Below, piece after piece: positions 1 through 64,000 of a DNA stretch of 64,000 bases. Position 1 is the stretch's first letter; each line of letters begins with the position of its first letter. Source of the DNA: Phragmitibacter flavus (GTDB lineage: Bacteria; Verrucomicrobiota; Verrucomicrobiia; Verrucomicrobiales; Verrucomicrobiaceae); the NCBI RefSeq assembly GCF_005780165.1, contig NZ_VAUV01000022.1:1-64000 (forward strand), read 5' to 3'. The notes under the pieces are model-generated. The model saw nothing but the letters and a program-made list of their open reading frames with translations. It did not search any database and was not told where the DNA came from. Position numbers and translations under genes: made by a program.

Positions 1-70
1 CAATACAACGCTCTCTTCAGTTGAAGAACTCGCTGCACCTCGTGATGCCCTCGTTTTCGGTCGGGAGGAG

Positions 71-98
71 ATACTAACCTATTCCCCGTTCCGTGCAA
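71..98 (-). promoter_or_regulatory. possible promoter firing out of the left edge
   Basis: On the minus strand a TTGCAC box (93-98) is followed after 16 nt by TAGTAT (71-76), an imperfect sigma-70-like pair in an AT-rich stretch. It would drive a gene beyond position 1. The rest of 1-270 shows no convincing coding frame. Weak pattern match only. Confidence 0.25.
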
Positions 99-270
99 GT
101 CTTTTAGTCACCTTTTTTAAAAGTTTTGGAAATCTCAAACCGCTCGCCAAGCGCCTCGCCTAGATACATCAGCGATTCGGGAAAATGACCGGCGGGATGT
201 TTTTCCACTGAAATTCGAATTTGGTCGGCTGCATGTGTTTGGCTCTGGGTGAGATTATGATTCTTCCCCC

Positions 271-1365
271 TCAGGCATACACAATCTCCTCAAAGACCGA
301 GCCACCCAGCAACTGATCGCCATCATACAAAGCGCAAATTTGTCCCGGGGTGAGCGCGCGTTGCGGTTCGTCAAATAGCAGCTCTGCCGTTTTGCCGTCA
401 TTCGAAGGCGTGTAGCTCGCCAAGGCGGCGGGACATCGATAGCGAGGTTGGGCCATCAGACTTCTGGGTTTGGCCAGATCAAACGATGCAGGTGCTGCAT
501 TCGACAGACTCCCGATGATACAACGTTTGGCCCACAAAAGAGGCGTGTCGTCCCGCTCGATCGCCACAACCAGTTCATTGCGTTCAGGTCGCTTGGCCAC
601 CGCCACGTAGGCTTGCTTGTAGAGATTTGACGCCACACGCAACCCTTTGCGCTGCCCCAAAGTGTAGAGATGCAATCCGCGATGCTCTCCCAATACTTTG
701 CCGTTCAAATCGACAATGTCCCCCGGGTTGTCCTCTACAAACGTCCTTAAAAAGTCCTCCATGCGAACCTCGCCAATGAAGCATATCCCCTGACTGTCCT
801 TTTTCGCCGCGGTCTTCAATCCCAGCATGGCAGCCTGCTCACGCACCTCAGGCTTCGGCAGATGACCAATTGGAAAGCTCGCAATCTTCACCTGCTCAGG
901 CCGCAGCATCGCCAGAAAATAGCTCTGGTCCTTGTTGCCATCGACGCCCCTAAACACTGAGGGCTCGCCATTCACCATTTCACTCCGCGCGTAGTGCCCC
1001 GTGGCGATCCCATCGAATCCCTTCTCCTTCGCCCACTCCCACAACACCCCGAACTTCATCTCGCGATTGCACATCACATCTGGATTGGGCGTGATCCCTT
1101 GCTGATACCCCTCCAACAGATACTTCACCACCTTCTCACGATAGTCGCGCATCAAATTGACCACCCGAAACTCCACGCCCAACTGGTCCGCCACCGCCCG
1201 CGCATCTTCAATGTCCTCCTGCCATGGGCAGTGGCCGATCACGTTCTCCTCGTTGATCCAGTTCTTCATGTAGGCCCCCACCACCTCGTGGCCTTCACGC
1301 ACCAAAAGTGCTGTAGCGAGGCTGCTATCAACCCCACCGGACATCGCTGCTAAAATTCGAGACAT
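271..1365 (-). CDS. mnmA: tRNA-specific 2-thiouridylase MnmA
   Basis: 364 aa, full length for the family. MnmA is cytoplasmic and puts sulfur on C2 of the wobble uridine (U34) of Lys, Glu and Gln tRNAs, using ATP and a persulfide. The N-terminus carries the PP-loop SGGVDSS (about residues 9-15). Both catalytic cysteines are visible, in CNREMKFG (near 100) and CFIGE (near 195). The tRNA-contact segment GHYAR and the C-terminal beta-barrel are present. The ATG at 1363-1365 fits the family N-terminus [15 protein letters not shown]. It lies downstream of sdhA on the same strand with 148 nt between, so it may have its own promoter. Identification is firm. Confidence 0.96.
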
Positions 1366-1438
1366 GGCATCAAAGAAACTTCAGTGGCTGTCTTCGCCTT
1401 TCAAACCAAGATCACGCAGCCCTGAGTGGATAACATAC

Positions 1439-1470
1439 GCCCTCGAGAAGCTCATCGCTAACCCGAGGGC
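1439..1470 (-). terminator. weak hairpin after sdhA
   Basis: GCCCTCG (1439-1445) pairs perfectly with CGAGGGC (1464-1470) across an 18-nt loop, between the sdhA stop and the mnmA start. No T-run follows on the minus strand, so it is at best a weak or factor-dependent terminator. Confidence 0.25.
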
Positions 1471-1513
1471 AAAGAAATTCCCATATCCAGCTGCGGCCAT
1501 TCGCCGCACCTCA

Positions 1514-3523
1514 TCAAACATAGCTCCTCACTGCCAGGTGCACCTCTTCATACTCAAGAGGCTCTTTGTGCAATTCCGGCTTGGAAACATCACCGCTGTA
1601 GCCCCAGGCCGCCACATAAGCGAACTTCTCGTCGTTCCGCAACGCTTCGCCCGCCTGACCCCGTTTGGCATCCTCATCTTCTCTGGTGTATTGATGCTCC
1701 ACCCGGAAATGCCCGCCGCAGCTCTCCTCACGCTCCAGAGCATCGCGACACATCAATTCGCCGAACTCCATGAAGTCCGCCACCCGTCCGGCTTTTTCCA
1801 ACTCCTGGTTAAACTGCGCGTTGCTTCCCGGAATATGCAAGTTGTTCCAAAACTCCTCACGCAGTTCAGGAATGCGTTTGAGCGCCTCCATCAGCCCTTC
1901 CCTGCTCCGGGCCATCCCGCATTTCTCCCAGAGCAACAGACCAAGCTCCCGATGCAAACTGTCCACACTACGTTTGCCTTTGATGTTCAGGAAACGATGG
2001 GTGCGCGCACTCACCTCTTCCACTGCCTGCGCGAACGCCGGATGACTGGTGGTGACCGAACCCGGCTTCTGCGACGCTAAATAATTCGCAATCGTATACG
2101 GGATCACAAAATACCCATCCGCGAGCCCCTGCATCAGCGCACTTGCGCCCAGACGGTTGGCGCCATGATCTGAAAAATTCGCCTCTCCCAACACATGCAG
2201 GCCCGGCACATTGCTCATCAAGTTGTAGTCAACCCATAGACCGCCCATCGTGTAATGCACCGCCGGATAAATCCGCATCGGCTGCTCATAGGCGTTCTCG
2301 CCCGTGATGCGCTCATACATCTCAAACAAGTTGCCATACTTCTCCGCCACCACCGGCTGACCCAACTTGTAAAGCTCCTCATTGGAAAGCTCCCTGCCAC
2401 CCGCCTTGTCCTTGCCGTAACGCAAAATGGCATCCGCAAAATCGAGGTAAACCCCCAGCTTGCCCGGACCCACCCCACGCCCCTCATCACAGGCCTCCTT
2501 GGCCGAACGACTTGAAATATCACGCGGTGCCAGGTTGCCGAAGCTCGGGTATTTGCGTTCCAAAAAGTAGTCCCTCGCCTCCTCCGGAATATCGCTGGCC
2601 CGCTTGTCACAATCCGCCGCATTCATCGGCACCCAAACGCGACCATCATTTCGCAACGACTCCGACATCAACGTCAGCTTGCTCTGGTAATCGCCACTGA
2701 CCGGAATGCACGTCGGATGAATCTGCGTATAACAAGGATTGGCAAAATAGGCCCCCTTCTTGTGCGCACGCCACGCCGCCGTCACGTTGCAGGTCATCGC
2801 GTTCGTCGAAAGGAAAAACGCATTGCCGTATCCGCCCGTCGCCAAAATGACCGCATCCCCGGAATGACTGGTCACTTCACCCGTCACCAAATTGCGAACC
2901 ACAATGCCCTTGGCATGTCCATCGACCAGCACCAACTCCAGCATCTCCGTGCGATTATACATCTGCACATTGCCCCTCGCGATCTCCTTGCTCAACGCCG
3001 AATACGCTCCCAACAACAACTGCTGTCCGGTTTGTCCACGGGCATAAAAGGTCCGGCTCACCTGGGCGCCACCAAATGAACGGTTTGCCAGCAACCCCCC
3101 ATACTCACGCGCCAGCGGCACGCCTTGCGCTACACACTGGTCAATGATGTTCGCACTCACCTCCGCGAGTCGATAAACATTCGCCTCACGAGCCCGGAAG
3201 TCACCGCCCTTGATGGTGTCATAAAACAAACGGTAAACGCTATCGCCGTCGTTCTGATAATTTTTGGCTGCATTGATCCCACCCTGTGCGGCAATGCTGT
3301 GTGCCCGACGCGGACTGTCATGGAAACAGAAACACTTCACCTTGTAACCCAGTTCCGACAATGTCGCCGCCGCTGACGCACCCGCCAGTCCACTGCCCAC
3401 CACCAGCACCGTAAATTTGCGCTTGTTGGCCGGGTTGATCAACTTTGAGTCCTGCTTGTGCTTGGACCATTTTTGCGCAAGCGGACCAGATGGAATGCGG
3501 GCATTTAGGGTAGGATCGGACAT
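1514..3523 (-). CDS. sdhA: succinate dehydrogenase / fumarate reductase flavoprotein subunit
   Basis: 669 aa, the long form typical of b558-type (Bacillus/Bacteroidetes-like) complexes. It oxidises succinate to fumarate using covalently bound FAD on the cytoplasmic face of complex II. Visible features are the Rossmann dinucleotide motif [13 protein letters not shown] (about residues 43-55), the FAD-attachment region [12 protein letters not shown], active-site segments QIHPT and [10 protein letters not shown], and the helical domain up to about 560. It is 44 nt downstream of sdhC and surely co-transcribed with it. The usual third gene, sdhB (iron-sulfur subunit), does not follow: the next gene is mnmA. 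Confidence 0.96.
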
Positions 3524-3567
3524 CGCGATAAAAAGAAAAATTTGATCAGAAAAACCGTTGCGTCACT

Positions 3568-4275
3568 TTACTTCACGATGCCAAACAGCACCGACAGAGG
3601 GATTGAAATATTGCCAACAAAAATCAGCATCGCATAACCAATACCCACCGCCTTGAACAGCGGCCAGGTGCGTTGCGTCGTCAGACCAAGCGACTGGAAC
3701 ACACTTGAAACCCCGTGGCTCAAGTGCAGGCACAAAAGCGCCATCGACAAGATGTAAAACCCCGAAACCAGCCAGCTGGAAAACCCGTGCACCACCATCG
3801 CATACACGTCATGCACCTTCGTTCCCGCCAGATCGTAATTGGCATACGCCGCCGTGCCATATTCATTCCCCGCATGCACCGTGAACTGTAGAACGTGAAA
3901 CACGATGAACGCCAGCAAGATCAGACCGCTCACAATCATCGTCCGTGAAGCCAAAGTCGACCGGCGCGGCTTCTTCACCGCATATCCCGAATCCCCACGT
4001 GCCACCCGATTCTCCTGCGTCAACTTGATCGTGAAATAAATGTGCAAACCCACCATCACCAACAATCCTATCCGCGCCACCCACAACAACGGCCCCATGC
4101 TCTTCAGCTTGTGTCCGTAAGCGTTCAATGCCTCAGGCCCCAGGAAGATCAACAAATTCCCAGCCATGTGCCCCAGCACAAAAAACGCCAGGCCAAGACC
4201 GGTCACGGCAATGATCATTTTTCTTCCGAGAGAGGAGCGTAAAAAGGCGAAGATTGACGAATAAAGGGCGCTCAT
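3568..4275 (-). CDS. sdhC: succinate dehydrogenase cytochrome b558 subunit
   Basis: 235 aa integral membrane protein with five predicted helices, the b558-type single anchor that binds two hemes and passes electrons from SdhB to menaquinone. Likely heme-ligand histidines sit in or near membrane segments, for example GHMAGNLL (about 36-43), LVMVGLHIYF (about 73-82), FIVFHVLQF (about 123-131) and LCLHLSHG (about 182-189). It is first in a minus-strand pair with sdhA. The ATG is preceded by TTCACCACCC, so there is no Shine-Dalgarno element, as for most genes here. Confidence 0.93.
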   Translation of the reverse strand: MSALYSSIFAFLRSSLGRKMIIAVTGLGLAFFVLGHMAGNLLIFLGPEALNAYGHKLKSMGPLLWVARIGLLVMVGLHIYFTIKLTQENRVARGDSGYAVKKPRRSTLASRTMIVSGLILLAFIVFHVLQFTVHAGNEYGTAAYANYDLAGTKVHDVYAMVVHGFSSWLVSGFYILSMALLCLHLSHGVSSVFQSLGLTTQRTWPLFKAVGIGYAMLIFVGNISIPLSVLFGIVK

Positions 4276-4627
4276 GGGTGGTGAAATATCTCAAAGATCT
4301 TGGCAGGAAACCCCGCTACAATGTCGATACGACACAACGGTGCAAGAAAAGCCGACACAAACTGTTTATCGAGATACGTTCGCAACAAAAACTCGGGCAT
4401 AAACGTCTCGTTTATCGCCAGGGGAGGGCAGACGCCCGCCCCCTCCGACGAGCATCGCATGCGATTGCTCAGCATCGAAGACGCTCATAAGGAAATGAGA
4501 AAACTACTGTTCACGCATCTCCCAAGTGCTGAAAAAGATCAAGATACGGCCACTTTGCAGCTCAATGCCAAGCCTCATTCGGCACGGCTCAAGCTTAGTT
4601 GGCAGATGAACTTATCTGCTAACCATC
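4276..4627. other. intergenic region between sdhC and the pseudopilin cassette
   Basis: 352 nt between divergent genes. It must hold the promoter for sdhCA (minus) and for the cassette (plus), but I cannot pin convincing -35/-10 pairs. Open frames crossing it have no coding character. The only clear structure is a dyad at 4598-4623, listed separately. Confidence 0.5.
4598..4623. promoter_or_regulatory. 10-bp dyad just upstream of the cassette start
   Basis: GTTGGCAGAT (4598-4607) and ATCTGCTAAC (4614-4623) form an inverted repeat, 9 of 10 pairs, around a 6-nt loop. It ends 4 nt before the ATG at 4628. At this place it could be an operator or an mRNA hairpin masking the start codon. Function is inferred from position only. 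Confidence 0.45.
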
Positions 4628-5221
4628 ATGAAATACCCGACATCCTCCGCCAGCCTTTGGGCCAAACCATTGGCAACCCCAGCCTCCAACCCTGTCGCAC
4701 CCATCCGCCGTGCCAATCACTGGCGCTCTGGCTCCACCCTGGTCGAAATGGTCATCACCGTCGGCCTTCTCGTTTCCGTTCTCGTGCCGCTCGTCGGCCT
4801 TCTCACCATGGGCATGGAAACCAGCCTGAAGGCCGGTGTCAACACCATCGGCTCCCGCATTACCAACCAGCTCATGGGCGAACTCCAGCAAGCCGACTGG
4901 CAGGATCTGGACGGCTGGAACGGTCGCACCATGTATTTCGATGATCAGGGATTGGCCATGCCCGATTCCACCCTCGACCGCGCCGCCGCCTTCATGGCCC
5001 AGGTCTACATCTCCACCCCCGGCGTTAACCTTGCCACACACAACGCCAACGCCAACAACGCAACCCAGCGCAAAGTCACCACCGTCGTCTCCCCCGCCAA
5101 CGGCGAACGCAGCATCAAGTTGCTGGCCGACACCCTGAGCGCTCTCGAAGCAGGCAAGGCCACTCCCACCACCGTCAGAGTCGGCCATGGTCTCGTCACC
5201 AAAACCGGCAAAGACATCTAA
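4628..5221 (+). CDS. pseudopilin-like protein, Verru_Chthon cassette protein B type
   Basis: 197 aa. After a basic N-terminal stretch of about 36 residues comes a class III signal with SGSTLVEM: Gly at -1, Ser at +1 and the conserved Glu at +5. A hydrophobic helix (TVGLLVSVLVPLVGLL) follows, then a soluble domain. This is the architecture of a minor pseudopilin, most like GspI/PilV. It is first in a four-gene set whose order, sizes and N-termini match what I recall of the TIGR Verru_Chthon cassette families (B, C, D, A). The next gene starts 8 nt after its stop. Likely role: an inner-membrane or pilus-tip component, probably processed by a prepilin peptidase encoded elsewhere. Confidence 0.85.
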   Translation: MKYPTSSASLWAKPLATPASNPVAPIRRANHWRSGSTLVEMVITVGLLVSVLVPLVGLLTMGMETSLKAGVNTIGSRITNQLMGELQQADWQDLDGWNGRTMYFDDQGLAMPDSTLDRAAAFMAQVYISTPGVNLATHNANANNATQRKVTTVVSPANGERSIKLLADTLSALEAGKATPTTVRVGHGLVTKTGKDI

Positions 5222-5229
5222 TACCAAAA

Positions 5230-6336
5230 ATGAAGTTTCCCCTCCCATCATCTTCATTCGCGGGATCTGGCCCATCTCTGGATGCCAAAAAATCCCGCCA
5301 GGCCTTCACCCTGGTGGAGCTGCTCGTCAGCGTCGGCATCTTCTCCATCGTCCTTGTCGCCATGGGCGAGATGGTCAACGCCGTCCTCAACCAGCTTCGC
5401 ATCGCCGAAGCCCGCTTCAGCCAGTTCCAAGAATCCCAGGCCGCTTTCGACAGCATGACGCGCCGACTCTCCACCTGCGAAATCAACCCTTACTACGACT
5501 ACCAATACCCAGGGTCTCCCCCCGATACCAGCGCCGTTCCGACGAAGTATGATCTGGAGTCCGACCTCCACTTCGTCACCGGTCCCTCCAGCAGCGGCAG
5601 CCGCGCCCTCCTCTCCTCAGGAGACCACCCCACCCACGCCGCCTTCTTCCATGGAACCTACGGCCTCACCGACACCCCCGCCTGGCAGGAACTCGGCACC
5701 TTGCTCAACAGTTGGGGTTACTTCCTCGAGTTTGGCGACGACGACAACCATCGCGCCACTTTCCTCAACGACGCCAGCACCTCCCCAAAACGCTACCGCT
5801 ACCGACTCAAAGAATTGCAAGTCCCCGCAGAAGAGCTCCGCACCTACGCTGCCAAACTTAACACCAAAAACTCCGCCACCGACCTCTACGCCTGGTTCCG
5901 CACCGCCGTCACCGCCAACCACTCCCATACCCTTGCCGAAAACGTCGTTGCCCTCGTCATCAGCCCCCTTCTCGCCTCACCCGATGCCAGCGTTTACGAA
6001 AAAGAAACCGACCTCGCCCCCGACTACTTCTACGACACCCGCGCCTATCAACACAACGCCGCCAGCACCAATTTGATGCAACGCACCCGCCACAAACTCC
6101 CGCCACTGCTGCAAATTACCCTGGTCGCCATCGACGAAGCCTCCGCCCAACGTCTCGCCGACGAACACGGCAGCAGCATGCCCAACCTCTACCCTGGCAA
6201 CCTCTTCACCGACGCCACCCGCCTCAACGAAGACCTCACGACCCTCGAAGCCACCCTCACCGAGCGCAAACTTCGCTACCGCGTCTTCACCACCACCATC
6301 CGGCTGCGCAACGCCAAATGGACCTCCAACCCCTGA
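5230..6336 (+). CDS. pseudopilin-like protein, Verru_Chthon cassette protein C type
   Basis: 368 aa. Prepilin cleavage region RQAFTLVELLVS at about residues 29-40, with Ala instead of Gly at -1 and Glu at +5, followed by a hydrophobic helix. Next comes a heptad-rich segment (LNQLRIAEARFSQFQ, then FDSMTRRLS) that strongly recalls GspJ, in which a long N-terminal helix is followed by RL..L repeats. The remaining 270 residues are a soluble beta-rich domain I do not recognise. The spacing is 8 nt from B and 9 nt to D, so the three are translated as a unit. Probable minor pseudopilin in a tip complex. Confidence 0.85.
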   Translation: MKFPLPSSSFAGSGPSLDAKKSRQAFTLVELLVSVGIFSIVLVAMGEMVNAVLNQLRIAEARFSQFQESQAAFDSMTRRLSTCEINPYYDYQYPGSPPDTSAVPTKYDLESDLHFVTGPSSSGSRALLSSGDHPTHAAFFHGTYGLTDTPAWQELGTLLNSWGYFLEFGDDDNHRATFLNDASTSPKRYRYRLKELQVPAEELRTYAAKLNTKNSATDLYAWFRTAVTANHSHTLAENVVALVISPLLASPDASVYEKETDLAPDYFYDTRAYQHNAASTNLMQRTRHKLPPLLQITLVAIDEASAQRLADEHGSSMPNLYPGNLFTDATRLNEDLTTLEATLTERKLRYRVFTTTIRLRNAKWTSNP

Positions 6337-6345
6337 CCCGATCTC

Positions 6346-7005
6346 ATGAACCACTCTACCAGTTCACGTCACCGGAGCCGCGCCTTCACCCTCATTGAGG
6401 TCCTCATTGTCGTGACCATCATGGCCCTGCTCCTATCTGTCACTGCCAGCGTTTCCCAAGGCGTGGTCAACTCCATGAACTTCCGGCAGGCCATTCAAAA
6501 CGTCAAAACCCAGCTCGAAGCCGCCCGCCAATCCGCCATGACCACCAATCGCAGCGTCATGGTGCGCCTCATCGAAGGCGAAGACGAGTTTGGCAACCCC
6601 ATCTGGAACGGCCTTCAAATCGGCTCCGCCGAATCCATCGTCGATCCCGCTGCCGCCAATTACGCCACCCCTGTGTCCGGCAGCTTCGAACCCCAGTTCA
6701 AAGCCATCGACTCCATCGAGACCCTCCCCACCGGCTTCGTTTTCCACCCTGCCAGCACCTACTCCACTCTGCTTTCCAATCACGCCAGTCTCAACACCGG
6801 CACCATGACCGATTCCGCTGGCAGTAGCAGAAAATACACCGCCTTCAGTTTCCTTCCCGACGGACGTTGCTCGCTGCCCAGCGACACCGACTGGACCCTC
6901 ACCCTAGTTCGCGAGCAGGACATCAAAGCCGCCACCCTCCCCGCCGATTACGCCACCATCCAGCTCGACCCCCGCACCGCCCGCACCCGCGTCTACCGCC
7001 GATAA
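6346..7005 (+). CDS. pseudopilin-like protein, Verru_Chthon cassette protein D type
   Basis: 219 aa. Cleavage region SRAFTLIEVLIVV (about residues 5-17), again with Ala at -1 and Glu at +5. After the membrane helix, the segment TQLEAARQSAMTTNRSVMV is the classical GspH/FimT signature (AR..A...N..V.V), and a beta-sandwich-sized C-terminal domain follows. I assign it as the GspH-like member of the cassette. The stop codon (7003-7005) lies 3 nt before the left arm of a 34-bp inverted repeat, so the transcript into gene A must pass through that structure. Confidence 0.86.
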   Translation: MNHSTSSRHRSRAFTLIEVLIVVTIMALLLSVTASVSQGVVNSMNFRQAIQNVKTQLEAARQSAMTTNRSVMVRLIEGEDEFGNPIWNGLQIGSAESIVDPAAANYATPVSGSFEPQFKAIDSIETLPTGFVFHPASTYSTLLSNHASLNTGTMTDSAGSSRKYTAFSFLPDGRCSLPSDTDWTLTLVREQDIKAATLPADYATIQLDPRTARTRVYRR

Positions 7006-7008
7006 AAA

Positions 7009-7182
7009 ATCGTCCTCGTCCTCCTACTCGAACTCGTCCTCGACAACAGCGACTCTCAAGCACCCAAAATTCCCAAGCCCCGACAGCGCCCGATTCTTCA
7101 ATCTCCTACTTTTACTCTTACTCCTCCTCCCCGCTCAGCATGCCCATCCGAGGACGAGTTCGAGTAGGAGGACGAGGACGAT
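7009..7182. repeat. perfect 34-bp inverted repeat between cassette genes D and A
   Basis: The left arm 7009-7042 (starting ATCGTCCTCGTCC) is the exact reverse complement of the right arm 7149-7182 (ending GGACGAGGACGAT). The spacer is 106 nt and pyrimidine-rich. The arms are built from CCTCGT/CCTACT-like hexamers. It fills most of the 199-nt gap between D and A. It could fold into a long mRNA hairpin, for example to set the A:BCD ratio, or be a REP-like mobile unit. No transposase is nearby and no second copy was found in this window. Confidence 0.9.
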
Positions 7183-7204
7183 CACACCCCATCTCTCACT
7201 ACCC

Positions 7205-10200
7205 ATGCCCATGAAACATCACCCTTCCGGAATGGCCCTGCTCCCCGTTCTATTCATCATCTCGCTGATCACCATCATCGTGGTCATGTTCTTCAGCCTC
7301 TCGACGCTCCAATACAAATCCTCCACCGCCCAAGCCGCCGCCCAGGACGTCGGCAGCCTGCGCGACACCGCCCTCAACATCGCCATTGGCCAGCTTCGTC
7401 AAGGCACCACCGAAGCCAACGCCCTCTGGATCTCCCAACCTGGAGCCATTCGCACCTACGCCGCCAACAGCGGCACCGCCTCCAACATATACAAACTCTA
7501 CAGCGCCGGAGAAATGACCACCGCCGCCGATGGACTTACCGCCGCCGCGCAAAATCTCGAATCCGACGTTCCCGGCACCTGGAACGCCATGCCCCAAGTC
7601 TACGCCAACCTCAACGAACCCACCATTCGCGAAAACGGCGACCTCTCCTTTCCCATTATCGACCCCCGCGCCATGGACTCCATCAATCCGGTCTATCCGG
7701 TCAGCCAAACCCCCGAAGGTTTTCGCTACTCCGACAAACTCGCCGTCAGCGACGCTACCATCAGCGGCGTCCGTCCGCCCGGCACCACTCCCGAAGATCA
7801 ACGCCTCCCCATGCCCGTCCGCTGGATCTACATCCTCGCCAACGGCACCTACGGCGTGCTCGATCCCACCACCAAAAACTTCATCCCCTTCCAAGGGCAG
7901 GGAGTCGGCTCCACCCCATCCCCCGACAACCCCATCGCCGGCCGCATCGCCTTCTGGACCGACGACGAAACCAGCAAAGTCAACATCAACACCGCCAGCG
8001 AAGGCATCCACTGGGACACCCCTCGCGCCGCCACTCCCGAAGACGTCGAATACGCCAAACAACCTCCCGCCCGCAATGAAGTCCAGCGCTTCGGCGGCCA
8101 CCCCGCCTCCACCAGCCTTAGCAGCGTCTTCTTCCCCGGCCAACGTCTCCTCCCTGGCACGCCGGAGCATGCCATCAAGCTCAAGCAGATCTACGACATG
8201 GTTCCCCGCGTCAATTTCCGCTCCATCAACGATCCAAAAGCCCCCGCCGCCGGAATTCTCGGTGCCAACGCCACCCCCATCGCCTACGACAGCGACCGCC
8301 TTTACGCCAGCGTCGACGAATTCCTCTTCCAGGCCCCAAGCGCCAGTTCCGCCACCCCTGACGTGCGCCCCACCCAACCCCTCTTCGCCAGCAACCCGAA
8401 ACAAATTGCCCGACTGCGCTTCTTTCTCACCGCCGAAAGCCGCGCCCCCGAAACCACCTCCCTCGGCACCCCGCGCATGTCCCTTTGGCCCATCAGTGGC
8501 GATCCCAACAAAACCTCGAGCTACTACACCTCCTTCGACCGGGTCGCCATGTTCTCCACCACCCTCGGCGGCAAAACCTACAGCTACCGCCGCTACTCCA
8601 GCCCCACCAGCGCCCTCAGCGAATACGGCCTCAACTCCGCCGTCGCCCAAGACTGGAACAAAAACCTCAAAGGCAACGCCGACCTCGGCGACTACCTCGT
8701 CGCCCTCAGCGCCAACAATCTTCAGGGATACCCTGCGTCCATGACCGATAAATTCGGTTCATCCAATACCGCCGCCGGAATCATCTCCATGTTGGAATAC
8801 GTCCGCCAGACCAACATCCACGACACCACCCTCTCCACCGCCGGCACCAAAGTCTCCCCCTACGACATGGGCATCTGGGGCAAAGACACCTACGGCCCCT
8901 CCGAAGCCCACGGACAAATCATCAACGTCGCCGACACCATGGTCCCTCCTTCCATCGGCGATCAACTTCGCGCCGACCCCGACATCCGCCTCAACGCCCT
9001 CAACCGCATCTACACCATCTCCGAATTCGGACTCGTCCTCAGCCTCGCCGCCGAAAACCGCACCGACGGCACCAAATTTAATGATGCCCTAGTCACCAGC
9101 CTCAAACTTCCACCCGGCTACAAAGCCATCCAGGTCGGCACCGTTTTCGAAGGCTTCTGCCCCAGCCAGGGTTACTCCATGATCGCCCCCGCCGTCGGCA
9201 CGTGGATTGACGGCCTCCAGTATCGCACCTCGCCGACCACCAACGCAAAATCCGGCCTCACCATCATCACCAGCCAAAGCCCCAATGGCCGTCTTCCAGG
9301 AGGAGACATCACCAAAACCACTCCGGCCATTGAACAGACGAAAGGCCTCACCTCCCTCAACGAATGGCAACGCTGGGGTCGCTGGCAGCATTCCGTCCCC
9401 AGCCTGGCCTACCTCACCGGCATCAACATGCCAAGCACCATCGCCAGCAAACAATCCCAGGGAGCCAAATGGTGGGTCGGATGGGGCGGCTCCAGCGGAC
9501 GCTACCACTACATCGACCCGCCCACCGACGCCATCATCAGCGGCGGCTACGAAACCAATGTCAAAAACGTGGGCGTCAACAATTTCTACATGACCCAATT
9601 CGGCGAGACCAGCTCCACCTCCACCCACGCCTCCCAATACAGCCGCGGATTCTACCTCGTCCCCAGCAGCGACACCCACGTCACCCTAAAATCCACCAGC
9701 CCGCTCGAACTCTACAGCGGCTACGTCAACCACGGTCCCAATCACTCCCGCATTCTTCACGTCATCACCATTCCCCCCAACATGGTCGTGCCCGTGCCCA
9801 AAGCTCCCGTCGCCCGCAAGCCCACCTGGCGGCAACGCTTAATCGATGCCAGTGCCGCCCGTGCACGTCTCCCCGAAATCATCGACCCCAACGACGTGGT
9901 CAGAACCTGGACTGTTCGCCACGGCGACTACCGCCTCTCCTCCCTCCGCGAGAATGAGAGACCCGTCATCGGTCAACCCAGCAGCCTTCCCGAAAAACAT
10001 CGGCTTTTCGCACCTCATCCCAGTTGGAATCCCGCCGAACTGCCCGCCTCCGAACTGATCACCGCACAAGACACCCTTCAAATTCATTCCTTCACCAAAT
10101 CCGGTGGCGAATGGGAAACCCCCTCCGCGCGTCCGTCTCGCGGACTGGCAAACGGCGTCACCTACGCCGCGAAAAATCAGCCTGACTTCGTCCGCGATCC

Positions 10201-11341
10201 CGCCTCCGCTCAATACTTCCCCGGCAAACCCTCCTCCTACCCCTACAGCGTCGACCCCTCCGAAACCCGCGACTGGGACAACGGCACCGGCATCGCCCCC
10301 GATGGCGCTTACTGGAACAAACCCGATGACGTTGCCCAACAATGGGAAGGCACCATCCCCCCCTACTTTACCGCCAAACCCTGGGACGGCGTCCGCCCTG
10401 AACAACTCAATCAAACCGTCGCCCCCAACCAGCTCATCCCCTCCGCCGTCATGTTCGGCAGCATCTCCTCCGGAGTCCACACCGGCCTACCTTGGACCAC
10501 CTACCTCTTCCGCCCCAACCTCTCGCCCGTCGGTCACCTTGGCGAAAAAGGCAACGCCATCACCGGCACCCTGTCCGGCGCACCGCCCGACCACGCCATT
10601 CTCGACTGGTTTTGGATGCCCGTGTTGCAACCCTATGCCGTCAGCGAACCCTTCTCCACCGCCGGCAAGATCAACATGAACTACCGCATCGTCCCCTTCA
10701 CCCACATCAAACGCGCCACCGGCCTCCACGCCGTGATGAAAAGCGAACGTCTCCTCGCCATCCCCACCAGTGCCGGCAGCACCTACAAAGACTACGCCTC
10801 CGCCACTTCCAACAACGGTTGGCGTCACTACCTCGACATCGAAAAAACCCTCATCCAGTGGGAAGATCGCTTCGATGCCGGACAATTCTTCAAAACCCCC
10901 GGCGAAATCTGCGAACAATTCCTCGTGCCCGAAGGCCAGAACATTTCCTCCGAAGACCTCAGCGGCATCCGTTCCGACATGACCGACTTCTGGGACGACC
11001 ACAAACTCAGCGGCGACAACACCCTCGAACGCCCCTACGCCAACCTCTACCCCCGCCTCACCACCCGCTCCAACACCTTCCGCGTCCACTACCTCGTCCA
11101 AACCGTCCGCAAAGCCCGCACCAGCGACCCGCTCACCTACGATCCCGAAAAAGACAACATCACCGGCGAATCCCAGGGGGACGCCCTCATCGAACGCGCC
11201 ATCGATCCCAACGATCCCGCCCTCAGCACCCCCGACTACGACTACCTTGGCAAAGCCAACACCGGCACCCTCAACACCGCCAGGTCCCTCGACACCCTCT
11301 ACACCTGGCGAATCCGCCACCTGCGAAACTTCGGTCGGTAA
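7205..11341 (+). CDS. giant GspK-like protein, Verru_Chthon cassette protein A type
   Basis: 1378 aa. The N-terminus SGMALLPVLFIISLITI (about residues 8-24) is a GspK/PilX-like start: short basic lead, Gly, then a hydrophobic helix without Glu5. Around residue 260 lies DETSKVNINTAS, which resembles the K-N-N-T-A segment of GspK. After that the protein is about four times longer than normal GspK, with long Pro/Thr/Ser-rich and Trp/Tyr-rich stretches and no domain I can name. There may be an in-frame alternative start at 7211. It is last in the cassette, after the inverted repeat. Likely the large distal tip or substrate-contacting part of a pseudopilus-like machine. Family call firm, function unknown. 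Confidence 0.85.
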   Translation: MPMKHHPSGMALLPVLFIISLITIIVVMFFSLSTLQYKSSTAQAAAQDVGSLRDTALNIAIGQLRQGTTEANALWISQPGAIRTYAANSGTASNIYKLYSAGEMTTAADGLTAAAQNLESDVPGTWNAMPQVYANLNEPTIRENGDLSFPIIDPRAMDSINPVYPVSQTPEGFRYSDKLAVSDATISGVRPPGTTPEDQRLPMPVRWIYILANGTYGVLDPTTKNFIPFQGQGVGSTPSPDNPIAGRIAFWTDDETSKVNINTASEGIHWDTPRAATPEDVEYAKQPPARNEVQRFGGHPASTSLSSVFFPGQRLLPGTPEHAIKLKQIYDMVPRVNFRSINDPKAPAAGILGANATPIAYDSDRLYASVDEFLFQAPSASSATPDVRPTQPLFASNPKQIARLRFFLTAESRAPETTSLGTPRMSLWPISGDPNKTSSYYTSFDRVAMFSTTLGGKTYSYRRYSSPTSALSEYGLNSAVAQDWNKNLKGNADLGDYLVALSANNLQGYPASMTDKFGSSNTAAGIISMLEYVRQTNIHDTTLSTAGTKVSPYDMGIWGKDTYGPSEAHGQIINVADTMVPPSIGDQLRADPDIRLNALNRIYTISEFGLVLSLAAENRTDGTKFNDALVTSLKLPPGYKAIQVGTVFEGFCPSQGYSMIAPAVGTWIDGLQYRTSPTTNAKSGLTIITSQSPNGRLPGGDITKTTPAIEQTKGLTSLNEWQRWGRWQHSVPSLAYLTGINMPSTIASKQSQGAKWWVGWGGSSGRYHYIDPPTDAIISGGYETNVKNVGVNNFYMTQFGETSSTSTHASQYSRGFYLVPSSDTHVTLKSTSPLELYSGYVNHGPNHSRILHVITIPPNMVVPVPKAPVARKPTWRQRLIDASAARARLPEIIDPNDVVRTWTVRHGDYRLSSLRENERPVIGQPSSLPEKHRLFAPHPSWNPAELPASELITAQDTLQIHSFTKSGGEWETPSARPSRGLANGVTYAAKNQPDFVRDPASAQYFPGKPSSYPYSVDPSETRDWDNGTGIAPDGAYWNKPDDVAQQWEGTIPPYFTAKPWDGVRPEQLNQTVAPNQLIPSAVMFGSISSGVHTGLPWTTYLFRPNLSPVGHLGEKGNAITGTLSGAPPDHAILDWFWMPVLQPYAVSEPFSTAGKINMNYRIVPFTHIKRATGLHAVMKSERLLAIPTSAGSTYKDYASATSNNGWRHYLDIEKTLIQWEDRFDAGQFFKTPGEICEQFLVPEGQNISSEDLSGIRSDMTDFWDDHKLSGDNTLERPYANLYPRLTTRSNTFRVHYLVQTVRKARTSDPLTYDPEKDNITGESQGDALIERAIDPNDPALSTPDYDYLGKANTGTLNTARSLDTLYTWRIRHLRNFGR

Positions 11342-11501
11342 AAAAACCGGACATTTCATTGCAAGAAACTCATGCCCTCGGCGTGCCCGGATCCCCTATG
11401 CCCACACCCCAAATTCAAGTCCTAAAAAGAGCTACATCTGACTCATAAACAGACGCATCCCAACGCCCTTCTTGCTACCCTTGACCAACACTCTTCCCAC
11501 C

Positions 11502-12299
11502 ATGACCACCATCGCAGCCACCCAATTTCAAGTCGACGACCTCACCGTTCAAATCCACCCCACCGTCGAGGACCTCGCCTCCACCGCCGCCCAGGCCGCC
11601 GCCGACATCCTCCAGTCCGCCATCGACGAAAACGGCAAGGCCTCCGTCATCTTCGCCACCGCCAACTCCCAGGTCGCCTTTCTCGACGCCCTGATCAGCG
11701 GTCAAGGCACCCGCTGGAACATCGATTGGTCAAAAGTCACCATGTTCCACATGGACGAATACCTCGGACTCCCCCACACCCATCCCGCCAGTTTCCGCCA
11801 TTACATGATGAAAAACGTCGAACCGCGCCTTAAGCCGCGTGCCTTCCACTACCTCGAAGGCGACGCCCTCGAACCCCTCGACGCCATGCAAACCTACGCC
11901 GAACTTCTCGCCGAACACGCCCCCGACCTCTGCTGCCTCGGCATCGGCGAAAATGGCCACCTCGCCTTCAACGACCCTCCCGTCGCCGACTTCAACGACC
12001 CGCATCCCATCAAAATCGTCAAACTCGACGAACCCTGCCGCATGCAACAAGTCGGCGAGGGCCACTTCCCCCATCTCGACGCCGTCCCCCCCTACGCCCT
12101 CACCCTTACCATCCCCGCCCTCTGTGCGGCCAAACACATGCTCGCCATCGTCCCCGAAAAGCGCAAAGCCCAGGCCGTTCTCGACACCCTCACCGGCCCC
12201 ATCTCCACCGCCTGCCCCGGTTCCTATCTCCGCACCCAACCCCACTGCATCCTCTTCCTCGACGAAGAATCCGCCAGCCTGCTCCCCACCGCCATGTGA
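11502..12299 (+). CDS. nagB: glucosamine-6-phosphate deaminase (NagB family)
   Basis: 265 aa from the ATG at 11502; an upstream TTG at 11472 would add ten residues with no family match. NagB converts glucosamine-6-phosphate to fructose-6-phosphate and ammonia. Visible motifs are HMDEYLG (about 83-89; catalytic Asp) and GIGENGHLAFND (about 147-158; catalytic His153). The position equivalent to E. coli Asp141 is Asn, as I recall for Bacillus NagB, and Glu148 is Asp. A 6-phosphogluconolactonase-like activity cannot be excluded, but nagA follows 34 nt later, which supports the deaminase role. First gene of an amino-sugar block. Confidence 0.9.
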   Translation: MTTIAATQFQVDDLTVQIHPTVEDLASTAAQAAADILQSAIDENGKASVIFATANSQVAFLDALISGQGTRWNIDWSKVTMFHMDEYLGLPHTHPASFRHYMMKNVEPRLKPRAFHYLEGDALEPLDAMQTYAELLAEHAPDLCCLGIGENGHLAFNDPPVADFNDPHPIKIVKLDEPCRMQQVGEGHFPHLDAVPPYALTLTIPALCAAKHMLAIVPEKRKAQAVLDTLTGPISTACPGSYLRTQPHCILFLDEESASLLPTAM

Positions 12300-12333
12300 T
12301 CTTTTTCCCCCATCCTTTCGCCTCCCGCCTTCC

Positions 12334-13563
12334 ATGCGACTCAACCTTCAGCCCATCGCCGCCAGCGGATTCACCACCGCCCGGCACTACCGAACCGGCG
12401 AACCCCTCCACGTGCGTTGGGAAAACCATCAACTCACCCTGGTCACCCCCGGCTACGAAGAGGCCTGTGACGACCAATGGATCGCCCCCGGCCTCTTCGA
12501 CCTCCAGGTCAACGGCTACGCGGGTATCGACTTTCAAAACGACCACGCCCTCTCCCGCGAAGCCCTCCTTCACGTCGTGCGCACCCTGCGCAGCGACGGC
12601 TGTCATCGCTTCCTCCTCACGCTTATCACCACCGAGTGGCCCAGCCTCCTCCACCGCCTGCGCCGCTTTCGCGAAATCATCCACGCCGACCCCGAACTCC
12701 ACGCTGCCATCCCCGGCTGGCACATCGAAGGCCCCTTCATCTCCGCCGAACCCGGCTACATCGGTGCCCACTGTCCCGAATGCGCCCGCGATGCCAATCC
12801 GCAAGACATCCGCGACCTCAAAAACCTCGTCGGCAACGATCCCCTCCTCCTCACCCTCGCCCCTGAACGCAGCGGCTCCCTCGACACCATTCGCGAAGCC
12901 GTTCGCAACGGATTCATCGTCAGCTTCGGCCACACCAACGCCACCCGCGACCAGCTCGAAGCCGCCCACCAGGCCGGAGCCAGCGCCTTCACCCACCTCG
13001 GCAACGGTTGTCCCCAACTCCTTGATCGACACGACAATCTCCTCTGGCGCGTCCTCGACAAACCCAGGCTCCACACCGGCATCATCGCCGACGGCATCCA
13101 CGTCTCCCCCCAGCTCTTCCGTATCATGCACCGACTTCTCCCCGACCCGCTCGTCTGGTGGACCACCGATGCCATGGCCGCCGCCAGCGCCGAACCCGGC
13201 ACCTACACCATCGGCAAAACTTCCGTCACTGTCGGCACCGATGGCATCGTCCGCCATCCCACCACCGGAGGCTTCGCCGGCTCCTCCCTCACCCCCATTG
13301 AAGCCATTCGCCGCGGCAGCCAGATGCTCGACCGACCCTGGCGCGAATGCTGGGACTTCCTCTCCACCAACCCCGCCAAAATCATGGGGCTCACCTCCGA
13401 CCTCCAACCTGGTTTTCCCTCCGGCTTTCAACTCCTCCGACACGCCTCCGTCAACGAATACACACCCGTCCCATGCGTATCGCCCATCGCCTCCCATCTT
13501 GGAATGGCGCGTCCTTCCAAACGCTCTGTGAAAAAGCCGCAGCCAGCGGCGCTCATGGAGTAG
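12334..13563 (+). CDS. nagA: N-acetylglucosamine-6-phosphate deacetylase (NagA family)
   Basis: 409 aa amidohydrolase-fold enzyme, start ATG 12334. It deacetylates GlcNAc-6-phosphate to feed NagB. Motifs in order: GLFDLQVNGYAGIDF (metal-site strand), HIEGPFIS (metal-binding Glu), GHTNAT (metal His), THLGNG (metal His), ADGIHVSP, and TTDAMAAA with the catalytic Asp. The last ~30 residues, from about 13473, share DNA with the start of the next gene in another frame and look unlike conserved NagA ends. The true C-terminus may have been shorter, with its stop codon lost. Part of nagB-nagA-epimerase-Gfo/Idh. Confidence 0.9.
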   Translation: MRLNLQPIAASGFTTARHYRTGEPLHVRWENHQLTLVTPGYEEACDDQWIAPGLFDLQVNGYAGIDFQNDHALSREALLHVVRTLRSDGCHRFLLTLITTEWPSLLHRLRRFREIIHADPELHAAIPGWHIEGPFISAEPGYIGAHCPECARDANPQDIRDLKNLVGNDPLLLTLAPERSGSLDTIREAVRNGFIVSFGHTNATRDQLEAAHQAGASAFTHLGNGCPQLLDRHDNLLWRVLDKPRLHTGIIADGIHVSPQLFRIMHRLLPDPLVWWTTDAMAAASAEPGTYTIGKTSVTVGTDGIVRHPTTGGFAGSSLTPIEAIRRGSQMLDRPWRECWDFLSTNPAKIMGLTSDLQPGFPSGFQLLRHASVNEYTPVPCVSPIASHLGMARPSKRSVKKPQPAALME

Positions 13564-14258
13564 AAATCGCCCCTTCTGATATCCTTCCCGACCCTCGCGA
13601 ACTCACCCTCGTGCAGGCCGCCAGCCTCATCCGCACCGCCCGAACGTTCGGACTCGAAATCATCGCCTTCCATCAAATCCTCTCCCAACCCGCCTGGTTC
13701 AACCTCCTCACCCCCGATCCCCTTCTACGCCGCGACACCGACAAATTCCTCCAACACCTCATCCGAATCTGCGGTGCCCTCGACGGCCAGATCCTCATTC
13801 TCGATAGCCCCAACGCTCGTCACATCAGCCCCCGCTGGAACCGCAACGACTCCATCCAACGCGCCGCCGAACTCGTCCATCAATCCGCCGACATCGCCCA
13901 CCAACACGGCATCACTATCGCCATCCAACCGATGCCCCGTTCTCAAACCCACTTCCTCAACACCGCCGCCGAAACCATCGCCTTCTGCGAGCAAGTCGAC
14001 CACCCCGCCTGCCGACTCCATCTCGACCTCCCCAGCATGCACGACGAAGGCAAACCCCTCACCGACATCATTCGCGACAGCCGCGGCTGGCTCGCCCACC
14101 TCCACCTCGGCTCCTCGTCACCTCACCCACCCCAAGACGACGCCATCATTTCCGCCCTTCACGAAATCCACTATCCCCACTGGATCAGCCACAGCTCCAC
14201 CAAAGAAAAATCCACAGCCGCCCAGCCACGCCAACTCCAATCCATCGCCCAACACTAA
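13473..14258 (+). CDS. TIM-barrel sugar-phosphate isomerase/epimerase family protein
   Basis: 261 aa, with the pattern of xylose-isomerase-like TIM barrels: MRIAHRLPSWNG as beta-1, a helix, GAHGVEIAP as beta-2, and later FGLEIIAFHQ, GQILILDSP, GITIAIQPMP, CRLHLDLPSMHDEGK (a metal-site strand) and AHLHLGSS. The start at 13473 is chosen because beta-1 begins there, which makes it overlap nagA by 91 nt. The family includes hexulose/inosose epimerases and sugar dehydratases. The substrate is unknown, but its place after nagBA and before an exported Gfo/Idh protein suggests sugar-derivative catabolism. The stop is 2 nt before the next ATG. Confidence 0.8.
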   Translation: MRIAHRLPSWNGASFQTLCEKAAASGAHGVEIAPSDILPDPRELTLVQAASLIRTARTFGLEIIAFHQILSQPAWFNLLTPDPLLRRDTDKFLQHLIRICGALDGQILILDSPNARHISPRWNRNDSIQRAAELVHQSADIAHQHGITIAIQPMPRSQTHFLNTAAETIAFCEQVDHPACRLHLDLPSMHDEGKPLTDIIRDSRGWLAHLHLGSSSPHPPQDDAIISALHEIHYPHWISHSSTKEKSTAAQPRQLQSIAQH

Positions 14259-14260
14259 TC

Positions 14261-15724
14261 ATGCCATCATCACTCTCCCGCCGCCACCTCCTGCGCAACT
14301 CCCTCTTCGCCGGCACCGCCCTCGCCCTTCCCACCTGGTCCCGCGCCGCCGGAGCCAACAGCGACATCCGCATCGCCGTGATCGGTTTCAATTCCAAAGG
14401 CGCTGGCCACATCAAATCCCTTCTCAAAATCAAAGGCGTTCGCCTCGCGGCCCTCTGCGATGTCGATACCGACGTCATCGACAAACACGTTGAGCAGCTC
14501 AAAAAACTCAACCTCACCGTCAAGACCTACGCCGATTACCGCAAGCTCGTTGAAGATCCCGACATCGATGCTGTCGTCATTGCCACTCCGAACCACACCC
14601 ACACCGTGATCGCTCTCGCCGCCCTCGCCGCAGGCAAGCATGTCTACGTGGAAAAACCCGTCTGCCACAACATCCACGAAGGAGCCCTGCTCGTCGCCGC
14701 AGGCAAAAAAGTCGAAGGCAAACTCATCCTTCAACACGGCATGCAACGTCGGTCTGATCCCGGTTGGGACGCCGCCGAAGAATATCTCAAAACCGGTGCC
14801 CTCGGCAAAACCGTCCTCTCCCGCGCCATGAACTTCCGCGCCCGTCAAAGCATCGGCCAGGTCACCTCCGCCCAAAAGCCACCCACCACCGTCGACTACG
14901 ATCTCTGGTCCGGACCACGCGAAATCGTCCCCATCATGCGCGAGCAATTCCACTACGACTGGCACTGGCAATGGGCTTATGGCAACGGCGACATCGGCAA
15001 CAACGGCCCCCATCAACTCGACGTCGCCCGCCGCGCCATCGGCAACCCCGCCACCCTTCCCCTCCGCGTCATGAGCTTCGGCCACCGCTGGGGATACACC
15101 GACAACGGCGAGACCCCCAACAACCAGTTCGCCCTCTACGATTACGGCAACGACACACCGCCCATCCTCTTTGACAATCGCGGCCTTCCGCGCGCAGACA
15201 TGAACTGGCAAAAAGGCTGGGAACCCGCCTACAAAGGCGTTCGCATCGGCAACATCTATCATTGTGAAGGCGGTTACATCGCCGAATCCAAAGCCTACGA
15301 CAACCAGGGCAAATGGAACGGCGTCAAATTCCCCATCAACGACGGAGCCGATCACATGAACCACTTCATCTCCTCGATTCAGACCGGCAAACGCGTTCAC
15401 GAAAATCTCCACATCAACCACGGCTTCCAGGCCGCCGCCCTCGCCCACATGGCCAACATCAGCTATCGCGTCGGCAAACAAATTCCCGTCGACCAAATCC
15501 GCGAACGCATCACCAACGACACCCTCATCCTCGAAACCTTCAACGACTTCACCGCCAACCTTGAAGCCAACCAAATCAACCTCGCCACCACCCCGCCCAT
15601 CCTCGGCCCCTGGCTCACGTTCAATCCCGACACCCTAAAATTCGAAGGCGAGTTCGCCCCCGAAGCCAACTCCATCGCCGAATCCGACACCTACCGCAAA
15701 GGCTTCGAACTTACTCAGGTCTAA
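14261..15724 (+). CDS. Tat-exported Gfo/Idh/MocA oxidoreductase
   Basis: 487 aa. It starts with a twin-arginine signal (SRRHLL then a hydrophobic stretch and AAGA, about residues 6-33). The NAD-binding Rossmann fold follows (IRIAVIGFNSKGAG), then the family signatures TPNHTH and EKPVCHN, in which Lys is the usual catalytic base of the EKP motif. The C-terminal half has the Trp-rich HYDWHWQWAYGNGDIG and the segment LPRADMNWQKG. NAD(P)-dependent sugar oxidation or epimerisation outside the cytoplasm is typical for this exported subgroup (related folds include alpha-N-acetylgalactosaminidase, GH109). Nearly the whole protein has a second copy at 57101-58579. Co-transcribed with nagBA. Confidence 0.88.
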   Translation: MPSSLSRRHLLRNSLFAGTALALPTWSRAAGANSDIRIAVIGFNSKGAGHIKSLLKIKGVRLAALCDVDTDVIDKHVEQLKKLNLTVKTYADYRKLVEDPDIDAVVIATPNHTHTVIALAALAAGKHVYVEKPVCHNIHEGALLVAAGKKVEGKLILQHGMQRRSDPGWDAAEEYLKTGALGKTVLSRAMNFRARQSIGQVTSAQKPPTTVDYDLWSGPREIVPIMREQFHYDWHWQWAYGNGDIGNNGPHQLDVARRAIGNPATLPLRVMSFGHRWGYTDNGETPNNQFALYDYGNDTPPILFDNRGLPRADMNWQKGWEPAYKGVRIGNIYHCEGGYIAESKAYDNQGKWNGVKFPINDGADHMNHFISSIQTGKRVHENLHINHGFQAAALAHMANISYRVGKQIPVDQIRERITNDTLILETFNDFTANLEANQINLATTPPILGPWLTFNPDTLKFEGEFAPEANSIAESDTYRKGFELTQV

Positions 15725-15770
15725 CTCAACCCCAATAAAAAAACCTCCTCTAACTCCGACCCAACTTATC

Positions 15771-16772
15771 ATGCCACGCTTCCTCGCCATCCTCCTCCTC
15801 TTCTTCACTTCGTTACCCCTATCCGCCGCCGATCCCATCCGCGCCGGCATCATCGGCCTCGACACCTCCCACGCCGTGGCCTTCACCACCACCCTCAACC
15901 AAGGCCCCAAGAAACCCGAAGACGCCCCGAAATTCGCCGGCGTCAAAGTCATCGCCGCCTATCCCCAAGGCAGCAAAGACATTCCCTCCAGCATCGAACG
16001 CGTTCCCGAATACACCGAGAAACTCAAAGCCATGGGCGTGACCATCGTCGACTCCATCGAAGCCCTTCTCCCGCTTGTCGATGTCATCTTCCTAGAAAGC
16101 AACGACGGCCGCGTCCATCTTGAACAAATCCGCCCCGTCCTCAAAGCAGGCAAGCCCGTCTTCATCGACAAACCCGTCGGCGGTTCCCTCGCCGATGTCC
16201 TCACCATCTACGCCGAAGCCAAACAAGCTGGCGTTCCCATCTTCTCCTCCTCATCCCTGCGCTACGGCAAAAACACCCAACTCGTCCGAAACGGTTCCAT
16301 CGGCCTTCCGAAAACCGCCTTCACCCACAGCCCCGCAAAAATCGAACCCACCCATCCCGACCTCTTCTGGTATGGCATCCATGGGGTCGAATCCCTCGTC
16401 ACCACCATGGGTCCCGGCTGTCTGTCCGTCAAACGCGGCACCACCCCCGACGGACTCATCCAGGTCACCGGCACCTGGCCCGACCACCGCACCGGGACTT
16501 TCATGGAATCCAACACCAGCGACCGCAAAGGTTACGGCGGAAAAGCCACCAGCGTCAATGGCGAAGCCCCTGTCGGCGGCTTTGACACCTATGATCCCCT
16601 TCTCGTCGAAATCGTCAAATTCTTCAAAACCCGCAAGTCCCCCGTCTCCGACGAAGAAACCATCGAAATCTACGCCTTCATGGAAGCCGCCGACGAAAGC
16701 AAACGTCAGAATGGCGCCGAAGTCACCCTCCAAAGCGTCATCGAAAAAGCCACAGTATCATTGGCCAAATAG
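15771..16772 (+). CDS. exported Gfo/Idh/MocA-like oxidoreductase
   Basis: 333 aa with a Sec-type signal peptide (residues 1-20, ending LPLSAA). The Rossmann start is IRAGIIGLDTSHA, an alternative GLDTSH version of the G-x-G loop seen in some planctomycete/verrucomicrobial members. FIDKPVGGS corresponds to the EKP motif with Asp for Glu and Lys kept. Mid-protein FWYGIHGVESL fits the substrate domain. It lies 46 nt after the previous oxidoreductase and is last in the nag block, before a strong hairpin at 16824-16857. Presumably it acts on a related sugar or amino-sugar; the substrate is not deducible. Confidence 0.82.
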   Translation: MPRFLAILLLFFTSLPLSAADPIRAGIIGLDTSHAVAFTTTLNQGPKKPEDAPKFAGVKVIAAYPQGSKDIPSSIERVPEYTEKLKAMGVTIVDSIEALLPLVDVIFLESNDGRVHLEQIRPVLKAGKPVFIDKPVGGSLADVLTIYAEAKQAGVPIFSSSSLRYGKNTQLVRNGSIGLPKTAFTHSPAKIEPTHPDLFWYGIHGVESLVTTMGPGCLSVKRGTTPDGLIQVTGTWPDHRTGTFMESNTSDRKGYGGKATSVNGEAPVGGFDTYDPLLVEIVKFFKTRKSPVSDEETIEIYAFMEAADESKRQNGAEVTLQSVIEKATVSLAK

Positions 16773-16823
16773 CTCCGACTTTCAGTGCATCATCAGTTCA
16801 GTTCAGTGTTGTCTATTCAAGGG

Positions 16824-16857
16824 TAACAAAGCACCGGCATCCGTCGGTGCTTTGTTA
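16824..16857. terminator. bidirectional terminator between the nag block and ribF
   Basis: A perfect 13-bp stem: TAACAAAGCACCG (16824-16836) with CGGTGCTTTGTTA (16845-16857), loop of 8 nt, A/T-rich on both sides. It lies between convergent genes and its right arm contains the stop codon of ribF (16855-16857). Works on either strand as a Rho-independent terminator. Confidence 0.9.
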
Positions 16858-17790
16858 TTTATCATCGTCACTCGCAGCAATCTCCCGACCGCGCAGCACA
16901 TCACGACCAATCTGCTCCTTCAACTCCTCCACTCCACTAAACTTCTGCTCATCCCGCAGCTTCTCCACAAACGCCACCTCCATCAGCTTCCCGTAATAAT
17001 CCCCGCTGACATCCAGCAGATGGACCTCCAGACTACGATCCACGCCACCCACTGTCGGACGATTCCCCAAGTTCGCCACCCCCGCATACTCGATCCCGTC
17101 CATCCACGCACGAACCGCATAAACGCCGGTCGGTGGTAACTGCTCATTCTCCACCGCCACATTGGCCGTTGGAAATCCCAATTGCCGTCCCAACTGCCGA
17201 CCATGCACCACCTCCCCCAACACCGAGTAATCCCGTCCCAGCAATCGCTTCGCCCCCGCAAAATCACCCGCCTTCACCGCTTCCCGAATCCTCGTGCTGC
17301 TCACCACCGCACCATCCACCTTCACTTCAGGCACCCCATAAACCCCAAAATCGTGCTCGCTGCCCAGTTCCATCAGTCGATGAATATTCCCCGCCCCGCC
17401 TTTGCCAAAACTCCACGAATAACCCACCGACACAAAACCCAAAGGCTGGCACGCCTTCACCAATCGCTCAACAAACTGCCCCGCATCGGTGCGCGACATT
17501 GCTTCGTCGAACGGACACACCACCACACAGCCGACGCCGATCCGCTCCAGCAACATCAGCTTGTGCCGCGTGCTGCATAACAATCCCGGCGCATCATTCG
17601 GACGCAACACCCGCATCGGATGCGGATCAAAAGTCATCACCACCCCCGTGCCATGATGCTGCTCCGCATGTTCCAGCGCCGCACCAATCACCTCCCGATG
17701 CCCCCGATGCACCCCGTCAAATACCCCAATCGCCAAGGCCACCGGACCATGAATCCGTGACAACTCTTCAATGGACGAAAGCACTTGCAT
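16855..17790 (-). CDS. ribF: bifunctional riboflavin kinase / FAD synthetase RibF
   Basis: 311 aa from ATG 17790 (a TTG 12 nt earlier is possible). The N-terminal nucleotidyltransferase domain shows GVFDGVHRGH (about 22-31) and STRIREAVKAGDF (about 154-166). The C-terminal riboflavin-kinase domain shows GRQLGFPTANV (about 184-194) and the segment GVANLGNRPT. It makes FMN and FAD from riboflavin and ATP in the cytoplasm. Last gene of the nusA-infB-rbfA-nrnA-truB-ribF operon, an order conserved widely; 42 nt after truB. The stop codon is inside the shared terminator stem. Confidence 0.95.
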   Translation of the reverse strand: MQVLSSIEELSRIHGPVALAIGVFDGVHRGHREVIGAALEHAEQHHGTGVVMTFDPHPMRVLRPNDAPGLLCSTRHKLMLLERIGVGCVVVCPFDEAMSRTDAGQFVERLVKACQPLGFVSVGYSWSFGKGGAGNIHRLMELGSEHDFGVYGVPEVKVDGAVVSSTRIREAVKAGDFAGAKRLLGRDYSVLGEVVHGRQLGRQLGFPTANVAVENEQLPPTGVYAVRAWMDGIEYAGVANLGNRPTVGGVDRSLEVHLLDVSGDYYGKLMEVAFVEKLRDEQKFSGVEELKEQIGRDVLRGREIAASDDDK

Positions 17791-17832
17791 GGCAGGAATC
17801 AAAAACCATCACCCGCACTTCATCAAGCCCCT

Positions 17833-18561
17833 TCAAGCTCCACGCAACTTCGAAACATCATACAACGACAGCATCGCCGCCTCCACTTCCTCACGACGTC
17901 CCTCCTTCAACATCTCAAAAGTCGCGAACTTTCCTGGCTCCAGCTTGAAACTGCCCGAACGCGTCCGGCGCAAAGAACTCAAATGCGCCGCACAGCCAAG
18001 CTTCTGACCAATGTCATGCGCATAGGTGCGCACATAAAATCCTTTGGTGCAAACTACCCTGAAATCAATCTCCGGCAGCTCAATCCTGGTGATCTCGTGA
18101 TCAAACACATGCACCAACCTCGGCTCACGCTCCACCACCTTGCCCTGACGCGCCAGCTTATACAGCGGCACCCCGTCTTTCTTGATCGCCGAAACCATCG
18201 GCGGCAGTTGATAAAAATCCCCACGGAAACCATCAAAGACCTCCTTGATCTGCTCATCCGTAAACGCCGGCACCGGATGCTCCTCAATCACTTCACCTTC
18301 TTTGTCCTGAGTCGAAGTCGCCGTGCCCAAAGTCGCCGTGCCGATGTATTCCTTGTCTTCGCTCATCAACAAATCCGACATGCGCGTCGCTTTGCCGATC
18401 ACCAAAATCAACATGCCGGTCGCCATCGGATCCAGTGTCCCACAATGACCAATTTTTTTCGTGTTCAGGCAGCGTCGTGCCACCGCCACCACATCATGCG
18501 AAGTCATTCCGGGGGACTTGTCCACCAACAACACACCATCAACCGATTCGTTTAATTTCAT
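17833..18561 (-). CDS. truB: tRNA pseudouridine-55 synthase TruB
   Basis: 242 aa from ATG 18561; a TTG two codons upstream is the only longer alternative. It isomerises U55 in the T-loop of all elongator tRNAs. Motifs: GVLLVDKSPGMTSHD (motif I), KIGHCGTLDPMATG with the catalytic Asp (about 38-51), YIGTATLGTATSTQD, and GFYVRTYAHDIG for the RNA-contact strand. It overlaps the end of nrnA by 23 nt, so translation is probably coupled. The C-terminal domain is short, like bacterial class members without a long PUA. Confidence 0.95.
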   Translation of the reverse strand: MKLNESVDGVLLVDKSPGMTSHDVVAVARRCLNTKKIGHCGTLDPMATGMLILVIGKATRMSDLLMSEDKEYIGTATLGTATSTQDKEGEVIEEHPVPAFTDEQIKEVFDGFRGDFYQLPPMVSAIKKDGVPLYKLARQGKVVEREPRLVHVFDHEITRIELPEIDFRVVCTKGFYVRTYAHDIGQKLGCAAHLSSLRRTRSGSFKLEPGKFATFEMLKEGRREEVEAAMLSLYDVSKLRGA

Positions 18562-19531
18562 CTTCAAGTGCTTCTAAAAATCTCTGTTCCGCCACCGCCA
18601 ATGGACCCGCCATTCGCGCTCCTGACGCCATGCGATGTCCCCCGCCACCAAACACCAAACAAACCTTCGACACATCCAGTCGTTCATCCTTGCTGCGCAC
18701 ACTGACGCGCACCCGACCATCCGCCATCTCCTCAAAAATCACCGGACTGATCACCCCATCAATTCCCCGCAACATGTCGATCAAACCTTCGGTATCGCCT
18801 GGCTGCGTTCCGATCTCCGACTGCAACTCATGCGACATCGCCCAACTCGCGATGCGATTACCAGCGCTCAATTTCATCTCGTTCAACAACGCCTTCTGCA
18901 ACAACAAACGCCGCAGCGGAAACGTGTTGTAAAGCTTTTGGCAAAGCTCCCAAAACTGGCTCCCCGCCTCCATCATTTCGGCAATGATCCGGTGCGTGTG
19001 CGCCGTCGTGCTGCTGAACTGAAACGATCCCGTATCCGTGCTGATCGCCGTATACAAATGATCCCGCACCACCGCATCCATCGGCAACCCCTGTGACTTC
19101 AAAAAATCAAAGATGATCTGCCCCGTCGCCGGCGACGTCATCTCGATGTAATTCAAATGCCCGTATCGCGGATTGGTGCCGTGATGATCCATGTTCACCA
19201 ACACCTTCGCGCCTGCGAAAACCCGGTTCACGTTGTCGCCCAACCGATCCTTCACCGCCGTGTCCAAAGCCACCGCCACATCAAGATTCTCAATGGATTC
19301 CGGCGGCTGCTCCACCAATCCGACCTCCGGCAAAAACGCCAGATTGAGCGGCACCTTGTCTTCGCTCAAAATCCTCACCTTCTTGCCCGCCAGCATCAGA
19401 CTATGCCCCAAGGCCACGATGGACCCAATCGCGTCTCCATCGGGCCGCACATGACCCGCAATCGCGATGGTTTCGGCATTGCGCAAAACTTCGCCGATAT
19501 GATCAAAGCTGTCGTTCATCGCCATCGACAT
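18539..19531 (-). CDS. nrnA: DHH/DHHA1 phosphoesterase, NrnA-type nanoRNase / pAp phosphatase
   Basis: 330 aa. The DHH domain carries GHVRPDGDAIGS (about 20-31, metal ligands), ALDTAVKDR, and NMDHHGTNPRYG, the name-giving DHH motif. The C-terminal DHHA1 domain ends with VFGGGGHRMASGA (RNA/substrate-binding GGGH). NrnA hydrolyses 2-5 nt RNA and 3'-phosphoadenosine 5'-phosphate in the cytoplasm. It sits between rbfA and truB exactly where Firmicutes-like operons carry it. The start ATG overlaps the rbfA stop by one nucleotide (TGATG). Confidence 0.92.
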   Translation of the reverse strand: MSMAMNDSFDHIGEVLRNAETIAIAGHVRPDGDAIGSIVALGHSLMLAGKKVRILSEDKVPLNLAFLPEVGLVEQPPESIENLDVAVALDTAVKDRLGDNVNRVFAGAKVLVNMDHHGTNPRYGHLNYIEMTSPATGQIIFDFLKSQGLPMDAVVRDHLYTAISTDTGSFQFSSTTAHTHRIIAEMMEAGSQFWELCQKLYNTFPLRRLLLQKALLNEMKLSAGNRIASWAMSHELQSEIGTQPGDTEGLIDMLRGIDGVISPVIFEEMADGRVRVSVRSKDERLDVSKVCLVFGGGGHRMASGARMAGPLAVAEQRFLEALEDEIKRIG

Positions 19532-19947
19532 CAGCTTTTTTTGTCATCACCTTTCTCGACATCATCGTCGTCGTCCATCACCCGGCTGTCGTCATACTCA
19601 CCCTCGGGCAACGGCTCAGGAAGGTTCTCAATCGCATGCAAAATCTTCACCCCACGCTCAATCGAGTTGTCATACTTGAAATGCAAGGTCGGTGAGTTTT
19701 TGAGAATCACCCGCTTGAACAACTCGCGCTGCAAGGTCACGCGCATGTCGTTCAATTTGTAAACCGCTTCGCGCGGATCACCCTCGCCACCCAGCACCCC
19801 CACAAAAATGAAGCACTGCTTCAAATCGGGCGTGATGTCCACATCGTGAATCGTCACCAAGGCACCTGGAAAAGTCACATGCCTTTCCATGATGGTTCCC
19901 AACTCACGGCGGATAAGTTCTTTGACCCGAAGAAGGCGGTGATTCAT
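19531..19947 (-). CDS. rbfA: 30S ribosome-binding factor RbfA
   Basis: 138 aa from ATG 19947. The frame is open further upstream but the family starts at MNHRLLRVKELIRRELG. RbfA is a KH-fold protein that helps mature the 16S 5' end in 30S precursors. The conserved core is visible (VTIHDVDITPDLKQCFIFV; then a helix and the LHFKYDNSIERG strand). The C-terminus is strongly acidic (about residues 118-138: DDSRVMDDDDDVEKGDDKK), longer than in E. coli. Between infB (85 nt upstream) and nrnA (1-nt overlap). Confidence 0.93.
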   Translation of the reverse strand: MNHRLLRVKELIRRELGTIMERHVTFPGALVTIHDVDITPDLKQCFIFVGVLGGEGDPREAVYKLNDMRVTLQRELFKRVILKNSPTLHFKYDNSIERGVKILHAIENLPEPLPEGEYDDSRVMDDDDDVEKGDDKKS

Positions 19948-20032
19948 GGATGTTTTAAATTCAAGTTCACAGAGTCGGCTCAGCCCGGGTCCATAAAATG
20001 TGAACCCCAAACCTTGCCGCTCCATCCACTAC

Positions 20033-22333
20033 TTACAGCGTCTGCGCCATCTTCTCGAGCTCGTAACACTCGATGATGTCTTCTTCCTGATACTCGTGAT
20101 AATTGGCAACGCGGATACCGCACTCCAGGCCATTGCGGACCTCAGGCACTTCCTCGTGGAAACGACGCAGGGTATCCATGTGACCATCGAACACCGGCTG
20201 ACCATCGCGGATCACACGGGCTCTCGCCTTGCGATCAATACGACCATCCGTCACCGCACAACCAGCCACACGACCGCGGGTAAGCTTGAACACCACCTTC
20301 ACCCGTGCATGACCCAGCACCTTCTCGCGCGTCAACGGATCAAGCAGACCAAGCATGGCCTCTTTCACCTGGTCGAACAATTCGTAGATGATGCTGTAAA
20401 GTTTCACCTGAACGCCTTCACGCTTGGCCGTGGCCACCGCGTTGTTTTCGACCTTCACGTTGAAACCAATGACGATCGCATCCGAAGCACTTGCCAAAAG
20501 AATGTCGCCTTCAGAAATCGGACCTGCCGCGCTGTGCAGAATTTGCACCTTCGCCTTCTCGCTCTTGATGTTGAGCAACTCTTTGGTGATCGCTTCCAGC
20601 GAACCCTGCACATCCGTTTTAAGGACAATTTTAAGCGCCTTTTTCTCACCATCGGAAATGCCAGCAAACAATGCTTCCAAACGACTGCGACTTGGAGCAA
20701 GAAGCTTCGTCTGACGAATCTCCTCCTGCCTCTCCTCGCTCAAACGCTTGGCGGCACGCTCGTTTTCCATCTCGACGACTTCATCGCCAACACGAGGCAG
20801 ACCACTGAAACCGACCACCTCTGCAGGCATGCCAGGTTTCACTTCTTTGATCGACTGACCGAAGTCATTGATCAGATTTTTTACCTTGCCCCAGTAAGGA
20901 CCGCAGATGAAAGGCTCGCCCACTTTGAGCGTGCCGTTTTGCACGATCACTGTGGCGGTTGGTCCACGACCCGGATCCATGCGTGATTCAATCACCGTCG
21001 CACGCATCGGTGCCTTCGGATCCGCACGCAGATCAAGCACTTCCGCTTGCAGAGACATCGTCTCCAAAAAGTTTTCCATCCCGATGCCCTTGGTCGCAGA
21101 GACCTCAAGCACTTCCGTCTCGCCACCCCACTCGACCGGCATCAAACCTGCGTCCTGCAGCTGCTGCTTGATTCGCATCGGATTCGCACCTGGCAGATCG
21201 CTCTTGTTGATGGCGCACATGATCGTCACTCCCGCCGCTTTCGCGTGGTTCAAAGCTTCCACCGTCTGCGGTTTGAAACCGTCATCGGCCGCAACCACCA
21301 ACACCACGATGTCCGTCACACTCGCACCACGGGCACGCATCTCAGAGAACGCGGCGTGACCTGGAGTATCAATGAAAGTTACCGGACGGCCTTGGAAAGT
21401 AATGCTGTAAGCACCAATGTGCTGGGTGATGCCACCCGCTTCGCCCTTCACGACCGAAGTCTTGCGAACTGCATCCAGAAGCGAAGTTTTGCCATGGTCA
21501 ACGTGACCCATGAAAGTGATGATCGGCGCACGCAGCTCAAAGGTGTCCTGCTCTTCAACCGTTTCAGGCTTCGGCGGCGGTGGCGGCTCTTCATACTTCT
21601 CTTCAACCTTGTGAACGCCCGCGCCTTTTTCGCGCTTCTCTTTCTCAAAGATGAAACCGTGTTTCTCGCAAATTTTTGCGGCGATCTCGGGCTCGATGGC
21701 CGTGTCGGTCTTCGCGAACACCTTGAACTCAATCAGATCTTTGATCACCAAAAACACCTTCAAGCCCATCTTCTCAGACAGTTCCTTGACGATGATCGGT
21801 GGCTTGAGATGGATGATCTTGCTGTCGACTTCCTCTTCGGCCTGAACGGTGCCATCAGCGGATGCCACTTCAGTCGCATCGGCCACCACCGGAGCAGGCA
21901 CAGGTGCTGGCGGAGGTGTTGGCTCTTCTTCCTGACGCAGCAACGAAATCGGAGTCAGCACGCTGCCGATCGGAGCAGTAATCTGTCCCACCGCACGCGG
22001 CTTTTTACGACCTTCCTGGCGACGCTCCGTCTCCTCAAAAAGGGAAAGTGCACTGGCTTTTTCCTCATCGAGCGTCTTTTTGGGAGGCTCAATAGGGGCC
22101 ACTGGTTTCGAAGGATCCACCTTGGGTTTCGATGCTCCAAGTGGCGCAAAATTGGAGGCTGGCTTCAAATCGCCATTGCGGCGTTTCGGCTTGGCAGTCT
22201 TGTCGTCATCAATCAACGAAAGTGTTTCACCGGCCTTGGCTCCCTTCTGTTGACGCGAGGCCGCCTGACCGTCCTCTGGGGAGGCTGAGGGGCTGCGTTT
22301 GGTAGTTTTGGGAGTCGAGGTTTTGGTAGCCAT
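20033..22333 (-). CDS. infB: translation initiation factor IF-2
   Basis: 766 aa GTPase that places fMet-tRNA on the 30S subunit. The N-terminal ~260 residues are a low-complexity Lys/Pro/Ser-rich extension plus an IF2-N-like helical part (KELSEKMGLKVFLVIKDL). G-domain motifs: GHVDHGKTSLLD (G1), GGITQHIGAY (G2), DTPGHAAF (G3), NKSDLPGAN (G4, NKxD). Domains II-IV follow to the C-terminus, with the fMet-binding domain in the last ~100 residues. 121 nt after nusA, 85 nt before rbfA. Confidence 0.97.
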   Translation of the reverse strand: MATKTSTPKTTKRSPSASPEDGQAASRQQKGAKAGETLSLIDDDKTAKPKRRNGDLKPASNFAPLGASKPKVDPSKPVAPIEPPKKTLDEEKASALSLFEETERRQEGRKKPRAVGQITAPIGSVLTPISLLRQEEEPTPPPAPVPAPVVADATEVASADGTVQAEEEVDSKIIHLKPPIIVKELSEKMGLKVFLVIKDLIEFKVFAKTDTAIEPEIAAKICEKHGFIFEKEKREKGAGVHKVEEKYEEPPPPPKPETVEEQDTFELRAPIITFMGHVDHGKTSLLDAVRKTSVVKGEAGGITQHIGAYSITFQGRPVTFIDTPGHAAFSEMRARGASVTDIVVLVVAADDGFKPQTVEALNHAKAAGVTIMCAINKSDLPGANPMRIKQQLQDAGLMPVEWGGETEVLEVSATKGIGMENFLETMSLQAEVLDLRADPKAPMRATVIESRMDPGRGPTATVIVQNGTLKVGEPFICGPYWGKVKNLINDFGQSIKEVKPGMPAEVVGFSGLPRVGDEVVEMENERAAKRLSEERQEEIRQTKLLAPSRSRLEALFAGISDGEKKALKIVLKTDVQGSLEAITKELLNIKSEKAKVQILHSAAGPISEGDILLASASDAIVIGFNVKVENNAVATAKREGVQVKLYSIIYELFDQVKEAMLGLLDPLTREKVLGHARVKVVFKLTRGRVAGCAVTDGRIDRKARARVIRDGQPVFDGHMDTLRRFHEEVPEVRNGLECGIRVANYHEYQEEDIIECYELEKMAQTL

Positions 22334-22454
22334 GTAATAGGACGACGGGTTCAGAGCAGAAATAATTAATGAGAGGGACTAGGGGTGGATAAAACGTGTG
22401 AAAGAGAAGAATAAATCAGGTGAATAGCGACGACTGGAAACCGCCGACGGTCTA

Positions 22455-23720
22455 TTAAACCGCCGCCGACCCCGACGTTTTGGCAGCCACCTTGTCGACG
22501 ATCGCACGAGCAAGCTCCAGATCACCATCAAGCATCTCAGCCAGGTCTTCCGCATCAGCAGTGGCCAGCACCGACAGGTCGGGAATACCGTTGTCCACCA
22601 ATTTGCGGGCGACATCTTCGCTCACATCCAGGGATTTTGCAAGCTGATGCACTGCGACGTCCACGTGTCCTTCGAACACTTTGACCGCATGCTCATCTTT
22701 CTCGATCACCAAATCATAACCAATCAACCGCGAGGTCAGCCGGGCATTTTGGCCTTTACGACCGATGGCCTTGGACAATTCCTCTTCGCTCACCGTCAAA
22801 TGCACGCGCTTGTGCTCTTCATCCACATGAATGGAGAGAATTTTGATGGGCTTTAGCGCTTCCTTGGTGAACTCCGAAACGTCTTTGCTCCAGCGGATGA
22901 TGTCGACCTTCTCGTTGTTGAGCTCACGGACAATGTTCTTCACCCGCGCTCCACGCAGGCCCACGCAGGCACCCACCGGATCGACTTTGTCGTCGGCGCT
23001 GTTCACCGCGACCTTGGTCCGGTAACCCGCTTCACGGGCGATGCTGACAATCTCCACCGTGCGGTCGGAGATTTCGCTTACTTCAAACTCAAACAGACGG
23101 CGAACAAAGTTCGGATGACTCCGGGACAGGATGATCTCCGGACCACGCGAAGTGCTTTTCTCCACCGCTTTGACGTAAAAACGCATGCGGTCGCCCGAGG
23201 TGTAGTCTTCGGTCGGCACCCGCTCACGCGAGGTCATCACGCCTTCAAATTTGCCGAGGTCCACCACCACATCCGACTTGTCGAAACGGCGAATCGTGCC
23301 GTTCACCACATCGCCGGTGCGATCCTTAAATTCTTCGTAAAGATTGGCTTTTTCAGCCTCACGCAGACGCTGCATCCAGGTTTGCTTGGCCGTCTGGGCC
23401 GCAATACGACCAAAATCTTTGGGCGTGACTTCGATGTCAATCTCGTCGCCAATTTGCGCATCTGGCTTCAGCTTGCGGGCATTTTTGATGGAAAGCTCCT
23501 CAAACGGATTTTGCGGTTTGCCTTCGACTGCAAGAAGTTTTGCATAGGCCTTGATCGCCCCTTTTTCAGGATCAATTTCGATACGCAATTCACGCGCCGG
23601 GCCGATGCTGCGCTTCGATGCCGCCAGCAATGCACTCTGGAGGGCGTCGACCATTTTCTCACGGTCGATGCCTTTCTCCTTCTCGTAATATTCAAAAAGG
23701 GCTTTTAGTTCGCTAATCAT
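22455..23720 (-). CDS. nusA: transcription termination/antitermination factor NusA
   Basis: 421 aa from ATG 23720 (19 extra in-frame residues upstream do not fit the family). Domain order: the N-terminal RNAP-binding domain (MISELKALFEYYEKEKGI onward, to ~125), S1 (VVNGTIRRFDKSDVVVDLG, ~135-200), KH1 (VDPVGACVGLRGARVKNI, ~235-300) and KH2 (KAIGRKGQNARLTSRL, ~300-345). A C-terminal helix-hairpin-helix-like segment with acidic residues follows. First gene of the operon with infB. The usual upstream partner rimP is not adjacent: the next gene upstream on this strand is an unrelated NTPase. Confidence 0.95.
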   Translation of the reverse strand: MISELKALFEYYEKEKGIDREKMVDALQSALLAASKRSIGPARELRIEIDPEKGAIKAYAKLLAVEGKPQNPFEELSIKNARKLKPDAQIGDEIDIEVTPKDFGRIAAQTAKQTWMQRLREAEKANLYEEFKDRTGDVVNGTIRRFDKSDVVVDLGKFEGVMTSRERVPTEDYTSGDRMRFYVKAVEKSTSRGPEIILSRSHPNFVRRLFEFEVSEISDRTVEIVSIAREAGYRTKVAVNSADDKVDPVGACVGLRGARVKNIVRELNNEKVDIIRWSKDVSEFTKEALKPIKILSIHVDEEHKRVHLTVSEEELSKAIGRKGQNARLTSRLIGYDLVIEKDEHAVKVFEGHVDVAVHQLAKSLDVSEDVARKLVDNGIPDLSVLATADAEDLAEMLDGDLELARAIVDKVAAKTSGSAAV

Positions 23721-23876
23721 AACCTTGTAGGGCTGCCTCACTGGAACGAAAAAGAGCGGGACAAGTCCCACTCTCAAGCCAGGAGATTCGGTCTCAAGTC
23801 ATTCGCCCAGTAAAGGAACGCTTAACCTAAGACAGCCAGCGCCAGCCGCAAGCAATTTCTCCTTTCAGAAGAAACT

Positions 23877-23895
23877 AGCGACGATTCCAGTCGCT
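23877..23895 (-). terminator. small hairpin between the NTPase gene and nusA
   Basis: AGCGAC (23877-23882) and GTCGCT (23890-23895) form a 6-bp stem with a 7-nt loop. On the minus strand it is followed by a modestly T-rich stretch. It lies after the stop of the STAND NTPase gene and before nusA, so a weak terminator separating the two is plausible. Confidence 0.35.
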
Positions 23896-23926
23896 GAACA
23901 CTTGCCTGACCGGGAGGTAATATTTG

Positions 23927-26551
23927 CTAATAAATCTTTTGCCCCGCCGCCACCCGGCGCCCCTCCCGTTCATGCGCCCGCATCACCTCCAGCCGTAACG
24001 CCTCGTGCAGGTCCGCCTGCAACATGAAACCATTTGCCTTCACTACTTCACACGCCCTCAAACTCGCCGCCGAGGCCCTCTTAAGCACCTCCCTCCCTCC
24101 GCCCCGACGCCATTCTTCCAGCGCCTCTCGCGCCTCCAACGCCTCCAACAACCCCAACTGCTGCACCAACGGAATCCGCTCCAACCGCTCCACCACCGCC
24201 TCCCGTCCCAGTCGATATTCCTCCAACTCCCCGCTCTCCACCAAAAAACGCCAGTAGGTCACCAGCAACAACGGCGGCAACACCCACCCATCCAGCCCAC
24301 CATAATTGCGGATCGCGTAGTCAAACAAACGCCTGGCCCGCTCCCGTCTCCCCTCCGCAAACACGCAATAAGCCAGATGACACACCGGTGCCAGCAACAC
24401 ATGCGGCGGTGCATCCGTGAAACTCCCCACCCAACGCGCCACATTCGCCACCGGCGTCAAAATTCGCCGCGCCTCGGCATACCGACCCTGCGCCATGCAA
24501 ACGTAACCCAAAACCGCCGCCGCCTGCATCGCATGCTGCGGTCGCGCACGTCGTAACGACCGGCTCAACGCCCGTCGCAACACTCGTTCCCCTTCCTCAA
24601 CCCGGTTGATCATCGACAACCCAAAACCCGCCGAAGCCTGCGCAATCGGATGCGCCTCCGTCGGTAAATCCGGATGCAACCTCTCCCACGGCACCTCCCA
24701 AAACGACGCCCAGGCCCGCAGACAAAGGTGAAACTCCCCCAAATGCCCCGTCATGTGATACTCCCTCCCCCCACGCATGATCCGCCGCCACGCCAACTCC
24801 TGCCAGCACTCCGCCAGCCGTCCCGCCTCCCGCGCATGACGAAACGCCCTCAACAACGCCTCATACTCTTCACGCCTCACCGGATGCTCCGGAATCGACT
24901 GATCCCCACGGATCTTCTCATACATCCACAAATGCGCCTGCCGGTAAGCCTCCGGCTGCCGTCTTCGAAAACTCTCGCCAAAATGCTCTGCCACCAACGC
25001 ATGACACTGAATCAACTCCCCCCAACTGATCAACCCCGCCTCGTTCAACTCCCCCAACGCCCCACGAACCATCGCCGACGACCCAATCCCATCCGTGATC
25101 CCCGGCAGCTTCGGCCCGTCAAAAATGAAATCACAAAACCCATCAAAACTCACCCCATGATCAAAAACACTCAACAACCACAACATCACCCCGCCCATCA
25201 TCCCCTGCATCTGCTCCTCATACCCCTCCATCACCCTCCTCGCATGATCCACCCCCGGCACATCCGCAATGGCCAGCAACGCATCATTCTCCACCGCCGC
25301 CCCGGCCCTCCCCCCATAAGCCCGATGCAAATACCCCCCCAGCAACCGCAACGTCAGCGGGTGTCCGCCCCCCCCCCGCACCACCCCCGCCATCTCCCGC
25401 CCCCCCCCGCTCCCCCCCATCCGGTTCAACAACACCCCCCCCGCCTCAGCATCCAGCGGCCCCAACTTCAACGTCCTCACCCCACCCAAATCCGGCAAAG
25501 CCAACCGCGAGACCAACACACAATTCAATGTCGAACACCGCACCGCCTCATGCAAAAAACCCCGCACCGCCGGATCATGCGGCTCCCCCATCCCCGCCCC
25601 ACGCGCCTGCTGCAAGCCCTCCAACCCATCCAACAACACCAAAGTCGACCGCATCGCCGCCGCCCGCGCCGCCATCACCCCACGCTGAAACGCACTCCCA
25701 TCCGGCATCTCCACCCCACAAAAATTCATCAACGCCTCAAAACACGCGTCCGCCGACATCGTCTGGTCCTGCGCATGACTCTGCTCTGCAAACGACCACC
25801 CAAAAACCCGCTCATACCTCAGCCTGCCCTCCCGCAGCCGCCGCTCCAGCCAATGCCCCAACAACACCGTCTTCCCCCCACCCCCAACCCCCACCACCTG
25901 CAACACCGGCCCCCGATCCAGCTCCGCATCCAACAATTTCAACTCCTCCTCCCTCCCCACAAACAAACCACCCGTCATCGGAAAATGCCCCAACTCCAAC
26001 TCCGGAGCCGCCATCCCCCCAGCATCCCCCGCCTGCCACTTCGGCCACAACCCCGACCACTCCGCCACCATCCCACGCAACGCGTCAACCCCCAACACAT
26101 CCCCATCCAAAAAACGCAACCTCACCGCCCCCGCCGGCAAACGCTCCCCCGCCACACACACCCGCCGCTTCACCTTGCCCCGCTCACTCCGACCCGCATT
26201 CACCACCTCCAACAGACTCTTCAAATGGCACAACCCATCCTCCTCCGTAAACGGGGCCGCCGCCGAACTTCGCTCCGGATGCTCCCATAAATAAAACAAG
26301 GTCTGCGCCGGACTCGACTCGTCCCCCTCAATCCAACTCCCTTCCTCCGCATTCAATACATAGCGCGCCAGCAACAAACACAACGCTTTCAACGACTTCG
26401 TCCACGCAAACGACCTCCCCGCCCGGGCAAAACGATCCCCGCGGAAACATTCCTGCACCCCCGCCCCTGATCGAGGTCGGAACCTCACACGCTCAAGGGT
26501 CCATCCCCTCGCGTCCTGCAAAAACTCCAACTCGAGCTGCGCCCCCTCCAT
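23927..26551 (-). CDS. STAND-type (NB-ARC/AP-ATPase-like) NTPase with TPR-like C-terminus
   Basis: 874 aa, cytoplasmic. Residues 1-180 are an N-terminal region I do not recognise; its helix-plus-wing look around 100-150 might be DNA-binding. Then GGLFVGREEELKLL (195-208, the FxGRxxEL entry motif of STAND ATPases), Walker A GVGGGGKT (221-228), Walker B TLVLLDGLEG (303-312), a sensor-like VLVSRLAL (345-352) and GGHPLTLRLLGG (395-406, the GxP motif). A winged-helix-like part follows, and from about 620 to 830 degenerate TPR-like helices. STAND proteins are switch ATPases in signalling, regulation or anti-phage defence. The coding strand is G-rich with long G-tracts, unlike its neighbours. The partner is unknown; a set of exported proteins is divergently encoded. 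Confidence 0.8.
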   Translation of the reverse strand: MEGAQLELEFLQDARGWTLERVRFRPRSGAGVQECFRGDRFARAGRSFAWTKSLKALCLLLARYVLNAEEGSWIEGDESSPAQTLFYLWEHPERSSAAAPFTEEDGLCHLKSLLEVVNAGRSERGKVKRRVCVAGERLPAGAVRLRFLDGDVLGVDALRGMVAEWSGLWPKWQAGDAGGMAAPELELGHFPMTGGLFVGREEELKLLDAELDRGPVLQVVGVGGGGKTVLLGHWLERRLREGRLRYERVFGWSFAEQSHAQDQTMSADACFEALMNFCGVEMPDGSAFQRGVMAARAAAMRSTLVLLDGLEGLQQARGAGMGEPHDPAVRGFLHEAVRCSTLNCVLVSRLALPDLGGVRTLKLGPLDAEAGGVLLNRMGGSGGGREMAGVVRGGGGHPLTLRLLGGYLHRAYGGRAGAAVENDALLAIADVPGVDHARRVMEGYEEQMQGMMGGVMLWLLSVFDHGVSFDGFCDFIFDGPKLPGITDGIGSSAMVRGALGELNEAGLISWGELIQCHALVAEHFGESFRRRQPEAYRQAHLWMYEKIRGDQSIPEHPVRREEYEALLRAFRHAREAGRLAECWQELAWRRIMRGGREYHMTGHLGEFHLCLRAWASFWEVPWERLHPDLPTEAHPIAQASAGFGLSMINRVEEGERVLRRALSRSLRRARPQHAMQAAAVLGYVCMAQGRYAEARRILTPVANVARWVGSFTDAPPHVLLAPVCHLAYCVFAEGRRERARRLFDYAIRNYGGLDGWVLPPLLLVTYWRFLVESGELEEYRLGREAVVERLERIPLVQQLGLLEALEAREALEEWRRGGGREVLKRASAASLRACEVVKANGFMLQADLHEALRLEVMRAHEREGRRVAAGQKIY
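25334..25442 (-). repeat. cluster of G homopolymer tracts inside the NTPase gene
   Basis: As read on the plus strand there are C-runs of 7 (25334-25340), 10 (25368-25377), 9 (25400-25408), 7 (25412-25418) and 8 (25435-25442). On the coding strand they are G-runs encoding Gly-rich loops between the Walker B region and the GHP motif. Such tracts can slip during replication and can form G-quadruplexes. Confidence 0.85.
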
Positions 26552-26725
26552 TAGCGCTCACTATGAACAAACAAGACCCTCGATCAAGCACAAGTGAACT
26601 GCCCCGGAAAACAATCACGGAAGACACCATGGGGAAAAAAACTAGCCTTCCCAAGTCTGCCGACACCTCACAAACCTCCCGGCTCATTTCGCCAACAATA
26701 CCATCAACCAGTCAACCATCACCAC

Positions 26726-27703
26726 ATGTCCACCAAAACTCATCCTCAAGACTCCACCCTCCGCCGGGTTTCATTCCTCATCGCCGCAATCACCTGGCTT
26801 TCCAGCCCGTCCTTGAGTCACTCAAAAAATGCCGGCAAAAACGATACCATCCCCTCCACCGGGTCAAGCTCCGGATCATCCGCCCCCACCGGCTCCCCCA
26901 ACACCCAGCCAACCCAATACAACACCTTTATCCCAAGCATCCACGGCTTGAATTTTATCAACTCATTCAACACCAGCCACTTCGCCGACAAATTGAACAT
27001 GGACCGCTGGCGCGAAAAATTCGACGATAAACTGCTGAAACTCGTGCCGGACGAGATCGCCTTCGCAAGAGGCTATGGCCTCTGTGGCGGGATGTCCTTC
27101 GTTGCCCTCGACTTCTTTCACGCCAAACGTCCCATACCCACAGACACAGCGGTCCCCGCCCCCGAAACCCCCTTGTTTAAATACATCTTCGCCCGCCAGC
27201 TCGACTCCTTTGGCACCGGCTATGCCGAAACCTCCAAGTTCAGGTTCCGCATGGAATATCAGGACGAGGCCGTCGAATACATGACAGGCACCGAGGAACT
27301 CCCCAACATCCTCAGCAAAACCACGCCACAAAACCCCGTCGTGATCGGCATGGTCAACGTCGACAGAGAGGGCAAACCCTGGGACAACCACCAGGTCGTC
27401 GCCCACAAGGTGACCCGCATCAACGCCACCACCTCCCACGTCTGGCTATACGATCCGAACTATCCCAATCACGACAACATCTATTTCGAAATCAAAACCC
27501 GCAGCGTCGTCTTCAAAGATCTGCCCCTCGGAGTCCGCACCCTCATCCAGACCCGCAAAGTGACGGGCAGAAACGCCAACGTCACCCTCGCAAAAGTCCT
27601 CCAAAAATGGACCGACCCAACCTCCAACACCAGCGGCACCATCAAACCCGTCCGTGGCATTTTTATCATGCCCTACACCAAAAAAAACCCTCCTTCCTTG
27701 TGA
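26726..27703 (+). CDS. exported papain/C39-like cysteine-peptidase-fold protein
   Basis: 325 aa from ATG 26726. An N-terminal hydrophobic segment (about 14-30) looks like a signal peptide or anchor, followed by a Ser/Thr/Pro linker to ~65. The catalytic pattern is RGYGLCGGMSFVALDFF with Cys120 at the start of a helix, then WDNHQVVAHKV (His222 or His227) and VWLYDPNYPNHD (Asp243 on a strand). This C...H...D/N order is that of papain- or C39-type folds. The substrate is unknown; it could be a peptidase, amidase or toxin-like enzyme. First of the plus-strand run opposite the STAND NTPase, with 174 nt of shared intergenic DNA. Confidence 0.65.
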   Translation: MSTKTHPQDSTLRRVSFLIAAITWLSSPSLSHSKNAGKNDTIPSTGSSSGSSAPTGSPNTQPTQYNTFIPSIHGLNFINSFNTSHFADKLNMDRWREKFDDKLLKLVPDEIAFARGYGLCGGMSFVALDFFHAKRPIPTDTAVPAPETPLFKYIFARQLDSFGTGYAETSKFRFRMEYQDEAVEYMTGTEELPNILSKTTPQNPVVIGMVNVDREGKPWDNHQVVAHKVTRINATTSHVWLYDPNYPNHDNIYFEIKTRSVVFKDLPLGVRTLIQTRKVTGRNANVTLAKVLQKWTDPTSNTSGTIKPVRGIFIMPYTKKNPPSL

Positions 27704-27777
27704 GCCATAGCCCCCTTTCCCCACCAACATTCCTCATCCAAGCACCCACAGCATCCGCCCCCCAATTCATCCATCCC

Positions 27778-28353
27778 ATGAAGCATCTTCCTCTCCTCAT
27801 GGCTGCCGCCACCCTCCTTCTCCCCTCATGTGGCGAGAAACCCGACCGCACCGCCACAACCGCCAGCGCCTCCAGTGGCCCTGACAGCAGCAGCCCCTCC
27901 AAAACCTCCTCCAACCAAAGCCACCTGGAAAAACTGCTCACCCGGCACCTGGGTGCCACCGACTTCAAGACCACCATCCATCAACCCGAAGTCACCCACC
28001 TCACCTGCACCATGCCAGACGGCGAAAAACGCACCTGGGTCCTCAGCATCATCACCCACCCCGGGCAGGTCGGCACCTACACTCAAATGGTGGGAAAAAA
28101 TCGCGCCACCCCGGGTTTTGAACGTGACCTCGAACAAGGCGCCTTCTGGGGTCACAACGGAGAACCCACCCTCACCGTCATCTCACGCAACGACCTCGCC
28201 TTCGTCCTTGCCAATCACACCTCATTACCCTTCCACCAACTGGCCGCCGCCATCACCAATCCCGAAATCGGCGGCAAATGGCGCTCCGACGCCGCCAAAA
28301 TCGCCATCCCGCTGGCCGATCATCTCCGCAAAACCTTTCCTTCAAAAAACTGA
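27778..28353 (+). CDS. small lipoprotein of unknown function
   Basis: 191 aa from ATG 27778. The signal peptide MKHLPLLMAAATLLLPSC ends in a lipobox-like LLPSC with Cys18, so the mature protein should be lipid-anchored. A Ser/Thr/Ala-rich linker (~20-45) leads to a globular domain (about 50-191) with TCTMPDGEKRTW, GHNGEPTLTVI and ITNPEIGGKW. I do not recognise the fold. It lies 74 nt after the cysteine-peptidase-like gene and before a decayed fragment, in the same orientation as the exported-protein run. Confidence 0.7.
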   Translation: MKHLPLLMAAATLLLPSCGEKPDRTATTASASSGPDSSSPSKTSSNQSHLEKLLTRHLGATDFKTTIHQPEVTHLTCTMPDGEKRTWVLSIITHPGQVGTYTQMVGKNRATPGFERDLEQGAFWGHNGEPTLTVISRNDLAFVLANHTSLPFHQLAAAITNPEIGGKWRSDAAKIAIPLADHLRKTFPSKN

Positions 28354-28439
28354 AACCGTTCACTGATGAACACACCGATCGTGGAGTGACTCACTCTGCC
28401 CTACGCCCGCCCGCCGAAACAACCTCTGCCCGCGCAGCC

Positions 28440-28622
28440 ATGCGATGACTCACCAGCCTCTCTCTCCTCGCCGCCACCATCATCCCCGCCACCGCCCGCA
28501 CCCCCTGTCAATCTCATCGACTTCAAAATCCACCCCTCCGAAATAACACCTGAATGCAACTCAGCGCCCCCCAAAACCACGGAGAGCGAGACAAATCCCA
28601 CTCTTATCCTTCCCCAGCCATG
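28440..28622 (+). pseudogene. possible decayed exported-protein fragment
   Basis: Reading from ATG 28440, codon 3 is TGA. Read past it, the frame gives a signal-peptide-like LTSLSLLAATIIPATA. After a C-run near 28500 the coding character continues in the next frame as VNLIDFKIHPSEITPE and stops at 28620-28622, overlapping the next ATG (ATGA). DFKIHPSE resembles DFKIHPAE in the 664-aa protein at 31592-33586. Two lesions (nonsense, -1 frameshift) would be needed to restore a frame, so I call it a remnant. It could also be chance. Confidence 0.3.
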
Positions 28623-29576
28623 AAAAACACCGCCCTGGCCACACTCAGCGCCCTGCTCTTCACTTTCGCCACCGCCGCCCACGCCGGATCCGTCACCCTA
28701 CCCGACATCGAAGGCGTGCTAAAATCCAACCCCCGCTTCATTGCCATCCTCGACACCCTCGGATTCGAACAAAACGGCACCAGCAACCGCCTCGGCCGCC
28801 ACTACGGCACCGTTGGCGGCGCACGCGTCGGCCCCTACACCTTCAAAGCCCGCGCCAATCAGGCCAGCGGACCCACCGTCTTCAACGTCATCCTCCACAC
28901 CAACTGGCATCTCGAAGACAACGACGGCAACACCTTCATAGGCGACCCCCCCGAACCCCCGTCCGACAACCGCCCCCTGCACATCCGGGAACGGCTCACC
29001 CGCATTGAAATCAACGACAACACCACTCCCCCCAACACCCCTGCCGGAAAACCACGCCAACCCTCCCGCCACGACCCCAAACCCCCCGGCCGCACCCCCG
29101 ACCAAGATCAGTCCTCAACCAATACCGAACCCAACATGCCCCACCAGCCCCCCGCCGGTCCATCACCAAACCACAACAACACCACCGGCTCCACCACCCT
29201 CAGCGGCACTTTCGCCCAAGGCGATTACCTCTACGCTGCCGAGTATTATTGCGACAACTACCTCGTCAAACTCAAGGCTGGCGACACCCTGCAAGCCACC
29301 CTCAGCAGCGTCGACGCAATCCCGGAGATCATGACCAGAAAGAACCAATGGACCGGCAGCAAAGGTCCACGCCACAGCCCCCAAATCCCCGGCGAACCCG
29401 CCCAGATCACCTACACCGCCGAAGCCGAAGACGCCCTCATCCTCCTCATAACCAACAAAAACAAACACACCCCCGGCACCTACCAGCTGGCCATCACCAT
29501 CAACGGCCAACCCCTCACCCCCCCAAACCCGCTCCCCGCCCCCCACACCGACAAACGCATCATCCCCCTGAACTGA
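28620..29576 (+). CDS. secreted protein with Pro/Asn-rich linker and beta-rich C-terminal domain
   Basis: 318 aa from ATG 28620, which follows a classical signal-peptide context: MKNTALATLSALLFTFATA, cleavage near AHAGS (about 22). Residues ~25-130 form a first domain (HYGTVGGARVGPYTFKAR, VFNVILHTNWHLED). Residues ~145-195 are a Pro/Asn/His-rich linker. The C-terminal part (GTFAQGDYLYAAEYYCDNY, LKAGDTLQATLSS, then AEDALILLITNK, YQLAITI) has the rhythm of bacterial pre-peptidase C-terminal (PPC) beta-sandwich domains. Role unknown; probably cell-surface or extracellular. Confidence 0.7.
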   Translation: MKNTALATLSALLFTFATAAHAGSVTLPDIEGVLKSNPRFIAILDTLGFEQNGTSNRLGRHYGTVGGARVGPYTFKARANQASGPTVFNVILHTNWHLEDNDGNTFIGDPPEPPSDNRPLHIRERLTRIEINDNTTPPNTPAGKPRQPSRHDPKPPGRTPDQDQSSTNTEPNMPHQPPAGPSPNHNNTTGSTTLSGTFAQGDYLYAAEYYCDNYLVKLKAGDTLQATLSSVDAIPEIMTRKNQWTGSKGPRHSPQIPGEPAQITYTAEAEDALILLITNKNKHTPGTYQLAITINGQPLTPPNPLPAPHTDKRIIPLN

Positions 29577-29600
29577 TTCGAAAAACACCAAAAAATACCC

Positions 29601-30290
29601 ATGCCCATCGACCAGATCCTCATCATCGGCCTCATCGCCCTCGCCTCCATTGCCACCCCCATGCTCATCAAAGCTTTTGGCAAAGGCCGTCAGCAGGCCG
29701 CCGACATCCTCGGCTTGCAGCTCGACGAAAAAATCACCGCCCCCCCCGACCCCAACAGGCCCGACGAGGTCCCGCTCATGACCGGCCATCTCCACGGCCT
29801 CCCCGCCACCGTGTTCGTCTCCGTAACAAACCGCCGCGTCGGCGTCAACGTCGGCCGCGAACGCAACACCATCGGCCAGGCCAAAACCCACCTTGCCCTC
29901 GCCCTACCCCATCCCTCCCCCCTCACCCTCACCATTTCCCCCATTCTCAACGCCACCCTCTATCGCGAGCCCGCCCCCACCGACCCCGTTGTTCCCACCA
30001 ACGACACCACCTTTGACCAGGCATTCCTCCTCAGCAGCAACAACCCTGAGACTGCCCTCAACCTCATTGACGCCCCCTTCCGCCAGCAACTCATCGACCT
30101 CCGCCGCTCACTCCTCCCCAGCGCCCCCAACAACGCCGTCGGTCACGCCACCGCCAGCCTCCTCATGGGCCGCCTCACGCTCGAACCCGACCGCCTCCGC
30201 TACACCTTGCGCGGCACCCCCAACGCCAAAATCGCCAACCACCTCCAGGCCGCCTCAATGCTCATGGCCCAGCTCATCAAAAAACTCTAA
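29601..30290 (+). CDS. membrane-anchored protein X1 (paralogue of the gene at 33606)
   Basis: 229 aa. A single N-terminal hydrophobic helix (about 5-24, ILIIGLIALASIATPMLI) followed by basic residues, then a soluble domain. Shared with the protein at 33606: the AA-x-x-L-G-L opening, a G-(H/E)-L-H-G-L-P motif, FDQ in the middle, and a QLIDLRR/TLIATLR-like helix before the end. No family recognised. It is followed 71 nt later by the secreted protein Y1. The mirrored order X1-Y1-Y2-X2 shows a duplication of an X-Y pair with rearrangement. Confidence 0.72.
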   Translation: MPIDQILIIGLIALASIATPMLIKAFGKGRQQAADILGLQLDEKITAPPDPNRPDEVPLMTGHLHGLPATVFVSVTNRRVGVNVGRERNTIGQAKTHLALALPHPSPLTLTISPILNATLYREPAPTDPVVPTNDTTFDQAFLLSSNNPETALNLIDAPFRQQLIDLRRSLLPSAPNNAVGHATASLLMGRLTLEPDRLRYTLRGTPNAKIANHLQAASMLMAQLIKKL

Positions 30291-30361
30291 CGACCGGCCT
30301 CATGAACCACCTTGGCCTAAGCTGTTCAACCGCAGCCATTGACATCAAAACCACCATCACC

Positions 30362-31552
30362 ATGAAATCACTCGCGGTCATCCTCCTCGCCGGCATCTGC
30401 CTCCTCCCCTCCCTGCTCCCCGGCCAAACAACCGACAATCCCACCCCCTGGAACGGCACCTGGACAACCAAATATGGCCAGCTCCGCCTCATCCAGGACG
30501 GACGCCGCGTCTACGGTGACTACCATGACGCCGGTTACATCGAAGCCCGCACCGCCGCCACCAACCCCAACATCCTGCGCGGCACCTTCCAACGCAAAGA
30601 CGGCCAATGGGGCCTCTTCCAGTTCAATCTTGCCAGGAACCAACGGCACTTTTCTGGCGCATGGAACTACAATACCGTGCCGGACGCCAATGCCGAGAAG
30701 TGGACCGGCGAAAAAACCACCGACATACCCGGCCCCATCGTCAACGCCGTCGGCAAAAAACTCTACTGGGCCAAACCCTACGAAAACCGCTTCCCCGAAG
30801 ACATCGCCAAATGGGTCAGTTCCAGCGACACCCCACCCCGTCCCGATCCCCCCAAACCCACCCCCATGCCCAACCCCCTCGTCGACGACCGCAACCCCCG
30901 CCCCAAACCCAAACCCCTCGAAAATGCCGTCGTCCGCGTCCGCCTCTACGGCATCCAGGGCAAATTTTCCCGCGGCTTGGGAAACCTCGGCGTATGGGTC
31001 TCACACGACCTCAGCGGTAGCTTCTACACCAACGCCTCACTTGTCGACAAAAACGGCAACCGCACCCGGCTCCTGGAAATGAATGGAGTTCCAGAAATGA
31101 TCTGGAAACGCGATGCCCACAATCCCCACAAAGCCTTCGCCAGAGATACACGCAAAAAATACGTTGGTGGGGCCGACCCTCAAAAAACCAACCCGCCCCC
31201 TGCCATCGTCCGCAGCATGGCTGAATGGGAACGCAAAAACGACGCCGTCCTCGACTATTTCTGGAACAACCTGTTCGACCCCGCCCTGGAGGTTCGCTTC
31301 AACGTCCCGCTCGATGAGCTCAACCACCCGGACAACCAGCTTCGCGTCCAGCTCTCCGGATTTCTTTTCGAAGTCAATGCCCGCAAAAAAGAAGAAGCCC
31401 GTGGCCGCGCCGAAGTCGTCTGGCTGTTCCAAAAAGATCCCATGAAAAGCTCCGGCGACTTCAAAACCATGGTCTGGAAACCCAGCCGCGGCGACTCTGG
31501 CGTCGAATGGTTCGTCCACGCCGCCGCCTCATTCTCCTACCCTGGCCATTAA
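30362..31552 (+). CDS. secreted protein Y1 with WxGxW/YGQLRL domain
   Basis: 396 aa from ATG 30362. Signal peptide residues 1-21 (LAVILLAGICLLPSLLPG). Residues ~28-150 form a beta-rich domain: PWNGTWTTKYGQLRLIQ, RRVYGDY, ILRGTFQRKDGQWG, FSGAWNY, PIVNAV, YWAKPY. This W-G-W/G-L-L-Q-G-V-G-Y rhythm recalls small lipocalin- or avidin-like barrels. A Pro-rich linker (~155-180) leads to a C-terminal domain of ~215 residues with RVRLYGIQGKFSRGLGNLG that I do not recognise. The N-terminal domain is shared with Y2 directly downstream; the C-terminal domain is not. Confidence 0.72.
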   Translation: MKSLAVILLAGICLLPSLLPGQTTDNPTPWNGTWTTKYGQLRLIQDGRRVYGDYHDAGYIEARTAATNPNILRGTFQRKDGQWGLFQFNLARNQRHFSGAWNYNTVPDANAEKWTGEKTTDIPGPIVNAVGKKLYWAKPYENRFPEDIAKWVSSSDTPPRPDPPKPTPMPNPLVDDRNPRPKPKPLENAVVRVRLYGIQGKFSRGLGNLGVWVSHDLSGSFYTNASLVDKNGNRTRLLEMNGVPEMIWKRDAHNPHKAFARDTRKKYVGGADPQKTNPPPAIVRSMAEWERKNDAVLDYFWNNLFDPALEVRFNVPLDELNHPDNQLRVQLSGFLFEVNARKKEEARGRAEVVWLFQKDPMKSSGDFKTMVWKPSRGDSGVEWFVHAAASFSYPGH

Positions 31553-31591
31553 CTCATAAATTCACCCACCCACCCATCTCCCCTCCATCCC

Positions 31592-33586
31592 ATGAAACCA
31601 TCCCGACTCCTCTTCATCCCCGCCCTGCTCTGCCTCCTCACCCCCTTCCTCAGCGCCCAGGACCAGGACCATGACCCATCCACCCCCTGGACCGGCAACT
31701 GGAACTCCACCTACGGCCAGCTCCGCCTCACCCAGGAAGGCGACCGCGTCTACGGCGACTACAGCAATCGCGGACACTTCGAAGCCCGCACCCGCGAAGA
31801 CCTCCCCGGCGTCCTGCGCGGCACCTTCCAACGCAACGACGGCAAATGGGGCTTCATCCAATTCATCCTCTCAGAAACCAAAGACAGCTTCAGCGGAGCC
31901 TGGGCCTACGAAAAATTTCCGGCCGAAGGCACCGTCAACTGGCGCGCCACCCGAACCAGCCTCACCCCCGACCCCATCGTCAACGCCGTCAACAGAGACC
32001 ACTACTGGGCCGACCCCTACGCCGAAATCGACTCCCCACCAGACCAAATCATGAACTGGATCAGCGGCCCAAAAACCGACACCGACACCATGCAAAAGGA
32101 CAGCCCCCCCATGCAAAAGGACGCCCCAGCTGACCAGGATACCCCTGCCCCCGACACCGATGTCGACGGCGCCTATGCCGACCACTTCCAAACCCCCGAA
32201 AAACTCGCCGCCGCCATCTTCACCCCCTACACCGGCGACGGCAACCCCGTCATCCCCCCGCCCGTCAGTTCAGCTGCCCTCCCCGACGCCCCCACCGGTT
32301 ACCTCCACCTCGATGGCCCACTCGCCAACGCCGTCCAATCCTACTTTGAGGCAATCGACGAAAAACCCGAACTCGCCATCGGCTTCGACCCCCTCATCGA
32401 CGGCCAGGACTACGACATCACCGACTTCAAAATCCACCCCGCCGAAGTCAGTGAAACCCCCAGCGGACGCCGCCCCGGACTCGTCGTCGTCACCTTCAAA
32501 AACCTCGGTGAACCCCGCGAAATCTGGCTCGGCGTCGAAGACGTCGGCGGCGAACGCCCCTGGAAACTCACCGCCATCCGCGCCGAAAAAGGCCACGAAG
32601 GCCGCAAATACGACCTCTATCAAGTGCTCGAAAACGCCGCCTACGCCGACGACCAGGCCTCCACCCAACCCGCCAGCCCCGACTTCAGCGCAGACAAATC
32701 GGAGCGCGCCGACCTGCTCCTCCACTTTGTCAAAATGAACGACCCCGCCCTCGCCGGCCGGCTCAAGAGCGAATTCGAACCCCTCGGTCACCTCCACCAG
32801 GAAGGCCGAGTCGTCCGCCGCTGCGGCGAATATGGCGATACCCCCATCGGCAACAGCGCCGTGCCCCCCTTCATCACCCTCTGGCGAAAAAAACAACCCC
32901 AACCAGGCGAACCCACCATCTTCGAACTCCAGCTCCATGGAGAGACCCTGCTGCTCGACGAACGCGGAAAACCTCTCGTCGTCAACGACCCCAACCTCGG
33001 CAGCTTCAATACCAAACCCGTCATCACAGAAGTCCGTTTCGAACCCACTCCAGAAATTGCGACCATTGCACCAAACGAAGCCCAGGAGGAAACCCTCGGC
33101 CACTACCTGTTCAGCCGCCCCATGGATCAAATCGCCGAAATGGAATCCTTTCTCATCCCTCTCAAAGACAGACCCGCCGCCACACTTGCCCTGTTTCGCG
33201 AAGGTCACCTCGTCTCCGGGATCGAATTCACCTACCTCGAAAAAGACTACAGCGGCTGGCGCTTCACCTCCCGCACTTGGGCCTCAAAATCCCCCAACAC
33301 CTTCCTCGTAGAAATGCTCGACAAAGACGGCAGCCCAAAAACCGGCGAATCCACCTCCTGGATCATCTTCCGCAACACCAAAGACTTCCTCCTCACCCGC
33401 CACAATCAAGGCACCCTATCCGACGACCGCAGAATCTGGCCCGAGGTTAAACTCCGCGACGAACCACAATTCAACTTCTTCCACGCCTTCACCAACCTCC
33501 CCTCTGTCACCTTCGACAATCCCGAGTCCGGCATACCAATCATCGAATCCCTAGTCGAAAACTGGGCAAAACTCATCGCCCCATAG
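31592..33586 (+). CDS. secreted multidomain protein Y2 with WxGxW/YGQLRL domain
   Basis: 664 aa. Signal peptide 1-22 (ending FLSAQ). Residues ~30-150 repeat the Y1 domain almost motif for motif: PWTGNWNSTYGQLRLTQ, DRVYGDY, VLRGTFQRNDGKWG, FSGAWAY, PIVNAV, YWADPY. After an Asp/Pro-rich linker with two MQKD.. units (~165-190) comes a domain with YFEAIDEKPELA, DFKIHPAE, WLGVEDVGGE and WKLTAIR (~235-340). Then comes a large C-terminal part (~355-664) with repeated FFHAF/WIIF-type beta strands. No enzyme motif seen. Probably an extracellular or periplasmic binding protein. 39 nt after Y1, 19 nt before X2. Confidence 0.72.
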   Translation: MKPSRLLFIPALLCLLTPFLSAQDQDHDPSTPWTGNWNSTYGQLRLTQEGDRVYGDYSNRGHFEARTREDLPGVLRGTFQRNDGKWGFIQFILSETKDSFSGAWAYEKFPAEGTVNWRATRTSLTPDPIVNAVNRDHYWADPYAEIDSPPDQIMNWISGPKTDTDTMQKDSPPMQKDAPADQDTPAPDTDVDGAYADHFQTPEKLAAAIFTPYTGDGNPVIPPPVSSAALPDAPTGYLHLDGPLANAVQSYFEAIDEKPELAIGFDPLIDGQDYDITDFKIHPAEVSETPSGRRPGLVVVTFKNLGEPREIWLGVEDVGGERPWKLTAIRAEKGHEGRKYDLYQVLENAAYADDQASTQPASPDFSADKSERADLLLHFVKMNDPALAGRLKSEFEPLGHLHQEGRVVRRCGEYGDTPIGNSAVPPFITLWRKKQPQPGEPTIFELQLHGETLLLDERGKPLVVNDPNLGSFNTKPVITEVRFEPTPEIATIAPNEAQEETLGHYLFSRPMDQIAEMESFLIPLKDRPAATLALFREGHLVSGIEFTYLEKDYSGWRFTSRTWASKSPNTFLVEMLDKDGSPKTGESTSWIIFRNTKDFLLTRHNQGTLSDDRRIWPEVKLRDEPQFNFFHAFTNLPSVTFDNPESGIPIIESLVENWAKLIAP

Positions 33587-33605
33587 CTCCCGCGCATTCC
33601 CCATC

Positions 33606-34358
33606 ATGCACATCTTTAACTACTACCTCACTCCCCAGGCCCTTCTCATCATCAGCGCCGTCATCATTGGCATCGCCTTCCATATCCTCGCCAGCAACAA
33701 AAGACGCAAACTCGCCCTCCAGCAAGACGCCACCGCCGCCGAAAAACTCGGCCTCCACCCCACCTTTAGCCCGGCCCGCGCCCCCCAATGGCGCAACATC
33801 ACCTCCATCGTTGAATCTGGCGTGGTCGTCGCTGAAGGAGAACTCCACGGCCTGCCGTCCCACCTTCTCAGCCACTTCAGCACCCGCAAGCGCCACAACA
33901 TTTCAAACCCACACCGAGTTCACTTCACCTTCACCCTCCCCACGCCAGCCCCCCACATCCTCCGCATTCATCCCAAAATCCCTCTTTGGACGCAAGCTCG
34001 CCGACCTGCGGAACCTCAGGTCCAAACCGGTGACGACGCATTCGACCAATCCTCCGAAGTCTTCTGCAAACAGCCCGCCCGAGCCCAGCAACTTCTCGAC
34101 ACCACGACTCGCCAAACCCTCATCGCCACCCTGCGCGAACTCACCAGCACCCAGGACAGCAGCATTCCACACGCCATCGCCGCCAAAACCTTCGGCACAA
34201 TCAAGATCAACCAAACCGTCCTCATCTACACCCAGAATTGCCGCGCCACTGATCACGCCATCCACCAAATCAGCACTCTTGCCCCCCCTCCTCGCCTCTC
34301 TCGCCACCCGCAGCGCCAAACTCTGATCTCCTCCCGCGATCGCCAGCCTACCACCTGA
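33606..34358 (+). CDS. membrane-anchored protein X2 (paralogue of X1), probably frameshifted near its end
   Basis: 250 aa as read. N-terminal helix ~11-28 (ALLIISAVIIGIAFHIL), then a basic stop-transfer and a soluble domain with GELHGLPSHL, FDQSSEVF and RQTLIATLREL, matching X1. X1 ends with a short helical tail (LMAQLIKKL). Here the frame runs into a Pro/Arg-rich tail after a C7 run at 34282-34288. Dropping one C gives the tail LLASLATRSAKL and a stop at 34324-34326, a much better match to X1. So the annotated end is likely wrong or the gene is frameshifted. Function unknown. Confidence 0.65.
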   Translation: MHIFNYYLTPQALLIISAVIIGIAFHILASNKRRKLALQQDATAAEKLGLHPTFSPARAPQWRNITSIVESGVVVAEGELHGLPSHLLSHFSTRKRHNISNPHRVHFTFTLPTPAPHILRIHPKIPLWTQARRPAEPQVQTGDDAFDQSSEVFCKQPARAQQLLDTTTRQTLIATLRELTSTQDSSIPHAIAAKTFGTIKINQTVLIYTQNCRATDHAIHQISTLAPPPRLSRHPQRQTLISSRDRQPTT

Positions 34359-34457
34359 AATCTTCTCCCAGGCTCGCACAACCAACATCCCCAAGCATAG
34401 CGGTTGCAATCCTCCACCGCCCTTCCTACAATCGCGCTCCACCGCAACCTATATACC

Positions 34458-36416
34458 ATGTCCCTGGATACCCAACTTTCCCAAGCCGTCACCGAAGGCA
34501 AGCTGCTCGAAGCCTCCCTCAAAAATATCCAGGCCCTGCTCGCCGGCAGCAGCAATCCCGTCTACCTCGCCAGCATCACCGAACTCGCCGAAGCCGGTGA
34601 ATGGACCGAACTGAACGACCGCTTCTTCACCAGCCTCAAATTTGGCACCGGCGGCCTGCGCGGACGCACCATCGGCAAAATCGCCACCAAAGCCGAGCTC
34701 GGCAGCGGCGACCCCTCCCAGCGCCCTGAATTCGCCTGCGTCGGCACCAACGCGATGAACGAATACAACATTTCGCGCGCCACCCAGGGCCTCGTCGCCT
34801 ACTGCCACAACTACCAGAAAAAATCCAGCCTCCCCGGCAAACCCAAACTCGTCCTCGCCCACGACACCCGCCACTTCGCCACCGAGTTCACCAACCGCTT
34901 CGCCAAAATCGCCACCGAACTCGGCTGCGACGTCTTCCTTTTCGACGGACCCCGCGCCACCCCGCAAATGTCCTTTGCCGTGCGCGACCTCCACGCCACC
35001 GCCGGTGTGATGCTCACCGCCTCGCACAATCCTGCCCACGACAACGGCTACAAAGTCAACTTCGCCGACGGCGCCGGCATCATCGAACCGCACGCCACCG
35101 GCATCATCACTGAAGTCAACGCCATCACCAGCGAGACCTACACCCCGCTTCCCGCCGATGAACAAGGCCAGCTCACCATCCTCGGTGCCGAAGCCGACGA
35201 AATCTACCTCAAGCGCGTCGAGACCCTCATGCTGCAACCTCAGCTCCTCGAAAAAGCCAAAAACCTCAAGATCGTCTTCACCGCGCTCCACGGCACCGGC
35301 GGCGTTCTCGTTCCACGCATCCTGAAAAAACTCGGCTTCAACTTCCTCACCGTCCCTGAGCAGGACATCCAGGACGGACGCTTCCCCACCGTCGCTTCGC
35401 CCAATCCTGAAAACGCCCCCACCCTCGCCATGGCCGTCGCCCTTGCCGACAAGGAAGGCGCGGACATCATCATCGGCACCGATCCGGATTGCGACCGCAT
35501 GGGCGTCGGTGTCCGCAATCCCAAAGGCGAAATTCAACTCCTCACTGGCAACCAGATCGGTGCCTTGATCGGCTGGTATCGCATCAAAACCTTCTTCGAC
35601 CTCGGCATCCTCAACGCCGCCAATAAAAAACACGCCGTCTTCATCAAGACCCTCGTCACCACCGAACTTCAGTCCACCATCGCCGAAGCCTACGACATCA
35701 ACGTCGTCAACACCCTCACAGGCTTCAAATACATCAGCGCCAAACTCGAAAAATACGAGCAGGCCCTTCCCGCCGACATCCGCGCCAAATACCGCACCCT
35801 CAGCGACGCCGAGACTCGCGATGCCCGCCTGAAACACAGCCAGTTCTTCGTCTTCGGCGGTGAAGAAAGCTACGGTTACCTCGGCACCGACTTCACCCGC
35901 GACAAGGATGGCAACGGCGCCGTGGTTATGTTCGCCGAAGTCGCCGCCTACGCCGCCTCCGAGGGCAAATCACTTATCGAACTCCTCGACGAAATCTACG
36001 CCACCTACGGTTATTTCCTCGAAACCGGCCATAGCAAAACCTTCGAAGGTGCCCAGGGTGCCGCTCAAATCCAAAAACTCGCCGACTCCTACGTCAACAG
36101 CCCACCTTCGACATTCGACGGCAGCCCGGTCATCGAAGTCAAAGACTACAGCAAAGGCGGACATCTCGACGAAGAAGGCGACCCGATCCCTGCCGAAAAA
36201 ATGCTCTGGGTTTATCTCGAAGACGGTCGCGCCTTCGCCGTTCGTCCTAGTGGCACCGAACCCAAAATCAAATATTACCTCTACGGCAAACAGATCCCCC
36301 AATCCGGCGATCCCTTCACCACCGAGGAACTCGCCGCCGCCAAACAGAAAGTCCCCGCCAGCCTCAAAGCCCTCTGGTCCGCCATCGAACAAGACATCAC
36401 CGCAAGATTGTCATAA
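34458..36416 (+). CDS. phosphoglucomutase / phosphomannomutase family enzyme
   Basis: 652 aa from ATG 34458, the long alpha-D-phosphohexomutase form with an N-terminal extension. It interconverts hexose 1- and 6-phosphates in the cytoplasm. Motifs: KFGTGGLRG (substrate loop), GVMLTASHNPAHDNGYK with the phosphorylated Ser, GTDPDCDRMG (metal-binding DxDxDR), GGEESYG (sugar specificity loop) and RPSGTEPKIKYY (phosphate-binding). All catalytic elements are intact. It could be PgcA-like glucose-specific. The stop codon is directly followed by a GTAGCAG repeat unit. Confidence 0.93.
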   Translation: MSLDTQLSQAVTEGKLLEASLKNIQALLAGSSNPVYLASITELAEAGEWTELNDRFFTSLKFGTGGLRGRTIGKIATKAELGSGDPSQRPEFACVGTNAMNEYNISRATQGLVAYCHNYQKKSSLPGKPKLVLAHDTRHFATEFTNRFAKIATELGCDVFLFDGPRATPQMSFAVRDLHATAGVMLTASHNPAHDNGYKVNFADGAGIIEPHATGIITEVNAITSETYTPLPADEQGQLTILGAEADEIYLKRVETLMLQPQLLEKAKNLKIVFTALHGTGGVLVPRILKKLGFNFLTVPEQDIQDGRFPTVASPNPENAPTLAMAVALADKEGADIIIGTDPDCDRMGVGVRNPKGEIQLLTGNQIGALIGWYRIKTFFDLGILNAANKKHAVFIKTLVTTELQSTIAEAYDINVVNTLTGFKYISAKLEKYEQALPADIRAKYRTLSDAETRDARLKHSQFFVFGGEESYGYLGTDFTRDKDGNGAVVMFAEVAAYAASEGKSLIELLDEIYATYGYFLETGHSKTFEGAQGAAQIQKLADSYVNSPPSTFDGSPVIEVKDYSKGGHLDEEGDPIPAEKMLWVYLEDGRAFAVRPSGTEPKIKYYLYGKQIPQSGDPFTTEELAAAKQKVPASLKALWSAIEQDITARLS

Positions 36417-36440
36417 GTAGCAGCCGACGTAAGGAGGCTC
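36417..36440 (+). repeat. GTAGCAG-family repeat, copy 1
   Basis: 24-nt unit starting GTAGCAGCCGACG and ending GGAGGCTC, placed immediately after the phosphoglucomutase TAA. Copies at 50808 and 58716. A small GC hairpin (CGAGGG/CCCTCG, about 36451-36474) follows. A matching right arm, as in copy 2, is not clear. Confidence 0.8.
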
Positions 36441-36526
36441 CAATTCAATTCGAGGGACGCCCAAACGCCCCTCGCAACATTCTCACGTCGCGCCGGGAAC
36501 CGATAACTCGGCCTCATAGATTCCCA

Positions 36527-36970
36527 CTACTCCATCGTCAAATCATTCAGCCGCACCAGATTGTCAAAATCCGGGTGATCAAAAATTACCCGCAATTCTT
36601 GATAGGCCGGGGTCAGCGCCAGCCCCTTAAACCGCCCCTCAGCCACCTCCCGTTGCAAATCATTAAAGTGCAACTTGATGGCCGAAAGCTTGGCTACTGA
36701 AATCCCCCCGCTGTTCCTCATCCTCTCCCACTGCAACTCCCGCTTTTCCCGTTCCTGATTCTGCGCTTTGATCCAAGTATTGGCATTAACCAACTCCAAC
36801 TTCGCCAGCTCCAATTCTTCCCGTATCTGCTGCTCGCGTTGCGAAACCAAACTCACCGTTCCCTCAACCACCCGGTCCCCCTTTCCCACAAAATATCCCG
36901 CCCCCATCCCGACCAACATTCCTATCGCGAGCAAACCAAAAACGACCCATCGATTGCAGTTGTTCTTCAT
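36527..36970 (-). CDS. membrane-anchored coiled-coil protein
   Basis: 147 aa from ATG 36970. The frame is open upstream but loses coding character. One N-terminal helix (WVVFGLLAIGMLVGMGAGY, about 8-26), then a charged heptad-type stretch (about 38-85: REQQIREELELAKLELV and KREKRELQW-like segments), and a C-terminal part ending in DHPDFDNLVRLNDL. It looks like a single-pass protein with a periplasmic or cytoplasmic coiled coil. No family recognised. It stands alone on the minus strand between phosphoglucomutase and a divergent exported protein. Confidence 0.6.
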   Translation of the reverse strand: MKNNCNRWVVFGLLAIGMLVGMGAGYFVGKGDRVVEGTVSLVSQREQQIREELELAKLELVNANTWIKAQNQEREKRELQWERMRNSGGISVAKLSAIKLHFNDLQREVAEGRFKGLALTPAYQELRVIFDHPDFDNLVRLNDLTME

Positions 36971-37232
36971 AAGATTTTCTCCAACCGCTAATCTACCACT
37001 CCGAACTTCCTCCTCCCAGATAAAAAGTCTCTTCCCCGAGAGGAAACCGCATTCCAGCCCCCCCTTTCTGACTGCGATCGCAAGCCCTGAGGCGAGACAC
37101 CACTTAGGCCGGAGTCCAAACACCTCGACTTCATCCCCCTCTGCACCTAACCTTACTATCGCACCTGCAAGAAAAACTTCCGTCGTTTGAATAAAACCCC
37201 GACCACGGTCATCTCATCAACCGCATATAACA

Positions 37233-37820
37233 ATGCATCCCATCATGAAATCCATGTCAGTATCCAGTCTCTTCTTCCGCGGCGCCATCGGTGCCCTTCT
37301 TGTTCAAGCCGTCAGCCTTGTCAGCGCAGAGGCCCGTCCCGGAGATCGCACCCCGTCCTCCGTGGTCCGTCTCGACGCCGCCGCCCATCAGCTCGTTGAG
37401 TCCTATGAGCGCAGCCTCTCGAGCCATCGCCACAAGCACACCTCCTCTCGTTCCGAGATGCGCTTCCTCCAGGCCGCCAAGAACCTCGAGTCCAGCGCCC
37501 ACTCCTTGCGCGTCAATGTCGATGCCGAACGTGGCTCCCGCCGTGCCCAGGAAGACGTCGCCATGCTTCGCCGCTCCTACTCCTCATTGAGCGACGCCTT
37601 ATCCAACGTCCGCTTGAGCGAACGCGTCCGCAACGACTTCTACACCGTTCGCTCCCTTGTTAAACAAGTCGATCAAGAACGCGATCGCATTTACGCCGCT
37701 GCCAGCCCCCGCCGCGGACACGATCGTCACGATCATGATCATGATCATCGCCACGACGACCGCAAAAAAGACGACCGTCCACGTCTTCCCGGTGTCCTCG
37801 GCCGCATCTTTGGCAACTAG
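37233..37820 (+). CDS. exported helical protein with His/Asp-rich tail
   Basis: 195 aa. An N-terminal signal (basic start, FFRGAIGALLVQAVSLVSAEA, cleavage near 33). The mature part is mostly helical and charged (VVRLDAAAHQLVESYERSL, SEMRFLQAAKNLE), with no Cys. Residues ~158-183 are a His/Asp/Arg-rich tail that could bind metal ions, followed by a short hydrophobic end (VLGRIFGN). The DNA for the tail contains repeated GATCATGATCATGAT-like hexamers. An alternative start at Met5 or Met8 is possible. A clear terminator follows. Function unknown. Confidence 0.65.
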   Translation: MHPIMKSMSVSSLFFRGAIGALLVQAVSLVSAEARPGDRTPSSVVRLDAAAHQLVESYERSLSSHRHKHTSSRSEMRFLQAAKNLESSAHSLRVNVDAERGSRRAQEDVAMLRRSYSSLSDALSNVRLSERVRNDFYTVRSLVKQVDQERDRIYAAASPRRGHDRHDHDHDHRHDDRKKDDRPRLPGVLGRIFGN

Positions 37821-37856
37821 CCACCCCAAAACCAAAACCAAACCCCAAATCCCTGC

Positions 37857-37890
37857 AAAACGGCGAGTGTTCATTCACCCGCCGTTTTTT
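37857..37890 (+). terminator. Rho-independent terminator
   Basis: CGGCGAGTG (37861-37869) pairs with CACCCGCCG (37876-37884), with one A-C mismatch and a 6-nt loop. Four A precede it and six T (37885-37890) follow. It ends the His/Asp-rich protein transcript. Confidence 0.85.
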
Positions 37891-37915
37891 GTGCCCTCAT
37901 CACAGCCGCCCGCAC

Positions 37916-37950
37916 TTTTCCCTTTTCACTTTCGCCTTTTCCCTTCTACT
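37916..37950 (+). repeat. pyrimidine heptamer array, site A
   Basis: Five 7-nt units in register: TTTTCCC, TTTTCAC, TTTCGCC, TTTTCCC, TTCTACT. Nine nt later is the ATG of the GH3 gene (37960). Similar arrays are at 39483, 40298 and 48809. Confidence 0.75.
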
Positions 37951-37959
37951 CTCCCCCCA

Positions 37960-39072
37960 ATGTCCATCCACGACTCACGAATCGGCCAACTCCTTCTCAC
38001 CGGCATTCCTTCGACCGAACTCGACAGCGCCACCGCCGCCCGCCTCAAAAAACTTCAACCCGGCGGTTTCATCCTCTTTAGTCGCAACCTCGAAAGCCCC
38101 CAGCAGCTCCGCAAACTCTGCGACGACTTGCGCGATCTCTCTCTCGTCGAACCCATCATCACCATCGACCAGGAAGGCGGACGCGTCTCCCGCCTTCGTT
38201 ACATTGGTCACGAACCCCCCAATGCCCAGCAACTGCGCGACAAAAACGATCCCGCCCTCATCGACCGGCACGGCAAACTCACCGGTCAGATCCTGCGCCT
38301 CTTCGGCATCAACCTCGACCTCTGCCCCGTCCTCGACATCAGCTACGACGATCAGGCCGACAACTCCCTCAAAGGCCGCACCTACGGCACCGACGCCCAG
38401 CAAGTCATCACCAACGCCGGCATCTTCAACCGCGCCATGCGCAAAGCAGGCACCCTCAGCTGCGCCAAACACTTCCCCGGCTATGGACCCGCCGAATGCG
38501 ACCCTCATGAGTTCCTCCCCATCATCACCAAGTCCAAAGAACAGCTCCTCGAAACCGAGCTCGTCCCCTACACCGCCCTCATGCCCGAGCTCGACTCCGT
38601 CATGACCTGCCATGCCAATTATCAGGCTTACGATCCCGAAAACGAGCGCCTCCCCGCCTCCCTCTCGCACAACATCGTGCAAAAACTTTTGCGCGATCAA
38701 CTCGGATTCGATGGCCTCGCCATCACCGACGACCTCGACATGGGAGCCATCCTCAACGAAGTCACGTTTGAACAGGCCATCCAAGGTGCCATCAAAGCCG
38801 GCAACGACATGGTCATGATCTGTCACCGCCTCGAAATGGTTGAGCAAGCCAAAATCCATCTCGAAGCCCTCCCCAACCCCACCGTCCACGACGCCCTCAT
38901 CCGCATGGAGAAGTTCAAAAAGAAACTCCCCAAACCCGACCACTTCACCCTCGAGAAATTCAAAGCCATCAACGAAGCCATCTGGCAACTCCGCGTCGAC
39001 ACCCTCGGCGAAACTCTCGCCAGCCAACTCAGCGTCGAAGACGGCAAACGCTCCCCCGTCGAGCTATACTGA
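37960..39072 (+). CDS. nagZ: glycoside hydrolase family 3 protein (NagZ-like beta-N-acetylhexosaminidase)
   Basis: 370 aa from ATG 37960. GH3 N-terminal (beta/alpha)8 domain only, the NagZ size. Motifs: GFILFSRN, ITIDQEGGRVSRLR, GINLDLCPVLDI, and CAKHFPGYG (the KH(F/I)PG(H/Y)G loop with the mobile His/Asp system). The nucleophile region is LAITDDLDMGAI, with the Asp expected in TDDLDM. It should cleave GlcNAc from anhydromuramyl-peptides in cell-wall recycling, which fits with the nagBA block. No signal peptide, so cytoplasmic. Confidence 0.9.
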   Translation: MSIHDSRIGQLLLTGIPSTELDSATAARLKKLQPGGFILFSRNLESPQQLRKLCDDLRDLSLVEPIITIDQEGGRVSRLRYIGHEPPNAQQLRDKNDPALIDRHGKLTGQILRLFGINLDLCPVLDISYDDQADNSLKGRTYGTDAQQVITNAGIFNRAMRKAGTLSCAKHFPGYGPAECDPHEFLPIITKSKEQLLETELVPYTALMPELDSVMTCHANYQAYDPENERLPASLSHNIVQKLLRDQLGFDGLAITDDLDMGAILNEVTFEQAIQGAIKAGNDMVMICHRLEMVEQAKIHLEALPNPTVHDALIRMEKFKKKLPKPDHFTLEKFKAINEAIWQLRVDTLGETLASQLSVEDGKRSPVELY

Positions 39073-39092
39073 ATAGAGCCGAAAGCGAAAAG

Positions 39093-39464
39093 ATGAAGGA
39101 CAAAGAAGACCTACCCGCAGACAACCTTGGTGCCCGCACCAAACGCTTCGCGCTCGACATCATCGACGGTTACACCTCTCTTCCTCCCACCGAAGTTGCC
39201 AGAGTCCTTGGCCGCCAAATCCTTCGTTCCGGCACCTCCGTCGGATCGCATTATCGCGAAGCTTCCCGCTCCCGTTCTGATGCCGAATTCGTCAGCAAAC
39301 TCGAAGTAGCCCTACAAGAACTCGAAGAAACGCGCTATTGGTTGGAGCTGCTCCTGGAATCCAGCCAGGCCAAACCCACCATCATCACGCCTCTCCATTC
39401 CGAGAGCACCGAACTCATCGCCATTTTCACCACCATCGTCCGCAACCGCAAAAACAGCCGCTAG
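39093..39464 (+). CDS. four-helix-bundle protein (S23 / 23S rRNA intervening-sequence family)
   Basis: 123 aa, the usual length. Characteristic segments are ALDIIDGYTSLPPTEVARVL, GRQILRSGTSVGSHYREA, SDAEFVSKLEVALQELEET and RYWLELL: four amphipathic helices with the conserved RS-x-SV-x-(N/S)-x-x-E turn. Such proteins were first found inside 23S rRNA intervening sequences and are related to the Avd protein of diversity-generating retroelements. Here it stands free, 20 nt after nagZ, with no reverse transcriptase and no rRNA in the window. Cytoplasmic, probably pentameric and nucleic-acid-binding by analogy. Confidence 0.88.
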   Translation: MKDKEDLPADNLGARTKRFALDIIDGYTSLPPTEVARVLGRQILRSGTSVGSHYREASRSRSDAEFVSKLEVALQELEETRYWLELLLESSQAKPTIITPLHSESTELIAIFTTIVRNRKNSR

Positions 39465-39482
39465 TTCCTACCCGTTTCAGGC

Positions 39483-39510
39483 TTATTCTTTAGCCTTTAT
39501 CCTTTATCCT
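39483..39510 (+). repeat. pyrimidine heptamer array, site B
   Basis: Four in-register units: TTATTCT, TTAGCCT, TTATCCT, TTATCCT, then TTCTCT and the ATG at 39517, so the array ends 6 nt before a start codon. No Shine-Dalgarno is present. Confidence 0.8.
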
Positions 39511-39516
39511 TTCTCT

Positions 39517-40218
39517 ATGTTTCCTCTCGTCCGTGACCTCCTCGTTCTTCAAGATTGCGACCAGCGCATCCGCTCCCTCAGCAAAGACCTCAAAGACATT
39601 CCCCGTCTCGAACTCTATGCCAAAAGCCGCCTCGAGAACGAAACCGCCGCCGTCAACGCCGCCCACGATCGCATGCGCGTCGTCGAACTCAAAATCAAGT
39701 CCGTTGAACTCGACGTGCAAACCCGCCGCACCAGCATCACCCGCATCAAGGACCAGCAGTTCGCCACCCGCAAAAACGAAGAGTTCCGTGCCCTCGCCCA
39801 CGAAGTGGAACGTTATGAAAAAGACGTCAGCAATCTCGAGGACCAGGAACTTGAGCTGATGGAACAACTCGACACCATCAAACCCGACCTCCACGCCGCC
39901 CAGGCCGCCCTCGCCGTCACCCAAAAAAGCATCGACGAAGAACTCACCGCCCTGCACGAACGCGCGGAGGCCATCAAAGTCCGTCTCACTGAACTCAACA
40001 CCCAGCGTCTCGACCTCATCAAACCCGTCGACCCCACCACCCTCAGCCTCTACGACCGACTCATCAAAAGCAAAGGCGGTGATGCCGTCGTCCCGATGAG
40101 CGAAGGCATTTGCGGCGGCTGCCACGTCCGCGTCGTCTCCGGCACCATCCAAAGCCTCCGGGCCAATCAGTGCATCACCCATTGCGAACAATGCGGACGC
40201 ATCCTCTATCAGCAGTAA
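39517..40218 (+). CDS. coiled-coil protein with C4-type zinc ribbon (DUF164-like)
   Basis: 233 aa. Residues ~1-170 are a long helical hairpin of coiled coils (LVLQDCDQRIRSLSKDL, TRRTSITRIKDQQFATRK, NEEFRALAHEVERYE). The C-terminal zinc ribbon has CGGCHVRV (about 199-206) and HCEQCGRIL (about 221-229). This is the architecture of the bacterial zf-RING_7/DUF164 family (H. pylori HP0958/FlgZ relatives), which can bind RNA or protein partners; the exact role here is unknown. The start codon lies directly behind a heptamer array. Confidence 0.85.
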   Translation: MFPLVRDLLVLQDCDQRIRSLSKDLKDIPRLELYAKSRLENETAAVNAAHDRMRVVELKIKSVELDVQTRRTSITRIKDQQFATRKNEEFRALAHEVERYEKDVSNLEDQELELMEQLDTIKPDLHAAQAALAVTQKSIDEELTALHERAEAIKVRLTELNTQRLDLIKPVDPTTLSLYDRLIKSKGGDAVVPMSEGICGGCHVRVVSGTIQSLRANQCITHCEQCGRILYQQ

Positions 40219-40287
40219 CATAGGCTTCCAGCCTGTGAGTCCAACAGGCATTCTGCCTGTTGCCCAAAAACCCAGCGGCACAGCCGC
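40219..40287. repeat. triplet of short palindromes with 3-nt loops
   Basis: Three hairpin units: CATAGGCT-TCC-AGCCTGTG (40219-40237, one T:G), CAACAGGCA-TTC-TGCCTGTTG (40242-40262, perfect 9-bp arms) and GCGGC-ACA-GCCGC (40275-40287). They lie right after a stop codon and before a heptamer array. A second triplet is at 48671-48747. Confidence 0.8.
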
Positions 40288-40297
40288 CAAAAATCCT

Positions 40298-40325
40298 TTA
40301 GCCTTTAGCCCTTATCCTTTATCCT
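40298..40325 (+). repeat. pyrimidine heptamer array, site C
   Basis: Four in-register units: TTAGCCT, TTAGCCC, TTATCCT, TTATCCT, then TTCAAG and the ATG at 40332. The 6-nt gap to the start codon is identical to site B. Confidence 0.8.
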
Positions 40326-40331
40326 TTCAAG

Positions 40332-41153
40332 ATGTCCCCTCTTCCCACACCCAAAACCCAATGGGGCGAAGGCCCCATCTGGCACAAAGAATCCCTCTAC
40401 TACGTCGACATCGAAGGCCACCAGGTCCTGCGCTACACCCCCTCCACCAATCACGTCAAAACCTGGCCCACCGGCGAACGCGTCGGCACCGTCGTTCCCC
40501 GCGGCTCCACCGGCCTCGTCATCGCCGGAGCCAGCGGCTTTGCCTTCCTTGACGAAGTCACCGGCGAAATCCGCCCCATCGGCGATCCGGAAGCCGACAT
40601 CGACCACACCCGCTTCAACGACGGCAAATGCGATCCCGCCGGTCGCTTCTGGGCCGGCACTATCGACCTCAACAGCCCGCGCCAACCCGTCGCCTCCCTC
40701 TACTGCCTCGATCCTGAACTCACCTTCAGCACCAAACTCAAAGGCGTCACCAACTCCAACGGCCTCGCCTGGACCAGCGATACCAAAACGTTTTATTACA
40801 TCGACACCCCAAGGAAAAACGTCCTCGCCTTCGACTACGACCTCGACACCGGCACCATCACCAACGAGCGCATCGCCTTCGACACCTCCTCTCTCAGCGG
40901 CAATCCCGATGGCATGACCATCGACAGCGACGACAACCTCTGGATCGCCTTCTGCCGCGCAGGCACCATCCGTTGCATCAATCCCCGAACCGGCAGCGTC
41001 CTCCAGGAGATCGTCGTCCCCAACGACGATAACGTCACCGCCTGTGCCTTCGGCGGCGAAGACCTCGGCGACCTCTACATCACCTCCGGCGAACACCTCT
41101 ACGTCACCCGCCCCGGTGCCACCGGCGTCCCTGCCTATACGTTCGGTGGATAG
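40332..41153 (+). CDS. SMP-30/gluconolactonase/LRE-like lactonase
   Basis: 273 aa, no signal peptide. Six-bladed beta-propeller signatures: GEGPIWH (metal-binding Glu near residue 13), RFNDGKCDPAGRFWAG (~95-110), SNGLAW (Asn near the metal), GNPDGMTIDSDDNLW (~195-210, Asp ligand) and CAFGGEDLGDLYITS at the end. Members hydrolyse aldonolactones such as gluconolactone or act like regucalcin. All metal ligands expected for activity (E, N, N, D) appear present. 10 nt before the following esterase gene. Confidence 0.9.
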   Translation: MSPLPTPKTQWGEGPIWHKESLYYVDIEGHQVLRYTPSTNHVKTWPTGERVGTVVPRGSTGLVIAGASGFAFLDEVTGEIRPIGDPEADIDHTRFNDGKCDPAGRFWAGTIDLNSPRQPVASLYCLDPELTFSTKLKGVTNSNGLAWTSDTKTFYYIDTPRKNVLAFDYDLDTGTITNERIAFDTSSLSGNPDGMTIDSDDNLWIAFCRAGTIRCINPRTGSVLQEIVVPNDDNVTACAFGGEDLGDLYITSGEHLYVTRPGATGVPAYTFGG

Positions 41154-41163
41154 TTAGAAAATC

Positions 41164-42102
41164 ATGCCAAAGCGCCGCCGCTTTCTCCTTGTCTGCATCG
41201 CGCTCTCTGCGTTGGCGGGATTGTTCGTCTTATCAAAAACCCACGCTGACAAACCCAAGCCACCGGATACCATCCTGTTTGAGCCGAACATCGTGTTCGG
41301 TAAAGGCGGCGATGATGATCTAAAACTTGATCTGGCCCGCCCCAAAAAGATCGACGGCAAAGCTCCTGCGCTTGTCGTGATCCACGGCGGCGGTTGGATA
41401 AGCGGTGACCGCTCCAGTCTACACCCCTTGTTATTTGGCTTTGCCAATGCGGGCGTCGTTTGCATCAGCATCCAATATCGGCTCGCACCCCAAGCAAAAT
41501 TTCCCGCTCAAATTGAAGACGTCAAATGCGCGGTTCGATGGCTGCGGGCCAACGCCGACCAATACCAGATCGACCCGAACCGCATTGGGGCCATCGGCAT
41601 GTCCGCCGGTGCTCATCTCGCCATCTTGCTGGCCGTCACTCCCGACCAAAAATCATTTGAAGGCACCGGAGGTCATCCTACTCATTCCTCCCAAATCTGC
41701 ACCGCCGTTGGCATCGCAGGTCCTTACGATCTCACCCTCGGTTATGCCAGCAGCGTCAAACAAAGCGCACAAGAAGGACCCGCCGTCCGCAGCATGCTCG
41801 AATCCTTTCTCAGCGGAAACCCTGATCAAGTCCCTGACCAATACCGCGATGCCAGCCCCATCAATTACGTCCGCAAGGACAAACCTCTCCCCCCATTGCA
41901 ACTTCTTCACGGCGAAGCCGACACCCTCGTGTTAGTAGAACAAGCCGACGTCATGGCCAAAAAACTCCGCGAAGCAGGAGCCATGGTCGATTACCTCCGC
42001 ATCTCTGACGCCACTCATGGCACCTTTGGCAAGGATCAGGACCAACACCTGCTTCGCATCTTTCAGTTCCTCCGCACTCATCTCAAACTGCCCGGCGCCT
42101 GA
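41164..42102 (+). CDS. exported alpha/beta-hydrolase (BD-FAE/esterase-lipase type)
   Basis: 312 aa. N-terminal hydrophobic stretch (FLLVCIALSALAGLFVL, about 6-22) as signal or anchor. The core is VVIHGGGWISGDRS (oxyanion HGGGW), ISIQYRLAPQAKFP, AVRWLRANADQYQIDPNRIG, and the nucleophile elbow GMSAGAHLA with Ser. The acid is likely Asp in GEADTLV, and the base His in DATHGTFG. All three triad positions are visible. Typical substrates are acetylated or feruloylated polysaccharides. 10 nt after the lactonase, so probably one operon. Confidence 0.88.
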   Translation: MPKRRRFLLVCIALSALAGLFVLSKTHADKPKPPDTILFEPNIVFGKGGDDDLKLDLARPKKIDGKAPALVVIHGGGWISGDRSSLHPLLFGFANAGVVCISIQYRLAPQAKFPAQIEDVKCAVRWLRANADQYQIDPNRIGAIGMSAGAHLAILLAVTPDQKSFEGTGGHPTHSSQICTAVGIAGPYDLTLGYASSVKQSAQEGPAVRSMLESFLSGNPDQVPDQYRDASPINYVRKDKPLPPLQLLHGEADTLVLVEQADVMAKKLREAGAMVDYLRISDATHGTFGKDQDQHLLRIFQFLRTHLKLPGA

Positions 42103-42239
42103 CATCAATGTTCAACCCAAAAAATTTACCTGCGTCAGGAAAAATTTGAACCAAGTTCCTCCACCGCAGTCACAACGGCAGCCAATTTAGACAATCACCC
42201 CTGATCCACTCAATCAACTCCCCAACTTCATCGCACACC

Positions 42240-43331
42240 ATGGGCATCATCGATTACCTTAAAGGCCAGTTCCTCGAAATCATCCAGTGGGAGGACGACT
42301 CCCGCGACACCATCACCTTCCGCTATCCCGACGAAGACAAGGAGATCAAACGCGGCGCCCAGCTCATCGTGCGCGAATCGCAAACTGTCCAGTTCCTCTA
42401 CCTCGGCCAGTTTGGCGACACCTTCGGCCCCGGCAAACACAGCCTTGTCACCGACAACATTCCCATTCTTTCCACGCTCAAAGGCTGGAAATACGGATTT
42501 GAATCGCCCTTCAAAGCCGACATCTATTTCGTCAACACCCGCCTCTTCACCGGCAACAAATGGGGCACCTCCAATCCCATCATGATGCGCGATGCCGACT
42601 TCGGCATCGTCCGCGTGCGCGCCTTCGGCACCTTCGATTTCCGCGTCGTCGACGTCCCGCTTTTCCTCAAGGAAGTCGCCGGTTCCGACCACCAGTTCCG
42701 CCTCGACGAATTCGCCGACACCATGCGCTCCCGCATTGTCTCCGTGTTCAGCGAAGCCATCGCGCAATCCAAAATCCCCGTCCTCGACCTCGCCACCCGC
42801 TACACTGAACTCGGCGACGCCCTGCTGCCGATCATCAATCCTGTATTGAAGGTCAAATACGGCATTGAGTTCCCCAGCTTCATCCTCGAAAACGCCAGCG
42901 TGCCGCCTGAAGTCGAGGCCGCCATCGACAAACGCTCGAGCATGAGCGCCATCGGCAACCTCAACGACTACGTCAAATACCAGATGGCTGAAGGCATGGC
43001 CAGCGGTCAGGGCGGAGCCGGTGCTCCTGCCGAAATGGCGATTGGATTCGCCATGGCCCAGGAGATGATGAAAAATACCAACCTCTCCCCTGGCGGAGGT
43101 TCTCCTCCTCCACTTCCAGGTGCCGCTCCCGGAGCCCCTGCTCCAGCAGCAGCAGCGTCGGGCGGTGTTCCGGCGATTGACATCCTCACTCCCGGTCAGG
43201 TGGCCCAATCCCTTGGCGTCACCGAAGCCGATGTCATCGCCAGCGTTGAAGCCGGTGATCTCAAGGCCCGGAAGATCGGCAGTCAATACCGCATCACCCG
43301 CGCCGCCTTGGACGAGTTCCTCAGTCATTGA
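42240..43331 (+). CDS. SPFH/YdjI-like protein with C-terminal helix-turn-helix
   Basis: 363 aa. Residues 1-~245 are an SPFH/virion-core-like domain of the YdjI type (MGIIDYLKGQFLEIIQWEDD start; FGPGKHSLVTDNIPIL; RVRAFGTFDFRV; EFADTMRSRIVSVFSEAI). Residues ~275-312 are a Gly/Pro/Ala linker (PPPLPGAAPGAPAPAA). Residues ~313-363 are an excisionase/MerR-like HTH (DILTPGQVAQSLGVTEADV, then KIGSQYRITRAAL). No membrane segment. YdjI partners a zinc-ribbon membrane protein and PspA in Bacillus membrane-stress operons; the next gene here is such a zinc-ribbon protein. The HTH end may be protein-binding rather than DNA-binding. Confidence 0.82.
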   Translation: MGIIDYLKGQFLEIIQWEDDSRDTITFRYPDEDKEIKRGAQLIVRESQTVQFLYLGQFGDTFGPGKHSLVTDNIPILSTLKGWKYGFESPFKADIYFVNTRLFTGNKWGTSNPIMMRDADFGIVRVRAFGTFDFRVVDVPLFLKEVAGSDHQFRLDEFADTMRSRIVSVFSEAIAQSKIPVLDLATRYTELGDALLPIINPVLKVKYGIEFPSFILENASVPPEVEAAIDKRSSMSAIGNLNDYVKYQMAEGMASGQGGAGAPAEMAIGFAMAQEMMKNTNLSPGGGSPPPLPGAAPGAPAPAAAASGGVPAIDILTPGQVAQSLGVTEADVIASVEAGDLKARKIGSQYRITRAALDEFLSH

Positions 43332-43434
43332 TTAAAGCTTCAAGGTTTCAGTTTATCGTCTCCCGATCAGCCTTCAAGGCCGATACGGGAGGCCCTAAAC
43401 TTCCAACTGAACACTTGAAACTTCCCTTTGGGCC

Positions 43435-44505
43435 ATGTCCGAAGTCACCGCCCTCAACAAGTTCCCCTGCCCCGCCTGCGGAGGCGAGGCGGTTTGGAAT
43501 TCCTCCAAACACAAACTCGTCTGCCCTTATTGCGGCACCGAATCCGCCGCCGAACTCAGCAAAGACGGCAGCCTCATCGAGGAAAACGACCTCACGCTCG
43601 CTCTGCGCTCCATTCCCGACGACCAGCGTGGCTGGGAGGCCGCCAAAACCTCCGTCAAATGTCAGAGCTGTCAGGCCATCTCCGTTTTTGACAATGTCCG
43701 CGTCGCCCAGCGCTGCGACTTCTGCGGCTCCTCATCGATGATCAGTGTCGATGACATCAAGGCCCCCATCCGACCCACCGGACTGCTGCCTTTCACCGTT
43801 CCCGACACCACCGTGCGCGAACAGATCCGTCAATGGTATGGCAGCCACTGGTTCGCCCCCAACAACCTCAAAAATAAAGCCCTCACCGACACCCTGCGCG
43901 GCATCTATCTCCCCTACTGGACCTTCGACGCCCATGCCGCCGCTGATTGGACTGCTGACTCCGGCACGTATTATTACACCCGTAACTCCAAAGGCGAATC
44001 CCAGCGCCAGGTTCGCTGGACCCGCGCCAGCGGCAGCCTTGAGCATTTTTTTGACGACCTTCTCATCCCTGCCTCCCGTGGCGTTCACGAAAAACTCCTG
44101 CGTCAGATCGAGCCCTTCCCCACCACGGAAAAACTCACACCTTATGATCCCGGTTACATCTCCGGCTGGGTGGTGGAACAATATCAGATCGATCTCGTCG
44201 CCTCCGCCAACGCATCCCGCGCCCGCATGAACGACGCCGTGCGTTCCATGTGTTCCCAGGCCGTTCCCGGCGACACCCAGCGCAACCTCCAGGTCAAAGC
44301 CGAATACAGCGCCCAAACCTTCAAGCACGTCCTGCTTCCCGTCTGGTTGCTCACCTACAACTACGGCACCAAGAGCTATCAGGTCACCGTCAACGGTAGC
44401 ACCGGCAAAATCGGCGGCGAATACCCCATCAGTTGGATCAAGGTCATGCTCGTCGTCATCGGCGCACTCATCCTGCTCACGCTGATCGTATTGGCCAACA
44501 ACTAG
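43435..44505 (+). CDS. zinc-ribbon protein with C-terminal membrane anchor, partner of the SPFH protein
   Basis: 356 aa. Two zinc ribbons near the N-terminus: CPACGGEAVW/CPYCG (about 12-35) and CQSCQ/CDFCGSSS (about 75-102). A middle domain of ~190 residues follows (LPYWTFDAHAAADWTA, YYYTRNSKGE, LLPVWLLTYNYGTKSY). One C-terminal transmembrane helix (VMLVVIGALILLTLIVLA, ~337-354). This matches YdjG-like proteins encoded beside YdjI in Firmicutes. I infer a membrane-surface assembly with the SPFH protein. 103 nt separate the two genes; that gap contains imperfect CTTCAAG/CTTGAAA inverted repeats. Confidence 0.8.
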   Translation: MSEVTALNKFPCPACGGEAVWNSSKHKLVCPYCGTESAAELSKDGSLIEENDLTLALRSIPDDQRGWEAAKTSVKCQSCQAISVFDNVRVAQRCDFCGSSSMISVDDIKAPIRPTGLLPFTVPDTTVREQIRQWYGSHWFAPNNLKNKALTDTLRGIYLPYWTFDAHAAADWTADSGTYYYTRNSKGESQRQVRWTRASGSLEHFFDDLLIPASRGVHEKLLRQIEPFPTTEKLTPYDPGYISGWVVEQYQIDLVASANASRARMNDAVRSMCSQAVPGDTQRNLQVKAEYSAQTFKHVLLPVWLLTYNYGTKSYQVTVNGSTGKIGGEYPISWIKVMLVVIGALILLTLIVLANN

Positions 44506-44546
44506 TCCCGCTCACTTCACATCAGGCTTGACGCAGCGCAGCCGAG

Positions 44547-45278
44547 ATGTTCCCCTTAGATATGGCCAGGCACTCATCTCCCCTCCTGCTTGCCGCAGCA
44601 TTGGCAGTGCTGCTGCTGCCGCATCGCACCGAGGCCGCCGTCACGCTTATCGAAGACAACTTCATCTGGAAAGGCACCCCCACCGCCATCCAGGACAGCA
44701 ACGCTTCACTTACCATCAAAGGCCCCGCACCCTCCCAGGGAAACGCCCGCACCATCTATCTCAAGTTTGACCTCACCGGCCACACCATCGCCGAAGGCAA
44801 CTTTGCCGATCTCACCCTCACCTCCGTCACTACCGCCTCCAATCCCCCCACCAGCTTTTCCTTTGCCCTCTATGCCCTAAACACCGGGGGAGCCGCATGG
44901 ACGGAAAGCACCATCAACTGGGCAAACAGCCCCGGACTCGGCACCGGCACCTTCGACCTCTCCAATACCGCCACCACGTTTCTCGGCAACTTCAACACCC
45001 TGCCTGCCGGCTATGCCTCAGGCAGTCCCATCTCCGTTTCGTTTGCTGACTGGGACAACTATAGGCAGGCCGACAACACGCTCACGCTGATCATTGTCGG
45101 CACCGCCCAAAGTGATGCCGGTCCGTCCATCAGCTTCGCCTCGTCAGAAAACGGCAACGCGGCCATTCGGCCCACCCTCAATCTCTCCGCCGTTCCCGAA
45201 CCTTCCCGTTCACTCCTCGGTCTGCTGAGCCTGTCGGTCATCATCTGCCTCCGCCGCCGCCCTTCCGCGCGCTTGTAA
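44547..45278 (+). CDS. PEP-CTERM protein with DNRLRE-like domain
   Basis: 243 aa. Signal peptide (from Met1 or more likely Met6; LLLAAALAVLLLPHRTEAA). A domain of ~170 residues resembles the DNRLRE/CBM96 type found on surface proteins (IYLKFDLTG, WTESTINWANSPGLG, FADWDNYRQADNTLTLIIVG). The C-terminal sorting tail is VPEPSRSLLGLLSLSV plus RRR, the PEP-CTERM signal read by an exosortase (not in the window). Probably anchored or exported with exopolysaccharide. Single gene between the zinc-ribbon gene and apbE (convergent). Confidence 0.85.
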   Translation: MFPLDMARHSSPLLLAAALAVLLLPHRTEAAVTLIEDNFIWKGTPTAIQDSNASLTIKGPAPSQGNARTIYLKFDLTGHTIAEGNFADLTLTSVTTASNPPTSFSFALYALNTGGAAWTESTINWANSPGLGTGTFDLSNTATTFLGNFNTLPAGYASGSPISVSFADWDNYRQADNTLTLIIVGTAQSDAGPSISFASSENGNAAIRPTLNLSAVPEPSRSLLGLLSLSVIICLRRRPSARL

Positions 45279-45313
45279 CCAACCCTCCTGGCCGATCGCA
45301 ATTCCGACTTCCC

Positions 45314-46204
45314 TCACGCCGCTGACAAGAACGGCACCACTTCGCCCTTCGCCGTCACAAACACCGCCGTCGCACGCTCCTTTTTCAGCAGCGCCTTCCA
45401 CGAATCCGGTTCATCAAGAAGCACCACCTTCGTCAGCGCCTCTGCCTGCACACAGCTCTGGGCAAACACACTGACACTCACGTTCGAGCGCATGGGCTTC
45501 TGCGTCAGCGGATGCAAGATATGGCTGCTCTTGCGCCAGTGATGGCACCGATTGGCAAAATACGCCGCGCGAGTCGCCACCGCAGGTCCCGTCACCTTGG
45601 CCGACAACCTCCGGTCCAACTTCGCCGTGGCCGTTGGATCACGCAACGACAGCAACTTCGGCCATTTCCCCACATAACGCAGATCCCCGCCGGCGGAAAT
45701 TTTTGCACTGCCCACATTCGCATCCACCAAGATCTCCGCCGCCTTGTCCATCGCGAAACCCTTGGCCAATCCACCCACATCCAGGCGCAGTGGTCGGCGA
45801 AAACTTACCCGGCCATCGTGATGCAAAATCACATCCCTAAACGTCGCCTCCTCCTCCTCATGCTTCTGCCTCACATGCAGATGCGGAAGCAATCCCCAAC
45901 TGTCCGTGGTCGGAGCCACTGCAATATCAAAAACCCCCTCGCTCGCCTTGCCCAGCCGCTGCGCCTCGGCAATCACGTCCCGCGTCCACGCATTGATCGA
46001 CAATGGATGCAAATGACCGCACGCGTTCAATCGCGAAAGCTCACTCGCCGGATCGCTGAAGCTCATGAGCGACTGCACCCTGGCAATTCGTCCAAACGCG
46101 ATCTCTGCCAGATCGCCAAGCACCCGCTCCGGCAATTCAGCATCGCAGATCTCAATTTCAACAAAGGTTCCCAGCAAAGGACGGCAGCGCTTGATCGCGT
46201 TCAT
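45314..46204 (-). CDS. apbE: FAD:protein FMN transferase (ApbE family)
   Basis: 296 aa. ApbE attaches FMN covalently to Thr in flavoproteins such as NqrB/C or RnfG, outside the cytoplasmic membrane. Motifs: RPLLGTFVEI at the start, LMSFSDPASELSRLNA (~46-61), FDIAVAPTTDSWG (~91-103), LDVGGLAKGFAMDKA (~140-155, GG.AKG.A), SAKISAGGDLRYVG, and HILHPLTQKPM for the (H)HI.(D/H)P segment. There is no obvious signal peptide or lipobox, which is unusual for ApbE but known. Downstream of a pseudopilin gene with a structured 119-nt gap. Confidence 0.88.
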   Translation of the reverse strand: MNAIKRCRPLLGTFVEIEICDAELPERVLGDLAEIAFGRIARVQSLMSFSDPASELSRLNACGHLHPLSINAWTRDVIAEAQRLGKASEGVFDIAVAPTTDSWGLLPHLHVRQKHEEEEATFRDVILHHDGRVSFRRPLRLDVGGLAKGFAMDKAAEILVDANVGSAKISAGGDLRYVGKWPKLLSLRDPTATAKLDRRLSAKVTGPAVATRAAYFANRCHHWRKSSHILHPLTQKPMRSNVSVSVFAQSCVQAEALTKVVLLDEPDSWKALLKKERATAVFVTAKGEVVPFLSAA

Positions 46205-46266
46205 GACGGATGAATAAAAGGTTACCCCCTACTCCTACCTTAGCCGCCCATCTAGATCAACATGAA

Positions 46267-46316
46267 AATGAGATTTACTCTCATTAGTAGATCAATAACT
46301 CTACTAGAACGAGTTA
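46267..46316. promoter_or_regulatory. three overlapping dyads in an AT-rich gap upstream of apbE
   Basis: AATGAGA (46267-46273) pairs with TCTCATT (46279-46285). TAGTAGA (46285-46291) pairs with TCTACTA (46300-46306). TAACTC (46296-46301) pairs with GAGTTA (46311-46316). The second and third exclude each other. This lies between the pseudopilin stop and the apbE start on the minus strand. It could be an operator array, an attenuator or terminators. The first dyad is vaguely Fur-box-like. Confidence 0.5.
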
Positions 46317-46323
46317 TGCAGCA

Positions 46324-47112
46324 TCATTTAAGATACTCCATGCTGCCCTTTGCCGTGATGCGTCCGAGCAGCTCTCCCTCCACTTTGCGAACTTCAGTTC
46401 CGGGAAAAACGTCAAACGACTCCACGTGACCATCCACAAACAGGATGTTTGCCTTGTTGGCATGCCTGAAGTGAACGGTCCGCTCCGTTTGGTCAATGAT
46501 GTAAAACTCCTCCAACATCGGGTTGGAAGCACTCGCAGGTGGTTGAAAGGTGTTGGCCTGGGCGCAATCCCCGAAAAGCATGGTCCGCGCCCCGCTTTTG
46601 ATGTTCGCCACGTTCATCAACACCCTGCCCGTCGATCGCCCACCGAGCCACCAGTTGTAGCCATAACCATAGCTGGCCCCCTTGAACTTTTCCTTCCAAA
46701 CCGCGCTCCCGTAGTCGAAACCCGGACACATCTCAATGCTCCCCACAGCCTGAATGTATTCATACAGCGGCCCCGCTTCCTTGTCCAAATCCCGATCTCC
46801 CTCTGCTGTCCCCGGCGGACTGTTCTCTTTCCCAAAATACCAGGTCCTCGAGCCATCGGAACCATAAGTCACATACGGGAAGAAAAATCCCATGTGATCC
46901 GCACAATACATGTTGGTCGCCGCAGCCAGCTGCCGCAGATTCGATGAACATACCGACTTGCTCGCCAGCCCTTTGTAGAATTTCACACCGGAGAATCCGA
47001 GCGTGCAAACGATCAAAAAGATCGTGATGGATACCAGCAGCTCAACAAGCGTGAAGGCACCCTCGCGGCAGTTTCTTTCAAGTCTGTTCTGAACGCCAAC
47101 GACTGTCTTCAT
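46324..47112 (-). CDS. type II/IV pseudopilin with C-terminal H-x-DG segment (DUF1559-like)
   Basis: 262 aa from ATG 47112 (a TTG 12 nt earlier is less likely). Prepilin cleavage region CREGAFTLVELLVSI (about 15-29; Ala at -1, Glu at +5), then a membrane helix and a spiral helix (SNLRQLAAATNMYCADH). A soluble domain follows (YGYGYNWWLGG) with the C-terminal motif HFRHANKANILFVDGHVESF, characteristic of the many verrucomicrobial/planctomycete pilin-like proteins. It starts 13 nt after the PEP-CTERM gene end, so the two are an operon. Confidence 0.88.
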   Translation of the reverse strand: MKTVVGVQNRLERNCREGAFTLVELLVSITIFLIVCTLGFSGVKFYKGLASKSVCSSNLRQLAAATNMYCADHMGFFFPYVTYGSDGSRTWYFGKENSPPGTAEGDRDLDKEAGPLYEYIQAVGSIEMCPGFDYGSAVWKEKFKGASYGYGYNWWLGGRSTGRVLMNVANIKSGARTMLFGDCAQANTFQPPASASNPMLEEFYIIDQTERTVHFRHANKANILFVDGHVESFDVFPGTEVRKVEGELLGRITAKGSMEYLK

Positions 47113-47124
47113 GGATTTAAACAA

Positions 47125-47856
47125 TCAAATCACCCTACGACGACCATACCCCACCACCATCACCAGCCCTGCCAATAGCAACATCGCCCGACCCGGTTCC
47201 GGCACAAGATACGAAATCGTGTATCCGGCTCCAGAGGCAAACAGCTGGTAATTTAACCCATAAATCTGACTGACCGTAAGAGTCGGGAAGGCGCTTCCGT
47301 CACCATACACATATGCATCGATGCTGTTGTTGCCCAACAACCGCCCCGTTTGACCTGACCGGCCATACTCCCACCCTGTGCCGGTGTAGTTCCCGCTCAA
47401 TGGACCGTCATCGAAATCGATGTAGTCATATCCCCCCAGATGCACCGACGATGCCCAGTAATTCCCGTCAAATCCCACCGGAGCCAAAATGATGGGATCC
47501 CCGTTAATCACGAACCCACGAACGGAAAATCCCAAGTTGCCGCCGAAGTTGAAATACTTCGCGTTGTTGGTGGCATCTCCCGCGACGTGGCTGTAGCCCG
47601 GACCAGAACTGCTTGCGGGAATACCGAAGATAAAATTTAGCAGGTCCTGACTGTCATCTGGGACCGCAGGATTGTTGTCCAATGTCGCTACGATGGCGGT
47701 GTCATATTCAACTTTGAACGCCTGCGTTTTACCGAGAACCCCGTCCTTCTGCTCCTGAATCACCACATAATGAACCATCGTTGCCGCATGGCTCCCCCCC
47801 ATGGCACCGGCAAAAACAAGAACGGACAGCAAACCAGATAAAAACTTTCGATACAT
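47125..47856 (-). CDS. PEP-CTERM sorting-domain protein
   Basis: 243 aa. Signal peptide 1-24 (LLSVLVFAGAMGGSHA). A mature domain of ~185 residues, rich in Gly, Tyr and Asp (FNFGGNLGFSVRGFVI, GYDYIDFDDGPLSG), with no recognised fold. It ends with VPEPGRAMLLLAGLVMV plus GRRR, a typical PEP-CTERM tail. First gene of an operon with the pseudopilin; the pair could form part of a surface structure. 115 nt separate it from the divergent membrane-protein gene. Confidence 0.85.
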   Translation of the reverse strand: MYRKFLSGLLSVLVFAGAMGGSHAATMVHYVVIQEQKDGVLGKTQAFKVEYDTAIVATLDNNPAVPDDSQDLLNFIFGIPASSSGPGYSHVAGDATNNAKYFNFGGNLGFSVRGFVINGDPIILAPVGFDGNYWASSVHLGGYDYIDFDDGPLSGNYTGTGWEYGRSGQTGRLLGNNSIDAYVYGDGSAFPTLTVSQIYGLNYQLFASGAGYTISYLVPEPGRAMLLLAGLVMVVGYGRRRVI

Positions 47857-47971
47857 TCGTGGTGTTGGTAAATATTGAACGGTTCCGACTGGAACACCAG
47901 ACCCGCATAACCCCGGCCAAGCCGCTTGTCTATTTCAAACATAGACAAATTTTTCGACTTGTCACATCGGC

Positions 47972-48634
47972 ATGAATGGCGCTTCTTTGAACCTCATGAA
48001 ATTTGCTCAGCATCCATCATCCTCGACGGCCTCCTCCATTTGGTTGCCACTATGCCTGATGCTTGCCGCGCTGCTTCTCCGGGTGCTCTCGCACAACGGC
48101 ATTCTCCCTCCCACTCTGGGCAATTTCTCCCCTCTCGTCGCCTTCGCCTTCGCCGGTGCCATCGTTTTCCCACGCAACCTCCCCTGGTGGAGTTGGGCCA
48201 TTTTGCTGCTGGCCATCGACTGGATCGTTTTCGGTTCCGTGATGTGGCAGCACGCCAACGGTCGATTCGAAGTCCTTGCCCTCTACGTTTGCTATGCGCT
48301 CGCCGCCTGGGCCGGTTCGCGGCTCCGGGGTAAAGTCGGCATCATCGACACCCTGCTTGGGACCCTCGCATGCAGCGGGCTTTTTTATCTGGTCACCAAC
48401 ACCCTCAGCTGGTGGGTCGATCCCGGTTACATCCAAAAAAGCGGAGCCACCTGGGTTCAGGCGCTGACCACCGGCCTTCCCGGTTACCCAAGCACCCTCA
48501 GTTTTTTCCGTAATTCACTCATCGCCGACATGACCGGTGCCCTTGTGCTCGTCTCCGTCTACAACGCCGAAGCCATCGTGCGCAATCTCCAGCGCCTTCC
48601 CCTACTTGGCCTCGGTCGCCATCGCGCCGCCTGA
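47972..48634 (+). CDS. integral membrane protein, DUF6580-like
   Basis: 220 aa with five or six hydrophobic helices (LPLCLMLAALLLRVLS, FSPLVAFAFAGAIVF, WWSWAILLLAIDWIVFG, LALYVCYALAAWAGS, LLGTLACSGLFYLVTN). Near the start is NFSPLVAFAFAGA, and later TNTLSWW and FFRNSLIADM, features I associate with the DUF6580 putative transport family (S-component-like). The substrate is unknown. Start at 47972 or at Met9 (47996). Convergent with panB, with two repeat families in the gap. Confidence 0.72.
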   Translation: MNGASLNLMKFAQHPSSSTASSIWLPLCLMLAALLLRVLSHNGILPPTLGNFSPLVAFAFAGAIVFPRNLPWWSWAILLLAIDWIVFGSVMWQHANGRFEVLALYVCYALAAWAGSRLRGKVGIIDTLLGTLACSGLFYLVTNTLSWWVDPGYIQKSGATWVQALTTGLPGYPSTLSFFRNSLIADMTGALVLVSVYNAEAIVRNLQRLPLLGLGRHRAA

Positions 48635-48670
48635 GATTGGAGTTTGTCTTGCTGATTGAGCATCCGTTTT

Positions 48671-48747
48671 GCCGACGACACGTCGGCACTCCCAGTGAAT
48701 TTCCGACATCACGTCGGGCCTCATCGGACCACCGACGTTGCGTCGGT
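48671..48747. repeat. triplet of CCGACG-type palindromes
   Basis: GCCGACG-ACA-CGTCGGC (48671-48687), CCGAC-ATCAC-GTCGG (48703-48717) and ACCGACG-TTG-CGTCGGT (48731-48747), centres about 30 nt apart. Same design as the triplet at 40219-40287 and likewise followed by a heptamer array. Confidence 0.8.
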
Positions 48748-48808
48748 CTTCAAAGTTCGCCTCTCCAGTTCTGCTCTCTACCGACCCGTTTCTCAAGTCA
48801 AAAGAGCC

Positions 48809-48864
48809 TTCATCCTTCATCCTTCATCCTTTAGCCTTCAGCCTTTAGCCTTTAGCCTTTCGAA
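48809..48864 (+). repeat. pyrimidine heptamer array, site D, overlapping the panB 3' end
   Basis: Seven clear units in register (TTCATCC x3, TTTAGCC, TTCAGCC, TTTAGCC x2) plus TTTCGAA. The array runs across the panB stop codon (48845-48847), so on the minus strand it encodes the last residues RKAKG of PanB. Confidence 0.8.
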
Positions 48865-49618
48865 CATACTCCCGCACCGCGCGCGTCACCTCCATCGCCA
48901 CATTCGCCCGCGATTCCGCAAAGGGCGGTTTGAACCAGGGAAATCCCCCCACCAAATCTGGCGTCACCAGCACCTGCCCATCACAGTCTGGACCCGCCCC
49001 GATGCCAATGGTCGGAATTTTCAAAGCCTTGCTGATCCTCTCCGCCACTTCAGGCACCATGCTCTCCAGAACAATGCAGGCCGCCCCCGCCTCCTGCAAA
49101 ACCAGCGCATCCTCCATCAACCGCTCCGCATCCTCATCCGTTTTGCCCTTCTTCTTGTATGCCCCCTCGTGCAGCACACTCTGCGGCAGCATGCCGATGT
49201 GCCCCACATAAGCAATCCCCGCCTCCACGATCGCGCGCACCTGACCAATCACCTTCATCCCTCCCTCGAGCTTGACCGCATCCGCTCCGGCCGCCACCAA
49301 ACGACGGGCATTATGAACCGCCATATCGGGAGTCAGATAGCTCCCCGCCGGCAAATCCACCACCACCGACGCCTTCTCCACCCCACGTCGCACCGCAGCC
49401 GCATGGTGCAACATCATGCTCATCGTCACCCCGGTCGTGTCCTGCATTCCCAGCACCACCATGCCCAACGAATCCCCCACCAAAATCAAATCCACCCCCG
49501 CCTCGTCAAGCCAGCGGGCCATCGGATAATCATACGCGGTCAGCATGGCGAGCTTCTCGCCACGCGCTTTTCGATCAATCAAAGAGGAAGCAAATTCGTG
49601 CACCCGGCATGCATACAT
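48845..49618 (-). CDS. panB: 3-methyl-2-oxobutanoate hydroxymethyltransferase
   Basis: 257 aa, normal length. It transfers a hydroxymethyl group from methylene-THF to 2-oxoisovalerate, the first step of pantothenate synthesis. Motifs: MLTAYDYPMARWLDEAGVD, LVGDSLGMVVLG (metal-binding Asp), DLPAGSY, AVKLEGG (Lys/Glu site), VGHIGMLPQS, VLESMVPEVAE (catalytic Glu) and GIGAGPDCDGQVLV. The C-terminus KAKG is encoded by a heptamer repeat, which suggests the repeat spread into the gene end. A single transcription unit divergent from the peroxiredoxin genes. Confidence 0.95.
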   Translation of the reverse strand: MYACRVHEFASSLIDRKARGEKLAMLTAYDYPMARWLDEAGVDLILVGDSLGMVVLGMQDTTGVTMSMMLHHAAAVRRGVEKASVVVDLPAGSYLTPDMAVHNARRLVAAGADAVKLEGGMKVIGQVRAIVEAGIAYVGHIGMLPQSVLHEGAYKKKGKTDEDAERLMEDALVLQEAGAACIVLESMVPEVAERISKALKIPTIGIGAGPDCDGQVLVTPDLVGGFPWFKPPFAESRANVAMEVTRAVREYVRKAKG

Positions 49619-49698
49619 GGAATCCCGTAGTCACGCAATACCACGTCCCACTTCCATCCTTATGGACACCTTCAACACTTCACGCTAGCATCGCGACG

Positions 49699-50223
49699 AT
49701 GAAAAAATTCCTCACCTTCATATCCGCCATGTCCATCGTCGCCGCCACCTCCCTCCACGCCGGTCAGGGCGTCAAAATCGATCCTCCGGTCGACGCGCCG
49801 GCCATCGAAGCCACCGACCAGAACGGCAAAACCGTCAAACTGGCCGAGACCTACCAGGCAACCCCCTACGTCGCCGTTTTCTTCTACCCGAAAGCCGACA
49901 CCCCAGGCTGCACCAAACAGGCTTGTGCCATGCGTGACTCCCACGCCGACCTTGCCAAAGCCGGCATCAGCGTCATCGGCGTCAGCGCCGATACCGTCGA
50001 AGCCCAGAAAAAATTCTCCGACAAATACAACTTCCCCTATCCCCTGCTCGCTGATCCAGAAGGCAAAGTCATCGACGCCTTCGCCGTCACCAAAAACGAC
50101 CGTGGCATGGCCACCCGTCAGGCCTTCATCATCAAAAACGGCAAAGTCGTCTGGCACGACCCCAAAGCCAGCACCGAAGATCAGGCCATCGACATCATCA
50201 AGGCAGTTCAATCCCTTGAGTGA
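49699..50223 (+). CDS. exported PrxQ/BCP-type peroxiredoxin, copy 1
   Basis: 174 aa from ATG 49699. Signal peptide 1-21 (FLTFISAMSIVAATSLHAG). Thioredoxin fold with FFYPKADTPGCTKQAC: peroxidatic Cys71 and resolving Cys76, the 5-residue spacing of PrxQ. It reduces peroxides in the periplasm at the expense of a thiol partner. Later VSADTVEAQKKFSDKYNFPYPLLAD is the family helix. Tandem with a second copy that starts 63 nt downstream. Confidence 0.9.
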   Translation: MKKFLTFISAMSIVAATSLHAGQGVKIDPPVDAPAIEATDQNGKTVKLAETYQATPYVAVFFYPKADTPGCTKQACAMRDSHADLAKAGISVIGVSADTVEAQKKFSDKYNFPYPLLADPEGKVIDAFAVTKNDRGMATRQAFIIKNGKVVWHDPKASTEDQAIDIIKAVQSLE

Positions 50224-50286
50224 ATAGTTTCCAAGCGTGAATCTGGAGAAGGGGTGGGAGACGAATCAGTCATACCACCTACCATA

Positions 50287-50811
50287 ATGAAAACACTTTC
50301 CCTCCTACCCCTTCTCCTCACCATGTCCCTCTTCAGCTCCAACGCCTCAGCCGCCGACTCCAAGGCTTTCGAACCCTACGCCGCACCCGTCATCGAAGCC
50401 CAGGATCAGGATGGCAAAACCGTCAAACTGAGCGACGTCTACGCGAAAGGCACCACCCTCGTTTATTTTTATCCTAAGGCCGACACCCCCGGCTGCACCG
50501 CCCAGGCCTGCTCGCTTCGCGACGCCTACACCGACCTCACCAAAGCAGGCGTTCAGGTCATTGGCGTCAGCACCGACAATGTGGGCTCCCAGAAAAAGTT
50601 CGCCGAAAAGTATAACCTGCCCTTCACCCTTCTCGCCGATCCTGATGGCAAGATCGTCAAAGCCTTCGGTGTGAAAAAGATCCCCCTCGTTGGCATGGCC
50701 AGCCGCCAGGCGTTCCTTGTTAAAGACAGCAAAGTCATCTGGCACGATGCCAAGGCCAGCACCGCCGAACAAGCCGCCGACGTCCTCGCCGCCCTCAAAA
50801 ATTCCAAGTAG
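50287..50811 (+). CDS. exported PrxQ/BCP-type peroxiredoxin, copy 2
   Basis: 174 aa from ATG 50287. Signal peptide 1-22 (LLPLLLTMSLFSSNASAA). Same layout as the preceding gene: FYPKADTPGCTAQAC with Cys70 and Cys75, then GVSTDNVGSQKKFAEKYNL and a GVKKIPLVGMASRQAF insert of a few residues that copy 1 lacks. Clearly a tandem duplication that has diverged. The stop TAG is formed by the first bases of a GTAGCAG repeat (AAG TAG CAG). Confidence 0.9.
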   Translation: MKTLSLLPLLLTMSLFSSNASAADSKAFEPYAAPVIEAQDQDGKTVKLSDVYAKGTTLVYFYPKADTPGCTAQACSLRDAYTDLTKAGVQVIGVSTDNVGSQKKFAEKYNLPFTLLADPDGKIVKAFGVKKIPLVGMASRQAFLVKDSKVIWHDAKASTAEQAADVLAALKNSK

Positions 50812-50895
50812 CAGCCGATGTAAGGAGGCTCAAATTTCCCCTCCAAGCGGCCCCGCCCCCCAACAACAAACGAGCCTCGTCACCTCGTCTGCTAC
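50808..50895. repeat. GTAGCAG-family repeat, copy 2, with both arms
   Basis: Left arm 50808-50831 starts GTAGCAGCCGATG; right arm 50872-50895 ends CGTCTGCTAC. The arms match as an inverted repeat at 20 of 24 positions around a 40-nt centre. The element overlaps the peroxiredoxin stop codon and ends 9 nt before the stop of the convergent SMP-30 gene. It may act as a terminator for both. Confidence 0.8.
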
Positions 50896-50904
50896 ATTTC
50901 CAGC

Positions 50905-52083
50905 TCAGCACCAATGCGCCCCGCGCGTGTTGACATACACGCTGTAGAGACTCTGGCTGGCCACCACAAACAACCGGTTCCGCTTCGGCCCGCCGAAGCA
51001 CAAATTGCCCGCCGTCTCCGGCAGCTTGATCAAACCGATCCGATCACCTTCCGGGTTGAGAACGTGAACGCCGTTGTATCCATCCCCCACCCAGCCAGCG
51101 CTCGCCCACACGTTACCATCCACATCACAACGCACACCGTCTGAACCGCCACGGCCGCTCGACGCCTTTTGCAGTTCCCCGGCCTTGCCCTTCATCTGTG
51201 CAGGTGCTGCCAGCTTGTCAAAAAACTCCATCCGCTCCACCGCCGACATCTTGTCATACCGCTCCGGGTCACTTTGATAAACGGTATCGCGCAAGCTGTC
51301 CCTCGTGTGCAATTGCATCGACGCAAACCTCGACTTGAAGTTCACCTTCACCTTGTCCACCACGTCATACACGTTGATGTTCGATTCCTTCCCCGTATCC
51401 ACGACATACAGCTTCTTGTAGTCCGGCGAAAAACACAACCCATTGGGTCGCTCCTCCACATCGGTCACCTTGGTCACCGCTTTGTTCCCAGGATCAATCC
51501 GATACACCGCCGGCTTCAAATCGAGCGGCCCCTTTTGCCCCTCATAATCGCCCATGCTGCCATAACCCGGATCCGTAAACCACACGCCGCCATCCGGATG
51601 CACCACCACATCATTCGGCGCATTAAATCGCTTCCCTTCAAACTTGTCCGCCAGCACCGTCATCTTGCCGTCCATTTCGTATCGCACCACCCGACGCGTC
51701 AAATGCTCGGCACTTATCTGCCTACCCTGCCCATCAAAGGTGTTGCCATTGCTGTTGTTGGAGGGATTGCGCATCACACTCACATGACCGTCCTCCCCTA
51801 GCCAGCGCATCTGGACATTGTTGGGGATGTCGCTCCACACCAGGTAATTCCCCGTCCCGTTCCAGGCCGGACCCTCTGCCCACAAGCAGCCCGTGTGCAA
51901 TCGCTGAATAGGCGTGTTTCCCACGATATATTTCCGAAAACTCGGGTCCAACGCCACCACATCAGGATCAGGATATCCAACCGGTGCTGCCCCAGGCCCA
52001 AAGTCCCGGCCAAACAAATTTGATGAACCCGCCGCAACCGCAGCCGTGGCAAACCCAGCCAGAAAAGAACGTCGCGATTTCAT
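50905..52083 (-). CDS. Tat-exported SMP-30/gluconolactonase-family protein
   Basis: 392 aa from ATG 52083 (earlier in-frame starts at 52089 and 52113). A twin-arginine type signal, SRRSFLAGFATAAVAAG (about 3-19). Propeller motifs: CLWAEGPAWNG (metal Glu), NGNTFDGQGR, FNAPNDVVVHPDGGVWFTDPGYG (~160-182, metal Asn), RPNGLCFSPDYKKLYVVDTG, GSDGVRCDVDGNVWAS (Asp). A ~70-residue insert (RFASMQLHTRDSLRD to GELQKASS) is unusual within the propeller. Probably a periplasmic sugar lactonase. 63 nt downstream of the CPBP protease gene. Confidence 0.87.
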   Translation of the reverse strand: MKSRRSFLAGFATAAVAAGSSNLFGRDFGPGAAPVGYPDPDVVALDPSFRKYIVGNTPIQRLHTGCLWAEGPAWNGTGNYLVWSDIPNNVQMRWLGEDGHVSVMRNPSNNSNGNTFDGQGRQISAEHLTRRVVRYEMDGKMTVLADKFEGKRFNAPNDVVVHPDGGVWFTDPGYGSMGDYEGQKGPLDLKPAVYRIDPGNKAVTKVTDVEERPNGLCFSPDYKKLYVVDTGKESNINVYDVVDKVKVNFKSRFASMQLHTRDSLRDTVYQSDPERYDKMSAVERMEFFDKLAAPAQMKGKAGELQKASSGRGGSDGVRCDVDGNVWASAGWVGDGYNGVHVLNPEGDRIGLIKLPETAGNLCFGGPKRNRLFVVASQSLYSVYVNTRGAHWC

Positions 52084-52146
52084 AGTCATTAGCCCACAAC
52101 ATGCAAAGCGCATCCCTCCGAGTCGAGAAAAAACGTCAGTGGTCCA

Positions 52147-52899
52147 TTACCAAAAGCCCCATTGTTTGGTCAGCACCACGTAGATCCCCAGCAGCAAATT
52201 CGCCACCGCGTGCATCCACACACAAGCCGCCAGACTCTTGGTTCGAATCGCCACCACATACATCAGCGTTCCAAAAAACGCCGCCCCCAACCAGTCCTCT
52301 GGATTGTGCGCCAGCATGAAACACCCCGTCACCACCCCATACGCCGCCCAACTGTGCTGACCAAACGGCACCTTGCGAAAATCGCCACCGTCCGCCTGCA
52401 CATACCTCATCAAAAACCCGCGCCACAAAATTTCCTCCACCAACGACACAATCACCACCATGCGCAAAAATCGCCAGACCAAGGTGTGCGCCTGCGCCCA
52501 TGGCTGCCCCTCAAACACCTCCGGCGTGAACCCCTCTTCCCTCGCTGCCAAGCCAAACCAGGACGCCCACTCCGGCACCTCCACACCGCCCGCCACCAAC
52601 TTCTGATACGCAAATGCTGGCAATAGCCAAAACACAATCCCCACCACCCCCAGCACGGTCGCCAGCCATAGTCCGCGCACCGGTCTGAACTCAAAACGCG
52701 GCCACAACCAGATCAACAATCCACCCACCACCACCACCTGCAGCGGATACAACCAATGCTCCGGCGCAAACCGCCACCACGGCAGCATCTCGTTCTCCAC
52801 CTTCACCAAAGGCAGCACCGAGCTGATCAACATGAACAAGACCAGCGGCAGCACATGGGCCACCGCCGGACTCGGAAGATACCGACGCAAGAACGCCAT
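52147..52899 (-). CDS. CPBP-family intramembrane glutamic protease (CAAX protease-like)
   Basis: 250 aa from ATG 52899. Seven or so membrane helices (VLPLVLFMLISSVLPLV, LYPLQVVVVGGLLIWLW, LWLATVLGVVGIVFWLL and others). Active-site motifs: VSLVEEILWRGFLMR (EExxxR, about 160-174), FMLAHNPEDW (FxxxH) and WMHAVANLLLG (HxxxN). The size and periplasmic insert recall the CAAX-protease-like proteins linked to PEP-CTERM/exosortase systems, which would fit the two PEP-CTERM proteins in the window, but that link is inference. 8 nt after the aminotransferase gene, same operon. Confidence 0.85.
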   Translation of the reverse strand: MAFLRRYLPSPAVAHVLPLVLFMLISSVLPLVKVENEMLPWWRFAPEHWLYPLQVVVVGGLLIWLWPRFEFRPVRGLWLATVLGVVGIVFWLLPAFAYQKLVAGGVEVPEWASWFGLAAREEGFTPEVFEGQPWAQAHTLVWRFLRMVVIVSLVEEILWRGFLMRYVQADGGDFRKVPFGQHSWAAYGVVTGCFMLAHNPEDWLGAAFFGTLMYVVAIRTKSLAACVWMHAVANLLLGIYVVLTKQWGFW

Positions 52900-52907
52900 C
52901 GTTTGCC

Positions 52908-54098
52908 CTACTTGCGATGTTTCTTCACAAAGATCTCCATCGCATCCATGGCTTTCACCAGGAGGTCGGGAGCCGTCGCATAACAACAGCGCACACAAGT
53001 CGCCCCGCTCGGCCCAAAAGCCTCGCCTGGCACCACGGCCACACTGTGTTCCTCCAGCAGCTGTAAGGCAAACTCACGCCCCGTCAGCCCGGTGCAGCTC
53101 ACATCGGGAAAGACGTAAAACGCCCCGCCCGGATTGAAACAGTTCAGACCCATCTCATTGAGCCGCTTCACCACAAAATTGCGCCGCTCTTCATAACTCT
53201 GACGCATTGGCTCATAGGCCGTCGCTCCGAGTTTTAAGGCTTCGATCGCCGCAATCTGACTGGTGATCGGAGCACACAGCATGCAATATTGATGGATCTT
53301 CATCATCGCTTCCAGCAACACCGGAGGAGCGCAGGCATAACCCAACCTCCATCCCGTCATGGCAAAGGCCTTGGAAAAACCATGCAACAACACCGTGCGC
53401 TCGCGCATCCCCGGAAAACTCACGATGCTCACGTGCTTCGCCTGATCATACAAAAGCTCACTGTAAATCTCGTCGGTGAAACACAGGAGATCATACTTCA
53501 CACACAACGCCGCGATCTTCTCCAACTCCTCCGGCGGCTCCACCGCGCCCGTCGGATTGGTTGGAAAGTTCAACGCAATCACCTTGGTGCGCGGAGTGAT
53601 CGCCTTCTCCACATCTTCCGCACGAAGCGTAAAGTTGTCCTCCAACCGCGTGTTGATCGGCACCCCGACACCGTAGGCCATCGTGATGGTCGGACCATAC
53701 GACACATAACAAGGCTGATGGAAAATCACCTCATCACCCGGGTCCAGCACCGCACGAAACGCCAGATCCAACGCCTCGCTGACGCCCACCGTCACCAGGA
53801 TCTCCTTCTTCGGATCATAGCTCACGCCGAAATGCTCTTCGACATAACCACTGATCCCAACGCGCAGGGATTCAAGCCCCAGATTGCTCGTGTAGCTCGT
53901 CTGTCCTTTTTCCAATGAACGAATCGCCGCCTCGCGGATCGGCCACGGAGTCGCCTTGTCAGGTTCCCCCACGCCCAGCGAGATCACATCGGAGCGACCA
54001 ATCACCAGTTCAAAGAAATCGCGAATGCCAGAGCGCGGAATCCCGCTCAACTGCCGCGAAAGTTTGTTTTCCAGATTCATCTTGTGCGGCAGGCTCAT
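52908..54098 (-). CDS. class I/II PLP-dependent aminotransferase
   Basis: 396 aa, fold type I. Motifs: SLGVGEPDKATP (substrate-binding N-terminal arm), TVGVSEALDLAFRAV, NFPTNPTGA (the NPTG motif), CFTDEIYSELLY (Asp and Tyr of the PLP pocket), LHGFSKAFAMTGWRLGY with the Schiff-base Lys in SK.F.MTG, and VRCCYAT (the C-terminal Arg for the substrate carboxylate). Close to aspartate/aromatic aminotransferases of the Lrp-linked kind. The start overlaps the stop of the Lrp gene by 4 nt (ATGA), so they are translationally coupled. Confidence 0.92.
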   Translation of the reverse strand: MSLPHKMNLENKLSRQLSGIPRSGIRDFFELVIGRSDVISLGVGEPDKATPWPIREAAIRSLEKGQTSYTSNLGLESLRVGISGYVEEHFGVSYDPKKEILVTVGVSEALDLAFRAVLDPGDEVIFHQPCYVSYGPTITMAYGVGVPINTRLEDNFTLRAEDVEKAITPRTKVIALNFPTNPTGAVEPPEELEKIAALCVKYDLLCFTDEIYSELLYDQAKHVSIVSFPGMRERTVLLHGFSKAFAMTGWRLGYACAPPVLLEAMMKIHQYCMLCAPITSQIAAIEALKLGATAYEPMRQSYEERRNFVVKRLNEMGLNCFNPGGAFYVFPDVSCTGLTGREFALQLLEEHSVAVVPGEAFGPSGATCVRCCYATAPDLLVKAMDAMEIFVKKHRK

Positions 54099-54574
54099 GG
54101 CGATACAGGGAGCCGGTCTTCACGGAGATCGGTGTTCAACACAAAACCGTCGTGCTTATACACGCGCAGTTGAAAAAGCGTCGCCGTCGAAAGCACCACA
54201 TCCAGCGTGCTCAACTTTTCTGCCACAAAACGCGCCACATCATAAAGATCGGTTCCCTCCACCATCAAGGCGAGGTCATACCCACCACTCATCAAATAAC
54301 AACTGCGCACCTGATCATACTGCGCAATGCGCTTGGCAATCCGGTCAAACCCACCGCCCGCTTCAGGCGTGATCCGCACCTCGATCAATGCCGTCACCCC
54401 ACGTGGCCCCAGCTTTTCGCCGTCCACCACCGCCTGATAACCAAGGATGACTCCGGCCGCTTCAAGCTCCGTCATCCGTTTAGCAACCTCCAGCGCCGTC
54501 AGTCCAAGACTGACCGCAATTTCTTCCACACTGAGCCGGGCATTCCCCCTCAGCAATTCGAGTAAGCGTTCCAT
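54095..54574 (-). CDS. Lrp/AsnC-family transcriptional regulator
   Basis: 159 aa from ATG 54574 (a GTG at 54586 is the alternative). N-terminal HTH (ELLRGNARLSVEEIAVSLGL, then ALEVAKRMTELEAAGVI), a linker (LGYQAVVDGEKLG), and the RAM/ligand-binding domain (VTALIEVRITPEAGGGF, YLMSGGYDLALMVEG). It probably senses an amino acid and controls the aminotransferase and protease downstream in the same operon, and itself. First gene of the minus-strand trio. Confidence 0.92.
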   Translation of the reverse strand: MERLLELLRGNARLSVEEIAVSLGLTALEVAKRMTELEAAGVILGYQAVVDGEKLGPRGVTALIEVRITPEAGGGFDRIAKRIAQYDQVRSCYLMSGGYDLALMVEGTDLYDVARFVAEKLSTLDVVLSTATLFQLRVYKHDGFVLNTDLREDRLPVSP

Positions 54575-54618
54575 AAGAACGCTCACCCTAACTCAAGCCG
54601 TGCAATAAACCAGCAGAA

Positions 54619-55704
54619 TCAGCGATCACCAAAACTGATGCCCACCGCGCGCGCCGCCATCACCACTTCGCTGTCCGGCTGCACCAAACGCAGTTTGTTC
54701 ACCGCATCTTCAATCGGCACATCACCCACGTGATAGCTCTGGTAATTCACCATCCGGCCAAATTGCTTGTCCTTGATCAGCGAAACCGCCTTCACCCCAA
54801 ACCGGGTGCCCAAAATACGATCCAAAGCCGTCGGAGAACCGCCACGCTGAAGGTGACCCAAGCGCACGTCACGCGTTTCGTGTCCGGTCATCTCTTCAAC
54901 CTGACGCGCCACATGCACCCCGATCCCGCCAAGCAACATCTGCTGGTTGGCACGACCTTCTTCCTTGCCCATCAGCTTGCCATCTTCAAGATGCGCGCCT
55001 TCGGCCACCACGATCAACACACTGCGATGACCGCTGGCAAACACATGATTCACATGCCCCGCCACTTTTTCGATCTCAAAAGGAATTTCAGGAATCAACA
55101 CCACATCCGCGCCACCGCCGATGCCGCCATGCAGCGCGATCCAGCCAGCATGCCGTCCCATCACTTCTACGACCATCACGCGTTGATGACTTTCCGCCGT
55201 CGTGCGCAGGCGATCCAGTCCCTCCACCACCATGCCCACCGCCGAGTCAAAACCGAAGGTCATCGCCGTGGCCTGCAAATCGTTGTCGATGGTTTTCGGC
55301 ACGCCCACCACAGGGATTCCTTCTTCGCAAAGCTGCAAACCGGTCGTCAAAGAACCGTCGCCGCCCACCACGATCAAAGCCTCAATGCCGAGATATTTGA
55401 TGGTCACGCGCGCCTGCTCGATGATGTCCTTGGGCACTTTGGCAATGGTGCTGTCCGCGCCCACTTTGGCGGCAAAATTTCCTTTGTTGGTGGTCCCGAG
55501 AATCGTTCCACCGAGGCTCAAAATGCCCAGCGTCTTCTCCGTATCGAGTTTCATGTGCCCCGGACCGTTGGGAAGAAGCCCCTCAAATCCATTGCGGAAT
55601 CCAATCACCTCCCAGCCCAGTTCGGTAGCCGCTCCCACCACCCCGTGAATCACTGCATTAAGTCCTGGACAATCGCCGCCGCTGTTAAGAATACCGATGC
55701 GCAT
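54619..55704 (-). CDS. pfkA: 6-phosphofructokinase
   Basis: 361 aa. It phosphorylates fructose-6-phosphate to the 1,6-bisphosphate. Motifs: GILNSGGDCPGLNAV (phosphate-donor loop), VVGGDGSLTTG (Gly117 at the E. coli Gly104 position, an ATP-type feature), VPKTIDND (Lys137 at the Gly124 position, a PPi-type feature; catalytic Asp in TIDND), EVMGRHAGWIAL, IPEIPFEI, and GHLQRGG. The mixed Gly/Lys pair is like actinobacterial ATP-PFK, so the donor is probably ATP but not proven. 44 nt before the Lrp gene start on the same strand; 66 nt after the PBP homologue. Confidence 0.93.
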   Translation of the reverse strand: MRIGILNSGGDCPGLNAVIHGVVGAATELGWEVIGFRNGFEGLLPNGPGHMKLDTEKTLGILSLGGTILGTTNKGNFAAKVGADSTIAKVPKDIIEQARVTIKYLGIEALIVVGGDGSLTTGLQLCEEGIPVVGVPKTIDNDLQATAMTFGFDSAVGMVVEGLDRLRTTAESHQRVMVVEVMGRHAGWIALHGGIGGGADVVLIPEIPFEIEKVAGHVNHVFASGHRSVLIVVAEGAHLEDGKLMGKEEGRANQQMLLGGIGVHVARQVEEMTGHETRDVRLGHLQRGGSPTALDRILGTRFGVKAVSLIKDKQFGRMVNYQSYHVGDVPIEDAVNKLRLVQPDSEVVMAARAVGISFGDR

Positions 55705-55770
55705 AGGTTTTGGGAGTAAGTTCTGTGTTGAGATGTGTTTGAGTGTGTGTTGTCGTTTGGGAGAAAAGAT

Positions 55771-56751
55771 CTATTCGAAGCTGGCCAGCAGTTCCTGCCG
55801 ATTCGTCACCGGACGCCCCTGGCGCAACCAGTTGTCATACGCATTCCAGCTCTGCTGAAGCAAACCGCGCGCCTCGCCGAACGGATCAGCCGAACCCAGC
55901 ACCACCACCACCATGCGGTGACGATAAAGCACCTGCTGACCCTGCGCATTTTTCATCAAGGTGCCCTGCCGCTCCTCCGTCGCAATGATGCACCCGCCCG
56001 ATTGCGGCGTGTTGCCGGTTTTCATGCCGTCAATCGAACCCACCCCCAGCAAGGCATTGGTGTTCTGCAACGTCATCGGCTGCGGCTGCCCCATGCGGAC
56101 AATGGTGATGGCGCGCGTTTTTTGTGTCGTGTAAAATCGGAACGGTGCCCGCGAAACCGCATACATCGCCAGTTTCGCCATGTCCGCCCCCGTCGAAAGC
56201 GGCATGGTCCGGCTGTTCTCCAACCCATGCGGATTGGTAAACCGCGTGTTAGCCATCCCTTCACGAGCCGCCAGCTTGTTCATCTCCGTCACAAAAGCCG
56301 CAATGGGATCACCGCCACGTCCACGACGCCCCAGAATATCCTGCCCGACAAAAGCCGCCAAGGCGGTCGCTGCCACGTTGTCCGACGTCATCATCGTCGC
56401 ATACAACAAATCACGCAGCGTCACCTGATCGCCCGGCTGCAAACCCATGGTGTTCATTCCCGCAATCTGCAAAGCCGCCGGAGAAACCGTCGCCAGCGTG
56501 TTTAAAGGAACTTTCGTCACATCCGCCCAGTCCAATGCCACCAACGCCGTCGCCACTTTCGCAAGACCACCCACCGGGCGCTTCACGGAAGCCCCCCGCT
56601 CCATGTGAATCTTCTTGTTGTAGACATCCACAGCAATCACACTTTGAGCATGCGACGTGCCGGAAACGACGGCCAGAACAGACAAAACCAGCGCCGCAAT
56701 GGCCAGCCAGCGACGGATACCTAAATTGAGCAAAAAGCGGGGTTCCAACAT
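55771..56751 (-). CDS. D-Ala-D-Ala carboxypeptidase (S11/PBP) homologue lacking the catalytic Ser
   Basis: 326 aa from ATG 56751. Signal peptide ~1-36 (LAIAALVLSVLAVVSG, then AQ). S11-type layout: the SxxK motif should sit in KRPVGGLAKVATALVAL, but the Ser position is Gly62 (GLAK, with Lys65 kept). SDN is intact (MTSDNVAATA, 123-125) and KTG is intact (DGMKTGNTP, 244-246). So the enzyme has two of its three active-site motifs and no nucleophile. It may be a pseudoenzyme that binds peptidoglycan, or the codon may be a sequencing error. Upstream of pfkA on the same strand. Confidence 0.85.
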   Translation of the reverse strand: MLEPRFLLNLGIRRWLAIAALVLSVLAVVSGTSHAQSVIAVDVYNKKIHMERGASVKRPVGGLAKVATALVALDWADVTKVPLNTLATVSPAALQIAGMNTMGLQPGDQVTLRDLLYATMMTSDNVAATALAAFVGQDILGRRGRGGDPIAAFVTEMNKLAAREGMANTRFTNPHGLENSRTMPLSTGADMAKLAMYAVSRAPFRFYTTQKTRAITIVRMGQPQPMTLQNTNALLGVGSIDGMKTGNTPQSGGCIIATEERQGTLMKNAQGQQVLYRHRMVVVVLGSADPFGEARGLLQQSWNAYDNWLRQGRPVTNRQELLASFE

Positions 56752-57100
56752 GGACGGGCAGGATAGTGCCCAAGTGGCAGGGCGCAACCCCGGAATTGCT
56801 ACTCAGCGATTGTGATCCATCAACAAATCCCCTTCCAGCCGACCATCTCCTCAACACCAACCCTTTCTCGCAATCAGAAGGCCAACTTTTTCCTTTTCAA
56901 TTTCCCGCGAAAAGCTCATCATGTCAGCCCACGCTAGATTTTCAGTCGGTTTTCTTCCCTCCCAGGTAAGCGAAACCGGATAAATGTGAAAGCCTGCCCC
57001 TCCAACTCCGTTTTCTTCAAGCTACCCGCGGTTCACGATCAGGCCGCCCGGTAGTGCAAACCACAATTTTCCGCCCCGTCCCATCCTTACCAACCGAATC
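56752..57100. other. intergenic region with no recognised feature
   Basis: 349 nt between the divergent PBP homologue and Gfo/Idh/MocA genes. It should contain two promoters. I see no clear -35/-10 pair, hairpin, repeat or small gene. Confidence 0.5.
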
Positions 57101-58579
57101 ATGAAAACAACGACGAACAACATCAACCGCCGCACCCTGCTGCGCTCCTCCCTCTACGCAGGCACCGCCCTTGCCCTTCCCACCTGGTCCCGCGCCGCCG
57201 GAGCCAATGGCGACATTCGCGTTGCCGTGATCGGATTCAAAAGCCGCGGTGCAGGACACATCAACACCATTCTCGGACTGCAAAACGAAGGCGTCCGCCT
57301 CGTTGCCCTTTGCGACGTTGACTCCGATGTCATGGACAAACAGGTCGAGAAACTCGCCAAGAAAGACATCAAAGTCAAAACCTACAGCGACTACCGCAAG
57401 CTCATTGAAGATCCGGAAATCGACGCGGTCACCATCGCCACCCCCAACCACACGCACACCGTCATCACCCTTGCCGCTCTCGCCGCAGGCAAACACGTGT
57501 TCGCTGAAAAACCCGTCTGTCACAACATCCCCGAAGGCGTCAAACTCCTCGAAGCCGCCAAAAAAATCGAAGGCAAACTCATCCTCGTCCACGGCCAGCA
57601 GCGCCGCTCCGACCTCGGCTGGGCAGCCGCCATGGAATACGTGAAATCCGGTGCTCTCGGCAAAACCACCCTTTCCCGCGGCGTCAATTACAAGGCCCGC
57701 AAGAGCATTGGCAAGGTCAGCGGACCTCAGGACGCCCCCTCAACCGTCAACTACGACCTCTGGGCCGGTCCTCGCGAAACCACCCCGATCATGCGTGAAC
57801 AGTTCCATTATGACTGGCATTGGCAGTGGGCTTACGGCAACGGCGACATCGGCAACCAGGGTCCTCACCAGCTCGACGTCGCCCGCTGGGCTCTCGGCAG
57901 CCCCGACAAACTTCCGCTCAAGGTCATGAGCCTCGGCAACCGCTGGGGATATGACGACGATGGCGAAACCGCCAACAACCAGCTCGCCTTCTACGATTAC
58001 GGCGACGGCAAAACCCCGATCCTTTTCGACAACCGCGGTCTCCCCCGCGCCGACATGAACTGGCAGAAAGGTTTCGAGCCCGCCTACAAAGGCATCCGCA
58101 TCGGCAACATCATCCATTGCGAAGGCGGTTATGTGGCCGAATCCAAGGCCTACGACGCCGAAGGCAAATTTAATGATCAGAAGTTCGAAATTCGTGACGG
58201 CCCCAACCACATGAAAAACTTCTTTGCCTCCATCAAGGAAGGCAAATTGATCGACCCAAATCTGCACGTCAGTCACGGTTTCCATTGCGCCGCCCTTGCC
58301 CACATGGCCAACATTGCCTATCGCATTGGCAAAAAAACCAGCACCGGAGAAATCAAGGAACGCCTCCAGGGCGACAAAGCCGGCCAGGAAACCTTCGACG
58401 ATTTCGTCGCCAACCTCGCCGCCAACCAGATCAACGCCGACACCGATCAGGCCCTCCTCAGCCCCTGGCTCACCTTCAATCCCGACACCTACAAATTCGA
58501 AGGTGAATTTGCTGAAGAAGCCAACAAAATCAACGAAGGCGACGTCTACCGCAAAGGTTTCGAACTCGCCGAAGTCTAA
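57101..58579 (+). CDS. Tat-exported Gfo/Idh/MocA oxidoreductase, second copy
   Basis: 492 aa. Twin-arginine signal NRRTLLRSSLYAGTALALP (about 9-27). Rossmann motif VRVAVIGFKSRGAGH-like strand, then TPNHTH, EKPVCHN, HYDWHWQWAYGNGDIG and LPRADMNWQKG. It follows the protein at 14261-15724 over its whole length, with many identical blocks and a 3-residue difference in the first loop. Monocistronic: a strong terminator follows. Likely the same type of NAD(P)-dependent reaction on a different sugar, or a redundant copy under other control. Confidence 0.88.
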   Translation: MKTTTNNINRRTLLRSSLYAGTALALPTWSRAAGANGDIRVAVIGFKSRGAGHINTILGLQNEGVRLVALCDVDSDVMDKQVEKLAKKDIKVKTYSDYRKLIEDPEIDAVTIATPNHTHTVITLAALAAGKHVFAEKPVCHNIPEGVKLLEAAKKIEGKLILVHGQQRRSDLGWAAAMEYVKSGALGKTTLSRGVNYKARKSIGKVSGPQDAPSTVNYDLWAGPRETTPIMREQFHYDWHWQWAYGNGDIGNQGPHQLDVARWALGSPDKLPLKVMSLGNRWGYDDDGETANNQLAFYDYGDGKTPILFDNRGLPRADMNWQKGFEPAYKGIRIGNIIHCEGGYVAESKAYDAEGKFNDQKFEIRDGPNHMKNFFASIKEGKLIDPNLHVSHGFHCAALAHMANIAYRIGKKTSTGEIKERLQGDKAGQETFDDFVANLAANQINADTDQALLSPWLTFNPDTYKFEGEFAEEANKINEGDVYRKGFELAEV

Positions 58580-58605
58580 ACCTTCAGTTCCAGTTCAGTC
58601 CGTCA

Positions 58606-58637
58606 AGCGCCCCGGCCACCCCGGGGCGCTTTTTTTC
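58606..58637 (+). terminator. strong Rho-independent terminator
   Basis: AGCGCCCCGG (58606-58615) pairs perfectly with CCGGGGCGCT (58621-58630) with a 5-nt loop, followed by a run of seven T counting from 58630. Ends the oxidoreductase transcript. Confidence 0.93.
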
Positions 58638-58715
58638 GCCCTGGGACCGCCGGGCTCCAGCCCATCAAATTCCCGACGCAGTCAAAATGTCAGCGACACT
58701 CAGGTCACAAATAAA

Positions 58716-58739
58716 GTAGCAGCCAACGTCAGAGGGCTC
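58716..58739 (+). repeat. GTAGCAG-family repeat, copy 3
   Basis: 24-nt unit starting GTAGCAGCCAACG and ending AGGGCTC, diverged from copies 1 and 2 in the middle. It lies in the gap between a terminator and the 3' end of a minus-strand gene. No right arm seen. A related small palindrome GGGCT-CC-AGCCC is at 58652-58663. Confidence 0.65.
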
Positions 58740-58783
58740 GTTCTGGGTAGACAGTGCCCCCGCTTAAATCCCAACGAACCAGT

Positions 58784-59383
58784 TCATACATCACCATATT
58801 GCCCAAATCCCACAGGGCCACTCTCGGTAATTTGCAATACCGATGAGCGAAGTGACTTGTGCTGAACTGGAGTAATCACGCCCCCGTCCTCTAATGCTAG
58901 CAAATATCGTTCTGCTTCCAGCTTGTCGATGGTCTCAAATCGACGCTTTGCACGATCCTCAATATAGGCAGCCTTACGCTGGGACAGTTCTGCGACAAAC
59001 GAGTCAAGCTGCTTCGGCGCACCTTCTATATGCAGACGTCCGTAATCGCTTGCGAACACAATCCCCTCTCTCCTCGTCGTCGAAAACCACAGATAAAACG
59101 AAACCGAAACCACCAGCCATACCGCCCATGCCGAATGCTCCACATGTCCCTCACCCATCACAAGCACCGCCATCAATATCGACAGGACAGCAAAAAAAAT
59201 CGATAACCCGAGCAGTTTAAATTCCTGTCTCTTAAAAACTCCCTGGTCTCTTCCAATGCGGTCATACTCGATAACTGTGTCACTTGTCGAACTCAATGAC
59301 ACCTCAGCGACCTTGATTCCAGTAGCAACCAATTCGTATTCGGTCCTCTTAAAACCCAACATTCTTTTTGTCGCATGTTTCAT
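58784..59383 (-). CDS. small two-helix membrane protein of unknown function
   Basis: 199 aa from ATG 59383. Residues ~1-55 are soluble and basic (KHATKRMLGFKRTEYEL). Two adjacent helices follow (FKLLGLSIFFAVLSILMAVLVMG and WAVWLVVSVSFYLWF, about 58-100), then a beta-rich piece (EGIVFASDYGRLHIEG) and a charged helical C-terminus (VAELSQRKAAYIEDRAKRRFE). The layout resembles bacterial PH-like membrane proteins, but I cannot assign a family. Lower GC and more AT-type codons than its neighbours. Stands alone. Confidence 0.6.
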   Translation of the reverse strand: MKHATKRMLGFKRTEYELVATGIKVAEVSLSSTSDTVIEYDRIGRDQGVFKRQEFKLLGLSIFFAVLSILMAVLVMGEGHVEHSAWAVWLVVSVSFYLWFSTTRREGIVFASDYGRLHIEGAPKQLDSFVAELSQRKAAYIEDRAKRRFETIDKLEAERYLLALEDGGVITPVQHKSLRSSVLQITESGPVGFGQYGDV

Positions 59384-59427
59384 AATAAAAACCACCATCA
59401 AGGCGGCAATCAATCAAGTGTCAACAC

Positions 59428-59658
59428 TCAACCCTCAGATCCAGAATCCTGATCAATATCTGCTACTGAGAGCCCCCCCGAATCATTGTCCTGCGTCATC
59501 CTGTCGCTTTCGCGCCTCAATGCTGAGGCATATTCACACAAACCTCCAAGGCTCAGTCGAACAAGCCAGATTTCCCACAGACCAAAAAACGCACCCCTCC
59601 ACCCCAGACAAACCCACCCGCCAGCCTCAGCGCGCAAAATTTCTCTAAACAAAGGCAT
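59428..59658 (-). CDS. possible small protein
   Basis: 76 aa open frame with an aromatic N-terminal half (AGGWVCLGWRGAFFGLWEIW) and an acidic C-terminus (DRMTQDNDSG onward). It lies 44 nt upstream of the 199-aa protein start on the same strand, which would suit a two-gene unit. No family and no strong codon signal. It may be chance in the 342-nt gap before mcsB, where nothing else is visible. Confidence 0.25.
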   Translation of the reverse strand: MPLFREILRAEAGGWVCLGWRGAFFGLWEIWLVRLSLGGLCEYASALRRESDRMTQDNDSGGLSVADIDQDSGSEG

Positions 59659-59725
59659 GGATTATTCTCACGTTTACTTTCATACGTAGTCTATATCAAA
59701 GATAAGACAGCTTCCCACGTATCTG

Positions 59726-60850
59726 ATGCGCTTCTCCACCCTCCTTAAAAATCCCGCTGACTGGATGCAGGGCCATGGCCCCCACTCGGAGATCGTCATG
59801 ACCTCCCGCATCCGGCTCGCCCGCAACCTGCGCGGCTGGTCCTTCCCAGGCTGGTCCTCGGAAAAACAACGCGTCGAACTTCTCAATCAAGTCCGCCCCC
59901 TGCTCGCCTCCCTTCCTGAACTCAAGGACGGCTTCAACGAGGAATACCCCAGCCTCACCAAAACCAAAAAGCAGGTGCTCGTCGAACGTCACCTCGTCAG
60001 CCGTGAACATGCCGCCCGCTCGACCGGCTGTGCCGTGGTCATCGACCGCAAACAAAGCATTGCCGTCATGGTGAATGAGGAAGATCACTTCCGCATGCAA
60101 GGCATCCGCGCCGGTCTTGACCTGCGCACCGCCCACGACCTCGTCAACCGCATCGACAGCGCCCTCGAAGAAAACCTCAGCTACGCGTTCGACACCCGCC
60201 TCGGCTACCTCACCGCCTGCCCTACCAACGTGGGCACCGGCATGCGCGCCTCCGTGATGCTGCACCTGCCCGCGCTCGTTCTCACCGAACAGATCAAGCA
60301 GGTCATGAACGCCGTCAGCAAAATCGGACTCGCCGTCCGCGGCCTGTATGGCGAAGGCACTGAAGCCCTCGGCAACCTCTTCCAGGTTTCCAATCAGCAC
60401 ACTCTCGGCGAAACCGAACAGGAGCTCATCAGCCGCATCGAAGGTGTCGCCGAACACATCGTCCAGGCCGAAATCCACGCCCGCGAAAAGCTTCTCCACG
60501 AAAACGCCCTCATGCTGCATGACCAGGTCGGTCGCGCTTATGCCACCCTGCGTTTTTCTCACATTCTCAGTTCAAAGGAAGCCCTCACCCACCTCTCCCT
60601 GCTGCGCCTCGGCGCCGATCTGGACATCATCACCGATTGCGATCGCAGCCTGCTGGACATGCTGCTCCTCGAAATTCAACCCGCGCATCTTCAGCTTACC
60701 GCCAAACGCGATCTAAGCGTCGAAGAACGCGACAGTTTGCGGGCAGAAAACACCCGTGATCGATTGAAATCCGTCCCCGAACCATTAAACGTATCCAGTG
60801 ACAACGACGCGGACGATTCCGCGCTTCCCCCTGAATCCCATGATGAATAA
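59726..60850 (+). CDS. mcsB: protein-arginine kinase (McsB)
   Basis: 374 aa. ATP:guanido phosphotransferase catalytic domain. Motifs: EIVMTSRIRLARNL (nucleotide-binding Arg, ~22-35), VMVNEEDHFRMQG (NEEDHxR, ~114-126), CPTNVGTGMRASV (catalytic Cys motif, ~163-175) and NLFQVSNQHTLG (~223-234). It phosphorylates Arg on unfolded proteins to mark them for ClpCP. The last ~30 residues are an acidic Ser/Asp/Pro tail. It overlaps clpC by 11 nt. The usual upstream mcsA and ctsR genes are missing. Confidence 0.93.
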   Translation: MRFSTLLKNPADWMQGHGPHSEIVMTSRIRLARNLRGWSFPGWSSEKQRVELLNQVRPLLASLPELKDGFNEEYPSLTKTKKQVLVERHLVSREHAARSTGCAVVIDRKQSIAVMVNEEDHFRMQGIRAGLDLRTAHDLVNRIDSALEENLSYAFDTRLGYLTACPTNVGTGMRASVMLHLPALVLTEQIKQVMNAVSKIGLAVRGLYGEGTEALGNLFQVSNQHTLGETEQELISRIEGVAEHIVQAEIHAREKLLHENALMLHDQVGRAYATLRFSHILSSKEALTHLSLLRLGADLDIITDCDRSLLDMLLLEIQPAHLQLTAKRDLSVEERDSLRAENTRDRLKSVPEPLNVSSDNDADDSALPPESHDE

Positions 60851-63374
60851 CTTTACTCCCCGCGCCCAACAAGTCCTGGCACTTGCCAGGAAGGAAGCCG
60901 ACCGCTTCAACCACAACTACGTGGGGACAGAGCACCTGTTGCTCGGCCTCATCAAGTTGGGTCAAGGCGTCGCTGTCAACGTCCTCACCAAGCTCGGCGT
61001 CGATCTCGACACCGTGCGCATGCAGGTCGAACAGCAGGTTGGCTCCGGTCCCGACACCAAAATGGTCGGCAACATCCCTTATACACCCCGCGTCAAAAAA
61101 GTTCTCGCCCTCGCCTCCAAGGAAGCCAAGGCTCTGAACCACTCCTACGTCGGCACCGAACACCTTTTGCTCGGACTCCTTCGCGAAGGTGAAGGCGTCG
61201 CCGCCCAGGTGCTTCGCACCCTCGACGTCAATCTCGAGAAAGCCCGCAACGAAATCCTCAAGGAGCTCGATCCCAACTTCGGCAACGAAGAAGAGGAAGA
61301 AGAAGGCGGTGGCAGTGGCGGTCCCGAAAGCTCATCCATGCCCAACGGCCCCAAGAAAGACAGCAAAACGCCTGCCCTCCGTGCCTTTGGTCGCGACCTT
61401 ACCGAACTCGCCCAAAAAGGTGATCTCGATCCCGTCATTGGCCGCGCACCGGAAATCGAACGCGTCATCCAGATCCTTTGCCGCCGCACCAAAAACAACC
61501 CGGTGCTCATCGGTGAAGCCGGCGTTGGCAAAACCGCCATCGTCGAAGGTCTTGCCCAGGAAATCGCCCAGGGCAACGTCCCCGAAATCCTTCGCGACAA
61601 AAAAGTGATCGTCCTCGATCTCGCCCTGATGGTCGCCGGCACCAAATACCGCGGCCAGTTTGAAGAGCGCATCAAGGCCGTCATGGACGAGATCCGCCGC
61701 AACAAAAACGTCATCCTGTTCCTCGACGAACTTCACACCATCGTTGGTGCCGGTTCCGCTGAAGGAGCGATGGATGCCAGCAACATTCTGAAACCCGCCC
61801 TCAGCCGCGGTGAACTTCAGTGCGTCGGTGCCACCACCCTCAACGAATTCCGCAAATACATCGAAAAAGATGCGGCGCTGGAACGTCGTTTCCAACAGGT
61901 CAAAGTCGATGAACCAAGCGTTGAAGACGCCATTCTCATCCTCAAAGGCCTCAAAGGAAAATACGAGTCCCACCACAAGGCCCGTTTCGATGCCAAAGCC
62001 CTCGAAGCCGCCGTCAACCTCAGCAGCCGTTACCTGCCGAGCCGGTTCCTTCCCGACAAGGCGATCGACATCATGGACGAAGCCGGTGCCAAAGCCCGCA
62101 TCTCCTCCATGACCCGTCCACCGGAATTGAAGGTCATCGAAGCCGAAATCGAGTCCATCCGCGTCGAAAAAGAAGTCGCCATCAAGGAACAGGACTTCGA
62201 AAAAGCCGCGCATCTTCGCGACAAGGAGAAAGCTGCCAAAAAACGTTTCGATGACACCCTTGAAACCTGGCGCGCCACCAACACCGAGAAGATTGTCGAT
62301 GTCACCGAAGAGGACATCATGGCCGTCGTCAGCAAGTGGACCGGCGTCCCCCTCAACCGCATGGAACAGGCCGAAGCCGAGAAACTCCTCAAAATGGAAG
62401 ACGAGCTTCGCAAACTGGTCATCGGTCAGGACGAAGCCGTGGTTGCCATCAGCAAGGCCCTGCGCCGCAGCCGTGCCGACCTCAAAGATCCCAAGCGCCC
62501 CATCGGCAGCTTCATCTTCCTCGGCCCCACCGGCGTCGGCAAAACCTTCCTCGCGAAGAACCTCGCCGAATTCATGTTTGGCAGTGCCGAATCGTTGATC
62601 CAGCTCGACATGTCGGAATACATGGAGAAACACACCGCGAGCCGCTTGATCGGAGCTCCTCCAGGTTACGTCGGTTATGAAGAAGGCGGTCAACTCTCCG
62701 AAGCCGTGCGCCGCCGTCCTTACAGCGTCGTGCTCTTCGACGAAGTCGAAAAAGCCCACCCCGATGTCATGCATCTCCTCCTCCAGATCCTGGAAGAAGG
62801 TCAGATCACCGACAACTTCGGCCGCAAAATCGACTTCCGTAACACCGTCATCATCCTCACCTCCAACATCGGTGCCGAGACCATCAAACGCCAGACCAGC
62901 CTTGGTTTCGCCGCGATGCAGCAGGACATTGCCGATCACGAAGGCATCAAGGGCAAGGTGATGGAAGCGGCGAAGAAGGCCTTCAAGCCCGAGTTCATCA
63001 ACCGTCTCGATGACATCATCGTGTTCCAGACCCTGGAGAAATCCCAGCTCAACCGCATTGTCGATCTCGAGATCAGCAAAGTGCTCAACCGCCTCAAGCG
63101 CAAGCGCATCAGCCTCACCCTCGAAGACAGTGCCCGCGAGTTCCTCATCAAGGAAGGTTACGATCCTCAATACGGTGCCCGCCCGATGCGTCGCGCCGTC
63201 GAGAAAAACATCGAAGACCCGCTCGCGGAAGCCCTGCTCCGTGGCGAAGTGAAAGAAGGCGATGTCGTCAAACTCATCCACGAGCCCGACGCCAAAGTCC
63301 TGAAGTTCATCAGCCTCGGCGAAGATCCTGGCACTCCTCCGAGCGAAACCGCCATCGTCACCGCCGGAGAGTAA
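60840..63374 (+). CDS. clpC: ATP-dependent Clp protease ATPase subunit ClpC
   Basis: 844 aa from ATG 60840 (or 60843). Two Clp_N repeats (FTPRAQQVLALARKEA and VKKVLALASKEAKAL, within 1-145), then an acidic/Gly linker (EEEEEGGGSGG). AAA-1 has GEAGVGKTAIVEG (Walker A) and VILFLDELHT. The UVR/M domain is KEQDFEKAAHLRDKEKAAKK (~460-480). AAA-2 has GPTGVGKTFLAKN and VVLFDEVEKAH. C-terminal GYDPQYGARPMRRAVE is typical. It unfolds McsB-marked substrates for ClpP. Translated together with mcsB. A terminator follows. Confidence 0.96.
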   Translation: MMNNFTPRAQQVLALARKEADRFNHNYVGTEHLLLGLIKLGQGVAVNVLTKLGVDLDTVRMQVEQQVGSGPDTKMVGNIPYTPRVKKVLALASKEAKALNHSYVGTEHLLLGLLREGEGVAAQVLRTLDVNLEKARNEILKELDPNFGNEEEEEEGGGSGGPESSSMPNGPKKDSKTPALRAFGRDLTELAQKGDLDPVIGRAPEIERVIQILCRRTKNNPVLIGEAGVGKTAIVEGLAQEIAQGNVPEILRDKKVIVLDLALMVAGTKYRGQFEERIKAVMDEIRRNKNVILFLDELHTIVGAGSAEGAMDASNILKPALSRGELQCVGATTLNEFRKYIEKDAALERRFQQVKVDEPSVEDAILILKGLKGKYESHHKARFDAKALEAAVNLSSRYLPSRFLPDKAIDIMDEAGAKARISSMTRPPELKVIEAEIESIRVEKEVAIKEQDFEKAAHLRDKEKAAKKRFDDTLETWRATNTEKIVDVTEEDIMAVVSKWTGVPLNRMEQAEAEKLLKMEDELRKLVIGQDEAVVAISKALRRSRADLKDPKRPIGSFIFLGPTGVGKTFLAKNLAEFMFGSAESLIQLDMSEYMEKHTASRLIGAPPGYVGYEEGGQLSEAVRRRPYSVVLFDEVEKAHPDVMHLLLQILEEGQITDNFGRKIDFRNTVIILTSNIGAETIKRQTSLGFAAMQQDIADHEGIKGKVMEAAKKAFKPEFINRLDDIIVFQTLEKSQLNRIVDLEISKVLNRLKRKRISLTLEDSAREFLIKEGYDPQYGARPMRRAVEKNIEDPLAEALLRGEVKEGDVVKLIHEPDAKVLKFISLGEDPGTPPSETAIVTAGE

Positions 63375-63420
63375 TATTCAAAGCGACCGCGAAGTTCTAC
63401 TTCGCATCGCATCAGTTCAA

Positions 63421-63453
63421 ACGAAGTGGAGCCCGACTCCACTTCGTTTTTTT
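63421..63453 (+). terminator. Rho-independent terminator after clpC
   Basis: ACGAAGTGGAG (63421-63431) pairs perfectly with CTCCACTTCGT (63437-63447), loop of 5 nt, followed by a run of T to 63453. Ends the mcsB-clpC transcript. Confidence 0.92.
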
Positions 63454-63589
63454 ATGCCAAAATCATCCTGCCCAGGTGTCGACGTCGCTCAAAAGTTTTT
63501 CCCATGGCCAATCAGAACCCACTTGAAACTCAACGCGTTTTGGCTAGCATGCCACCAAACCCGCTCCCGGCCATTTATCGACAGCTCCC

Positions 63590-64000
63590 ATGAACTTCAT
63601 TCGCCGCCCAAAAGGTGAACTCATCCAATGGCTCATGCTGATGGCCCTCCTCGTCATCAGCCCGCTGTTTCTCCCTCCCGAGCCCGGCGAAAAAGGATAT
63701 GATGCGCCCTTCCAAACCGAAAAACTTCAGCAGCTCACCAAAGCCACCCCGGAAGTGGTCCTCATCGGCAATTCCATGACTGACACGAGGGTGGACCTCG
63801 AGGTGCTGGACAAGTTCATCCACCCCTACAACTCCGCCTTTCTCGTCGAACACGGCAGCCGCAGCACCATGTGGTATCTGCTGTTCAAGAACTTTGCCCT
63901 GAACCTCAATCCTCCCCCCAAACTGGTGGTCGTTTTTTTCCGTGATTACGATTTCACCAATCCCGCCCTCAAGCTCACCGGCCCCAAATTGCGCGAACTC
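63590..64000 (+). CDS. SGNH-hydrolase-like exported/membrane protein, 3' truncated by the window
   Basis: At least 137 aa; the frame is open to the window end. One N-terminal helix (LIQWLMLMALLVISPLFLP, about 12-30). VVLIGNSMTDTRVDL (about 60-74) matches SGNH block I with GNS in place of GDS, so Ser would be the nucleophile. Then a helix and FLVEHGSRSTMWYLL, followed by LVVVFFRDYDFTNP. This resembles membrane-linked SGNH proteins that act on polysaccharide O-acyl groups (AlgX/DUF1574-like). Start chosen at the only ATG before the hydrophobic segment. It has its own promoter region after the clpC terminator. Confidence 0.65.
   Translation, partial: MNFIRRPKGELIQWLMLMALLVISPLFLPPEPGEKGYDAPFQTEKLQQLTKATPEVVLIGNSMTDTRVDLEVLDKFIHPYNSAFLVEHGSRSTMWYLLFKNFALNLNPPPKLVVVFFRDYDFTNPALKLTGPKLREL

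Follow-up and report, generated by a model that had tools for sequence, protein, structure and literature searches.

A multicopy Verru_Chthon cassette in Phragmitibacter flavus as a candidate pseudopilus tip for giant PEP-CTERM surface proteins

Introduction

The pseudopilus tips of type II secretion systems (T2SSs), the GspH-I-J-K set of minor pseudopilins, are parts of the export piston. Myxococcus xanthus offers a case in which several tips share a machine: three clusters, each comprising four minor pilins and a PilY1, serve one type IVa pilus apparatus (PMC7541494). GlyGly-CTERM and MYXO-CTERM proteins, which are also sorted through their C termini, are delivered to the cell surface by T2SSs (PMC11980579). 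The original report of the PEP-CTERM signal concerned Verrucomicrobium spinosum, which has 65 copies (PMC1569441). The Verru_Chthon cassette proteins A to D are listed in NCBIfam as subfamilies without an assigned function, and literature searches on the cassette name and on exosortases with pseudopilins found nothing relevant. Here, one such cassette, located in the window (the whole analyzed stretch of 64,000 nucleotides of P. flavus DNA), is compared with these systems.

Results

The window carries Verru_Chthon cassette proteins B, C, D, and A at positions 4628 to 11341, contiguous, in that order and all on the plus strand (Table 1). The coordinates, gene order, lengths, and reading frames given in a preliminary description of this DNA proved exact. 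Its identification of the set as Verru_Chthon A-D is borne out by NCBIfam: A, C, and D score above the curated cut-offs, and B lies just below, missing its own by 1.2 bits.

TABLE 1 Genes of the window cassette and their NCBIfam scores
Feature	Position	Strand	Character	NCBIfam model, score (cut-off)
Verru_Chthon cassette protein B, 197 aa	4628..5221	+	minor pseudopilin, prepilin N terminus	TIGR02598, 50.2 bits (51.4)
Verru_Chthon cassette protein C, 368 aa	5230..6336	+	GspJ-like minor pseudopilin	TIGR02599, 369 bits (256)
Verru_Chthon cassette protein D, 219 aa	6346..7005	+	GspH/FimT-like minor pseudopilin	TIGR02596, 125 bits (70)
Verru_Chthon cassette protein A, 1378 aa	7205..11341	+	giant GspK-like putative tip protein	TIGR02600, 1044 bits (332)

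The prepilin-type N termini claimed for B, C, and D can be read directly from the translations (RSG/STLVEM, RQA/FTLVEL, and SRA/FTLIEV, respectively), with Glu5 in all three. The N terminus of A, PSG/MALLPVL (SG/MALLPVLFI), lacks Glu5, as in GspK. The cassette proteins therefore conform to the pattern of T2SS minor pseudopilins, with Glu5 in H, I, and J and none in K, taking the E. coli set as the yardstick. The DETSKVNINTAS segment pointed out earlier in A is real, and nine of its residues (W251, T252, D253, D254, K258, N260, N262, T263, and A264) do not vary across the ten paralogues compared.

The cassette proteins resemble Gsp proteins in sequence only over the N-terminal helix region of 50 to 80 residues, and none of them attains the cut-off of a Gsp equivalog model in NCBIfam. 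A matches the GspK model NF037980 over its N-terminal 80 aa only (E value of 5e-7; 29.6 bits, cut-off 130), and C matches GspJ (E value of 3e-5; 24.1 bits, cut-off 64.85). D matches the GspH model TIGR01708 (E value of 9e-8; 32.3 bits, cut-off 80) and just exceeds the Pfam GspH cut-off (PF12019; 21.5 bits, cut-off 21.0). When aligned by hhalign to E. coli K-12 GspG/H/I/J/K, A matches K alone, C aligns best to GspJ, and D gives its longest alignment with H (67 columns), with GspG scoring higher on a short helix. These results agree with the GspK-like N terminus of the 1378-aa protein, the GspJ-like character of C, and the GspH/FimT signature of D in the preliminary description. Its GspI-like reading of B finds no independent support, as J scores slightly above I and hhalign cannot separate the two; B might be the GspI counterpart by elimination only, which is unproven. 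Taken together, the comparisons support an H-J-K-like tip set in which K is enlarged.

Structure prediction yielded an AF2 model of C with a mean pLDDT of 86.6, whose sole notable Foldseek matches in the PDB are two chains of TTHA1219 (5g23; probabilities of 0.98 and 0.97, E values of 0.01 to 0.02), a protein that its authors found nearest to XcpW/GspJ (PMC5131608). A was modeled through L156, a complete mature homologue of 1199 aa, in place of the 1378-aa window protein (mean pLDDT of 83.5, pTM of 0.87). The model has a 60-residue N-terminal helix, strands to residue 223, and three closing strands (1122 to 1196). Between these pseudopilin-like terminal segments lies a large mixed alpha/beta insert without a recognizable domain, beginning at the conserved DDE..K.N.NTA segment. 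This predicted layout is what a pseudopilin with a giant insert would be expected to show, the K fold itself being unproven. With regard to Gsp-type folds, the picture is mixed: the C model resembles the GspJ-like 5g23 (E value of 0.01), and the A model has no significant Foldseek match in the PDB. The C2-like beta-sandwich matches that Foldseek gave for A were weak (E value of 0.02 or worse) and were set aside. PDB searches by sequence gave nothing for A, chance-level matches for B, and pilin N termini only for C and D.

The cassette is multicopy. The genome (5.91 Mb, 99.9% complete) contains approximately 16 cassette or A-like loci, with ten canonical and six divergent A genes; two of the canonical A genes (C9:285k and C2:311k) stand alone, without B, C, and D. 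Five GspE/PilB ATPases occur at four loci (on contigs C3, C5, C2, and C9), together with five GspF/PilC proteins, six secretins, about four PilT-type ATPases, and three exosortases genome-wide. Three of the engine loci are T2SS-like. That on C9 encodes E, F, and a GspG over the cut-off; that on C2 encodes E, F, a GspH-like protein, and two further prepilins, beside a 1929-aa giant; and that on C5 has E and F, a secretin 7 kb off, and a cassette with PATR and PEP-CTERM genes (C5:88-103k) that sits inside the T2SS gene neighborhood. The fourth (C3:407-413k) is type IV pilus (T4P)-like and encodes a pilin, a PilC-like protein, and a pair of PilB-like ATPases. There are about four tips for every engine. 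The anticipated excess of cassettes over engines is thus found, at roughly 16 to four GspE/GspF loci, and the single shared engine originally envisaged gives way to four GspE/PilB plus GspF/PilC loci and six secretins. As had been noted for the surroundings of the window cassette, an ATPase or platform protein is missing nearby: no GspE/PilB or GspF match was found on its contig, C22.

Several further arrangements were seen around these genes. The two lone A genes lie 3 to 26 kb from GspF/GspE and were considered as "K plus engine" units. A shortened GspF-like protein of 365 aa, without GspE, is encoded 3 kb from one lone A (C2:318 kb; L081:13972-15069), and a secretin gene lies approximately 4 kb from the cassette on C17 (L085:596-3220; C17:32.6-35.2 kb).

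The neighbors of the cassettes include giant surface proteins. Seven giants flanking cassettes or an engine carry TIGR02601 "beta strand repeat" or T5SS/PEP-CTERM repeats and/or PEP-CTERM domains, and TIGR02595 (PEP-CTERM) is over its cut-off in five of the seven when scanned. Of the 16 cassettes in this genome, 8 have a PATR/TIGR02601 ORF less than 3 kb away, among the matches listed, against 1.6 expected (P = 5e-5 for random placement and 4.5e-4 for a rotation null, with some contig sizes interpolated). The proximity was replicated in genome G215, where 10 of 21 A genes lie within 5 kb of such an ORF (1.5 expected, P < 2e-5), and in G075, which belongs to a different family of the class (2 of 7 A genes, 0.16 expected, P = 0.01). 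Across 118 cassettes, drawn from the genomes plus 79 named loci with BvORR034 duplicates taken out, a PATR or large PEP-CTERM protein is encoded by 29/216 adjacent genes versus 5/539 genes at rank 4 or beyond (odds ratio, 16.6), and the P value of 3e-12 is optimistic because near-orthologous loci stay in the count. On a tree of 115 A proteins, no fewer than 15 changes are required to account for the linked state, which is therefore not the accident of one clade; this answers the issue of kinship in part.

The enrichment sits in the adjacent gene and reaches background by the fourth to fifth gene. Among linked giants, 35 of 39 are co-directional with the neighboring cassette gene (P = 3e-7), and 27 of these 35 are separated from it by less than 400 bp, several by 19 to 50 bp; at the extremes, one giant overlaps by 4 bp and one by 197 bp in the gene calls used, which come from a simple ORF picker. 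Beyond the scanned proteins, PEP-CTERM ends were recognized by a regular expression. The coupling of cassettes to barrel-less PEP-CTERM giants, new here, is non-random and operon-like. About half of the cassettes have no such neighbor, a share that is higher outside Verrucomicrobiaceae, and the genome has approximately 47 PATR ORFs for 16 cassettes, so the pairing is not one to one. Two T2SS-like loci (C2 and C5) themselves adjoin PATR/PEP-CTERM giants.

At C8:143457-149681 (L075:8458-14682), a PATR PEP-CTERM protein and A form one uninterrupted frame of 2074 aa. The PATR PEP-CTERM part (...VAVVPEPGRVLLLLTGGLCLVLRRRR) continues into A with no stop between, and the junction reads ...VVPEPGRVLLLLTGGLCLVLRRRRSVPPTSCREG-MKPYG...QSG-MVLVLVLVIM. 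The frame may represent a fused protein or a giant that lacks a stop codon of its own, and a sequencing error is also possible; GGGAGGGG-ATG inside it could provide a separate start for A.

Other gene arrangements were encountered along the way. PEP-CTERM ORFs with beta-strand repeats, 5363 and 4817 aa long, occur at C3:66-82 kb and C2:332-346 kb, and tandem cassettes or tandem A genes occur at L172, L153, L159, and L239, the last in the order A, PATR/PEP giant, A, A. At L157:1-2838, the place of the PATR protein upstream of A is taken by a surface protein with Ig domains (Ig_3, He_PIG), truncated by the contig end. In several Verrucomicrobiales MAGs, cassettes have other secreted neighbors and no PATR; the class of partner may thus differ between lineages. 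At L130, L131, L140-L143, L146, and L148 (Verrucomicrobiales MAGs, several of them marine), a secreted protein of approximately 800 aa heads a B-C-D operon, with A divergent. This protein is a candidate second partner class; the one scanned, the 813-aa protein of L130, has no Pfam match. Proteins whose first 60 aa match A, mostly of 700 to 1400 aa, are encoded in 136 of 241 Verrucomicrobiota genomes, and GspK-like proteins of large size may be widespread across the phylum.

The window cassette itself has no PATR/PEP-CTERM neighbor, and its flanking ORFs look metabolic by reading rather than by family search. In the A tree, its A falls in a well-supported clade of seven whose other six members are all linked. 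The closest relatives, in BvORR106 and BvORR034 (A 66 to 67% identical), have a divergent PEP-CTERM gene of 708 to 712 aa located 383 to 468 bp from B. In P. flavus, a tandem PEP-CTERM protein of 1366 aa at C2:387.7-391.8 kb is 45 to 48% identical to the 708-aa partner, the next match being far weaker. We infer that this protein may be the partner of the window cassette in trans, after a rearrangement.

The linked giants look like autotransporter passengers without a channel. They have the PATR passenger of type V secretion (T5SS) and end in a PEP-CTERM region in place of a C-terminal beta-barrel; in three of them, Pfam detected the PATR repeats and no autotransporter barrel. Their ends have the features of exosortase substrates, namely, a C-terminal PEP motif, a hydrophobic stretch, and a basic cluster, in a genome that encodes exosortases. 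The genome has 43 complete PATR ORFs, approximately 40 of which carry a PEP-CTERM-like tail as judged by regular expression and by eye; only those at C26:55-59k and C4:49-55k have beta-barrel-like ends. Being barrel-less, the giants need another route across the outer membrane.

Discussion

The barrel-less giants, the GlyGly-CTERM and MYXO-CTERM precedent, and the two T2SS-like loci beside giants lead us to propose that the cassette is a dedicated pseudopilus tip that relies on shared T2SS engines to export giant surface proteins of the PEP-CTERM type, a reading to which we assign a probability of about one in two. B, C, D, and A would form an H-I-J-K-type pseudopilus tip in which K, that is, A, is enlarged to 1300 to 1700 aa, and each cassette would be a dedicated, interchangeable tip. 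A, with C, B, and D, would recognize a particular folded PEP-CTERM PATR-repeat giant in the periplasm; the tip would then prime a pseudopilus, built by one of a small number of shared GspE/F/G engines, and the giant would be pushed out to the surface via a secretin. The engines, secretins, and exosortases are present in the genome, and the cassettes exceed the engines in copy number. We infer physical recognition, export itself, and the use of a T2SS rather than a T4P engine, the latter from proximity at two loci. The giants beside the cassettes move the earlier "substrate receptor" idea from a guess to a concrete hypothesis. In its fully multiplexed form, with one or few T2SS engines, many exchangeable tips, and each giant GspK acting as the receptor for the adjacent barrel-less PATR/PEP-CTERM giant, the proposal is more tentative.

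The main rival, which we regard as unlikely, holds that the cassettes equip one T4P machine with different tip adhesins, A being the adhesin and the giants co-regulated adhesins. M. xanthus offers the precedent of several minor-pilin clusters per machine (PMC7541494), A is PilY1-sized, the genome has the T4P-like locus at C3:407-413k and about four PilT-type ATPases, and divergent A proteins give sub-threshold PilX_N matches (best E value of 6e-4). However, the window A matches GspK rather than PilX, with no PilY1/PilC domain or PilX-type match in Pfam and NCBIfam, and the engines near cassettes or giants (C5, C2, and C9) are T2SS-like, unlike the C3 pilus locus. Nor does a pilus tip by itself explain the operon-like coupling to exosortase substrates.

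The tight linkage and the in-frame arrangement of giant and A on C8 could also reflect a surface assembly or anchoring device, in the form of a short pseudopilus that positions or displays the PEP-CTERM giant, for instance as exosortase processes it, with the giant itself crossing the outer membrane by other means. The large non-pilin insert that is predicted to make up most of A would suit such a role, but T2SS pseudopilus tips belong to an export piston, and a non-exhaustive search turned up no alternative path across the outer membrane for PATR proteins that lack a barrel; we consider this reading improbable. Least probable in our view is the absence of any functional pairing, with cassettes and surface-protein genes both duplicating heavily and gathering in the same surface islands. 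Both families are indeed large, PATR genes are clustered along the genome, and many cassettes are unlinked. The sharp fall of the enrichment from the adjacent gene to background by the fourth to fifth gene nevertheless weakens a passive island explanation, as do the co-directional orientation of 35/39 giants at short gaps and the recurrence of linkage over the A tree and in another family (G075).

If the proposed export by dedicated tips is true, multiplexed tips would solve the outer-membrane crossing of exosortase substrates this large, giving a candidate answer to how PEP-CTERM proteins pass the outer membrane and a testable function for four named families that have none. If the tips are substrate specific, a single genome would hold approximately 16 natural tip/substrate experiments for the long-standing question of T2SS substrate recognition.

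Compared to known systems, the cassette shares with the T2SS GspH-I-J-K tip the prepilin N termini, a K-like A, a J-like C, and an H-like D. It differs in that A is four times the size of E. coli GspK (327 aa) and C nearly twice that of GspJ, in its separation from GspC-G/L/M, and in the many tips per engine. As in minor pilin/PilY1 clusters 1 to 3 of M. xanthus, several tip cassettes with a large tip protein occur per machine (PMC7541494); there, PilY1 is a separate protein and the clusters number three, whereas here the large protein is K-like, lacks a PilY1 domain, and belongs to approximately 16 cassettes. The MYXO-CTERM and GlyGly-CTERM proteins are likewise C-terminally sorted surface proteins exported by a T2SS (PMC11980579), export here being proposed from genes; they depend on myxosortase or rhombosortase, in contrast to the PEP-CTERM/exosortase pair and the multiplied tips of P. 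flavus. With respect to Verru_Chthon A-D (TIGR02600, TIGR02598, TIGR02599, and TIGR02596), the window genes are members of this four-gene, multicopy set of the Verrucomicrobiota, to which the present analysis adds a count of engines and the linkage with PEP-CTERM PATR giants.
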